Below, in pieces: positions 1 to 37,323 of a DNA stretch of 37,323 nt (within the stretch, counting starts at the first letter, position 1; each line of letters opens with the position of its first letter). This DNA comes from Candidatus Alloscybalousia intestinigallinarum. GTDB taxonomy: Bacteria; Bacillota_I; Bacilli_A; RF39; UBA660. The notes beneath the pieces were generated by a model. It had not been told where the DNA came from and searched no databases. It saw nothing but the letters and a program-made list of their open reading frames with translations. The position numbers and the translations under genes were made by a program. The stretch is from contig DVKF01000019.1 of NCBI GenBank assembly GCA_018716115.1, forward strand, positions 1-37,323, in the 5' to 3' direction.

Positions 1-129
1 TTTTTTCTTTTTTCTTCTAGCATACTAAATCCTCTTTTCACTACACAAATACTAATTTGGACTTATGTAAATAATTGTACCACATAAATATGATATTTAT
101 AACCCATTTCATAAATTTGTCATAAATTC

Positions 130-176
130 CCTTAATTTTAAAGTTAAATTTCAGTTTTGGAGTAAAGTGAAATTTA
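130..176 (+). repeat. Left copy of 47-bp direct repeat (probable target duplication)
   Basis: Identical over 47 bases to 4219-4265. Here only the left arm, the loop and nine to ten bases of the right arm of a hairpin are present; the match stops abruptly after 176. The other copy continues into a complete hairpin. A partial left copy with a complete right copy is what a long target-site duplication of a terminator-like inverted repeat would leave. The identity is read directly; the mechanism is inferred. Confidence 0.75.
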
Positions 177-211
177 GTATTAGAAAAGCTTATTGTTTTT
201 TTATTAATACT

Positions 212-339
212 ATTTCTAAAACTAAATTGCAGTGAATAATTTATTTAACTGCAATTTAAGTTTAGAAATCAATATGTATATATTCTAAAAGTTAATTTCA
301 CTATTATTTACATAATAACTGCAATTTAAGTTTAGAAAT
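212..339. repeat. Short repeats in the leader of the IS30-type gene
   Basis: The 23-bp sequence starting AACTGCAATTTAAG occurs twice as direct repeats (247-269 and 317-339). An imperfect inverted copy with three mismatches (212-234) faces the first, so 212-269 can fold into a hairpin with a loop of about 12 bases. These may be transposase binding sites or part of the terminal inverted repeat region; no matching copy was found at the right side of the cassette. The rest of the first 436 bases is AT-rich with no recognisable gene. Confidence 0.6.
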
Positions 340-436
340 ATACCTCACTACTTTAATTATTTAAGATATTACTATATTCTTTAATAGTAATGCTAAGATT
401 TTACAAAAAGATAAGAAAGTGAGGTAAGAATATGAA

Positions 437-1726
437 ATGAAAAATAAGCATCTTTCCGCAACAGATCGTAAAGATATAGAAGCAGGTTTAAACAAAAACA
501 AAACTTTAACTGAAATAGCAAATAGTATTGATAAATCATATAATACTGTCAAATATGAAATTATAAATCATAGAGAAAAGAAATATCCATCTAATTTCAA
601 TGGTAATAGAAATTTATGTATGTATTTTAAAGATAGATCTTGTAAAATAAAAGGTTTATGTAATATTGAACCTTGTGATAATTTATGTAGATCTTGTAAA
701 AGACATTTCTGTAATAATATATGTCTTAACTATAAAGAATATCTATGTGAACGCCTTACTAAAAAGCCATATGTTTGTAATGGTTGTAAATCAGCCAAAG
801 AATGCTTTAATGTTAAAATGGTTTATTTAGCAAAGCGTGCAAATATAGAATACCATGAGTCCCTTGTTAATTCAAGAAAAGGGCATAGATTAACTGAAGA
901 AGAAATTGATTATGCTAATACAGAGATAAAAAGGCGAATTAAAAATGGTCAATCTTTAGATGCTATTGTTAAGACTGACGATAACATTAAAAAATGCACA
1001 TCTTCTTATTATAATTATACAAATGATGGTATTTTTGAATTCAGAAATATTGATTTAGTTAAAAAAGTCAGTTATAAGAAAAGAGATAAAGATAAAAAAG
1101 AAAAAGATATACCTGATGAAGAAAAAAATAAAATTCAAAAGCTTAAGGTAAATAGAAACTATGATTGTTTCGTTATCTTTATTAACAAACATAAAGATTA
1201 TAAAATTACTGAAATGGATACTGTTATAGGAAAAACAACCGATAAGAAAGTTGTATTAACTTTATTATTTAGAAAATCAAATTTTATGATAGCAATATTA
1301 CTAGATAATAAAACAGCATCAAAAGTAAATAAAGAACTAAATTTATTGAAGAAAAAATTAACTACAGAATTATTTATACTTTTATTTAGAATTATGCTAA
1401 CTGATAATGGTGTAGAATTTACAATGATAGAAGAAATAGAGACTTTAGAAGGTGACAATCAAATAAATTTATTTTTCTGTGATCCTGGCAAATCAAATCA
1501 AAAAGGAAAGATAGAAAAAAATCATGTAGAACTTAGAAAAATATTACCTAAAGGGACTACTTTTAATAATTTAACTCAAAAAGACATTAATTTAGTTATG
1601 TCACACGTTAATAGTTACCCAAGAAGATTATTAAATTATAAAAGTCCATATGAAACTTTAATAGAAGAAATTGGCAAGGAAAAAGCAGATTTTATTATGA
1701 ATGTTTTTCCCAATTGTTATCTTTAG
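437..1726 (+). CDS. IS30-family transposase (C-terminus probably fused or altered)
   Basis: Product of 429 residues. An N-terminal helix-turn-helix (residues 1-45) is typical of IS30 enzymes and would bind the element ends. A cysteine-rich stretch follows at about 60-125, of the CxxC type seen in Mollicutes/Clostridia IS30 relatives. The DDE catalytic core is visible: Asp in EMDTVIG, Asp in LTDNGVEF, Glu in GKIEKNHVE. SD GAGGT lies 11 bases before the ATG at 437, but an ATG at 432 is better placed and reads only ATG AAA TGA, overlapping this start. The last residues after about 415 do not look like a usual IS30 end and lie over the antisense radical SAM gene, so the true 3' end and right terminus seem lost. 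Function is confident; current activity is doubtful. Confidence 0.88.
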   Translation: MKNKHLSATDRKDIEAGLNKNKTLTEIANSIDKSYNTVKYEIINHREKKYPSNFNGNRNLCMYFKDRSCKIKGLCNIEPCDNLCRSCKRHFCNNICLNYKEYLCERLTKKPYVCNGCKSAKECFNVKMVYLAKRANIEYHESLVNSRKGHRLTEEEIDYANTEIKRRIKNGQSLDAIVKTDDNIKKCTSSYYNYTNDGIFEFRNIDLVKKVSYKKRDKDKKEKDIPDEEKNKIQKLKVNRNYDCFVIFINKHKDYKITEMDTVIGKTTDKKVVLTLLFRKSNFMIAILLDNKTASKVNKELNLLKKKLTTELFILLFRIMLTDNGVEFTMIEEIETLEGDNQINLFFCDPGKSNQKGKIEKNHVELRKILPKGTTFNNLTQKDINLVMSHVNSYPRRLLNYKSPYETLIEEIGKEKADFIMNVFPNCYL

Positions 1727-2549
1727 TTGAGTAATGATATAAGTTCCAAAAAATATTCTTTATCTTATTATCTATCAACCATTCTAAAACTTCATCTTCA
1801 TTTTCGACAACATCAGGCGTAACAGTAGCAGAGACACAATAACTACTATTCATATCATTAAGTAATTTGATAGAATTCATAGCCTTTTCATAAACGCTTT
1901 CATTTCCAGATTTAAAAATTCTGTTTTTATCATTGATAAATTTAGGCCCATCTATAGAAATTCCAATACCAATATGGTGGCTCATTAAATATGATATAAT
2001 CTCTTTATTTAATAAAGTCCCATTTGTAATAATAGTTAGTGTAATATCAGATTTCTTTTCATCTTGAATATAGTTTATAATATCTTTTATAACATTCCAA
2101 TTTGTTAAGGGCTCTCCGCCATAAAAAATTATTTGAGAATCAACAATTTCATTTTTATCTAATTCTGCCAAAAATTTATCTATAGCAATTTTAGCTGTCT
2201 CGAAACTCATTTTTTCGTATTTTTGACTCGATAATGGGCTATTTTCGATAAAACAATATTTACAAGCAAGATTACAGTAAGTTGAAACATTTAAATACAT
2301 AATTGTTGGTATTTTTGCTTGCTTGTGTATACCTGTCTTTAATACATTATAAATATCTTCCATATCAGAAGTAGTTTCATAAATTCCATTTTCAATCATT
2401 ATTTTTTTTTCATCTTCGCTTAATTTAAAACTTTTTATATCATCTAATTTTTCTTTTTTAACATAAATAATTTGCATCAAAATAGAATTAAAAACAGCTA
2501 TATATTTATTATTCATTTCAATATAATGAAAATATTTAGATAATTTCAT
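1695..2549 (-). CDS. Radical SAM protein, C-terminally truncated
   Basis: Product of 284 residues. Cysteines 92, 96 and 99 form the CxxxCxxC motif that ligates the S-adenosylmethionine-cleaving 4Fe-4S cluster, and a GGEP motif follows. The N-terminal 80 residues resemble the leader domain of SPASM-type maturases (anaerobic sulfatase-maturase or peptide-modifying enzymes). Relatives usually exceed 400 residues and end with a cysteine-rich SPASM domain; here the protein stops after WEKHS, inside the 3' end of the opposing transposase gene, so the auxiliary-cluster domain is missing. Last gene of a tight operon: SD AGGAGG, two bases after the preceding methyltransferase. No precursor peptide is visible nearby, so substrate is unknown. 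Probably non-functional as it stands. Confidence 0.85.
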   Translation of the reverse strand: MKLSKYFHYIEMNNKYIAVFNSILMQIIYVKKEKLDDIKSFKLSEDEKKIMIENGIYETTSDMEDIYNVLKTGIHKQAKIPTIMYLNVSTYCNLACKYCFIENSPLSSQKYEKMSFETAKIAIDKFLAELDKNEIVDSQIIFYGGEPLTNWNVIKDIINYIQDEKKSDITLTIITNGTLLNKEIISYLMSHHIGIGISIDGPKFINDKNRIFKSGNESVYEKAMNSIKLLNDMNSSYCVSATVTPDVVENEDEVLEWLIDNKIKNIFWNLYHYSTKDNNWEKHS

Positions 2550-2550
2550 A

Positions 2551-3306
2551 TTACTTCCTCCTTATAATTATAATTTGTTTTCTACTTTTGTTAGAAATTG
2601 GTTCAAAATTATAATCTCCATATTGTTTAATAACATTAAAGCCATAATGATTTAGTATCATCAACAATTCCTGATGAAAAAAAATTCTATTAGGCAAAGT
2701 TTCTTTATGAATAATTTTATTATTAGTTATATATTTTTTTTCATAAACACATGTTGAGTTAATTGAGTCAAATATTTTATTTTCATAAACATCTACTCGT
2801 TGCTTATGAAATTGAAAAGTATTTGTGTGATAAAATTTCTTTCTATCACTTAAATCTTTAACTTGTGGTAGTATTGTGTCAATTACAATAATTGTATTTT
2901 CATCACTCAATTTTTTTATATTATTAAAAGCCTTTCCCAGATCATGTGGACTATAAAAATTATTTATAACATTAAATGGTAATATAATTAGATCATAAGT
3001 TTTATTTAATTTACATCTTTTTAAATCCTGATAATATAAATGAACATTACTATAGTTAAATTTTTTCTTGCAATAGTTTATAATTTCAACTGAGAAATCA
3101 ATACCATCATATTCTTCTACCATTTCATGTAATAAATTGATTAATCTTCCATTGCCTATTCCAACTTCAAGCATTGTTCTAGGATGATACAGACTTACTA
3201 TTTTTGGCCAAAAGTAAATATCATCTTTATAATCTGTAAATTCACATATGTATAATTTTGGCTTGCTATAAAGCTGTTTAATATAATAATTATAATTATG
3301 ACTCAT
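2551..3306 (-). CDS. Class I SAM-dependent methyltransferase
   Basis: Product of 251 residues. The SAM-binding motif I is MLEVGIGNGRLINLL at about residues 45-59, with the acidic motif II (YDGIDFS) about 20 residues later and a DLIILPFNVINNF motif IV-like segment at about 110. This is the Rossmann-fold methyltransferase pattern; the acceptor cannot be read from sequence. The start overlaps the end of the upstream RlmA-like gene by 11 bases, with SD AAGG inside that gene, and the stop is directly followed by the radical SAM gene, so the three are translationally coupled. It could act with the radical SAM enzyme on a common small molecule or peptide; that is inference. Confidence 0.8.
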   Translation of the reverse strand: MSHNYNYYIKQLYSKPKLYICEFTDYKDDIYFWPKIVSLYHPRTMLEVGIGNGRLINLLHEMVEEYDGIDFSVEIINYCKKKFNYSNVHLYYQDLKRCKLNKTYDLIILPFNVINNFYSPHDLGKAFNNIKKLSDENTIIVIDTILPQVKDLSDRKKFYHTNTFQFHKQRVDVYENKIFDSINSTCVYEKKYITNNKIIHKETLPNRIFFHQELLMILNHYGFNVIKQYGDYNFEPISNKSRKQIIIIRRK

Positions 3307-4138
3307 CTTTAATCCTTAAAACGTATATATTCAAGGCAATGGTTATTGATTTAATATTCGGAATATCTGCAACATGATTTGTCAACGGTGTCATGTTAAC
3401 TAAATATTGTAATTGTTCTTTATCAAGAGGATAGCAATTCATAATTTCTTTTTTCATCAAAACATCATATTTTTCTTCAATATTATGTTCAATTATCAAT
3501 TCATTTTCATAATCTTTAATATTTAATGCTTTACGTAATTCATATAAATATTCATGTTTAGGAGTAACTTTAATTATCATACCATTTTTTTTCAAAACTC
3601 TTGCCATTTCTTTTTCATTAGCTGGAGACAATATATTTAAAATTAAATCTATAGTATTATCTTTAAATGGAAGTTGGTTTAAATCGCCAACTATTCCAAT
3701 ATACGTATCATTAAGAAAATCATTAGACAAGTCTATAGCATCCTTAGATAAGTCAATACCAATTAACTTTATATTTTTATTAACTAAATGATTTATAATT
3801 TTAAAATCATGAGTACCTTCACCTGAACCCATATCCAATATGGTTTCAATATTATTTTGATTAATTATTTTACTTATCTCAGAATGAAGATTATCATAAA
3901 ATCCACAATTGATAAATTTTCTTCTATTGATAAATAAATTACTATTATATATTTTACTTTTTTTAAGTTTTGATGTTTTGTAAAGAATTACTGTTCCCTT
4001 TTTTGAAATATTAAAAGTATGATTATTAGAACAAATTATACTATTATTTTTAATGTTTACTGAAGTAGAGCAAAAAGGACACGAAATTATTGTATGAATA
4101 TCATTCAAATATTTATTAGCATAATCAATTTTTTTCAT
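3296..4138 (-). CDS. RlmA/TlrB-like 23S rRNA guanine-N1 methyltransferase homologue
   Basis: Product of 280 residues. The N-terminus has a zinc-binding CPFC...C.NNH pattern (residues 20-40), as in RlmA(I)/RlmA(II), followed by a SAM site DMGSGEGTHDF at about 103 and a typical family stretch LSPANEKEMARVLKKNG. RlmA enzymes methylate G745 and TlrB methylates G748 of 23S rRNA, the latter giving macrolide resistance. Which base this one uses, or whether it still targets rRNA, cannot be told. First gene of the operon, SD AGGAGGT, preceded by a TATAAT box. Location in mobile DNA makes a resistance or self-protection role plausible but unproven. Confidence 0.78.
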   Translation of the reverse strand: MKKIDYANKYLNDIHTIISCPFCSTSVNIKNNSIICSNNHTFNISKKGTVILYKTSKLKKSKIYNSNLFINRRKFINCGFYDNLHSEISKIINQNNIETILDMGSGEGTHDFKIINHLVNKNIKLIGIDLSKDAIDLSNDFLNDTYIGIVGDLNQLPFKDNTIDLILNILSPANEKEMARVLKKNGMIIKVTPKHEYLYELRKALNIKDYENELIIEHNIEEKYDVLMKKEIMNCYPLDKEQLQYLVNMTPLTNHVADIPNIKSITIALNIYVLRIKDES

Positions 4139-4163
4139 ACAATACCTCCTTTATTCGTCAAAT

Positions 4164-4192
4164 ATTATAACATAAAAAAAAACTTTAGTATA
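4164..4192 (-). promoter_or_regulatory. Promoter candidate for the methyltransferase/radical SAM operon
   Basis: On the minus strand a perfect TATAAT (4164-4169) lies 26 bases before the start codon. The -35 position at 17-bp spacing reads TATACT (4187-4192), which is poor, within a GTGTATAC sequence. The -10 is convincing; the -35 is not. Confidence 0.45.
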
Positions 4193-4218
4193 CACTTGTT
4201 AATGTCAATATAAAAATG

Positions 4219-4280
4219 CCTTAATTTTAAAGTTAAATTTCAGTTTTGGAGTAAAGTGAAATTTAACTTTAAAATTAAGG
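4219..4280. terminator. Perfect 24-bp-stem hairpin, right copy of the 47-bp repeat
   Basis: Arms 4219-4242 and 4257-4280 are perfectly complementary over 24 bases, with a 14-base loop. T-rich runs follow on both strands (TCTCTTTTT on plus, CATTTTTATA on minus), so it could terminate transcription from either side. Bases 4219-4265 are identical to 130-176. The site fits a bidirectional terminator used as an insertion target. Confidence 0.75.
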
Positions 4281-4306
4281 TCTCTTTTTAATCTTGTCAA
4301 AATATG

Positions 4307-4335
4307 TTGCGGATACATATCAAATATGCTATTAT
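4307..4335 (+). promoter_or_regulatory. Promoter of the candidate small RNA
   Basis: -35 TTGCGG (4307-4312), 17-bp spacer, -10 TATTAT (4330-4335). The expected start, about 4342, coincides with the base of the first RNA hairpin. Confidence 0.55.
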
Positions 4336-4341
4336 TATATT

Positions 4342-4443
4342 GTCAGATGACACAAGTGCAGTATAGTAGTATCGTGTTTATCTGATTCAACCGAAGTTTG
4401 GTTGAGTAGTAGATCGTCTGCTAGTATAGGGACGATTTTTTTT
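4342..4443 (+). ncRNA. Candidate structured small RNA of about 100 nt with intrinsic terminator
   Basis: Three hairpins in a row after a good promoter. Hairpin 1: CAGAT (4344-4348) with ATCTG (4380-4384), continued by ACAC/GTGT around a 20-base loop. Hairpin 2: TCAACC (4387-4392) with GGTTGA (4400-4405). Hairpin 3: ATCGTC (4413-4418) with GACGAT (4431-4436), followed by nine T bases. No reading frame covers it. I do not recognise the family; it may be a copy-control or regulatory RNA of the neighbouring element. It points toward, and is convergent with, the gene ending at 4497. Confidence 0.55.
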
Positions 4444-4496
4444 ATGATAAAATGTCTTTATTTATATATAGTTTAGGGTGGCACTGCTAATATATA

Positions 4497-5042
4497 TTAA
4501 TTACTACTTTTTAAATCTTTTTCATACTTATCTTTCCATTGATAGTATGAGATACTTTCTGATATAGCAAAATATCTTAAAGCAATCCACATAAGAGTAT
4601 CATAGAATTGCTCTTCTCTTAAATCAGTTGAAAAGCAATACTTTTTTAATATATCAACATCTATTGGCAATTCTAATTTTCTATCGTGATGTCCTATAAC
4701 TTTAAATAAGATGTCATTTGCTACATTATCTCCCTCTTCAACAACTGCATCAAAACCATCTCTTTTACTTGAATAATAATCTGTAAGTTCATCAACATTT
4801 CTTGAAACTTTACTATATATATCCATAGTTAAAGATTTTTTTAACTTTTCCAGTTGTTTATTGATAATCAAACTTAAAACTTTGTCTTTCTTATCATTTG
4901 GAAGGCTGTCAACTACATCAACTAGATTTTTTAAATCTAAATCTAGCACCTCTTGAATCTTAACTAAATCATTTTCCATTGTTTTAGAAATTGATTCTGC
5001 CAATTCTTCTTCTTTTAATTCTTCATTAATATTTTTTTTCAT
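4497..5042 (-). CDS. Hypothetical protein of the small mobile element
   Basis: Product of 181 residues, not recognised. It is acidic and charged with a predicted helical N-terminal half (residues 1-75, many Glu/Lys/Leu) and a more globular C-terminal part ending YYQWKDKYEKDL. No signal peptide or membrane segment. SD GGAG is well placed before ATG. It is transcribed away from the double-HTH regulator gene, with a palindrome between them, so it may be under that regulator's control. I assign no function. Confidence 0.6.
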   Translation of the reverse strand: MKKNINEELKEEELAESISKTMENDLVKIQEVLDLDLKNLVDVVDSLPNDKKDKVLSLIINKQLEKLKKSLTMDIYSKVSRNVDELTDYYSSKRDGFDAVVEEGDNVANDILFKVIGHHDRKLELPIDVDILKKYCFSTDLREEQFYDTLMWIALRYFAISESISYYQWKDKYEKDLKSSN

Positions 5043-5123
5043 AAATTTAGCTCCTTCGTTATATACCCTAAACTACAATCATAATTATATCACGTTTTTA
5101 TAAAATGACCCAGAGTTTTGCTA

Positions 5124-5151
5124 ATAATTTTCATATTAATGTGAAAATTAT
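5124..5151. promoter_or_regulatory. Palindromic operator candidate between divergent genes
   Basis: Perfect inverted repeat with 10-bp arms ATAATTTTCA (5124-5133) and TGAAAATTAT (5142-5151), and an 8-bp spacer. It lies directly before the ribosome binding site of the XRE-type regulator and 81 bases before the divergent gene. Autoregulation by the HTH protein is the obvious inference. Confidence 0.55.
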
Positions 5152-5168
5152 ATTGGGTGATTTTTAGA

Positions 5169-5594
5169 ATGATGAATAATAATCTCAAATTTTGTAGAGA
5201 AGAACTTGAAATGACACAAAAGGAACTAGGTAATGTATTTGGTGTTTCTTTTAAAACAGTTGCTGGATGGGAAAATAGTCATGATACCATGCCTTTAACT
5301 AAATTAGTAAAATTTTGTAATTTATATAAGTTTTCAATAGATTATGTAACTGGATTATCAAAAGTTAATAATTATGTAGAACTAGATAAATTAGACCGAG
5401 TAAAAATTGGTAACAAACTAAAAAGAATTAGACAAAAACTTGGACTAACACAAGAAACTATTGCTTCAGAATGTATGATTTCTCAAGCGACTTATAGTGG
5501 CTATGAAAATGGAAAATATTTAATAACTTCACTATGTCTATATACAATTTGTTATAGCCACAAAATATCAATGAATGACATATTAAAAAAATAG
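5169..5594 (+). CDS. Double helix-turn-helix (XRE/Cro-CI type) regulator
   Basis: About 141 residues with two XRE-type DNA-binding domains in tandem: residues 5-60 (MTQKELGNVFGVSFKTVAGWEN) and residues 78-138 (LTQETIASECMISQATYSGYEN). Two HTH_3 units in one chain are less common than one; such proteins are often repressors of integrative elements. I chose ATG at 5169 because the upstream GTG at 5157 is part of the Shine-Dalgarno GGGTG. It ends one base before the convergent replication-like gene. Likely controls the element and itself through the palindrome upstream. Confidence 0.82.
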   Translation: MMNNNLKFCREELEMTQKELGNVFGVSFKTVAGWENSHDTMPLTKLVKFCNLYKFSIDYVTGLSKVNNYVELDKLDRVKIGNKLKRIRQKLGLTQETIASECMISQATYSGYENGKYLITSLCLYTICYSHKISMNDILKK

Positions 5595-5595
5595 T

Positions 5596-6372
5596 TTATC
5601 TATCAATATCATAGAAACTATCAAATAAGTCATCTTCTCCCCATAGATCTTCTATGTTCTGATTTAATTTGTTTATATTACTAATAATAGAGTTTTTAAA
5701 ATAACCAAATTTATTTTTAATTATATTTCCATCTTCATCTCTAAAACCTCTTTTAACAACTCTAGGAACAATATAATGGACAATTTGTATCAAATCCTTA
5801 TATGAATTATTTTCTTCTAATAACTTGTTAAACAAATCATCATAGTAAAATATTTGTATATCATTTTCGTTTATATATCCACTATCTATTAATTCTAATG
5901 TTAGTCTATTATGTTCTTCAGCAACAAAAAAAGATGATAATTTCGTTTTATCATCTTTATCTATTTGTTTTTTAGTATTTATTATATTAGTATTTATTTG
6001 TGTAGGCTCTTCCACATCTGGAATATCCAGGTGTGGATTTTCCGTATCTGGATATTCTTTATCATTTTCTAGTTCAACAAAGTGTGGTATTTCATAAATT
6101 AAGTAATTATATTCAAAATAACCTTTTTCTCCTCTAACTTTTTCTATTTCTAAATAATGATACTCTTGCAATTCCTTTAATATGGATCTAATTCCATCTC
6201 TACCCTCTTTACTTATTGAACAAAGACCTGCCAAAGAATAATCCCAATCTTCTGGCAAACTTAACATAAACGATAATAACCCTTTAGCTTTATACGATAA
6301 ATTTTTATCTCTTAAATGATAATTAGACATAACAGTATAGTTATTATTCTTTTCTATTTTAAAAACTGACAT
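5596..6372 (-). CDS. Replication-organiser-like winged-helix protein of a mobile element
   Basis: About 258 residues. The N-terminal segment (FKIEKNNNYTVMSNYHLRD, KAKGLLSFMLSLPEDWDYS) is the conserved start of helix-turn-helix proteins found next to integrases and recombinases in Clostridia/Bacilli elements and phages, with winged-helix residues to about 95. A linker rich in Asp/Glu/Thr (110-150) leads to a C-terminal domain with FGYFKNSIISNINKLNQ, reminiscent of DnaD/replisome-organiser tails. Start set at ATG 6372 because GGAGGTG just before it is inside the longer frame. It lies 25 bases after the 66-aa gene, same operon. Role in element replication is inferred from family and context. Confidence 0.7.
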   Translation of the reverse strand: MSVFKIEKNNNYTVMSNYHLRDKNLSYKAKGLLSFMLSLPEDWDYSLAGLCSISKEGRDGIRSILKELQEYHYLEIEKVRGEKGYFEYNYLIYEIPHFVELENDKEYPDTENPHLDIPDVEEPTQINTNIINTKKQIDKDDKTKLSSFFVAEEHNRLTLELIDSGYINENDIQIFYYDDLFNKLLEENNSYKDLIQIVHYIVPRVVKRGFRDEDGNIIKNKFGYFKNSIISNINKLNQNIEDLWGEDDLFDSFYDIDR

Positions 6373-6397
6373 TTTTACACCTCCAAACAAAAAACAA

Positions 6398-6598
6398 CTA
6401 TAAAGTTGTCTTTAATTTATTATACTTTTCTTTTGCATTTTCTAACTTATTAAATTCTTCGCTATAAATTAACTTTATATTGTCTTTACTTACAATACAT
6501 TTTTCTACAATAAATTTATTACCTTTTTTAACAATTGAAATAATAATACAATTGTTACCTATAATCATTTCATAAACATCAATTAATAATTCTTTCAT
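6398..6598 (-). CDS. Small hypothetical protein, 66 aa
   Basis: Short protein with alternating hydrophobic and charged residues (IDVYEMIIGNNCIIISIVKKG...) suggesting a compact beta-hairpin plus C-terminal helix; no known family recognised. SD GAGGTAGGAT lies between the recombinase stop and this ATG, three bases apart, so it is co-translated with the recombinase. By position it might be a directionality factor or other recombinase accessory, but nothing in the sequence proves this. Confidence 0.6.
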   Translation of the reverse strand: MKELLIDVYEMIIGNNCIIISIVKKGNKFIVEKCIVSKDNIKLIYSEEFNKLENAKEKYNKLKTTL

Positions 6599-6601
6599 AT
6601 C

Positions 6602-8065
6602 CTACCTCTTAAATTCTACACTTTTAATAATTATCTTATCAGTTAATTTATCAACTTTAATAACCTCCACAAAACGTTCTAAAAACTGTTGTTTTTCCTT
6701 ATTTGTTAAATATCCCCAATTTAATTTTATATTAGTTACAATATCTTTAATATCATCATAAGAATACGAATCATTGCTATCCTCAATTATTTCATCTAGT
6801 TCTAAGATTTTTGACTGTTGTATATTCTGTTGTTTTTGTATTTCCTCAGTAATTTCATGATATTCATTTACATCTATCAAATCGTTAATAAACTGACTCC
6901 TAATAATTTTTTTCTTGTTTTCTAGTTTTTCAATTTTTTTATTAATTTCTTGTTTCTTTTTTTCAGAATTAATTATTTTTTTTCTTTTCTCCATAATGCT
7001 CTTATCAGGAACCATATTCTCTAAAGTATCTAAATATTCTAAAAATGCTTTTTCCATTGTCTTATGCGAAAAGCCTCCACATTTACAAAAACCTCTACTA
7101 GAATTATTACACCTATACGTAATATATAATTTGCCACTCTGAGTTTGTTGCCTAGCAGAAATATTACCTCCACAATTTGCACATTTTATAATATGAAAAT
7201 AATATGAATTTTCACTTGGATAACGTCTGACACAATATTGCTTTCTTGTTGCAATTATATTATTTGCTAATTTCCATTTTTCTTCATCAATTATTGGTTC
7301 TATGTCGTTACCATCAACAGTAAAAGATCTATCTTTATTTTTCTCTTGCACTCCATATCTTACTTTACCAACATACAATGGGTTATTAATTATTGATTTT
7401 ATTGTAGATGAAGCCCAATGTCCACCTCTCTTTGTAGGAACGTTTTCTTCATTAAATAAATGGGCAATTTTAAAATAAGACTTACCATCTATATATAAAT
7501 CGAAAATTCTATTAACTAAATCTTTTTCTTCTTCATTTACAATTATTTTTTTCTCTCCTACAATATAATCGTACCCATAAACACCATTAGTATTAGTATA
7601 ATTACCTTCTCTAGTTTTTTGTTCATAACCAAAAGATACTCTTTCAGCAAGATTTTCCCTTTCAAACTCTGCAAAAATACCAATAATTTTTACAAACATT
7701 CTACCCACAGCATTAGATGTGTCAATTTTTTCGGTTTGAGAATTAAAAGTGCAACTGTGTTTTTCAAACAACTCTATTAAATAAATTAAATCTCTCACGC
7801 TTCGTGTTAATCTATCTAGTTTATATATTAATATATTATTTATTTTCCCATCTTCCACATCTTTAAGCAATCTAGTTATTTCAGGTCTATCTTCTAAATT
7901 TTTACCACTTATTCCATCATCAACATAGTAATCAAAAATATCCCAATCGTTTGCCTCAGCATACTTGGTTAATTTTTCTCTTTGTGCATGAATTGAGAAA
8001 CCATCTTTTGCTTGATCCTCTGTTGAAACACGAATATAAATTCCTGTAACTATTTTTTCTTCCAC
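6602..8065 (-). CDS. Large serine recombinase (site-specific integrase)
   Basis: Product of 487 residues, normal size for the TndX/phiC31-type family. The N-terminal resolvase domain starts GIYIRVSTEDQ, with the nucleophile Ser14, and has conserved YKLDRLTRS and FAEFERENLAER motifs. The Recombinase domain follows (GVYGYDY...VPTKRGGHWASSTIKSIINNPLYVG), then a zinc ribbon with CANCGG ... C...CKCGG, then a coiled coil (about 370-420). It catalyses integration and excision through a covalent serine-DNA link. Start is GTG with SD GAGGAG eight bases upstream. Attachment sites could not be defined. Confidence 0.95.
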   Translation of the reverse strand: MEEKIVTGIYIRVSTEDQAKDGFSIHAQREKLTKYAEANDWDIFDYYVDDGISGKNLEDRPEITRLLKDVEDGKINNILIYKLDRLTRSVRDLIYLIELFEKHSCTFNSQTEKIDTSNAVGRMFVKIIGIFAEFERENLAERVSFGYEQKTREGNYTNTNGVYGYDYIVGEKKIIVNEEEKDLVNRIFDLYIDGKSYFKIAHLFNEENVPTKRGGHWASSTIKSIINNPLYVGKVRYGVQEKNKDRSFTVDGNDIEPIIDEEKWKLANNIIATRKQYCVRRYPSENSYYFHIIKCANCGGNISARQQTQSGKLYITYRCNNSSRGFCKCGGFSHKTMEKAFLEYLDTLENMVPDKSIMEKRKKIINSEKKKQEINKKIEKLENKKKIIRSQFINDLIDVNEYHEITEEIQKQQNIQQSKILELDEIIEDSNDSYSYDDIKDIVTNIKLNWGYLTNKEKQQFLERFVEVIKVDKLTDKIIIKSVEFKR

Positions 8066-8088
8066 AATATCTATCTCCTCTATTCTGC

Positions 8089-8193
8089 CTAAATAGATTT
8101 GATATTTGACTCTAAAATTCTAGGAATGCTTGTATTCAAGAAAAATTTCATAATTTCAATTTGTATTTTTCTAGGTATAATATTGTCAACCAT
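8089..8193 (-). CDS. 34-aa leader ORF upstream of the recombinase
   Basis: ATG at 8193 preceded by GTGGGG; 34 codons ending TAG 23 bases before the recombinase GTG. The peptide contains IPRKIQIEIMKFFLNTSIPR, an amphipathic helix pattern. I have the impression that similar tiny ORFs sit before recombinases in other Bacillota elements, but cannot verify it. It may be translationally linked to recombinase expression. Confidence 0.5.
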   Translation of the reverse strand: MVDNIIPRKIQIEIMKFFLNTSIPRILESNIKSI

Positions 8194-8293
8194 TGTTATC
8201 CCCACTTTCTAATAAAGTATAGATAACAGCATTTTAATTTATGCAGTTTAATGTAAAACTTAAATTGACACTATTCGTACAAACATATAAAAC

Positions 8294-8366
8294 TATTGCA
8301 AAATATAAATACAAGTCTAATTGTATTTACGTTTAACAATAATTGATTTTATTGCAAAATATAAAC
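8294..8366. repeat. Pair of 16-bp direct repeats near the element's right side
   Basis: TATTGCAAAATATAAA occurs at 8294-8309 and 8350-8365, 56 bp apart. They lie between the leader ORF and the group II intron fragment, where the element boundary should be. Could be recombinase-binding or attachment-site related. The remaining AT-rich sequence 8194-8293 shows no gene. Confidence 0.55.
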
Positions 8367-8369
8367 ACG

Positions 8370-8515
8370 ACTTTATTCGTTTGTATAGCCCTATAATAAG
8401 TTTCTGTTCGTTGGTTCAGGATTTTGTTCCACACTTCCTTTAGTCCCGATATCACTGTTAATACCACATATTTAAGGGAGTTTCACCCTCTAGTTCTATA
8501 TTATGCACGGCACAC
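8370..8515 (-). other. 5' fragment of a group II intron (domain I), truncated
   Basis: Read on the minus strand from 8515 the sequence begins GTGTGCCG, matching the GUGYG 5' boundary of group II introns. It goes on with AGGGTGAAACTCCC, the small hairpin usual in domain I of bacterial introns, then AACCAACGAACAG and a TTATTATAGGGCTATAC segment like the domain I stretch of bacterial introns. No domain V, no intron-encoded reverse transcriptase and no 3' end are found in the window. The homology fades near 8350-8370. It looks like a fragment cut off by insertion or deletion. Confidence 0.55.
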
Positions 8516-8571
8516 ACTGAGAAAGCTAAGGCTATCAAGGTTATCTTTAGTAGCTTCAAGGAAAATCATGA

Positions 8572-8577
8572 TATAAT
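8572..8577 (+). promoter_or_regulatory. -10 box of the NERD-domain gene
   Basis: Perfect TATAAT 20 bases before the ATG at 8598; no good -35 seen at 16-18 bp. SD GGAAG at 8583-8587. Confidence 0.4.
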
Positions 8578-8597
8578 ATTTCCGGAAGTGATGTATT

Positions 8598-9383
8598 ATG
8601 GAGGCAATCAAAAACCTTTTTGATAGAATTATAACTACTTATTCTAAAAATCCCCAATTGTTAACTTACACTATTATTTTAGGATTATTATGTATATTGT
8701 TAAAAATATATTATCCTAAATTTAGAGGTTTTATGGGGGAATTCTGGGTAAAACTAGAATTAAAAAAATTACCTAAAGATAAATATAGTATTTTAAATAA
8801 CATCATGATTAAAGACAAAAACGGAACTCATCAAATTGATCATATTATTTTATCTAATTATGGAATTTTTGTTGTTGAAATGAAAAATTATTATGGACTA
8901 ATAAAAGGAAATGAATCTGATAATAAATGGTGCCAATATTTAGGTAAATTTAAAAATCGTTTTATGAATCCTATTCATCAAAATTATGGACATATTAAGG
9001 CGTTATCCAATATGTTAGAAATTGATGAAAAGTATTTTATTTCGATTATTTGTTTCTCTAACCAAGCTAAAGTTGCTGTTAATTGTAAAACCCCAGTGAC
9101 ACAATTAGATTATCTAATAGATGAAATAAAAAAACATAACGAAATAATTTTAGATATAAATATTAGCGAGATTAAAAATGCAATTTTATCTAATAATATT
9201 ACAGATAAAAAAATAAGAAAGCAGCATATTAAAAATATCCATAAACAGATAAGAGAAAAAAAAGAATTGGCTAATAATATGATTTGTCCAAAATGTGGCA
9301 ACAAATTAGTGGAAAAGACTGGTAAATATGGAAATTTTATAGGATGTTCTAATTTTCCAAAATGTAAATATACAAGAAATTAA
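8598..9383 (+). CDS. NERD-domain membrane protein with C-terminal zinc finger
   Basis: Product of 261 residues. A membrane segment at residues 20-38 (LLTYTIILGLLCILLKIYY) is followed by a NERD domain (about 42-160: GEFWVKLELKKLP, HQIDHIILSNYGIFVVEMKNYYG), a nuclease-like fold with the Asp and Glu-x-Lys residues expected of the PD-(D/E)XK group. The C-terminus carries a topoisomerase-type zinc finger (CPKCGNKLVEKTGKYGNFIGC...C). This TM-NERD-zinc finger layout is common in Bacillota; the biological role is not established, DNA processing being inferred. Alone between the intron fragment and spoIVB, sharing a terminator with the latter. Confidence 0.85.
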   Translation: MEAIKNLFDRIITTYSKNPQLLTYTIILGLLCILLKIYYPKFRGFMGEFWVKLELKKLPKDKYSILNNIMIKDKNGTHQIDHIILSNYGIFVVEMKNYYGLIKGNESDNKWCQYLGKFKNRFMNPIHQNYGHIKALSNMLEIDEKYFISIICFSNQAKVAVNCKTPVTQLDYLIDEIKKHNEIILDINISEIKNAILSNNITDKKIRKQHIKNIHKQIREKKELANNMICPKCGNKLVEKTGKYGNFIGCSNFPKCKYTRN

Positions 9384-9393
9384 ATAAATAATC

Positions 9394-9419
9394 AAAAAGA
9401 GTGCTTAGCCACTCTTTTT
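9394..9419. terminator. Bidirectional terminator between NERD gene and spoIVB
   Basis: Perfect 10-bp stem AAAAAGAGTG / CACTCTTTTT with loop CTTAGC; runs of five A and five T serve both directions. The spoIVB stop codon (9405-9407) lies in the loop. Confidence 0.85.
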
Positions 9420-10397
9420 ATCTCCTTCTTCTAACATTGTCGTAATAAAAATACCATATCCTTTATCCGAATCATTAACGACGACATGAGTAACACCACC
9501 AATGATTTTTCCATTCTGAATGATTGGACTACCGCTCATTCCGGCAACAACTCCACCGGTTTTTTCTAATAACTCTTTATCGGTTATTTCAAACAGAATG
9601 TTCTTGGTTGTACTTGTTTTATCCACTTCTAGTATTTCAATTTCAAAATCTTCTACTTGATCCTTGTTGATTACTGTTCTGATCGTCGCCTTTCCAGTTT
9701 TGACATCTTCAGGTTTCCCGACCTCGATAGCGTCACTTGCTGAAAACTCACTCGTTATGGTACCAAAAATCCCACTTTCTTCATTTGCTTCAATATTTCC
9801 GATTACTTCATCACGATAAATTCTAGCCTGTTTTTCACCTGGTTCTCCATCTTTAGAAGGTTTAATTCCCGTTATTTCCGAAGTATAAATCTCTCCATCT
9901 CTGATTTCGACCTTCTGTAGTGTATTTTTATCGGCTATTTCATGCCCTAACGCACCATAAATATGACTTTCTGGATCAATATAAGTAAGAGTACCAATAC
10001 CATTAATCTGATCTTTAACATAGATTCCTGTCTTATAAACGCCACTCTCATCGACTTCTAAGGCTAGTTTAGTCGTTTTTTCTTCATCACCACGCATAAA
10101 TTTAACAATCATCTCTTCATTTTTGTACTTATCGACTAAACTGATCATCTGATCGATTGATGTTACCGCTTCATCATTAATTTCTAGAATCATATCTCCT
10201 ACTTTAAATCCAGCATTTTCGGCAATATAAGTACCATTTACTTCGTAAAAACCAACGATAGATACATATTTGGCATTCATCTTAATTCCGATATTTTCTC
10301 CACCTGGTATAACATAATCAGAATAAGCAAATACTATAGATGGAAATAAACCAAAAAGAAGAAGGAACATAACTTGTAGTTTCTTTTTAAAACGCAT
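9405..10397 (-). CDS. spoIVB: SpoIVB serine peptidase (sigma-K checkpoint signal)
   Basis: Product of 330 residues, shorter than the roughly 425 of B. subtilis. Signal/membrane anchor at residues 7-25, PDZ domain at about 45-110 (GFKVGDMILEINDEAV), then the S55 peptidase domain: catalytic His152 in GALGHEI and the nucleophile motif GMSGSPI at 286-292. In B. subtilis SpoIVB is made in the forespore, secreted to the intermembrane space and cleaves SpoIVFA, releasing SpoIVFB to activate pro-sigma-K. SD AAGGAG is good. It follows nusB-xseA-xseB on the same strand, as in B. subtilis, but ispA, dxs, yqxC, argR, recN and the downstream spo0A are absent here. Confidence 0.93.
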   Translation of the reverse strand: MRFKKKLQVMFLLLFGLFPSIVFAYSDYVIPGGENIGIKMNAKYVSIVGFYEVNGTYIAENAGFKVGDMILEINDEAVTSIDQMISLVDKYKNEEMIVKFMRGDEEKTTKLALEVDESGVYKTGIYVKDQINGIGTLTYIDPESHIYGALGHEIADKNTLQKVEIRDGEIYTSEITGIKPSKDGEPGEKQARIYRDEVIGNIEANEESGIFGTITSEFSASDAIEVGKPEDVKTGKATIRTVINKDQVEDFEIEILEVDKTSTTKNILFEITDKELLEKTGGVVAGMSGSPIIQNGKIIGGVTHVVVNDSDKGYGIFITTMLEEGDKKSG

Positions 10398-10518
10398 GAT
10401 ATCAACTCCTTTTAAAAATACACTACATTATTATTATGATTACAGTCAAAAAAAATAATCGATGTAAAAAATTCCAACTTCATTTAGTCTTTCAAAATTA
10501 ATAAAAAATTAAAAAAGA

Positions 10519-10758
10519 TTACTCTTCTACAGAGAAATCTTCTAACTTTCCATCCTTATTTAAAATTTTATGAATACTATCTTCGGCATTTTTAAGTTTT
10601 TCATCACAAACTTTTACAATTTTCATTGCTTTATTAAATTCATCGATTGCATCATCTAAGGGAACATTTCCACTCTCTAGATTTTTAACAATTGCTTCTA
10701 ATTGATTCAAATTTTCTTCGAAAGATAGTTCCTGTTCTTGTTCTTTCGCTTTTGTCAT
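10519..10758 (-). CDS. xseB: Exodeoxyribonuclease VII small subunit
   Basis: 79 residues when started at ATG 10758; the longer frame's first ten codons are the SD GAGGAGG inside the end of xseA. Conserved FEENLNQLEAIVKNLESGNVPLDDAIDEFNKAMK is the two-helix hairpin of XseB. Several copies bind one XseA to make exonuclease VII, which degrades single-stranded DNA to oligonucleotides. Its start overlaps the xseA stop as ATGA, so the two are translationally coupled. Confidence 0.95.
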   Translation of the reverse strand: MTKAKEQEQELSFEENLNQLEAIVKNLESGNVPLDDAIDEFNKAMKIVKVCDEKLKNAEDSIHKILNKDGKLEDFSVEE

Positions 10759-12017
10759 GATTTTACCTCCTCTACTTTTGCACAAATTACACCGTCCATG
10801 ACCTCAATTTCCATATTTTCTTGTTTCTTCACTTGATGGATAGATGTAATTACATGCCCGTTACTACGCGTAATACTATATCCACGTTTTATTGTCAGTA
10901 ATGGATTTAGAATTTCTAATTTATTTAGCGCATGTAAATAACGATTTTGTTCATTTTCTAATACTTTTTGAATACTATTTTCTAGTTTTTGTTTTAAATT
11001 TTGGCAATTATTTCTCTCGTTCACAATAATCGAATTCATCAATAAATGAATCTTTTCAAACAAAGCATCGAAGCGTTGTTCCTTAACCTGGTACATAGCA
11101 ATCGGATTAGTCAGAATATAGCTCTTCTTCAACGTTTCCAATTGATCCTTTTTAGTTGCCATCATCGTCATGATTGCTTGTTCTAAACGAAGTTCTATCT
11201 GTTTAAAATATTGATAGAAATCATTGATATTAGGAACGGCCATTTCCGCTGCTCCCGTAGGAGTAGGTGCACGTAGATCAGCAACAAAATCGCTAATCGT
11301 AAAATCGATTTCGTGTCCAACCGCTGAAATTACCGGTATTTTACAAGCATATATTGCCCGAGCTACTTGTTCATCGTTGAAACACCACATATCTTCAATC
11401 GAACCCCCGCCACGACCGACAATTAATACATCGATATCATATTCTTGCGCTTTTTCGATTTGTTTAATAATTTCTGGTGCAGCACTAGCACCTTGAACTA
11501 AACTAGGAAAAAGAATCGTCTTCGTAATTGGCCATCTTCTTTTGATGGTTGATAAAATATCTCGAATCGCAGCTCCCGTTGGAGCGGTAATAATGCCTAC
11601 TGTTTTAGGGATTTTAGGAATTTTCTTTTTGTGTTCTGGATCAAAAAGTCCTTCTTGCTGTAATTTCTTTTTTAACTCCTCAAACTGAACATATAAGTTC
11701 CCTACCCCATCTTCTACCATGTCTTCGACGTAAATTTGATAGCCACCAGTTGCTTCATAAACACTAATTCTTCCTGTTACTAAAACCTTCATTCCATCAG
11801 CTGGACGAAAATTCATCTTAACAACATTAGAAGCAAACATCACGGCATTAATTCGTGAAGTCTCATCCTTCAACGTAAAATAATAATGTCCTCTCGTATG
11901 AGCTTTAAAATTAGAAATTTCACCCCGTAAAAATACATGAGCAAGATGTTCATCGTTATCAAATTTAAACTTAATATAACGGGTTAATTGACTAATACTA
12001 ATGTATTTATCCTGCAT
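10755..12017 (-). CDS. xseA: Exodeoxyribonuclease VII large subunit
   Basis: Product of 420 residues, typical length. An N-terminal OB-fold (about 1-100, FLRGEISNFKAHTRGHYYFTLKD) is followed by the catalytic domain with GIITAPTGAAIRDIL, DVLIVGRGGGSIEDMWCFNDE and ISAVGHEIDFTISDFVADLRAPTPTGAAE, then a long coiled coil (280-370) that binds XseB subunits. Acts on single-stranded DNA in repair. One base separates it from nusB upstream; xseB overlaps downstream. Confidence 0.97.
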   Translation of the reverse strand: MQDKYISISQLTRYIKFKFDNDEHLAHVFLRGEISNFKAHTRGHYYFTLKDETSRINAVMFASNVVKMNFRPADGMKVLVTGRISVYEATGGYQIYVEDMVEDGVGNLYVQFEELKKKLQQEGLFDPEHKKKIPKIPKTVGIITAPTGAAIRDILSTIKRRWPITKTILFPSLVQGASAAPEIIKQIEKAQEYDIDVLIVGRGGGSIEDMWCFNDEQVARAIYACKIPVISAVGHEIDFTISDFVADLRAPTPTGAAEMAVPNINDFYQYFKQIELRLEQAIMTMMATKKDQLETLKKSYILTNPIAMYQVKEQRFDALFEKIHLLMNSIIVNERNNCQNLKQKLENSIQKVLENEQNRYLHALNKLEILNPLLTIKRGYSITRSNGHVITSIHQVKKQENMEIEVMDGVICAKVEEVKS

Positions 12018-12018
12018 A

Positions 12019-12441
12019 TTAGTTACTTCCTTCAGTCAAAGATTCTTCTTTTTCATGAAAGACTTCATCTAATACCGCATTAATCATTTTCGTTACTTTT
12101 TCATCCGAATATTTCTTAGAAAGTTCTACTGCCTCATTAATCGCTACAATACTAGGTGTCTTCGTATACAACAGTTCATAAATACCAATACAAATAATGG
12201 CTTGATCCACTTTATTTAAACGATCCATTGGCCAATTTGTCAAATATTGATTGGCTTTTTCCACAATCTCTTTTTGATGATCCAAAATTCCATATAAAAG
12301 TTCATTGACAAAATCATTTTCAATTTCTAATTGTTCTTTTTTTAATTTCTCGACGTCAAATTCGACAGAAGCTTCTTTTAAAATAAATACTTGATACAAA
12401 ATTTTCATTACAATTTCCCGTAATTCACTACGACTTTTCAT
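12019..12441 (-). CDS. nusB: Transcription antitermination protein NusB
   Basis: About 140 residues, all-helical NusB fold: SRSELREIVMKILYQ at the start, then KVDQAIICIGIYELLYT and SIVAINEAVELSKKYSDEKVTKMINAVLDEV, the family signature. With NusE (S10) it binds boxA RNA and aids rRNA transcription. The ATG at 12441 was chosen over the GTG at 12450 because GGGTGG, which contains that GTG, is the ribosome binding site. First gene of nusB-xseA-xseB. Confidence 0.95.
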   Translation of the reverse strand: MKSRSELREIVMKILYQVFILKEASVEFDVEKLKKEQLEIENDFVNELLYGILDHQKEIVEKANQYLTNWPMDRLNKVDQAIICIGIYELLYTKTPSIVAINEAVELSKKYSDEKVTKMINAVLDEVFHEKEESLTEGSN

Positions 12442-12524
12442 AAGTACCACCCAGATAAAAGTTTATCATATCTTGATATAAAGGTCAAAGTAATTTTCGT
12501 AAATTGACAAAAGAAAAAATAGAG

Positions 12525-12987
12525 TTATTTTTCTACTTTTTCAAAGCTTGTTTCTAGTTCTATTTCCTCTAAAGATGAAGAGATAAATTTCATTTCTAAG
12601 CGATAAGAAGAAACCGTATCCGGATTGATTTCTCTTTTTTGTGTAACTAGTTGTTTTCCTGTTAAATATTCAGTTAACGAAAAGATTGGGCGATACTCGT
12701 CATCCACTTTTCCTTCATAATCACTCTCGTAAGAATCACTTTCTAAGGTACTAACCACTTCATCTTCGTAATAAAGGACTAAATTCACCTCTGTAACCAA
12801 CGGATCACTCTTATACTGAATATCGCTAATTTTTAATTGATCATTTCCACATTGATCGGTAATTAACTGCGCACTAAAAGTCAAATCGGTATTAGTAGTC
12901 TGATAAAATAATTCCTGTTTATCACAAAAATAATGTACAACCACTCATGAAAAGCAATAGAACCAAAAGACAAAACAACTTCTTCAT
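12525..12987 (-). pseudogene. Lipoprotein gene with a frameshift in a homopolymer run
   Basis: From ATG 12987 the frame reads MKKLFCLLVLLLFMSGC, a lipoprotein signal with a lipobox cysteine, then TLFL and a stop. The body (about 130 residues, TDLTFSAQLITDQCGND...) lies in the next frame. Dropping one base from the T5 run on the coding strand (A5 at 12926-12930) joins them as SGC-TLFCDKQELFY. So the intact gene would encode a secreted lipoprotein of about 153 residues; family unknown. It lies between mutS and nusB. Real mutation, slippage-driven switching and sequencing error are all possible. Confidence 0.7.
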
Positions 12988-13114
12988 CCTATTCACCATC
13001 CATATATCATCTAAAGAATAGCATATAAGAAAAAATAGGCAACATCTCTTAGAAAAGGAATATTCCTATTTTCTACTTATCCATATTCATTAATTATCTG
13101 TTGTTAACTAACTT

Positions 13115-15667
13115 CTATTTTTTCTCTTTTAATTCCTTTTTCCATTCATATAAAAGATTTAATGCTTCCATTGGCGTGATTTCTAAAGGATTAATACTTT
13201 CTAACTTCTCGGTTAAAAAGTCTTCTTTTTCTTCCCCTTTTTCATCAAAATCTAAAAATAAACTAGTTTGAGTAAAGGTTTGTTTTTTATTTCCTTTATT
13301 TTCATATACTTCTAGAATTTCTTCTGCCCGTTCAATTAAACTACTTGGTAATTTAGCTAACGATGCGACATGAATACCATAACTTTTATCTACTGCCCCA
13401 CTTTTTATCTTATGAAGGAAAGTAATTGATCCTTTTTCTTCGATCGCACTAACGTGAACATTTTTTAAATTTGGTAAATCAGCAGCTAGAGCGGTTAATT
13501 CATGATAATGAGTAGAAAACAACGTTTTAGCCTTAATTTTATCGTGAATATACTCTAAAATAGCTTGAGCTAGACTCATTCCATCATAAGTAGCTGTCCC
13601 TCGTCCTAATTCATCAAATAAAATCAAACTATGTTCTGTTGCCTCTTGAATCGCCATATTGGCTTCTTTCATCTCAACCATAAAGGTAGATTCCCCACTA
13701 ACCAAATCATCTGATGCGCCAATTCGAGTAAAAATTTGATCAAAGATGGGAATCGCACAACTTTTACAAGGAACAAAAGAACCAATCTGAGCCATGATAA
13801 TAATAATCGCAAGTTGCCGCATATAGGTACTTTTTCCTGCCATATTAGGTCCAGTTATGAGTAAAATATTGGTATCTTTTCCCATCACGATATCATTGGC
13901 TACATATTCACTTTTACTTACCTTTTCGACAACCGGATGTCTTCCATCTTTAATCTGAATAACCCTATCATTCGTAATTTCTGGTTTTACATAATTATTT
14001 TCTTCAGCGACTGTCGAAAACGAAACCAGCATATCTACTTCGGCAAGAATCTTAGAAATCAACTGGATCCGTCCAATATATTTCCTAGTAATATCTCGAA
14101 TTTCAATAAACAATTGATATTCTAGATTAATGATTTTTTCTTCTGCCCCTAAAATAATATCTTCTTTTTCCTTTAATAACGGCGTAATAAATCGCTCACA
14201 ATTCGCTAAAGTCTGTTTCCTTTCATAACCAAATTCTTCTTTGATTAAAGGAATACTTCCTTTACTAACCTCGATATAATAACCGAACACTTTATTAAAT
14301 CCTATCTTTAAATTCTTAATCCCTGTTCGATTTTTTTCTTCATTTTCAATCTGTAGAATAAAATCTTTACTGTTTTTACGAATACTTTTCAATTCATCTA
14401 ATTCTTGATTATACCCAGTATTAATTAACCCCCCTTCTTTTAAGGTAGGAGGAGCATCTAACGAAATTGCTTTCTTGAGTAGTTGATATAACTCATCTAA
14501 AGTTTCAATGTTTTTATCATAATCTAATTCCGTTAAAATCCGTTGAATATTAGGAAGTGCCTCTAAAGAATTCATCAATTGAATCAAATCTCTAGCATTT
14601 AAATTACCATAACTAATTCTAGAAGATAATCGTTCCAAATCATAGACTTTATCTAATTCCTGAACAAGTTCTTCTTTTAGAATAAATTCCGTTAATAATT
14701 TTTCAATAATCGAATAACGTCTTAAAAGTTCTTCCTTATCTGTCAAAGGATTCTCAATATTCATCTTCAGCATTCTACTGCCCATCGCGGTCTTCGTTTT
14801 ATCGAGTAACCATAATAATGAATACATCCGATCATGATTACGAATGGTCTCTACTAATTCCAAATTCTTTTTTGTATGTACATCAAAAAGTAAATGTTTC
14901 TGTTGGTCGACAATTTCTACTTTCTGAATATGAGATAAGTTTCCTTTCTTTGTTTCTAAAAGATAACTAAGTAGATGATTCATACCAGTTATAATACGAA
15001 TATCCTTAATATCTTGATAAATATACTGATATTCATCTTTCGAATAAACCTCATCAGTAATCGTAATCAACATATGATAGTCTTCTCGTAAATGATTAAT
15101 AATCGACCGATCAATTTTCGTATTGACAATCGCTTCTTTGATATTTAAATTCATGACTTCTTTTAATAATTTATCTAAATCGTGATCTAAGATAAATGCA
15201 TAAGAATATCCTGTTGAAATATCAATATAACAGATACTAAAACAATATTCAAAATCATAAATACTACCAATATAGTTATAATCTTTAGCATTTAAGGAAT
15301 TATCTAATACTGTTCCTTTGGTAACTACTTGAATAACTTCTCTTTCTACCATTCCCTTTGCTTCTTTAGGATCTTGCATCTGTTCACAAATTGCGACTTT
15401 ATAGCCCTTTTCAATCAATTTATCTAAGTATCCTTGATAAGCATGATAAGGAATCCCACACATCGGTACTCGTTCATCTAAACCACAATTTTTCCCGGTT
15501 AATGTTAATTCTAATTCTTTACTACAAGTTAATGCATCTTCAAAAAACATCTCATAAAAATCTCCTAGCCGAAAAAAGATAATCGTATCTTCATATTTAT
15601 CTTTAATCTCTAAGTATTGTCTCATCATTGGAGATATTTTTTCTCTATCTACTTCACTACGTTTCAT
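13115..15667 (-). CDS. mutS: DNA mismatch repair protein MutS
   Basis: Product of 850 residues, the standard length. Domain I begins SPMMRQYLEIKDKYEDTIIFFRLGDFYEMF, which holds the Phe-x-Glu pair that probes mismatches. The connector, lever and clamp domains follow. The ATPase has Walker A GPNMAGKST at about 606-614, an ESTFMVEMKE signature and Walker B LILFDELGRGT. It recognises mispaired bases after replication and recruits MutL, which is not in this window. SD AAGGTG, spacing four bases. Upstream gene is 14 bases away on the same strand. Confidence 0.98.
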   Translation of the reverse strand: MKRSEVDREKISPMMRQYLEIKDKYEDTIIFFRLGDFYEMFFEDALTCSKELELTLTGKNCGLDERVPMCGIPYHAYQGYLDKLIEKGYKVAICEQMQDPKEAKGMVEREVIQVVTKGTVLDNSLNAKDYNYIGSIYDFEYCFSICYIDISTGYSYAFILDHDLDKLLKEVMNLNIKEAIVNTKIDRSIINHLREDYHMLITITDEVYSKDEYQYIYQDIKDIRIITGMNHLLSYLLETKKGNLSHIQKVEIVDQQKHLLFDVHTKKNLELVETIRNHDRMYSLLWLLDKTKTAMGSRMLKMNIENPLTDKEELLRRYSIIEKLLTEFILKEELVQELDKVYDLERLSSRISYGNLNARDLIQLMNSLEALPNIQRILTELDYDKNIETLDELYQLLKKAISLDAPPTLKEGGLINTGYNQELDELKSIRKNSKDFILQIENEEKNRTGIKNLKIGFNKVFGYYIEVSKGSIPLIKEEFGYERKQTLANCERFITPLLKEKEDIILGAEEKIINLEYQLFIEIRDITRKYIGRIQLISKILAEVDMLVSFSTVAEENNYVKPEITNDRVIQIKDGRHPVVEKVSKSEYVANDIVMGKDTNILLITGPNMAGKSTYMRQLAIIIIMAQIGSFVPCKSCAIPIFDQIFTRIGASDDLVSGESTFMVEMKEANMAIQEATEHSLILFDELGRGTATYDGMSLAQAILEYIHDKIKAKTLFSTHYHELTALAADLPNLKNVHVSAIEEKGSITFLHKIKSGAVDKSYGIHVASLAKLPSSLIERAEEILEVYENKGNKKQTFTQTSLFLDFDEKGEEKEDFLTEKLESINPLEITPMEALNLLYEWKKELKEKK

Positions 15668-15681
15668 TATACACCTTCATT

Positions 15682-16587
15682 CTACTTGTCTGTTTTCGGA
15701 CGAAAATCAATAATTTTACATTTTATGTTCTTGGTCTTATTACCATCTAATTGATCTTCTTTAGGATAAAAAGGATGTTCATATAATGTTTGAACTTCAT
15801 CATACAAGCGCATTTGTCTAGCTATATACTCATCTTCATAATGTTTAGTTAAGCGTTGTTTAAATTGTTGAAAGCGCTCACTTAATGAGTGATACCCTAA
15901 CTGCATAGGAGTATATAAGTGCTTATCATTATCTAATTGCGCAACATCTAGAATATAAGAAGAGAAACGGGCTTGTTCGTCTAAAAAGCCGATTAGTGTA
16001 GTTAGTTTTACCCATTCGTCTTCTCCGGCAACCTTACTTTTTAATTCTAGACAAAAATAAGCATAATGATTAGACTCGTCATCCTCGAAATCTAAAATAT
16101 CAAAATAATCCGTCGCAAGCTCTTTTTCTTTTATTCGATATAGGGCATATTTTTCTTTTTCTTCTTTAGGAAACTGAATCGTAATCAACCAATAATCATC
16201 ATGATGAAAATCGCTAGAAAAAGAAATCAATGGCATCCCTTCCTTAGGCGTAGTCATGGTAACTAAATCAAAATTTTCCGTTTGTTCATTATATTGAAAA
16301 TGAAAATATTGGTCATTATCTTCTGGCGGATTACCAAAAGCAACACAAAAATCATGTTGATCTTTCGTAGTAAAAAAAGTAGTAATTTGCCATTTTTTTA
16401 TGGGAATTCGTTCTATACCCGCTTTGTCCACGATTCCACTTAAACAACTTCCATCCCCAAGAGTACAAGTTGCCAAATAAACGCCTGGCATCAGTGCGCT
16501 TTTTTCACTATAGTAAATATTTAATAACCCAAATGGGCTAACTTCTCTTTGAATCACCCAAATATTTTGATTGTTTTCCATTTTCAT
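15682..16587 (-). CDS. Hypothetical protein upstream of mutS
   Basis: About 301 residues, not recognised. It looks soluble and beta-rich in the first 190 residues, with many aromatic and acidic residues (FHFQYNEQTENFDLV, DDYWLITIQFPKEEKEKY), then a helical tail (SLSERFQQFKQRLTKHYEDEYIARQMRLYDEVQTLY). No signal peptide or membrane helix. The start was placed at ATG 16587 after GGAGG; the GTG and ATG further up are part of that site. It precedes mutS closely and may share its transcript, but no functional link is evident. Confidence 0.65.
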   Translation of the reverse strand: MKMENNQNIWVIQREVSPFGLLNIYYSEKSALMPGVYLATCTLGDGSCLSGIVDKAGIERIPIKKWQITTFFTTKDQHDFCVAFGNPPEDNDQYFHFQYNEQTENFDLVTMTTPKEGMPLISFSSDFHHDDYWLITIQFPKEEKEKYALYRIKEKELATDYFDILDFEDDESNHYAYFCLELKSKVAGEDEWVKLTTLIGFLDEQARFSSYILDVAQLDNDKHLYTPMQLGYHSLSERFQQFKQRLTKHYEDEYIARQMRLYDEVQTLYEHPFYPKEDQLDGNKTKNIKCKIIDFRPKTDK

Positions 16588-16666
16588 CCCCACCTCCATT
16601 TTTCCTAACTAGGCTAGTGCCTTTTATTATACCATATTTCCTTATAAACAAAGCAAAAATTAGAAA

Positions 16667-16689
16667 GAAAAAAACTACTTATCGTAGTT
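16667..16689 (-). terminator. Terminator of ylbL
   Basis: Minus strand stem AACTAC/GTAGTT (16673-16678, 16684-16689) with five-base loop, followed by a T run (16667-16674). It overlaps the ylbL stop codon at 16688-16690. Confidence 0.7.
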
Positions 16690-17695
16690 ACCCAAGTTTC
16701 TCTAAAGCATCTTCGAAACTATCGACACCGATAATTTCAATATCATAGTTTTTTTCTTGTTGTAACTTGATTGCTTCTTCGTAATTTTCCCCATTAGGAA
16801 CAATGAAGATATCTGCTTTATCCTTTACTGCCCCAGCAAGCTTATATTTCACACCTCCAATGGCCCCAGCTTTGCCTTCGCTATCGATGGTACCAGTTCC
16901 CGCAATCTTTCGGCCTTTAGTAATATCTTCCGGTATCAGTTGATCGTAAATAGAAAGCGTAAGCATCAATCCACCAGAAGGACCCGCTTCATTGTCAGAA
17001 AAATGAAGTTCAATTTCAGGATCTGTCTCATAAACATAACTAGTCTGTAACGCAATACCCAATAACTGACTATCTTCTTGTTGGATTATTTCTCCCGTAC
17101 AAGTTATGGTTTTCCCATCACGAACGACTTCAAAAGTAAGAACATCTCCAACTTTTCGTTCTTGAACAATCGCTTGTAAATCACTTAAACTAGTAATTAT
17201 TTTACCATCTACTTTTTGAATATCGTCTCCTATTTTTAAATCCGTCTTACTATAAGCGTCTAAATAGATCACATAATTACTAGCATCAACCACACTAAAC
17301 TCTTTTCCTGCTTTCTGATAAGCAAGAGAAATCGCCGTCATATTCGCATCGTTTAAATAAATCCGATCACGAATCATCAAATCTTCTTCAGTTTCTTCTT
17401 CATTTAAAGATAAGTCCTCCATCGGTACCAAATCCCACCCAGGTAAGATTTTTGCCAAAAGATAGCTAGGAAGTGTTGCTCGTAATTCAGATACATAACA
17501 AAGATTATAACTACCACGACTACTATATCCACCATCAATTTCTACCCGGTCACTAACATCGATTGTTCCACCACCATTATAGATATAAAAGGGAAGCGGA
17601 TAAAGGCAAACCGCCACTAAAACGAAATAGAAAGTAAAATATAAATAGTTTTGTTTGATTATTTCTTTAATTTTTTCATATAGTTTAGTAAACAT
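16688..17695 (-). CDS. ylbL: YlbL-like PDZ and Lon-type serine protease
   Basis: About 335 residues from ATG 17695; the long upstream extension overlaps the divergent ylbJ gene and is unlikely. One membrane helix (about 17-36) places the rest outside. A PDZ domain follows (SKTDLKIGDDIQKVDGKIITSLSDLQ), then an S16 Lon-type protease domain with the Ser of GPSGGLML and the Lys of GAIGGVKYKLAGA, the catalytic dyad. B. subtilis YlbL has the same layout and lies close to ylbJ; it is reported to degrade the division inhibitor YneA. A similar extracytoplasmic quality-control role is inferred. Confidence 0.88.
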   Translation of the reverse strand: MFTKLYEKIKEIIKQNYLYFTFYFVLVAVCLYPLPFYIYNGGGTIDVSDRVEIDGGYSSRGSYNLCYVSELRATLPSYLLAKILPGWDLVPMEDLSLNEEETEEDLMIRDRIYLNDANMTAISLAYQKAGKEFSVVDASNYVIYLDAYSKTDLKIGDDIQKVDGKIITSLSDLQAIVQERKVGDVLTFEVVRDGKTITCTGEIIQQEDSQLLGIALQTSYVYETDPEIELHFSDNEAGPSGGLMLTLSIYDQLIPEDITKGRKIAGTGTIDSEGKAGAIGGVKYKLAGAVKDKADIFIVPNGENYEEAIKLQQEKNYDIEIIGVDSFEDALEKLG

Positions 17696-17741
17696 GACAT
17701 CAATCCTTACTAATAAAGTATAACACGAAAGAAGCGTTTTT

Positions 17742-18683
17742 ATGAGCAAAAAGATTAGCCAAGACTTGTTTATCTGTCTACTTTTGACAATTACCGTATC
17801 CCTAGTTATCTTTTCTAATGAAGTCATTCAAGCAGCTTCGTTTTCTCTTTCTATTTGGATAGAAAATCTCTTTCCTACTTTATTTCCTTTTTTTGTTGTG
17901 TCTAATTTATTACTTCGTTATGGTTTTGTCGAATCCCTTGCCGCATCGGTTGGGAAAGTAATGCCTCGTCTTTTTCATCAGCCGCAAGAAAGTAGCTTTG
18001 TCCTTTGTCTCAGTTTAATTTCTGGTTTTCCTAGTGGAGCGAAATACAGTAAAGAGTTGGTAGAAGCTAAGAAAATCACACCCGAAGAAGCCTCGCGATT
18101 ACTAACGTTTACTCATTATTCTAACCCCCTATTCATTTTAGGACTAATCGGTAATCTACTCTTAGGAAACCAAAAACTAGGATTGATTATCTTAGTTTCT
18201 CACGTATTAAGTGGATTACTAATGGGGATAATTTTCGCGAAAAAGACTTCATCAATTTCAGAAAAAGAGCCAAAAAAAGCTTTTTTCTCTACTAAGCAAC
18301 CCCTAGGGACAGCTTTAGCAAATAGTATTCAAGATGCCCTATCGACCTTATTTCTCTTACTAGGAATCGTCACTATCTTCCTCGTTTTATCGACAATCAT
18401 TGAACAGTTTTTCCCGCTTAACCCCTATTTAAAAGCAATTATATTTGGAATTTTAGAAATGACTCAAGGTGTAAAAACCATGAGTATTCTTCCAGTTACA
18501 GAATTCGTTAAAACCATCTGGATAACGATTTTTATCTCTTTTGGTGGCTTAAGCGTTCACATGCAAGTACTAAGTATCATCAGTGGAACCAAAATAAAAT
18601 ACAAGTATTATTTAGAAAGTCGTCTTTTACATGCGATACTTTCCGCAATACTTGTATCTTGCTTATATTTATTATTAATCTAA
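17742..18683 (+). CDS. ylbJ: Sporulation integral membrane protein YlbJ
   Basis: Product of 313 residues with about eight hydrophobic segments and the Gate/nucleoside-recognition pattern of YlbJ: LFPTLFPFFVVSNLLLRYG near residue 50 and GFPSGAKYSKELV near 100. YlbJ is needed for heat-resistant spores in B. subtilis; the transported molecule is unknown. It diverges from ylbL over 46 bases, where a TATAAC (17719-17724) is a possible -10; the ribosome site (AAAGAAG) is weak. Its last four bases overlap the end of the convergent prepilin/glycine-rich gene. Confidence 0.9.
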   Translation: MSKKISQDLFICLLLTITVSLVIFSNEVIQAASFSLSIWIENLFPTLFPFFVVSNLLLRYGFVESLAASVGKVMPRLFHQPQESSFVLCLSLISGFPSGAKYSKELVEAKKITPEEASRLLTFTHYSNPLFILGLIGNLLLGNQKLGLIILVSHVLSGLLMGIIFAKKTSSISEKEPKKAFFSTKQPLGTALANSIQDALSTLFLLLGIVTIFLVLSTIIEQFFPLNPYLKAIIFGILEMTQGVKTMSILPVTEFVKTIWITIFISFGGLSVHMQVLSIISGTKIKYKYYLESRLLHAILSAILVSCLYLLLI

Positions 18684-20251
18684 ATTCCTAGATAAGTAAC
18701 TCTAGCATAACCATTACCATCATTACCAATTTCTACGTTAGTAATTCCATTATTTGGCATGATTACTTTTTCGTCTGTTTTTTCCGTTGTCCATTTATTT
18801 CCGTTACCATCAATCATTAAAGTATTGTTGAATACAAAATCAACATACTCTGAACCAGTCTGATGAGTAATTGCCGTAGAAGTAGAACCTTGGGAAATTG
18901 CTCGACAACCATTATGACCAGATATGTAAGAAGAACCACCACCTGCTCCACCGTGACCACCAGTACCACCGCTATACCAACCACCACCGGCTCCGCTTTG
19001 TGAACCAGGCATTGTCAAAGTTCCGAATGTTCCTGTTTCTTTAGAAGTAAGTAAAGTATTGCTTGCATCAAATCCCTTTTGAATTCCACCGCTTGTCTGT
19101 GTACCACCAGTACCATAATAATGTTCAGTTCCACCACTATATCCAGCTGAAGCTAAATATTGTTCACTAGTACCAACGCAATTACTATCGTCACCATTTA
19201 AACAGCCACCGGCTCCGCCATCACCGGAACCATAAAGGACTAAATCGGTTGCGGAAGTTACGTTACGATAATTGGCGCCCCCGCCACCACCAGCTACCAT
19301 AATTCGTGATTTTAAACTGTCGAAATTATTCCAAGCACCAGAAACTAATCGTACGTCAGTTGCACCTCCACCAGATGCGCCAAAAGCTTCCTGACCACTT
19401 GTTAAATCACCACCACCGTTCCAACCACCGATTGACGACTGACTGCCTTCGCCACCGACATAGAAGTAAAGAACTTGGCCTTCTTGTAAATGAATATATC
19501 CACTTGTATAACCACCTAAACCACCTTTATATGGACCAACATCACCACCAGAAGCACCCCATAGTTCAATTCTATAAGTACCTGTTACTGGAATGGTATA
19601 GGCCTGGACATTGCCAGTATAAGCAAAATCTTTGGTATAAGAATTAGTCGTTAATACATCGTTATTTGTCGCAACAATGTGAATACCAAAATCATCATCG
19701 AAATCAATATGTTCAATATAAATATCGAGTGAATAAATCTTAATCTCCGTACCATCAGATAAAATCGTACTATCTACGGATAAAAAGTCAGAATCACTGA
19801 CAAATATCGATTGAAATTCCCCGGGTTGTCTACCATTAGGAATTGTTTTAGGTAGAGTATCTTCGATTGGATACTTAGTATCTCCATAACGAATATACTT
19901 ATTTAAAACAGAATCCCGATTACTAATATCGATCTTAGAAACCGCTAAAATTTTCTCTACACCGGTTTTAAAAACAATATTACTACATGAACTAAACTGA
20001 CCACTATACTCGCTAGAAGTACAATCGCCACCATGATTAATATCAGCAACACCAAGTGTCATAATATCATCTTGAATTTCTTTAGTAATCGTATTTTTAT
20101 AAGTCGATAAATCTAAGTATGTTAAATTGGTCTGCATCTTATTTCGATAATTCATAATCAAAGCTAAAATACCAGCTACAATTGTCATAATCAAAGCAAA
20201 AGTCAATACTACTTCGATAACCGACATTCCCTTTTCATTCAATTTTTTCAT
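18680..20251 (-). CDS. Prepilin-like protein fused to an ALK/LTK-type glycine-rich domain
   Basis: About 523 residues from ATG 20251, chosen because GGAGG precedes it by five bases. The N-terminus KLNEKGMSVIEVVLTFALIM is a type IV prepilin/pseudopilin signal: cleavage after Gly, Met+1, Glu+5, then a hydrophobic helix. Residues about 40-215 form a pilin-like region with two CxxxC-type cysteine pairs. From about 225 to 500 there is a Gly-rich domain with GTYRIELWGASGG, ASGGGATDVRLV, SRIMVAGGGGGA and GGAGGGSSYI, the hallmarks of the Gly_rich family found in animal ALK/LTK receptors and some bacterial surface proteins. Likely a pilus-tip or surface adhesin; its function is unproven. Pairs with the prepilin gene one base upstream. 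Confidence 0.82.
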   Translation of the reverse strand: MKKLNEKGMSVIEVVLTFALIMTIVAGILALIMNYRNKMQTNLTYLDLSTYKNTITKEIQDDIMTLGVADINHGGDCTSSEYSGQFSSCSNIVFKTGVEKILAVSKIDISNRDSVLNKYIRYGDTKYPIEDTLPKTIPNGRQPGEFQSIFVSDSDFLSVDSTILSDGTEIKIYSLDIYIEHIDFDDDFGIHIVATNNDVLTTNSYTKDFAYTGNVQAYTIPVTGTYRIELWGASGGDVGPYKGGLGGYTSGYIHLQEGQVLYFYVGGEGSQSSIGGWNGGGDLTSGQEAFGASGGGATDVRLVSGAWNNFDSLKSRIMVAGGGGGANYRNVTSATDLVLYGSGDGGAGGCLNGDDSNCVGTSEQYLASAGYSGGTEHYYGTGGTQTSGGIQKGFDASNTLLTSKETGTFGTLTMPGSQSGAGGGWYSGGTGGHGGAGGGSSYISGHNGCRAISQGSTSTAITHQTGSEYVDFVFNNTLMIDGNGNKWTTEKTDEKVIMPNNGITNVEIGNDGNGYARVTYLGI

Positions 20252-20252
20252 A

Positions 20253-20873
20253 CTAACCTCCGTATTTACTTTTATAGATACCGATATTGGCATATCTTGT
20301 TTCTGTTGTTCCATCAATTAAAGGAACCGTTCTAGAAATAAACAAACGATATACTCCTGTAGCTTTATTGGTACTATCTCCAGGATTATAAAAAATTTCG
20401 TTATCCGCAACCGTTTTTAAATAATCTCGAAAATTACTTAGTTTACCAGAATCAAAATATTCATTTTCATTCACAAAAGTACGAAAACTAGTATTTGTTT
20501 CATGTAAGGTATTAGAAAGGTTATATTTAGTAAGTAATACCACATCATTATCCTCGATATGAAGACTACTTTTCAATTTAGTACAATAGCTAGCGTCTCG
20601 ATAATAAGTAGTATCATTACAATTACTAATATCCAAATACGTTGCATTCTGTAACTTCTCATCGACAATAGTGAAATCTACATAGTTGGTAATCATTCTT
20701 TTCATCATATCGGCAGCATACACACTATCGATATCATCAAAATTTTGCATTTTCTCATACTGTCCCATCATAGGTACACTGTTTCTGTATACAAAGACAA
20801 AAATTGACATGACAAATACTGTAACAATCAGTGTTTCTAAGAGGACAAACCCCTTTTGGTTTATTCTTTTCAT
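20253..20873 (-). CDS. Type IV prepilin/pseudopilin
   Basis: Product of 206 residues. KRINQKGFVLLETLIVTVFVMSIF is a class III prepilin leader: short basic leader, Gly before the cut, Phe+1, Glu+5 and a hydrophobic helix to residue 30. The remaining residues form a globular domain with a CxnC pair (DISNCNDTTYYRDASYCTK). It would be processed by a prepilin peptidase, not seen in this window. First gene of a two-gene unit with the glycine-rich prepilin, divergent from the ATPase gene; together these suggest a small pilus or secretion machine, of which the other parts lie elsewhere. Confidence 0.82.
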   Translation of the reverse strand: MKRINQKGFVLLETLIVTVFVMSIFVFVYRNSVPMMGQYEKMQNFDDIDSVYAADMMKRMITNYVDFTIVDEKLQNATYLDISNCNDTTYYRDASYCTKLKSSLHIEDNDVVLLTKYNLSNTLHETNTSFRTFVNENEYFDSGKLSNFRDYLKTVADNEIFYNPGDSTNKATGVYRLFISRTVPLIDGTTETRYANIGIYKSKYGG

Positions 20874-20994
20874 AAATTCACTTTCCTTTATTGATTATCT
20901 CTAAAATTTATTATATAATAATTTAATGTAAAATACCATAGGAAAAAACAAAAATATATAAGAAGAAAAAGGATAAGGCTTAAGGTGATTAAAA

Positions 20995-22260
20995 ATGGTG
21001 AAATATGATGTTGAAAATATACCTATAGTAGATTTGGTAAATAAAATTATTCTAGTGGCGGTAAAAGCACGTGCTTCCGATATTCACTTTGATCCGTTAG
21101 AAGATGGGTTAAAAATTCGAATGCGGGTTGACGGAAATTTACAGGATCACACCATTATTCCTAAAGATAATGAAAGAAATGTTGTTACCAGAGTAAAATT
21201 GATTTCGGGAATGAATATTACTGAAAATCGTCTTCCTCAAGATGGAGCGATTAAAGGTAGAATTGATAATATTGATTTGGATATGCGTGTATCTGTTCTG
21301 CCAACTAACGAAGGAGAAAAAGTCGTTATTCGTATCCTCGACTATAGTAAAAGTTTGGAAGGATTACATAGTCTAGACTTCTCTCCTGTTAATTATGATA
21401 AAGTCTTACAGATGTTAGCAGTACCTAACGGAATCATCCTAGTAACTGGTGCGACTGGTAGTGGTAAATCAACGACAACCTACTCTATGTTACAATCCTT
21501 AAACCATGAAGAAACTAATATTATTACAGTTGAAGATCCAATTGAAATGAATATTGAAGGAATCAACCAAGTTCAAGTAAATAGTGAAATCGGTATGACC
21601 TTCGCGGCTGCTCTTCGTTCAATCTTACGTCAAGACCCAAACGTTATTCTAATCGGAGAAATTCGCGACTCCGAAACAGCAAGAATTGCCGTACGTGCTT
21701 CAATTACTGGACACCTTGTACTTTCTACCATCCACACCAACAACTCATTAGCTACCATCGAAAGATTACTAGATATGGATGTAGAACGTTACTTGCTTTC
21801 TACTGCATTAGAGGGAATCATCTCTCAAAAACTAGCTAGAAGAATCTGCCCAGTTTGTAGAACGATTAGACCAACGACTCCATATGAGCGAAAAGTATTA
21901 AAAGATGCTTTAGGATTAAACGTTAATGAAATGTGGGTACCTAATAAATGCGAACACTGTATTAATGGTTTCTTAGGTCGTATCGCAATTCAAGAAGTGC
22001 TATTAATCAATGAAGAAATCCGAGATATTATCAGTAAAGATGAAACCGACAAAGAAACCCTTCGTGAATTCGTATATGGAAAAAATCATACCATTACTCT
22101 ACTACAAGACGGATTGGATAAAGTCGTAAAAGGCTATACTACTTTTGAAGAGATTTATAAACTAGTAGAAATCGAAGATGATGCGGATTCTAAAGTTGCC
22201 GAAATGAATATTGAAGATGAACTAGCCATGAGAGAAGAAGAAAAAGAAAAAAGCGATTAA
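20995..22260 (+). CDS. PilB/GspE-family assembly ATPase (short form)
   Basis: Product of 421 residues. It starts directly in the N2 domain (VDLVNKIILVAVKARASDIHFDP), so the usual N1/MshEN domain of PilB or GspE is absent, as in ComGA; an in-frame stop before the ATG rules out a longer start. Walker A GATGSGKSTTTY, Asp box, Walker B DPNVILIGEIRD and His box GHLVLSTIHTNN are intact. The CPVC...CEHC zinc motif near residues 286-325 is the one present in PilB/GspE. It would power pilin assembly for the divergent prepilin genes. No inner-membrane platform protein (PilC/ComGB) accompanies it. Confidence 0.93.
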   Translation: MVKYDVENIPIVDLVNKIILVAVKARASDIHFDPLEDGLKIRMRVDGNLQDHTIIPKDNERNVVTRVKLISGMNITENRLPQDGAIKGRIDNIDLDMRVSVLPTNEGEKVVIRILDYSKSLEGLHSLDFSPVNYDKVLQMLAVPNGIILVTGATGSGKSTTTYSMLQSLNHEETNIITVEDPIEMNIEGINQVQVNSEIGMTFAAALRSILRQDPNVILIGEIRDSETARIAVRASITGHLVLSTIHTNNSLATIERLLDMDVERYLLSTALEGIISQKLARRICPVCRTIRPTTPYERKVLKDALGLNVNEMWVPNKCEHCINGFLGRIAIQEVLLINEEIRDIISKDETDKETLREFVYGKNHTITLLQDGLDKVVKGYTTFEEIYKLVEIEDDADSKVAEMNIEDELAMREEEKEKSD

Positions 22261-22276
22261 TCACAATCGCTTTTTT
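22247..22276. terminator. Bidirectional terminator between the ATPase gene and tmk
   Basis: Perfect 12-bp stem AAAAAAGCGATT (22247-22258) / AATCGCTTTTTT (22265-22276), six-base loop. It contains the ATPase stop codon and reaches the stop codon of the convergent thymidylate kinase gene. Confidence 0.88.
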
Positions 22277-22940
22277 AAGTTAAAACTTTATCTAATACTT
22301 CACGATTGATTTCCTCAATCGTTTTTATTTTTCCATCTTCTACACAATCGACCGTCTGCCAATGATATAGTTCAGATAATTCAATGTAGGTTTTTTCCGT
22401 CTGAATTAAATGCGTTTCATCTTTTTCCGCTTCATCGGTAAATTCCCGAGTTTTCATTAATTCCTTAGTATATTGAAACGGAACATGTAAGAAAATCGTT
22501 AAATCGGCTTTAGGCAATTCCAATAACCAGTACTCTAACTTATCAATCCAACGGAAAAAGTTAAATCTTTCGTCATCATCTTCGATTTTAGAACCTTGAT
22601 GCGCCATATTGGAACTCACATAACGATCTAATACAACGTAGTACCCTTCTTGTAAATATTTTTCAATTTTAGAAAAATTATACTTTCTATCAGCAGCATA
22701 ATATAATCCAGAAATTTTTGGATCAACATGCGTATACCCTTCTGGAAACCAAGATGGTCCAATTTCTTTACGTCCTAATAATGGCCCACCAACAATCTTT
22801 CCAGTCGGACTATCGTACATCGGAAAAGATAAATTTACTGCTTTTAAACCCATCGCCACTAATTTTTTAACCAACAAAATGCTCTGCGTATTTTTTCCAG
22901 AACAATCTGTTCCTTCAATGACGATTAATTTTCCAGTCAT
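22275..22940 (-). CDS. tmk: Thymidylate kinase
   Basis: About 221 residues from ATG 22940 (SD GGTGG; the frame upstream is untranslated leader). P-loop EGTDCSGKNTQS at residues 8-19, DRYVSSNMAHQGSK as the nucleotide-binding DRY motif, and a lid region KTREFTDEAEKDETH near 165. It phosphorylates dTMP to dTDP. The P-loop carries Asn where most have Ser or Thr after Lys; the branch with long FPMYDSPTGKIVGGPLLGR loops differs from the E. coli type. Stands with the HD gene on the same strand. Confidence 0.87.
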   Translation of the reverse strand: MTGKLIVIEGTDCSGKNTQSILLVKKLVAMGLKAVNLSFPMYDSPTGKIVGGPLLGRKEIGPSWFPEGYTHVDPKISGLYYAADRKYNFSKIEKYLQEGYYVVLDRYVSSNMAHQGSKIEDDDERFNFFRWIDKLEYWLLELPKADLTIFLHVPFQYTKELMKTREFTDEAEKDETHLIQTEKTYIELSELYHWQTVDCVEDGKIKTIEEINREVLDKVLT

Positions 22941-23061
22941 ATATCCACCTTCCTCACTAACAATACCAGTATACAATAAGAAAAGAAAAAAAGTCAATCG
23001 TTAACGAACATTTATTCGAGAAAAATGATCAATTCCTTCACTTATATCTGTAGAAAAAGCC

Positions 23062-23646
23062 CTAGCCGATAATATTATTATCAGAATCAAACTCTACTTG
23101 AACAAATTTACGACTAGCCAAATAATCACACATATGAACAAAGTTTTGATACTTATCTTTTGGTTTAGGTAAAATTTCTTCCTTTGTATAATAATCGGTA
23201 TTCCAAGGTCCCATATGAGTAGAAATCACATGACAGATGAAATCTACTTCTTCTTCTGACATTTTTAACTGATCTTTTTGATTCTTAATATGCTCGCAGA
23301 CTAATAACGGATGATCTGCCCGAGTATAACGTTCCTTGGGATTGCCACATTTTAATCCGTCATGTAAAGTAAGGGCCATCAACATCAAATCTTTTTCCCT
23401 AGCCGTATATTTTCCACCAATACATGGATCATTTAACAATTCATAGCCAAAACGAACAGCTACTTTCGTATGACGAACAAGGCCACCTGTCCCAAGTGCA
23501 AACTTAGGATGATATTTCCCAGTAGTCGATGCTTCTACTTCAAAAAAATAATCAGGCAAGCTATTGATTAATACCTCAAAATCTGGTACTAAACTTAAAT
23601 CGTGAATCAAATCAATTTCTTTTCTAAATACTTCTGTTTTTTCCAT
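23062..23646 (-). CDS. HD-domain hydrolase
   Basis: About 194 residues. Metal-binding residues of the HD superfamily are visible: His in GGLVRHTKVAV, the His-Asp pair in LTLHDGLKCG, His in CHVISTHMGPW and Asp in HMCDYLASRKF. Such proteins hydrolyse phosphate esters of nucleotides or act on RNA; the substrate cannot be read. Start at ATG 23646 overlaps the hemW stop as TAATG, with SD GGAGAG, so it is coupled to hemW. The longer frame extends only into hemW coding sequence. Confidence 0.8.
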   Translation of the reverse strand: MEKTEVFRKEIDLIHDLSLVPDFEVLINSLPDYFFEVEASTTGKYHPKFALGTGGLVRHTKVAVRFGYELLNDPCIGGKYTAREKDLMLMALTLHDGLKCGNPKERYTRADHPLLVCEHIKNQKDQLKMSEEEVDFICHVISTHMGPWNTDYYTKEEILPKPKDKYQNFVHMCDYLASRKFVQVEFDSDNNIIG

Positions 23647-24749
23647 TACTTCTCTCCTATAAAGTAGAGTAAGATTTCGTTGGATACATACCATTTATCT
23701 TCCGGTATCCGATATCTATCTACTTCTTCTATTATCCATTTTTTTTCTAATAACTTATCGATAGAATAAATTTCTTTTACATCCTGTCCATAGCGTTGAA
23801 TAAACTTCTGCTTATCTATTCCCCATTTAGTTCTAAGCCCTAAAATAATCTCGTTTTCTCTCATTGTTTGGGTAGATAACTCTTCTGAAAAGCCAAGAAA
23901 GTTTCCTAGAAGATATTGATTTATACTTCGAGTATTTGTATAACGAACATCTTCCAAAAAGCCGCTTGCCCCTAACCCAAATCCGTAATAACGTTCATTT
24001 TGCCAATAAGTAAGATTATGTCTAGACTCTTTATCTTCTTTCGCAAAATTACTAATTTCATAGTGAATAAAACCGCTTTTTTCTAATACTTGACTTAAAC
24101 GATGATACATTGCTTCATCTAACTCTTCATCGATTGGTTGTACTTTCTGAAGATAAAGACGAGTATGTTCTTCAATCATCAAAGAATAAGTAGAAATATG
24201 ATCGACATTTAACGATAAAATTTCCTCTAAATCTCTCTGTAAATCATCTAACGTTTCATTAGGTAAAGCGTACATTAAATCGATATTTAAATTAGAAAAA
24301 CCAAGCGAACGAATTAAACTTACTACATCGATAATATCTTGTCTTGTATAAGGGCGAGATAACTCTTTTAATAAATCAGTTTGGAATGACTCTACCCCTA
24401 AGCTAATACGATTAATACCATGTTGGCGAAATAAAGCTAACTTATCTTTTGTAATGTTTTCTACGTTACACTCGACTGTAAATTCACAGTTAGAGCTTCT
24501 ATTTAAGTTTTCTATGATGGAAAACAATTTTTCTAATTGTCTTAACGTTAAAGAAGAAGGAGTCCCGCCCCCAAGATAAATAGTACTTAATACTTCACCA
24601 CAATAATTTTTCTCGATCTCTTTTTCTAAAGACAAAAGATAGCGATCGACAATCTTCTCGTCATAAAACAGTTTACAAAAATCACAATAACTACAAATAT
24701 GACTACAAAAAGGAATATGAATATAACATGCTTTTACTGAAGTATCCAT
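23646..24749 (-). CDS. hemW: Heme chaperone HemW (radical SAM)
   Basis: Product of 367 residues. The N-terminal HIPFCSHICSYCDFCK carries CxxxCxxC plus the extra Cys of HemW. GGGTPSSL, ECNVEN, RISLGVESFQ and DLMYALPNET follow in family order, and a C-terminal HemN_C domain ends the protein. HemW relatives bind and deliver heme rather than act as coproporphyrinogen oxidase, though they are often annotated as such. Eight bases after lepA on the same strand, the same order as in B. subtilis. Confidence 0.93.
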   Translation of the reverse strand: MDTSVKACYIHIPFCSHICSYCDFCKLFYDEKIVDRYLLSLEKEIEKNYCGEVLSTIYLGGGTPSSLTLRQLEKLFSIIENLNRSSNCEFTVECNVENITKDKLALFRQHGINRISLGVESFQTDLLKELSRPYTRQDIIDVVSLIRSLGFSNLNIDLMYALPNETLDDLQRDLEEILSLNVDHISTYSLMIEEHTRLYLQKVQPIDEELDEAMYHRLSQVLEKSGFIHYEISNFAKEDKESRHNLTYWQNERYYGFGLGASGFLEDVRYTNTRSINQYLLGNFLGFSEELSTQTMRENEIILGLRTKWGIDKQKFIQRYGQDVKEIYSIDKLLEKKWIIEEVDRYRIPEDKWYVSNEILLYFIGEK

Positions 24750-24757
24750 AACTACCC

Positions 24758-26560
24758 CTAGTTAGAATCATCCATTTTTAAAATAGCTAAGAAAGCTTCT
24801 TGAGGAACTTCGACACTGCCGATCTGTTTCATTCGTTTCTTTCCTTCTTTTTGTTTTTCCAAAAGTTTTCGTTTCCGCGTAACGTCTCCCCCATAACACT
24901 TAGCTAAAACATTCTTACGAAGAGCTTTAATATCCGTACGAGCGATTACTTTACTACCGATAGATGCTTGAATTGGCACTTCAAACATCTGCCTTGGAAT
25001 CAATTCTTTCAAACTGTTAACAATCGCTTTCCCACGAGCATAAGCAAAATCTTTATGGACAATCACACTGAAGGCATCAACTACATCACCATTAAGCAAA
25101 ATATCCATTTTGACTAGTTTACTTTCTCGATAACCAATAAATTCATAATCAAAAGAAGCATAGCCTTTCGTATAAGACTTTAATTTATCGAAAAAGTCAT
25201 AAATAATTTCGGAAAGGGGAATCTCATAATGAATATTTACCCGTTTCGGATCAATATAATCCATATTTAAATAGTTACCCCGTTTATTTTGACAAAGTTC
25301 CATAATCGGACCAATATATTCACTAGGTGTGAAAATACTTGTCTTCACATATGGTTCACGAATAGATGCGATTCTTTGTTGATCAGGTAATTTCGATGGA
25401 GAATCAATATGAATAACACTTTTATCGGTAAGTTCTACTTCATAGACAACACTCGGAGAAGTAGCAATAATCGGAATATTAAACTCTCTTTCGATTCGCT
25501 CTTCGATAATTTCCATGTGAAGCAAGCCCAAAAATCCAGTACGAAAGCCAAAACCTAAAGCTTCTGAAGTTTCCGGTTCGAAAACCAAAGAAGCATCATT
25601 TAACTTCAGTTTTTCTAAAGCATCACGCAACTCTTCAAATTGACTGGCCTCAATTGGATATAAACCACAAAATACCATCGATTTCATTGGCTTGTATCCA
25701 GGTAAAGGGGAAGAAGCAGGATTTTTAACTAATGTCACCGTATCCCCTACTCGAACATCTTGAATATTTTTAATCGAAGCAGAAATAAAACCAACATCTC
25801 CCGCTTCTAAATACTCCTTTTTCTCTTCTTTTGGATGCATGACACCAAGCTCAATGACTTCATACTCTGCTTTGGTTTCCATTAAACGGATGATATCTCC
25901 GCGATGAAGAGTGCCATTTACAATACGGCAAGAAATAATTACTCCTCGATAAGAATCAAAAAAACTATCGAAGATTAAGGCTTGTAATGGTGCTTTCTCG
26001 TCTCCTTTAGGTGCAGGAATCCGTTCGATAATTGCTTTTAATAAATCCTCGATTCCTTCTCCCGTTTTCGCACTAGTTAAAATAAATTCATCTTCACTAA
26101 ACCCAATCGCATCGATCAGTTCCTGTTTTACTTTGGCTACATCGGCATTAGGTAAATCAATTTTATTAATCACCGGGATAATGGCCAAATCATTTTCTAG
26201 AGCAAGATATAAATTAGCAAGCGTCTGCGCTTCAATTCCCTGAGCTGCATCAACAACAAGTAAAGCGCCTTCACAAGCGGCAAGACTTCTACTCACTTCA
26301 TAAGAAAAATCGACATGACCCGGTGTATCAATCAAATGAAGAATATAATTTCCATGATCAGTATGATAATTTAATTCTACAGCATTTAATTTGATCGTAA
26401 TTCCCCGTTCACGCTCGATATCCATCGAATCTAATGTCTGTTCTTTCAACTCGCGTTTAGATAAAGCTCCTGTTGCTTCCAGCAATCGATCTGCAAGAGT
26501 ACTTTTCCCATGATCGATATGCGCAATGATCGAGAAATTACGAATGTTTTCTTTTCTCAT
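24758..26560 (-). CDS. lepA: Elongation factor 4 (LepA)
   Basis: Product of 600 residues, full length. GTPase motifs: G1 [14 protein letters not shown]2 region [10 protein letters not shown]3 DTPGHVDF, G4 [10 protein letters not shown]5 TSAKTGEG. Domains II, III, V and the LepA-specific C-terminal domain ([38 protein letters not shown]) follow. LepA binds the ribosome and aids initiation or back-translocation. SD GGTGGT five bases before ATG. It normally follows yqxA; here about 3.5 kb of foreign or decayed sequence intervenes. Confidence 0.98.
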
Positions 26561-26703
26561 GTTTTACCACCAGAAATATTATACCAAAAAATAAAGAAAG
26601 ATTTAAGAAATATTTTCAATTATATTTGATATAGCAAAGAAAAAGAAAGCATTGGTATAACCCAAAGTTCCTCCCCACATAATTTTCTAATATTTTACTA
26701 TAT

Positions 26704-26757
26704 TATGGCACTTGACAAAACGGAGTCGAGTTTATTCTATGTCTAATTCATGCCATA
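26704..26757. repeat. Inverted repeat in the lepA upstream region
   Basis: TATGGCA (26704-26710) and TGCCATA (26751-26757) enclose 40 bases. Sequence around it (26640-26830) holds no gene; it could be a remnant of a mobile element end. Weak evidence. Confidence 0.35.
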
Positions 26758-26831
26758 TTGTGCTTATTTTGTGTCAGGCGAAAAATTTGTAATTATTCTT
26801 TGTTTTTTAGTCATTCTTATTTTATTCTACT

Positions 26832-27143
26832 TTAAACACCAACTGGCACTATAATTTCACTAATTACTTTAATTGCATTTATTATATCAATAAATTCTAT
26901 ATCTTTTGCATATTCATAGTTATTTTGATAACTATTCCATAAAGCTTTTAATCTTGAATCATCACTAAAAGTTTAATATTGTCTTCTACATCAATACTTA
27001 TAATTCATTAATAACTTTAGTAATCGTTTCTCTGTCTAGTGGTAAACCTTTTATAGTAGTATCTAAATCCATAGTACTTCTTAAATTGACACCAAAGATA
27101 GATGATAATAAAAGACCACTAGGCTATCTCTATTTTTGATCAT
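26832..27143 (-). pseudogene. AbiEii-type nucleotidyltransferase toxin remnant
   Basis: Start MIKNRDS is in frame with nothing known, but a shift of frame gives LLLSSIFGVNLRSTMDLDTT and IKGLPLDRETITKVINE, the nucleotidyltransferase core of AbiEii/AbiGii toxins. Another shift gives ISIDVEDNIK, and the tail SRLKALWNSYQNNYEYAKDI matches the family C-terminus. At least two frameshifts and internal deletions (about 40 codons near the start, most of the middle) make it inactive. The ATG overlaps the stop of the upstream antitoxin remnant as ATGA, with SD GAGGTG, as in intact AbiE pairs. Confidence 0.72.
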
Positions 27144-27232
27144 CCAAACACCTCAAAAGTGTCTCTTACTCTATTATAAATATTCATCTTTTTAGCATAT
27201 TCATATAGTTTTAAAGTGTTTTTCTTTCTCAT
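27140..27232 (-). pseudogene. AbiEi antitoxin C-terminal remnant
   Basis: Thirty codons reading LKLYEYAKKMNIYNRVRDTF before a TGA that overlaps the next ATG. This resembles the final helix of AbiEi antitoxins (leucine-x-x-tyrosine-alanine-lysine-lysine, then VRxxxEV). The winged-helix start is missing. The rest of 27233-27339 shows no clear gene. Confidence 0.5.
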
Positions 27233-27339
27233 AATTTATACCGATCCTTTTCTCGTAAAGCCATTTATAGTCTCTAATCCATTCTATTTATATGTTTTTT
27301 AATCGACAACGTCTTGCTCTTCCTATTATCCCTATATAA

Positions 27340-29936
27340 CTAGGCAACCACAACCGTTCCCCTACCATCCTCCAAGAGATTTTCGATAAAACTTTTCATG
27401 GTATTATCCATTACCGTAATTTGAACAGTAGGAGAAATTCCCAAAAGCATTTCGGTAGAATTGGTTACACTATTAAAGTTAGCGTTTCTAAGATCTAAAC
27501 TAGTTAAACTTCTACAATATGCTAACATTCTATATACATTTGTTACCTTGCTAGTATCAAAACTACTTAAATCCAAACTCTGTAATTCGTAGCAAAAAGC
27601 AAACATTCCTCCCATCTCCGTTACATTACTAGTATTAAAACTTTTTAAATTTAATGTAGTTAGTTTTTCACAACTTTCAAACATATTTACCATATTATTT
27701 ACATTTTGAGTATCAAAGTTATCAATGGATAACGATACTAGTTCTCGACATCGTGCAAACATTCCTGCCATTACAGTAACATTTGAGGTATCAAAATGAT
27801 TTAAATTTAATGTCAGTATATTACTACATTCATAAAACATATTTTGCATAGTAGTTACTTGACTAGTATCAAAATTATTGATATTTAATTCAACTAAATT
27901 AGTACACCCTTGGAACATATAATCCATTCTAGTCACTTTAGAAGTAACAAAACTACTTAAATTTAGATTAGTTAGACTGCTACAAGCAAAAAACATGTTA
28001 TACATATCAGTTACTTGCGAAGTATCGAAATGACTAACATCTAAACTAATTAAACTCTGACAACCACCAAACATAAATTGCATTTGCGTCACTTTAGAAG
28101 TAACAAAACTACTTAAATTTAGATTAGTTAAATTCCTACAATTATAAAACATATTATTCATAGTAGTAACATTTCCTGTATTAAAGCTAGAAATATTAAG
28201 AGAAGTCAAACTATTACAATTTTTAAACATATTTCCCATGCTTGTTACCTTAGAAGTATCAAAATTTGATAAATCTAATATCTCTAAGCTATTACAATCG
28301 TTGAACATTTCACTCATACCTCTTACATTAGAGGTAACAAAATTATCTAAATTAAGATTCGTCATTTTCTGACAACCCCTAAACATCGAGCTCATATTCG
28401 TTACTTTTTTAGTATCAAATTTAGAAACATCTAACACCGCTAAGCGATTACAACCATCAAACATATTTTGCATCGTCGTTACATTTGATGTATCAAATTT
28501 AGAAACATCTAAAGTAGTCAAACTCTTACAACCTTCAAACATATGGGACATATTCTCCACATTATGAGTTTTAAAGCTAGAGATATTTAACTCGGTTAAC
28601 GCATTACAATTATAAAACATATACTGCATATTCGTAACGCTATCTGTTATAAAACTACTTAAATTTAAACTCGATAACTTTTTACAATCAGCAAACATAT
28701 AAGTTAAATGAGTCGCTTTTGAAGTGTCAAAATTAATTTTCAAAGTTTCTAAATTACTACATCCGTTAAACATTTGTGAAAAACCATAACCCGTTACATT
28801 AGAAGTTTTAAAATGACTTAAATCTAGACTGGTTAAACTACTACAACCTAAAAACATTGTGCCCATATCAATTACTTTTTCTGTATTAAAACTACTAAGA
28901 TCTAACGTAGTTAAGTTGCTGCACCCCATAAACATAGCTGACATATAAATTACTTGAGAAGTATCTATGCCTCCTAAATCCAAGGTTTCAAGGCTAGTAC
29001 ACCCAGAAAACATCGAACCGAGATTAGTTACTTTTGAAGTATCAAAATGACTGATATCCAACGTTTTTAAGCTACTACAATTACCAAACATTAAAGCCAT
29101 AGACTCAGTTTGAGCCGTATCTAAATATTCTATTCCTTCTATACTTTCTAATTTAGTAAAATCATAAAACAAACCAACACTATTTACATTTGTATAAATT
29201 CTATCTTCAGCTTGAATATAAGCGGTATAAGTAGAAGAATCATTATTTCTTACTAAATAAGCCATAACACTACCATCACTCGTATCAGATATATCATAAC
29301 TATAAGAAACCGTTCCAACACTTTGCTTTTGATTTTGAAACACAACCTTAGTGATAGCATCTTTATGCTTCCATAACTTTTCGTTATAGTCCTCACTTTC
29401 CACTTTTTGTATCGTTCTTGTTCCCTCAATTACTTTTATAGAGTTTCCCTCTTCTAATATAATTTCTCTACCAATCAATCCTCCTTGTACCCCTAAATCA
29501 ATCGTAACTGGAGTATCATTCTTATTTTCTAATTCAATCACGATTGTTTTTGTCTCTGAAGGAGAAATTGATCCAGTCGGTAGATCCACAGTATTTATTC
29601 GAATTGTCTCAATACGAATATTCGCTCTTTGCTCCTCGGTTAAAGTTTTTAAAATCTGATAATACACTTTATATTGTGTATCTTTAGTATTATGACTAGT
29701 CACTTAAATAGTAATCTCCGTTTTAGAATTTCCTTCTAAAGTAAGCCGATTATTCTCTAAGTCTTCTGAAGTAATTGTATAATTAAGAATAACTCCTGCT
29801 AAGTATATCGCATCTTTATTTTCTTTTGTCTCCTTATAAAAAGAATACGACGAATTTATCAAACATAGGCATAAGAAAACACCTAGGCAAACAGATACTT
29901 GTGCTCAGGCTTCCAAGTAAATTTTCGTTTTTTCAC
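27340..29936 (-). pseudogene. BspA-type repeat surface protein with broken secretion signal
   Basis: The long open part (27340-29703, 787 residues) has a 180-residue beta-rich front (SETKTIVIELENKNDTPVTI) and then about 23 tandem DUF285/BspA leucine-rich-like units of about 24 residues, pattern LDLSxFDTSxVTxMxxMFxxC. These are surface proteins that bind host or matrix. The true start is probably GTG 29936 (SD GGTG, MKKRKFTWKP), but a frameshift near 29905 separates it from the hydrophobic part AQVSVCLGVFLCLCLINSS, and an in-frame TAA at 29704-29706 separates that from the 787-residue frame. No LPXTG or other anchor is seen at the C-terminus. Probably decaying. Confidence 0.78.
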
Positions 29937-30071
29937 TATTTACACCAATCCTTTTTCTCATAAATTCTTTGTCCTATTTTTCTATTTTTCCACTATTCTT
30001 ATCTATATTTTAACTTATTTTAGCTTTTCCGGTCAAGATGTTCCTATGTACATAGAAAATAAGCAAAAAGA

Positions 30072-30098
30072 AAAAAGTAAACAGGATGTCTACTTTTT
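30072..30098. terminator. Terminator after the yqxA-position gene
   Basis: Stem AAAAAGTA (30072-30079) / TACTTTTT (30091-30098). On the minus strand it lies just at the stop of the gene ending at 30097; A and T runs allow both directions. Between it and 29937 there is no supported gene. Confidence 0.65.
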
Positions 30099-30417
30099 AA
30101 CCATTCATCATTCCTTCTAATTTACCAAATAAGTAATCTAACGTACTTTGAAAAGTTTTTCCAATCGCATTCGATAACTTTAACGATATTCTAGATAAAT
30201 TATTGTTGTAAGTTTCTTCTTTATCGATGACATAGTTTTCAATATCAATTGGTTTATTCTCTTTGACATCTTCTTCAAATTTCTTAATCTGTTCTTCTGT
30301 TAAAACCATCTGGTTTCTAGCTTGATAATCGATGTAACCAGCATTGGAAGCACTGTATAACCCAACAAAAAGGAACACTAAAGTAAAAAAGATAATTCTA
30401 AGTACATTATTCTTCAT
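30097..30417 (-). CDS. yqxA: Small membrane-anchored protein at the yqxA position
   Basis: Product of 106 residues with one N-terminal membrane helix (residues 6-26, VLRIIFFTLVFLFVGLYSASN) and an outside helical tail. In B. subtilis the order is gpr-spoIIP-yqxA-lepA; this gene has the same place, size and topology as YqxA (DUF3679). Assignment rests on synteny more than sequence. Its ATG overlaps the spoIIP stop by four bases, so it is coupled to spoIIP. Confidence 0.6.
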   Translation of the reverse strand: MKNNVLRIIFFTLVFLFVGLYSASNAGYIDYQARNQMVLTEEQIKKFEEDVKENKPIDIENYVIDKEETYNNNLSRISLKLSNAIGKTFQSTLDYLFGKLEGMMNG

Positions 30418-31394
30418 ATATCCCCCTCTATATATTCCGCTAATACCGTAGCAATCGCATCAGCACTATTCAATACCTCTTGAATGGTATTTTCTGGACC
30501 ACCTACTTCAAATAAAATTGTATTCTGATCAAAATCTTGGTTATAAACGCCATTCACCCCTTTCCCTTCCTTTTTATATATCCCTCTCGTAATACCAGGA
30601 TAGTTTTCCTCTAACATATTATTAATCGTCGTAGTTACGGTTAAATTTCCTTGATAATTAGGATTTTCTAAACCGACAATAAACAAGATTTTAGCATAAC
30701 TTTTCCCATTAATCGTCGCAGTAGAGATATTTTTTGATACCGAATCACGATGAAGATCAATAAAATACTTTAACGAGGGATTCTTTTCCTTCGCATCTTC
30801 CATTAATAATCTTGTCACTTTATAACTAGAAGCATAATTCCAGTTATTAGCCTGTAAAAACGCCGATACATCGTTTTCTTCGACAATAGTAGGAATCCCC
30901 TTGTCATTTAGTTTTTCTCGCACAATATAGCTTAACATCATCACATTAGGGGTGACATTATAACTTTCCTGATTCTCTTGTTTATACTCTTCTAATTGAT
31001 GCGTATTATATAGATAAACAATCGGTTCTGTTACTTCCTTTTCAGGATAAGGATCGGGTACATATTCACTACCCGTTGGTTGTTCTGTTTCATCACTAGA
31101 ATTATCACTATAATCTTGGTAAGAGTAATTATTCTTAATCATTTGAAATGGATTCGCTAAATCAATATGAAAAAGAGATAAAAAAGAAGATAAAAAGTTC
31201 TTTTTTTCCTGTTTTTGATAAACAAAATTAGGATTTCCCTCAGCTAATAACAATCGTACAAATTCACTATTACTAATACTTTTTTGATTAGAAATTTTAC
31301 TCATAGTAAAAGAAAAAGAAACCCCAAACACTACAAGTAATAAGCATAAACGAAATATATAGTTTTTCTTTTTCTTTATCTTTCTTTTTTTCGT
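30414..31394 (-). CDS. spoIIP: SpoIIP, peptidoglycan amidase for engulfment (ACG start?)
   Basis: The frame extends 21 codons above the first GTG (31331), giving KKRKIKKKKNYIFRLCLLLV plus FGVSFSFT, a basic stretch and membrane helix as expected for SpoIIP. No ATG, GTG or TTG occurs there; ACG at 31392-31394 lies five bases after AGGTG, exactly the spacing used by gpr, rpsT and the transglutaminase gene. Amidase domain from about residue 110: IVYLYNTHQLEEY with the zinc His, KYFIDLHRDS with a second His, and NTILFEVGG with the Glu. SpoIIP degrades septal peptidoglycan with SpoIID during engulfment. If started at GTG 31331 the membrane helix is cut. Confidence 0.9.
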   Translation of the reverse strand, partial: TKKRKIKKKKNYIFRLCLLLVVFGVSFSFTMSKISNQKSISNSEFVRLLLAEGNPNFVYQKQEKKNFLSSFLSLFHIDLANPFQMIKNNYSYQDYSDNSSDETEQPTGSEYVPDPYPEKEVTEPIVYLYNTHQLEEYKQENQESYNVTPNVMMLSYIVREKLNDKGIPTIVEENDVSAFLQANNWNYASSYKVTRLLMEDAKEKNPSLKYFIDLHRDSVSKNISTATINGKSYAKILFIVGLENPNYQGNLTVTTTINNMLEENYPGITRGIYKKEGKGVNGVYNQDFDQNTILFEVGGPENTIQEVLNSADAIATVLAEYIEGDI

Positions 31395-31437
31395 TTTATC
31401 ACCTACTTTTCCTATACTATAACAGGTTCTAAACGAA

Positions 31438-32469
31438 TTATATGTCGAAATTTTTATGAAGAGAACAATTTATACTGTTGGCAATCACACTAGATAGTTT
31501 TTCCATTAAAAAATCAATTTCTTTAGGCGTTACCATCATATTATAGCCAATTGGAGTTAACACTTCAAAGATTAATTCTTTTCTTTCTTCTTCGCTAAGT
31601 AAGCCGATATGGCCAAACAATTCTTCTTTTTCTTGTTGATTCAAATCCCCACTAAATGATCGATAATCGCGTTTAGTAATAGGAATAAGTTTATTTTTAC
31701 TTAAATTCTCTTTATTGTAGGCAAAATGCTTATACAAATATTGAATTGTATCACTAACTACCGTAATGGCTTCGATTACGGTTGGAATACCAATCGAAAT
31801 AACCGGTATACCTAAGCGCTCTTTATTAATCTCTTTTCGATTATTCCCAATCCCACTTCCCGGATGAATTCCACTATCGGTCATCTGAATCGTTTTATTG
31901 ATTCTATCTAGCGAAGTAGACGCTAAAGCGTCGATTACAATCAAAAAATCAGGCTTGGTTCGTTCGATGATTCCTAAAATCATCTCACTACTTTCAATTC
32001 CGGTGGTTGCGAGCACTCCTGGAGAAAACACCGAGACATTCCGATAATCGCTAGAAACTTGAATACCAGGAGTATCGAATAAATATTTGGTTACCAAAAT
32101 CTTTTCAATTACTCGTGGTCCTAACGAATCAGGAGTAGATTCTTTATTTCCTAAACCGACCACTAAACAAGAAGCATCTGGACCAATCTGTAAATACTCA
32201 AGCATCGCTTTTAAATAGTGTATAACTTTCGTCTCTACCCGCTTTTGATTTTCTTTATCCGTAACATCAGAAAACGCAACCGTAGTATATTTACCCATTT
32301 TCTTTTTAAACTCGTTATCTTCATCTTTAATCACAATATCTACAACTTCGATATCACCATCTTTTTCAGTACGAAGATCTACTTTTTCTTTATCATATTC
32401 ACCAGTATATAAATCAATTAATAAATCTGTTCTAATCTGGTAATTTTTCATATCAATTTCTCTATTCAC
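31438..32469 (-). CDS. gpr: GPR germination protease
   Basis: About 343 residues. YQIRTDLLID, VVGLGNKESTPDSLGPRV, KPDFLIVIDALASTSLDRINKTIQMTDSGIHPGSGIGNNR and SIGIPTVIEAITVV are diagnostic of GPR (family A25), which degrades small acid-soluble spore proteins during germination after self-processing of its N-terminus. Start chosen at GTG 32469 because GGGTG lies five bases before it; the longer frame has no ribosome site. Its stop is 43 bases before the proposed spoIIP start. Divergent from rpsT as in B. subtilis. Confidence 0.94.
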   Translation of the reverse strand: MNREIDMKNYQIRTDLLIDLYTGEYDKEKVDLRTEKDGDIEVVDIVIKDEDNEFKKKMGKYTTVAFSDVTDKENQKRVETKVIHYLKAMLEYLQIGPDASCLVVGLGNKESTPDSLGPRVIEKILVTKYLFDTPGIQVSSDYRNVSVFSPGVLATTGIESSEMILGIIERTKPDFLIVIDALASTSLDRINKTIQMTDSGIHPGSGIGNNRKEINKERLGIPVISIGIPTVIEAITVVSDTIQYLYKHFAYNKENLSKNKLIPITKRDYRSFSGDLNQQEKEELFGHIGLLSEEERKELIFEVLTPIGYNMMVTPKEIDFLMEKLSSVIANSINCSLHKNFDI

Positions 32470-32649
32470 GGTATCACCCATTTTTATTGTTTGCGAAAAC
32501 AAATTTTTTTATACTTACGTCGAGAATTTACATCATTTTATCTTTCGGAATAAATAATGAATACAACCAAAAAAACTGAATATTACAGATCCATTATTTC
32601 TAAATTGATAGATTAGATACAAATTATCAAGAAAAAACATAACTTTTAT

Positions 32650-32678
32650 TTGCTTTTTTAGGAAAAGTTTGTTAGAAT
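32650..32678 (+). promoter_or_regulatory. rpsT promoter
   Basis: -35 TTGCTT (32650-32655), 17-bp spacer, -10 TAGAAT (32673-32678); the start would leave a leader of about 20 bases ending in AGGTG. The rest of 32470-32649 holds no gene; a sporulation-type gpr promoter is expected there but was not recognised. Confidence 0.65.
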
Positions 32679-32706
32679 TAAACTGTTATAAAAGTGAGGT
32701 GAAAAC

Positions 32707-32970
32707 ATGCCAAATATCAAGAGTGCGAAAAAAAGAGTGATCACAAGTGCTAAAAGAAAAGAACAAAACAATGTTGTAGAGTCTAGTATGAAAACAGCAA
32801 TGAAAAAGTTCGAAAAAGCAGTAAAAGCAAACGATAAAGAACAGGCCGAAGTAGAATTAAATACAGCTGTAAAAAGAATTGATAAAGCAGTTTCTAGTGG
32901 CTTAGTACATAAAAATAAAGCAGCTAGAGAAAAATCAAGACTAATGAAAAAGAAAAATGAAATGGAGTAA
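32707..32970 (+). CDS. rpsT: 30S ribosomal protein S20
   Basis: 87 residues starting MPNIKSAKKRVITSAKRKEQN, the invariant S20 start, with the long helical hairpin and GLVHKNKAAREKSRLMKK end. It binds 16S rRNA in 30S assembly. SD AGGTG five bases before ATG, own promoter with short leader. Flanked by the divergent gpr. Confidence 0.98.
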   Translation: MPNIKSAKKRVITSAKRKEQNNVVESSMKTAMKKFEKAVKANDKEQAEVELNTAVKRIDKAVSSGLVHKNKAAREKSRLMKKKNEME

Positions 32971-33002
32971 AAATTTTACTTCTTTTTTTATTTTTGGTTT
33001 GT

Positions 33003-33008
33003 TATAAT
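33003..33008 (+). promoter_or_regulatory. -10 box of the transglutaminase-like gene
   Basis: TATAAT 17 bases before ATG 33026, giving a leader barely longer than the ribosome site GGGTG. A T-rich run after rpsT (32975-33000) may end that transcript or serve as the upstream part of this promoter. Confidence 0.5.
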
Positions 33009-33025
33009 GAGTATAGGGTGATACA

Positions 33026-33937
33026 ATGAAAAAAATAATAACTTTAGTTCTATTATTGACTATTTTTTTAGGATGTATTTTCTATAATCAAGAAATTGTT
33101 GGTTTTATTGTTGATAATTTCTTAACCACTAGAAAAACAAATACAGTTTTAATCAATAATAAGTATGCTAGTAACCGTAACTATCAATTTGTACAAATTA
33201 CTGATGATTTTACTCCTCACAGTAAACAAGATATTATCAATATTTATTATACCGTAATCAATTCAGGAATGACAGATTTCGTCTTTTATTGTCCGGAAGA
33301 TTATAAAGAGTGTATCAATGATGTAAATTATATTTCTAATAATCAATCCCTACTTTCTAACATCAATAATTTCGTTCAAGTTTATAATAGTTTTAGTCAC
33401 ATCGAAACAGAATTTGATAGTTTAGGAAAAGTAGAGATGACAATTCATCATACATATACCGATGAACAAATTACAGAAATCGATGCAGTAGTCGATGAAT
33501 TGATGGCATCTTTACTTACTCCTGAGATAACAACCGAAGAAAAAATTAAAGCGATTCACGATTATATTATTAATAACACCAAATACGATAAAGATAGAAG
33601 TGACAATAAAATTAAAAAGTATCATTCCGATATTGCTTATGGCGCATTAATTGAACATTATGCGATCTGTGGCGGATATGCTGACTCTATGAAAATCTTT
33701 TTAGACCGTTTAGGAATTGAAAACTTTAAGATTGCGAGTGAAAATCACATCTGGAACTTTGTTAAAGTAAATGGTACTTGGTATCATTTAGATCTAACTT
33801 GGGATGATCCTGTTACGGATACTGGGGAAGATATATTAGAATATGATTACTTTTTAATTACCACTGATGAATTATTAGCAAAAGAAAATGATCAACACAT
33901 TTACGATAAAAACGTCTATATCGAAGCAGCAGCTTAA
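33026..33937 (+). CDS. Membrane-anchored transglutaminase-like protein
   Basis: Product of 303 residues. Hydrophobic N-terminal helix (4-28) with IFLGC near residue 17, not a standard lipobox, so an anchor is more likely than a lipoprotein. The transglutaminase-like core is at about 165-275: IKAIHDYIINNTKYD, catalytic Cys in YAICGGYADSMK, His in SENHIWNFVKVNGTWYHLDLTWDDP with the following Asp. Bacterial members act as proteases or cross-linkers in the envelope; no substrate can be named. SD GGGTG five bases before ATG. The stop codon lies in a 3x10-bp tandem repeat. Confidence 0.85.
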   Translation: MKKIITLVLLLTIFLGCIFYNQEIVGFIVDNFLTTRKTNTVLINNKYASNRNYQFVQITDDFTPHSKQDIINIYYTVINSGMTDFVFYCPEDYKECINDVNYISNNQSLLSNINNFVQVYNSFSHIETEFDSLGKVEMTIHHTYTDEQITEIDAVVDELMASLLTPEITTEEKIKAIHDYIINNTKYDKDRSDNKIKKYHSDIAYGALIEHYAICGGYADSMKIFLDRLGIENFKIASENHIWNFVKVNGTWYHLDLTWDDPVTDTGEDILEYDYFLITTDELLAKENDQHIYDKNVYIEAAA

Positions 33938-33960
33938 CAAAGCTTAACAAAGCTTAACAA
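33931..33960 (+). repeat. Three exact tandem copies of AGCTTAACAA
   Basis: The 10-bp unit occurs three times without change. The stop codon (33935-33937) is inside the first copy, so changes in copy number would not affect the protein. Confidence 0.9.
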
Positions 33961-33977
33961 TTTAATAAATAAAATGA

Positions 33978-34014
33978 AAAAGCCTCATTTCTTAGTCAAA
34001 GAAGTGGGGCTTTT
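33978..34014 (+). terminator. Terminator of the transglutaminase-like gene
   Basis: Sixteen-base arms (33978-33993 and 33999-34014) pair completely, with two G-T wobbles, around a five-base loop, ending in TTTT. Confidence 0.85.
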
Positions 34015-34023
34015 ATATAGAAA

Positions 34024-34048
34024 AAAAGAAGACTTAACATCTTCTTTT
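34024..34048. terminator. Terminator at the end of the zinc-ribbon protein gene
   Basis: Nine-bp stem AAAAGAAGA / TCTTCTTTT with a seven-base loop. It overlaps the stop codon of the minus-strand gene (34047-34049) and has T runs on the minus strand. Confidence 0.75.
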
Positions 34049-35558
34049 AATGATCATCTTTCATTTCTTTTTTTAATGTATCTTTGATAAAACCAGTTAC
34101 TACATGATTATCAACAATCGTATCTAGAAGATCAGTAGCCAATGAATCTTCCCCGCTAACTCGAGTATTATTCGCTCCATCCATCATAGAATTAGAAAGC
34201 CCGTTTTCTCTCTTGATAAAATCATCTACTTTTCGTAAATCCTTCATCTCACTCTTAGTTTCTGTTTCATGTTTATGTCTAGCATTAGAATTACGATATC
34301 TACTGTACATAAACCAAAAATATAAGAATCCCGATAACAAGAAAAGAAAGCTATAGTCAAAATCAATAAACAACATAGCGAAAAAACCAACTAACTCTAC
34401 AATACAAGATATCGCAAGCAACTTAGGCATATGAATAGGTACACTGCCCATTACTTCTTTCGTTCTCGCATTAACAGCAACATAATGTAGGATTTTGTTA
34501 TTTCCTTTTACTTGTTGATAACTATATAACCATACTGGTAAATAAGCGGCTTTCCATTGCGAACCTTTGACATCGAACGCTTCATTAGACCACCTGACAC
34601 CACGATCATATTGTTGAAGAGTATCATTAGCAGAAAATCTAGCAACATCTTTTGCTTGTCTATTCACTAGTGTTTTTAATTCATCGATATTGGTATCTCT
34701 TTTTTCAGAAGTATACCCTTTCAAGTAATTGGCATTATACTTCACGCAATTCTCAGTATCAAATGGCATAATTGCGTTAATAACATTATTAGTTTTATCC
34801 GCTGACTTTTTATTCAAACGTTCAGAACTAGACTCCACCGTCAAACCATTAATCGTTAAATCAAATTCTCTTTCTACATGATATAAATTAGCATCATAAT
34901 AGGTTCTCGCATTATCGCCACTACCACGGGTATATCTTCTTACTAATTCTTCGCCCTGCCCCACTAATTTTGCGTGGGAATTTACATCAATAATCATATA
35001 AGGAAAATATACACCCATAATATTTTCGGTAGTAAACTCTTCTTTAAATTTCGGATTTGCAAAAAACTTTCTTTTGGATACAAAACCTTCAATTTGCTTT
35101 TTAGCTTCCTCTTTAGTAATTTTAAATGGTAATACAACATCAGGAACACTACCATTAGGGATTTGTTGATTAACCGACAACGTATTACGACACCAATGGC
35201 ACCTAGCTTGGAGAGCAGAAGCCGTATCGATAACGACTTCTGCACCGCAGCTACTACATTTGAAAGTGACAACATCATTTGTATCCGCAACAATATCTTG
35301 AGCCCCAGAACCAATGACTTGCCCCTTTAATTCACTAATATCTGTATCTAAGCCTTCGACTTTTTCTGGTTCGAATTCATGTCGACAAAAGTTACAACGT
35401 AACTTACCAGTATTCGTGTTTAAGGAAATATCCGTAGATCCACATTTAGGACATTTATTCTGTCCATCTTTTGCCCCTACATCAGTTTGAACCACAGTAG
35501 TGGTATTGGATGAAACATTTTGCTCTAAGTTCTTATTTTCTAACTTATCGTCTACCAT
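34047..35558 (-). CDS. YdjG-like zinc-ribbon membrane protein
   Basis: Product of 503 residues. Two zinc ribbons at the N-terminus: CPKCGSTD...CNFC (about 36-58) and CSSCGAEV...CHWC (about 100-123). A soluble region follows, with FPYMIIDVNSHAKLVGQGEE. Two membrane helices (about 382-425, LLAISCIVELVGFFAMLFID and FLFLLSGFLYFWFM) come next, and a charged tail ends it. B. subtilis YdjG shares this zinc-ribbon/membrane type and sits with the SPFH protein YdjI in the ydjFGHI stress operon that recruits PspA-like proteins. Here it follows the SPFH gene by three bases; no PspA gene is present in the window. Confidence 0.78.
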   Translation of the reverse strand: MVDDKLENKNLEQNVSSNTTTVVQTDVGAKDGQNKCPKCGSTDISLNTNTGKLRCNFCRHEFEPEKVEGLDTDISELKGQVIGSGAQDIVADTNDVVTFKCSSCGAEVVIDTASALQARCHWCRNTLSVNQQIPNGSVPDVVLPFKITKEEAKKQIEGFVSKRKFFANPKFKEEFTTENIMGVYFPYMIIDVNSHAKLVGQGEELVRRYTRGSGDNARTYYDANLYHVEREFDLTINGLTVESSSERLNKKSADKTNNVINAIMPFDTENCVKYNANYLKGYTSEKRDTNIDELKTLVNRQAKDVARFSANDTLQQYDRGVRWSNEAFDVKGSQWKAAYLPVWLYSYQQVKGNNKILHYVAVNARTKEVMGSVPIHMPKLLAISCIVELVGFFAMLFIDFDYSFLFLLSGFLYFWFMYSRYRNSNARHKHETETKSEMKDLRKVDDFIKRENGLSNSMMDGANNTRVSGEDSLATDLLDTIVDNHVVTGFIKDTLKKEMKDDH

Positions 35559-35561
35559 AAA

Positions 35562-36809
35562 CTAAATTCCTAAAAGTTTTTTCTTAACTGCATCGAAATC
35601 TGCTTGGGTAATTACTCCAGCATCTAGCAATTTCTTCATCTCTGTTAATTTAGCATAAGGATCTTCTTGCGTTGGTGCTGAAGAAGGTTGAGTTGCTTCA
35701 GATTGTGGTGAAGCTTGAGGAGTTGATTGTTGTGGTTGTCCTTGAGCCACATTGATAAATGGATTAGTGATAGCCTGTTGTGGTTGATTCATTCCTTGCA
35801 TCATACCACCGGCAACATTCATACCCATGCCCATGAAAGCCATACCACTTCCACCACCATTTTCGCCAGCTGATTGCATACCGCGAGCAAGAGATTGTTG
35901 CATAAATGAATTTCCCCGAGCTCCACTTAATGCATCTGCTTTCTTGACATCGCTTAATAGTTTCTTAGTATCTTCATCGTATTCGATTGCTAAAATAGCG
36001 GTTTTAACAATTTCAAGTCCACGATCACTCTTCCAATGATAAGCATCTTCTACTGCCTTACTCATCGCTTGAGCGAAACCAATTTGATCTCCTTGAATTT
36101 TAGAAATACGATTTCCTTTACTTGGATCATTCGTATAATTAGAGAAAGCAGCTGATAATGTACCTACTACTTCATTAAATAATTGTGTACCAGCATCACT
36201 ATCCATATCTGCCAAATCAAAAATTGGTGCATCCGCGATCAAATATTTAGCAGGAACAAAATTCTTAACAAACAAGACTGGATCGACAATTTTTAGTGAA
36301 TACGTTCCTCTAGTAACCGCTCCAACTTGTGCATTTAAATAGGCATCATCCCAATAAATTTCTGATTGAGTACCAAATCGATTATTAGGAATTTCTTTTA
36401 AATTCACATAGAAAGCAAGTTGTTCACTGCCTGGTTGTCCTCCAAATTTAAATCTGTCCCAAGATTGACCAAATGTAGAAGATAAAATACCATCTCCTGA
36501 AAACATTGACTTAGAATTAGGATCATCACTTCTAAATTCGAATCCCCCAGCTTCCGCAATTACCCCAGTAATTTGTCCATCTTGTAATGTGATTAAAGCA
36601 GTACCTTCAGGAACAATAATCTTACTTCCGTTAGTAATAATATTATCTGAACCCTTGGTATTAGAACCACGACCTGCATTCGTACCTTGTGGTACAGCTC
36701 TAAATAATGCTGCTGTCTCTGGAATTCCTTGCATAGGACCATAAAAGTCTTTCCATTGATCAGCAAAGGCACCACCAATGGCACCAGAAAATGCTTTAAT
36801 AAAACCCAT
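35562..36809 (-). CDS. SPFH-domain (YdjI/virion-core-like) protein with SHOCT tail
   Basis: Product of 415 residues. SPFH-type domain at about 30-280 (VPEGTALITLQDGQITGVI, AEAGGFEFRSDD, YSLKIVDPVLFVKNFVP). A Gly/Met/Gln-rich linker (about 310-375, MAFMGMGMNVAGGMMQGMNQ) leads to a C-terminal SHOCT motif (YAKLTEMKKLLDAGVITQADF). Proteins of this layout assemble on the membrane; B. subtilis YdjI is its closest known parallel in context. SD AGAGGT. First gene of a two-gene unit with the zinc-ribbon protein. Confidence 0.85.
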   Translation of the reverse strand: MGFIKAFSGAIGGAFADQWKDFYGPMQGIPETAALFRAVPQGTNAGRGSNTKGSDNIITNGSKIIVPEGTALITLQDGQITGVIAEAGGFEFRSDDPNSKSMFSGDGILSSTFGQSWDRFKFGGQPGSEQLAFYVNLKEIPNNRFGTQSEIYWDDAYLNAQVGAVTRGTYSLKIVDPVLFVKNFVPAKYLIADAPIFDLADMDSDAGTQLFNEVVGTLSAAFSNYTNDPSKGNRISKIQGDQIGFAQAMSKAVEDAYHWKSDRGLEIVKTAILAIEYDEDTKKLLSDVKKADALSGARGNSFMQQSLARGMQSAGENGGGSGMAFMGMGMNVAGGMMQGMNQPQQAITNPFINVAQGQPQQSTPQASPQSEATQPSSAPTQEDPYAKLTEMKKLLDAGVITQADFDAVKKKLLGI

Positions 36810-36896
36810 AATTCTACCTCTTTCTTTTTTGCATTTTCGAATGGAGTTGTAATAATTATCAATTTCTTAACTTTAAGTTTACTCCTATTCTTTTTC

Positions 36897-36905
36897 ATTA
36901 TAGCA
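36897..36905 (-). promoter_or_regulatory. Extended -10 promoter of the SPFH gene
   Basis: Minus strand TGCTATAAT (36897-36905), a perfect extended -10; no clear -35. Transcription would begin about 80 bases before the ATG. Confidence 0.5.
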
Positions 36906-36964
36906 TAATAGTCATAAAAAAATAACTATTTTTCAGTGATTTTAAGCAATAAAAAGTCACCCAA

Positions 36965-37135
36965 CTAGGAATGACTCTTTATTTTTCTATATTCAAAATA
37001 TTTAACCAGAATTAAACCAAGAGATAAAGTAAGAATAAAGGTACAGATACCAATGAAGATGTATAGACCATTCAATTTGGTTCCTATAACCCTGCCTGGT
37101 AAAGAAGTATGATAATACGAATATACGTAAATTAT
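36965..37135 (-). pseudogene. 3' remnant of a membrane protein gene
   Basis: Open for 56 codons with no start codon: a membrane helix within LNGLYIFIGICTFILTLSLG followed by a basic end YFEYRKIKSHS. The stop lies within a hairpin AGTCA/TGACT (36955-36959, 36972-36976) followed by TTTTT on the minus strand, a terminator like those of intact genes here. The 5' part is missing. Family unknown. Confidence 0.4.
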
Positions 37136-37197
37136 TTACTTAACTTCCCGTTTTCATACTGACGAGAAGTTACTTCTGAACTTTGAAGGGGGGAAGG

Positions 37198-37265
37198 AAT
37201 AAATAAAAAATAAATCAAGGATTAGTTTACTAACTTGCTTGTCCTTGAGTTGTTTTTTATTTATT
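37198..37265. repeat. Large imperfect hairpin near the window end
   Basis: Arms 37198-37221 and 37242-37265 match over 24 bases with two mismatches; the loop contains TTAG/CTAA. A-rich then T-rich ends give terminator character in both directions. No gene on either side within the window from 37136 to 37323. Confidence 0.65.
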
Positions 37266-37278
37266 TATAATATTCGTT

Positions 37279-37301
37279 CAAATAAAGCTTGTCTTTATTT
37301 G
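37279..37301. terminator. Small hairpin, possible terminator
   Basis: Nine-bp stem CAAATAAAG / CTTTATTTG with loop CTTGT, 13 bases after the larger hairpin. The stem is AT-rich and no T run of length follows; it may be part of an element end. Confidence 0.4.
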
Positions 37302-37323
37302 TTATTCTTCACATTAACTATTA

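Follow-up and report, generated by a model that had tools for sequence, protein, structure and literature searches.

An Apparently Unrecognised Family of AGUA-Repeat Small RNAs on Mobile Elements of Gut Bacilli

Introduction

CsrB and RsmZ are stand-alone sponge small RNAs (sRNAs) that have several hairpins and a repeated (A)GGA motif and titrate CsrA or RsmA, and in the CsrA/CsrB system the sponge is accompanied by autoregulation of the binder. In type III toxin-antitoxin systems, a tandem-repeat RNA is located directly upstream of the toxin gene with a terminator between the two. Another RNA-binding surface with a repetitive target is the distal face of Hfq, for which the binding consensus is (ARN)n. 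Pairing between the two untranslated regions of one mRNA was described for icaR of Staphylococcus aureus, in which the 5' and 3' UTRs reportedly pair, involving the Shine-Dalgarno (SD) region and a UCCCC motif (PMC3868564). Two further reported systems belong to mobile elements. The sgm-sRNA of Salmonella Genomic Island 1, an integrative mobilizable element, is encoded near oriT, arises by processing at the 3' end of a primary RNA and is required for transfer (PMC9299015), and PrgU of pCF10 has as its target an intergenic RNA sequence within the prgQ transcript (PMC8265641).

The sRNA considered here lies in a stretch of 37,323 bases (hereafter the window), which is one of the 65 contigs of a 1.49-Mb genome. 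It had been predicted as an unrecognised three-hairpin small RNA, and it looks real: it represents an unrecognised RNA family on mobile elements of gut Bacilli. Like sgm-sRNA, it is element-encoded; it differs in origin, and AGUA repeats such as those described below are not mentioned in the abstract on sgm-sRNA (PMC9299015). The family is defined and testable, has a repeated motif and occurs in genomes in which Hfq was not detected, and it is accompanied by a neighbouring protein family, P181, whose mRNA has the same AGUA motif and can pair end to end.

The Small RNA in the Window

Within about 100 bases without an ORF, the original prediction placed a good promoter, a start at the foot of hairpin 1 and a strong terminator, and all of these are present at 4307-4443 (Table 1). 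The promoter spacer is 17 nt long, and the start, G4342, is located 6 nt past the -10 box at the foot of hairpin 1. When the hairpins are read from the sequence, hairpins 1 and 2 have about the bounds given in Table 1, and hairpin 3 extends from about 4411 to 4438, with the U8 tract at 4436-4443.

Table 1. Features of the sRNA, the P181 gene and the adjoining element in the window.
Feature	Position	Strand	Basis
sRNA promoter: -35 TTGCGG (4307-4312), extended -10 (TGC)TATTAT (4330-4335)	4307..4335	+	sequence; spacing kept in 20 of 21 family members
Small RNA, ~102 nt, six AGUA motifs	4342..4443	+	fold z -4.1; six AGUA vs 1.5 expected
sRNA hairpin 1, closing stem around AGUAUAGUAGUA	4344..4384	+	fold; corresponding closing stems in relatives
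sRNA hairpin 2, UCAACC ... GGUUGA	4385..4407	+	fold
Conserved sRNA linker AGUAGUAGA	4405..4413	+	alignment A1
sRNA hairpin 3 (terminator): stem 4414-4419/4430-4435, fixed loop GCUAGUAUAG (4420-4429), then U8	4414..4443	+	all cells paired; both sides changed in 6 of 8 pairs
P181 end-to-end stem, 3' strand ACCCUAAACUAUA	4467..4479	-	
AGUA cluster at P181 3' end (AGUAGUA ... GCAGUG), degenerate in the window copy, partly inside the last codons	4482..4508	-	
P181 gene, 181 aa, without known family, convergent with the sRNA	4497..5042	-	
P181 end-to-end stem, 5' strand UGUAGUUUAGGGU, at the predicted mRNA start	5065..5077	-	
XRE-type HTH gene, divergent from P181, an arrangement found at most P181 loci	5157..5594	+	
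HTH_36 gene (rep-like) of the element; relatives of this gene adjoin the sRNA in several genomes	5596..6390	-	
Large serine recombinase of the element	6602..8065	-	

The fold of 4342-4443 has an energy of -31.5 kcal/mol, and none of 200 shuffles was equally stable. A longer piece, 4307-4500, folds differently and with lower significance (z -2.5), so the outcome hinges on where the transcript starts. In a simple consensus scan the promoter was not called, its -35 box matching at 3 of 6 positions, and the terminator was likewise missed. Given this miss and the weaker fold of the longer piece, relatives are needed to judge the sRNA. There is no ORF of at least 60 aa within the sRNA, and no tRNA or tmRNA character was found in it. 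Rfam 15 contains no family that matches the sRNA; when the window and 10 related loci were searched at the gathering threshold, the sole match was a tRNA in L168. The Rfam matches at E <= 10 were rejected as chance-like; most of them, including the best, which are miRNA models, fall on a neighbouring palindrome (4216-4285) outside the sRNA. No record of AGUA-repeat RNAs was found in Rfam 15 or in the literature searched, which lay mostly outside subscription journals.

Relatives and Covariation of the Terminator Stem

The family as collected comprises 21 instances of 60-175 nt each, from 15 genomes of one order and one prophage contig; in this set L014 stands for L014 and L015, and the near-identical L033, L034 and L036 were left out. 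When 385 genomes of the order, which all belong to one family, were searched at the DNA level, near-identical copies came to light along with a more distant conserved 3' module, which consists of AGUAGUAG, a stem strand, the loop GCUWGUANAG, the other stem strand and U7-8. Matches were obtained in 71 of the 385 genomes, mostly to AT-rich promoter pieces of 20-35 nt, which were dropped, and those covering the terminator hairpin were kept. Of the 385 genomes, 14 contain an exact match to the module pattern, whose reversed control gave 0 in every genome listed. A covariance model of the module (R1) reported 34 of these genomes, 15 with E < 1e-5, the weaker matches (E >= 1e-5) being treated as chance or ordinary terminators. 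Across the class, the same model reported 4 of 296 genomes, namely three of the same family and one weak match. One more member, L168 (genome G295), shows AGUA motifs and ends in a terminator that lacks the fixed loop.

In viral sequences, a pattern search gave 11 contigs: one convincing (L043), five from freshwater phages that are marginal by the model, and five that look chance-like; a stricter pattern recovered only L043, and a loop-array pattern found no viral contig. BLAST of the sRNA against plasmids and phages returned only chance fragments of 31-38 bases (E 0.5). A GNAGTA-triplet pattern was rejected, since, once three array-rich genomes are set apart, it shows no clear excess over its reversed control.

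The -10 box ends exactly 6 nt before hairpin 1 in 20 of the 21 members, L081 being the exception, a result not fully independent of the start points, which were set by eye at the hairpin foot. Because the relatives keep this promoter spacing, the start site of the sRNA is supported. For the terminator, 11 distinct hairpins of 22 bases were aligned without gaps. All cells of the 8 stem pairs are standard pairs, and six of the pairs have changed on both sides. The stem reaches a covariation score of 0.739, compared with 0.283 for shuffles and no more than 0.20 when the partners are slid, for hairpins that came from BLAST, pattern and model, of which the model required pairing and the pattern did not. 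The loop (GCUWGUANAG) is nearly fixed, its G, C, G, U, A and G being invariant. The compensatory changes that mark a new RNA family were thus found for the third of the three stems in which the original prediction proposed to look for them; for stems 1 and 2 the comparison was purely visual. With promoter, structure and terminator conserved and good covariation evidence in the terminator stem, this is by computation a real RNA family that had gone unrecognised.

Some similar terminators were also encountered. Those in the five freshwater phage contigs (L038, L039, L041, L047 and L048; model E 0.025-0.049) combine GTAGTA with the loop GCTWGTAYAG at the same register, and in three of these contigs AGUA clusters follow a small upstream gene. 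L117 (G295:C28:5688-5724), L118 (G082:C2:23490-23526) and L100 are ordinary-looking terminators with the loop CTAGTACAG and without GTAGTA in front.

Genomic Setting of the Small RNAs

The sRNA was placed from the outset between an IS30-type cassette and a recombinase element, which is correct for the window. There, and in the elements of several genomes, it is located at the edge of an XRE/HTH_36/serine-recombinase core beside variable cargo, and close relatives of the window element are present on contigs of uncultured Bacilli bacterium. It is not antisense to the rep-like or the recombinase gene. Other members were found beside genes that we take, from reading the sequences, to be the conjugation genes of integrative and conjugative elements (ICEs; L079, L084 and L085), in a prophage next to a presumably amidase-like gene (L043), and between chromosomal genes that we assume to resemble prs and murI (L092).

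The diversity of these settings bears on two alternatives. The repeats might act as DNA and not as RNA, being protein-binding sites (iterons, an origin or oriT) beside a rep-like gene, as the HTH_36 and XRE genes adjoining in several loci and the repeat period of about 8 nt in the ICE versions would suggest. This is improbable in view of the promoter at fixed spacing to hairpin 1, the U-tract terminator with its compensated stem and the members that lie away from rep-like genes, in the ICE conjugation regions, the prs-like/murI-like interval and the prophage. The sRNA might also be a cis-acting leader or attenuator for the next gene, and in L082, L090 and L092 a gene does start 50-73 nt downstream on the same strand. 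However, in the window and in elements where an HTH_36 gene adjoins, the sRNA is followed by a gene that converges on it, and no alternative antiterminator was seen; a leader is very improbable. More generally, a cis role for one gene is unlikely because the downstream genes differ between loci.

The Repeated AGUA Motif

The number of AGUA motifs is above the dinucleotide-shuffle expectation in all 21 sRNAs, for example 16 vs 7.8 in L079 and 15 vs 6.7 in L007, with a weak excess in L018 (3 vs 2.1); the ICE versions contain 14-16 copies. The motif is also exposed. Over the 21 sRNAs, the mean unpaired probability is 0.58 for AGUA bases vs 0.31 elsewhere, except that in L014 AGUA is less unpaired than the remainder of the RNA. 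The members have a common plan, in which a closing stem around AGUA motifs is followed by the linker AGUAGUA and by a terminator hairpin with AGUA in its loop. GYAGUA contexts account for 83 of the 154 AGUA in the sRNAs and for 40 of the 70 in the 3' UTRs of P181 genes, compared with about 11% in the background.

AGU repeats fit the consensus of the Hfq distal face, and the sRNAs could accordingly be Hfq-dependent RNAs with ARN-type binding repeats. That reading is already disfavoured and its probability is minimal, as Hfq (PF17209) was detected in 0 of the 15 carrier genomes, whereas 5 of 14 control genomes were positive.

The P181 Gene and Its AGUA-Bearing 3' End

Homologues of P181 were found at E <= 0.001 in 27 of the 385 genomes of the order, the last few being doubtful or chance matches, and at the loci examined they are usually divergent to an XRE gene. 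Known-family searches gave no convincing match, and no toxin or defence family repeated across members. Only marginal profile matches to the PDB were obtained, to SSO1986 and PUF proteins (E 0.006-0.033), and the structure prediction is too poor for use (mean pLDDT 57). The eight P181 proteins examined are acidic (pI 4.4-5.1). P181 was not found in plasmids, nor were relatives found in viral contigs with three single queries. At L181, L187 and L189, the neighbours of P181 include what we presume, from the sequence, to be the reverse-transcriptase and variable-repeat genes of a diversity-generating retroelement.

Directly past the stop codon, most P181 homologues have the arrangement AGUAGUA...AGUAGUA...AGCAGUACC. 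The corresponding pattern, GTAGTAN{0,12}TTAGCAGTACC, gave 13 rows (11 distinct places) in 32 genomes chosen for carrying P181 or the sRNA, and 0 in the reversed control; all 11 places are within 60 nt of a P181 match. At least three AGUA in the 70 nt after the stop codon were counted for 14 of 24 P181 rows, which include near-duplicates, vs 3 of 264 other ORF ends. A scan of 459.8 kb of fetched loci for dense AGUA clusters picked up not only the sRNAs and the P181-homologue 3' ends but also clusters elsewhere. Several of the latter look coding, and three are at a phage gene end. A viral search with the 3'-UTR pattern was set aside, as the matches were chance-like among those listed, and the P181 profile had no match in 80 of these loci.

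P181 is carried by sRNA genomes above expectation (6 of 15 vs 22 of 385 overall), and unlinked P181 was found in 3 of 12 (p 0.017), an excess that is suggestive only. A P181 profile search of 14 sRNA genomes found it absent from 8 and gave a chance-level match only in a ninth (G339), and P181 was not found in the prophage contig that carries the sRNA. When P181 loci were searched with the sRNA model, only the window had the sRNA beside P181; the near-identical L003, L032 and L033, which were outside this search, have the same arrangement.

Two explanations centred on P181 have to be weighed here. In the first, the sRNA is the RNA partner or antidote of P181, taken as a toxin or exclusion protein with XRE, in the manner of a type III toxin-antitoxin system, and the AGUA repeats bind P181 and thereby silence it both in cis, from its own 3' UTR, and in trans, from the sRNA. 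The link between P181 and AGUA RNA, the divergent XRE gene at most loci examined and the presence of sRNAs on other mobile elements that could need protection would all fit. Nevertheless, such an antidote is unlikely, given the absence of a recurrent toxin or defence match, the many sRNA carriers from which P181 is missing and the lack of a linked separate sRNA at most P181 loci. Type III membership itself was rejected, the sRNA being convergent with P181 and P181 matching no toxin family. In the second, the sRNA works by base pairing, either with its AGUAGUA segments as seeds or, in the window, as an antisense RNA to the 3' extension of P181. The linker AGUAGUAGA is indeed unpaired and conserved, and the P181 gene toward which the sRNA converges has no obvious terminator of its own there. 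Yet among the searched P181 loci the two adjoin only in the window (and alike in L003, L032 and L033), and up to 16 identical repeated motifs fit a protein ligand better than a seed, which leaves base pairing a rather improbable mode of action.

Predicted End-to-End Pairing of the P181 mRNA

Next to the AGUA cluster is a stretch complementary to the start of the P181 mRNA's own leader, and the sequences involved differ among relatives. The leader and 3'-UTR complements are UGUAGUUUAGGGU with ACCCUAAACUAUA in the window, AAUAGGUAAGUUUAGA with UCUAAACUUACCUAUU in L180, AAAAAGGUAGAU with AUCUACCUUUUU in L187, and AGAAAGUGAGUUUUU with AAAAACUCACUUUCU in L193. The pairing was tested on 17 of 33 P181 loci, near-duplicate, truncated, broken and doubtful rows being left out. 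The pairing score was 25.5 for matched leader-UTR combinations vs 18.2 for mismatched ones, a difference equalled in 0 of 20000 permutations, and by duplex energy the count was 2 of 20000. Within the two P181 sequence groups, matched pairing is weakly better (466 and 2696 of 20000 permutations), so that it is chiefly the difference between the two stem types that supports the pairing. Little end-to-end pairing is seen in L181, L194 and L196. When 13 predicted P181 mRNAs were trimmed to the stem strands, which favours the stem, the mean stem probability was 0.90-0.97.

As in the icaR mRNA, UTRs of one mRNA pair with each other, and the end pairing is compensated across P181 relatives, weakly so within the groups. 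In contrast to icaR (PMC3868564), the P181 stem lies upstream of the SD region, close to the extreme 5' end, and is joined to the AGUA cluster. In the P181 leaders examined the 5' stem strand precedes the GGAG site, and the SD region is not covered by the pairing.

Proposed Function of the Small RNAs

The sRNAs have in common with CsrB and RsmZ that they are stand-alone, with several hairpins, a short motif repeated in loops and linkers and a strong terminator, and that they presumably titrate an RNA-binding protein which also binds mRNAs. The CsrB/RsmZ way of working, with a repeated motif exposed in hairpins, agrees with the enrichment and exposure of AGUA. Membership in that family was rejected, as the repeated motif is AGUA/GYAGUA and not (A)GGA. 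The sRNAs further differ in being on mobile elements and in having a binding protein that is only putative, and the second place of the motif is the 3' UTR here and the ribosome-binding site in the case of CsrB/RsmZ. By analogy, we think that the sRNA works like CsrB/RsmZ, though it is not a member.

Since the motif is repeated and exposed in an RNA that has its own promoter and terminator, and is found again at the ends of P181 mRNAs, the sRNA is best read as a stand-alone regulatory RNA of a new family, most likely a decoy for a putative AGUA-binding factor that it would titrate and that would act on P181 mRNA too. We would give this tentative reading close to an even chance. Against it stand the degenerate AGUA cluster of the window's own P181 copy, the carriers in which P181 was not found, the weak pairing excess within the P181 groups, and L014 and L018, which scarcely agree with an exposed, enriched motif. 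The sRNA would be transcribed from its own promoter up to its own terminator, and its hairpin loops and linkers would display the AGUA motifs, most of them GUAGUA or GCAGUA, so that several sites per molecule could bind and titrate the factor. The P181 mRNA, with its 3'-terminal AGUA cluster beside the end-joining stem, would be bound by this factor as well, and P181 output would thereby be controlled; more sRNA would release this control. The features point to such a motif-presenting decoy linked to P181, rather than to the control of replication or integration of the element that had been suggested originally and is not favoured here. If the decoy reading is true, this would be a Csr-like titration system with a different motif on mobile elements, and it would indicate an undiscovered RNA-binding protein.

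P181 itself could be the AGUA binder and would be a natural candidate, since CsrA is likewise autoregulated alongside its sponge CsrB; this is somewhat doubtful, however, and a host protein is as likely. P181 is disfavoured because it is acidic, which is unusual for RNA-binding proteins, and is absent from most sRNA carriers. PrgU offers a parallel as an element-encoded protein that acts on element RNA to adjust output; it differs in that no decoy RNA is mentioned in the abstract on it (PMC8265641). The matches of P181 to solved structures are marginal at best. A wider and fairly unlikely possibility is that mobile elements use AGUA RNAs in conflicts with one another. In this view, P181/XRE modules would guard an element or the cell through an AGUA-controlled protein with an end-joined mRNA, and other ICEs, IMEs and a prophage would carry AGUA decoys that disarm it in trans.

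Additional Features of the Elements

Several observations were made on the surroundings of the sRNAs. In L094, L082 and L096, the cargo by the sRNA includes what we take from the sequences to be large helicase/methylase-like, macro-domain and ADP-ribosylglycohydrolase-like genes, which are possibly defence systems. The rep-gene elements of L033, L086, L088, L093 and L094 end by a gene that we assume to be D-Ala-D-Ala carboxypeptidase-like, a possible integration site; in the window, a NERD-domain gene stands in its place. A TAGTAAnATTnCGA-like sequence is located ~45-61 nt downstream of sRNAs (L007, L008 and L009) and of P181 3' ends at six loci (L035, L169, L183, L184, L186 and L201), and it is perhaps a recombination site or module border. 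The window also contains 62-nt direct copies at 124-185 and 4213-4274 (90% alike), the second of which completes a palindrome. These copies flank IS30-like transposase, radical SAM, methyltransferase and RlmA-like genes. The resulting cassette resembles a composite transposon, and its end lies just upstream of where the sRNA promoter begins.

Follow-up and report, generated by a model that had tools for sequence, protein, structure and literature searches.

A prepilin with an ALK/LTK-type glycine-rich domain beside a pilB-like gene in uncultured gut Bacilli, a candidate modular minor pilin

Introduction

Modular pilins are pilins onto which a functional module, likely exposed at the tip of the filament, has been grafted (Raynaud et al. 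2021; PMC8179133). In S. sanguinis, two such proteins have been described, PilB with a vWA module and PilC with a lectin module (PMC8179133, PMC9934059). Other points of comparison for the locus reported here are the TNF-like plus glycine-rich (TG) domain in the extracellular part of the receptors ALK and LTK (PDB 7nx1, 7lrz, 7lir), the phage fibre tips of the same fold (Pam3 gp24 and the Bxb1 tail tip), and the ComG minor pilins and GspI-GspJ tip pseudopilins.

We analysed a contig of 37,323 nucleotides (DVKF01000019.1, assembly GCA_018716115.1; hereafter the window) from Candidatus Alloscybalousia intestinigallinarum, whose genome is represented by a fragmented assembly of 65 contigs with ~91% completeness. 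One gene of the window, here named pilin2, joins a prepilin leader to a glycine-rich domain (GRD) of the ALK/LTK type (Table 1). Its product resembles the S. sanguinis PilB and PilC pilins in having a small pilin module, a class III leader, a short linker and a large C-terminal domain, and in belonging to a monoderm host. Unlike in those proteins, the module is an ALK/LTK-type GRD, which, to judge from the main text of PMC8179133, is not one of the 15 commonest architectures there. The genes of the system also lie apart, the two pilin genes next to pilB and those for PilC and PilD elsewhere, and PilM was not found. Phage fibre tips share the fold of this domain and form the far end of a filament in contact with a target surface, a place that pilin2 probably also occupies, but they are viral trimeric fibres with a smaller domain, which in Pam3 is assembled with the help of a chaperone. 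Weak profile matches to ComGD and ComGE, a weak fold match to EpsI-EpsJ and a minimal machine recall the ComG and GspI-GspJ proteins; the scores, however, fall below the family cut-offs, and the C-terminal GRD has no counterpart there. The closest known class is that of the modular pilins, of which the sequence-level features are all present, namely the leader, the pilus machinery and an extra C-terminal domain that is not pilus-specific, is absent from orthologous pilins and is joined by a short linker.

Table 1. Features of the two-pilin locus, in coordinates of the window
Feature	Coordinates	Strand	Remarks
pilin2 (prepilin-GRD gene)	18680..20251	minus	523 aa; ATG at 20251, stop 18682-18680
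Prepilin leader MKKLNEKG	20228..20251	minus	predicted cleavage after Gly8; no variation at Gly8 or Glu13 among 12 orthologues
Pilin module, residues 9-200	19652..20227	minus	helix 11-66 and beta-sheet (AlphaFold2); encoded alone in four sister species
TNF-like plus glycine-rich domain, residues 206-523	18683..19636	minus	preceded by linker ~196-205; Pfam and fold matches
Most variable GRD stretch, residues 335-420	18992..19249	minus	identity as low as 0.47 per 15 residues
pilin1 (partner prepilin)	20253..20873	minus	206 aa, KGFVLLETLIV; stop 1 base before pilin2 ATG
Intergenic stretch pilB/pilin1	20874..20994	no strand	probable shared promoter region, judged from gene coordinates
PilB/GspE/ComGA-type assembly ATPase	20995..22260	plus	divergent from the pilin pair; PF00437, E=7e-118

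Results

Leader and reading frame

The minus strand of positions 18680-20251 was found to be a single open reading frame, and a plus-strand reading of the same interval was ruled out by stop codons throughout. The N-terminus of the protein carried a class III prepilin leader, MKKLNEKG^MSVIE, in which Gly8 is followed by MSVIEVVLTFALIMTIVAGILALIM. The leader is short and basic, with Gly at -1 and Glu at +5, and leads into a hydrophobic stretch at the start of a helix. An earlier note on this DNA had called the leader canonical and had named a leader not conserved among homologues as a ground for refutation; the leader proved to be conserved, as Gly8 and Glu13 (the +5 position) did not vary across the 12 orthologues, whose identity over residues 1-200 went down to ~24%. 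The Pfam N_methyl model gave no score at E<=1 on this N-terminus, so that automatic annotation would overlook the pilin part, and surveys based on the standard motif would miss the lineage. A GGAGG motif (20261-20257) was located 5 bases upstream of the pilin2 ATG, within the last codons of pilin1, which together with the 1-base gap between the genes suggested that the two pilins may be translationally coupled.

Domain architecture and predicted fold

The C-terminal domain belongs beyond doubt to PF12810 (ALK_LTK_GRD), which matched residues 223-521 over model positions 7-243 of 243 (E=7e-42; 144.5 bits against a cut-off of 24.5) and was the sole Pfam match in the protein. In the AlphaFold2 model, built from 39 sequences (mean pLDDT 88.7; 73-83 in the other four models), a helix at residues 11-66 and strands up to residue 195 were followed by a low-confidence link at ~201-203 and by a domain at residues 206-523, mostly above 90. 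The first 21 Foldseek matches of the model in the PDB were all ALK/LTK glycine-rich domains (E 1.2e-8 to 3.7e-5), and the 22nd match had an E-value of 0.13. VIA-align returned LTK and ALK at Z 14.0-15.3, with 180-192 aligned residues at 24-29% identity, followed by two phage structures, the fibre of cyanophage Pam3 (Z 9.7) and the tail tip of Bxb1 (Z 9.2). A sequence search of the PDB with the single protein gave only a marginal ALK match (E=0.001).

The predicted fold is accordingly that of ALK/LTK, as the earlier note had proposed. The note had further described the family as one known from animal receptor kinases; the membership stood, and a restriction to those kinases did not, since bacteria and phages carry the domain widely: surface proteins of gut Bacilli often have it, and it also occurs in phage fibre tips, which are the nearer parallel in function. 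The PHROGs also contain related domains of unknown function. Pilin2 shares its fold and Pfam family with the ALK/LTK TG domain, but it is not an ALK/LTK receptor: it is bacterial and pilin-mounted, it lacks the EGF-like and tyrosine kinase domains, and there is no evidence for ligands of the ALKAL type.

For the pilin half within the full model, the best VIA-align match was the S. sanguinis minor pilin PilB, at a weak Z of 4.9 over residues 43-200 (noise level ~8). When folded alone, the pilin module reached a pLDDT of 75.5 and weakly matched S. sanguinis PilB (Z 3.9) and EpsI-EpsJ (Z 2.8), and Foldseek found no PDB match below E 0.4. Given the strong LTK/ALK match and the weak pilin matches, we regard the predictions as clear on the fold of the C-terminal domain and as suggestive of a pilin fold for the N-terminal module.

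Coming and going of the domain on a conserved pilin

The order pilB (divergent)-pilin1-pilin2 was kept in the genus and in other genera across the family, and in the genus it was followed by ylbJ and a gene for a SepM-like protease; the linkage to a PilB-like gene, for which the earlier note had suggested a genome survey, therefore holds across the family. Nine species of the genus carried the GRD on pilin2, and the same fusion was present on independent contigs of other metagenomes. In four sister species (G003, G004, G008 and G010), a bare pilin2 of 195-203 aa ended where the GRD would start, and in a fifth (G011) pilin2 bore another C-terminal segment in its place. The GRD-bearing species of the genus formed one clade in the PilB tree (100/99), with the five others outside, so that one gain or a few losses suffice to explain the pattern within the genus.

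As judged from pilin1 and pilin2 profile scores, the GRD outside the genus was located on pilin1 in L093, G371 (L182), G269 (L191) and G365 (L192), on pilin2 in G018 (L039) and L115, on both pilins in L143, and on neither in G033, G029, G123, G020 and G383. Among 395 genomes of the class, 31 matched the alignment at E<=1e-10, many of them over the pilin part only, and 30 of the 31 belonged to the window's own family. This distribution across relatives indicates that the pilin is the old, conserved part and that the GRD has been added to a minor pilin as an accessory module. The architecture shows a GRD on pilin1 to be a different fusion from one on pilin2. For pilin2, trees separated the window's genus from G018, L115 and L143, which no bootstrap (0 of 200) joined to it, and a single origin of the GRD on pilin2 was not rejected by the AU test (p 0.144); independent gains there are therefore not claimed. 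A search of viral contigs with the single protein as query returned no relative and hence no evidence that this copy of the GRD came from a phage.

The pilin1 proteins of G003, G004, G008, G010 and G011 (L166 9053-10231 and its equivalents) had an extra C-terminal module of ~190 residues. It was present where pilin2 lacked the GRD, giving a complementary distribution between the two pilins, and Pfam searches of the extra parts of pilin1 in G003, G004, G011 and others assigned no family.

Selection on the two modules

Comparison of the window with its three nearest relatives, for which some dS values were near saturation, gave dN/dS of 0.04-0.12 for the pilin module, 0.11-0.17 for the GRD and 0.16-0.34 for residues 335-420. 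The last stretch was picked after its variability had been seen, so that part of its excess reflects the choice of data. These values suggest that all parts of pilin2 are under purifying selection and that the GRD evolves faster than the pilin module. The glycine-rich core was strongly conserved. In the Pam3 fibre, the glycine-rich domain is described as having hypervariable distal loops, which have been proposed as the receptor-binding site (PMC9608196), and the pattern of variability in the pilin2 GRD is compatible with such loops.

The same domain on other proteins

Most other GRD proteins that we found lacked a pilin-like N-terminus, and many in the genus were secreted without a pilin part. 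The domain was also carried by canonical prepilins of the GFTLIE type, namely a protein of 1010 aa in G001 (L069), one of 830 aa encoded beside pilC and pilD in G007 (L071), one with tandem copies in G003 (L070) and one on a Coriobacteriales contig (L147). In addition, it followed NNKGFAISSMLYSILLLFLMLIVG-type N-termini, which have no Glu5, in L087, L090, L097, L108, L129, L136 and others. ComGG and GspK/PilX pilins lack Glu5, and the NNKGFAISSMLYSILLLFLMLIVG-type proteins are possibly ComGG/PilX-like pilins with the same module. Judging by their records, the GRD-bearing relatives were uncultured Bacilli/Mycoplasmatota, mostly from animal-gut metagenomes.

Pilus machinery of the genome

Pilin2 is the second gene of a two-pilin operon that is divergent from the gene of the PilB-type ATPase. 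With PilB in the window and PilC and PilD encoded together on contig C19, the assembly ATPase, the platform protein and the prepilin peptidase were all present in the genome. Besides PilB, one more distant ATPase of the T2SSE family was found in this ~91% complete genome, in a gene cluster of its own. PilM gave nothing above cut-off in this genome or in the members of the genus searched, and a PilT-type retraction motor was not found in this genome; the machine would therefore be minimal. No major pilin was encoded at the pilB-pilin1-pilin2 locus, and candidates were located on other contigs. The ATPase scored 266.5 bits with the ComGA model (cut-off 300), pilin1 matched ComGD weakly (24.1 bits; cut-off 70) and had weak PilV matches, and the ComGE model reached 14.3 on the pilins (cut-off 49), so that all three Com models remained below their cut-offs.

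Discussion

We propose, with a probability of roughly 0.7, that pilin2 is a minor modular type IV pilin displaying a ligand-binding head. The proposal builds on a leader, a two-module architecture, a domain fold, a conserved linkage and the presence or absence of the GRD on a conserved pilin, which were established from sequence or by prediction. Pilin1 and pilin2 would form a conserved two-gene minor-pilin cassette adjoining the motor gene pilB. Prepilin2 would be inserted by Sec and presumably cut by PilD after Gly8, and PilB and PilC would then build it into a pilus, by analogy probably at or near the tip together with pilin1. The TNF-like and glycine-rich domain would lie outside the filament and may bind a surface ligand, either protein or glycan, through its variable loops, by analogy with the ligand binding of ALK/LTK and the receptor binding proposed for phage tips.

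Pilin2 could instead be a membrane-anchored surface protein whose pilin-like N-terminus only serves as an anchor or sits in a short pseudopilus, with no extended pilus. The absence of a major pilin from the locus, the failure to find PilM and a PilT-type motor in the genome and the existence in the genus of many secreted GRD proteins that have no pilin part would fit such an anchor, but the conserved Gly-1 and Glu+5 matter for processing and assembly rather than for anchoring, and pilin2 stays next to pilB from genus to genus, which makes this reading improbable, though it is the strongest competitor. We give somewhat less credit to a minor pilin of a DNA-uptake (competence) pilus, in which the GRD would help to capture DNA or to stabilise the tip. 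ComEC was present in 17 of the 21 genomes searched, this one included, and a ComGA-like ATPase, the weak ComGD and ComGE matches of the pilins and minimal machinery are as in Com pili; the sub-threshold scores of every Com model speak against it, as does the variation of the GRD while ComEC persists (ComEC is present in G004, G008 and G011, whose pilin2 lacks the GRD).

It is very unlikely that the GRD only serves to build or shield the pilus and binds nothing. The strong conservation of the glycine-rich core and the lack of a known ligand would agree with this, but the fold is ligand-binding in ALK/LTK and has a proposed role in receptor binding at the tips of phage fibres, the presence of the domain differs between sister species, and its variable loops evolve faster. 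An artefact, either a chimeric contig or a chance fusion of two genes, would be conceivable in so fragmented an assembly, yet it is refuted for practical purposes by the occurrence of the fusion in nine species of the genus and on independent contigs of other metagenomes, and by purifying selection. Chance in particular is excluded because the frame and both halves are kept in these nine species, with dN/dS of ~0.04-0.17 among the closest four, and the place beside pilB is retained.

A broader idea, which we hold tentatively and at slightly less than even odds, is that pilB-pilin1-pilin2 acts as an all-purpose holder at the pilus tip, in which one binding head is exchanged for another from species to species, the GRD having moved on and off, from one pilin of the pair to the other and onto ComGG-like pilins that lack Glu5. 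If this were true, a small gut bacterium could retarget its pilus by the exchange of one cartridge.

Literature searches for PF12810 returned only unrelated matter, and those for "glycine-rich domain" with modular type IV pili, or for IPR055163, which we take to be the InterPro accession of the domain, returned nothing. The statement of the earlier note that no pilus with this domain has been described was in line with our search, which found none, although the 264 architectures in Dataset S1 of PMC8179133 might list one. Since grafted binding modules on pilins are already known (PMC8179133), pilin2 would represent a new module and not a new principle. It would extend the known binding heads of pili by a domain of the receptor type that is large and well defined, in uncultured gut Bacilli whose surface biology has received little attention, and would link one fold across three settings with binding surfaces, the receptor kinases of animals, the fibre tips of phages and the pili of bacteria. 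Because sister species carry this pilin either bare or with the GRD, they offer a natural comparison that makes the function directly testable.

Other pilins and features of the window

Prepilins elsewhere in the genome also bore large modules, such as a canonical prepilin of 670 aa with BspA-type leucine-rich repeats on contig C14 (G000; L063 4396-6408), another modular pilin of the window's genome. In a Bacilli MAG from water buffalo, six consecutive genes for canonical prepilins (L146 1234-11142) each encoded one or two glycine-rich domains. Several members of the genus (L171-L175) had a separate Tad/Flp-like cluster with TadE-like pilins, a ParA-like ATPase and a T2SSE-family ATPase, so that some of its species have a further filament system of type 4.

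Within the window, positions 27340-29990 of the minus strand encoded a DUF285/BspA-LRR repeat protein of 787 aa, read from a GTG; the frame upstream of it, in which a signal-like start lies near 29936, was interrupted by stops and looks like a decayed 5' end. Genes of mobile elements were located at 437-8065, including an IS30-type transposase-like ORF (437-1726) and a large serine recombinase (6602-8065).
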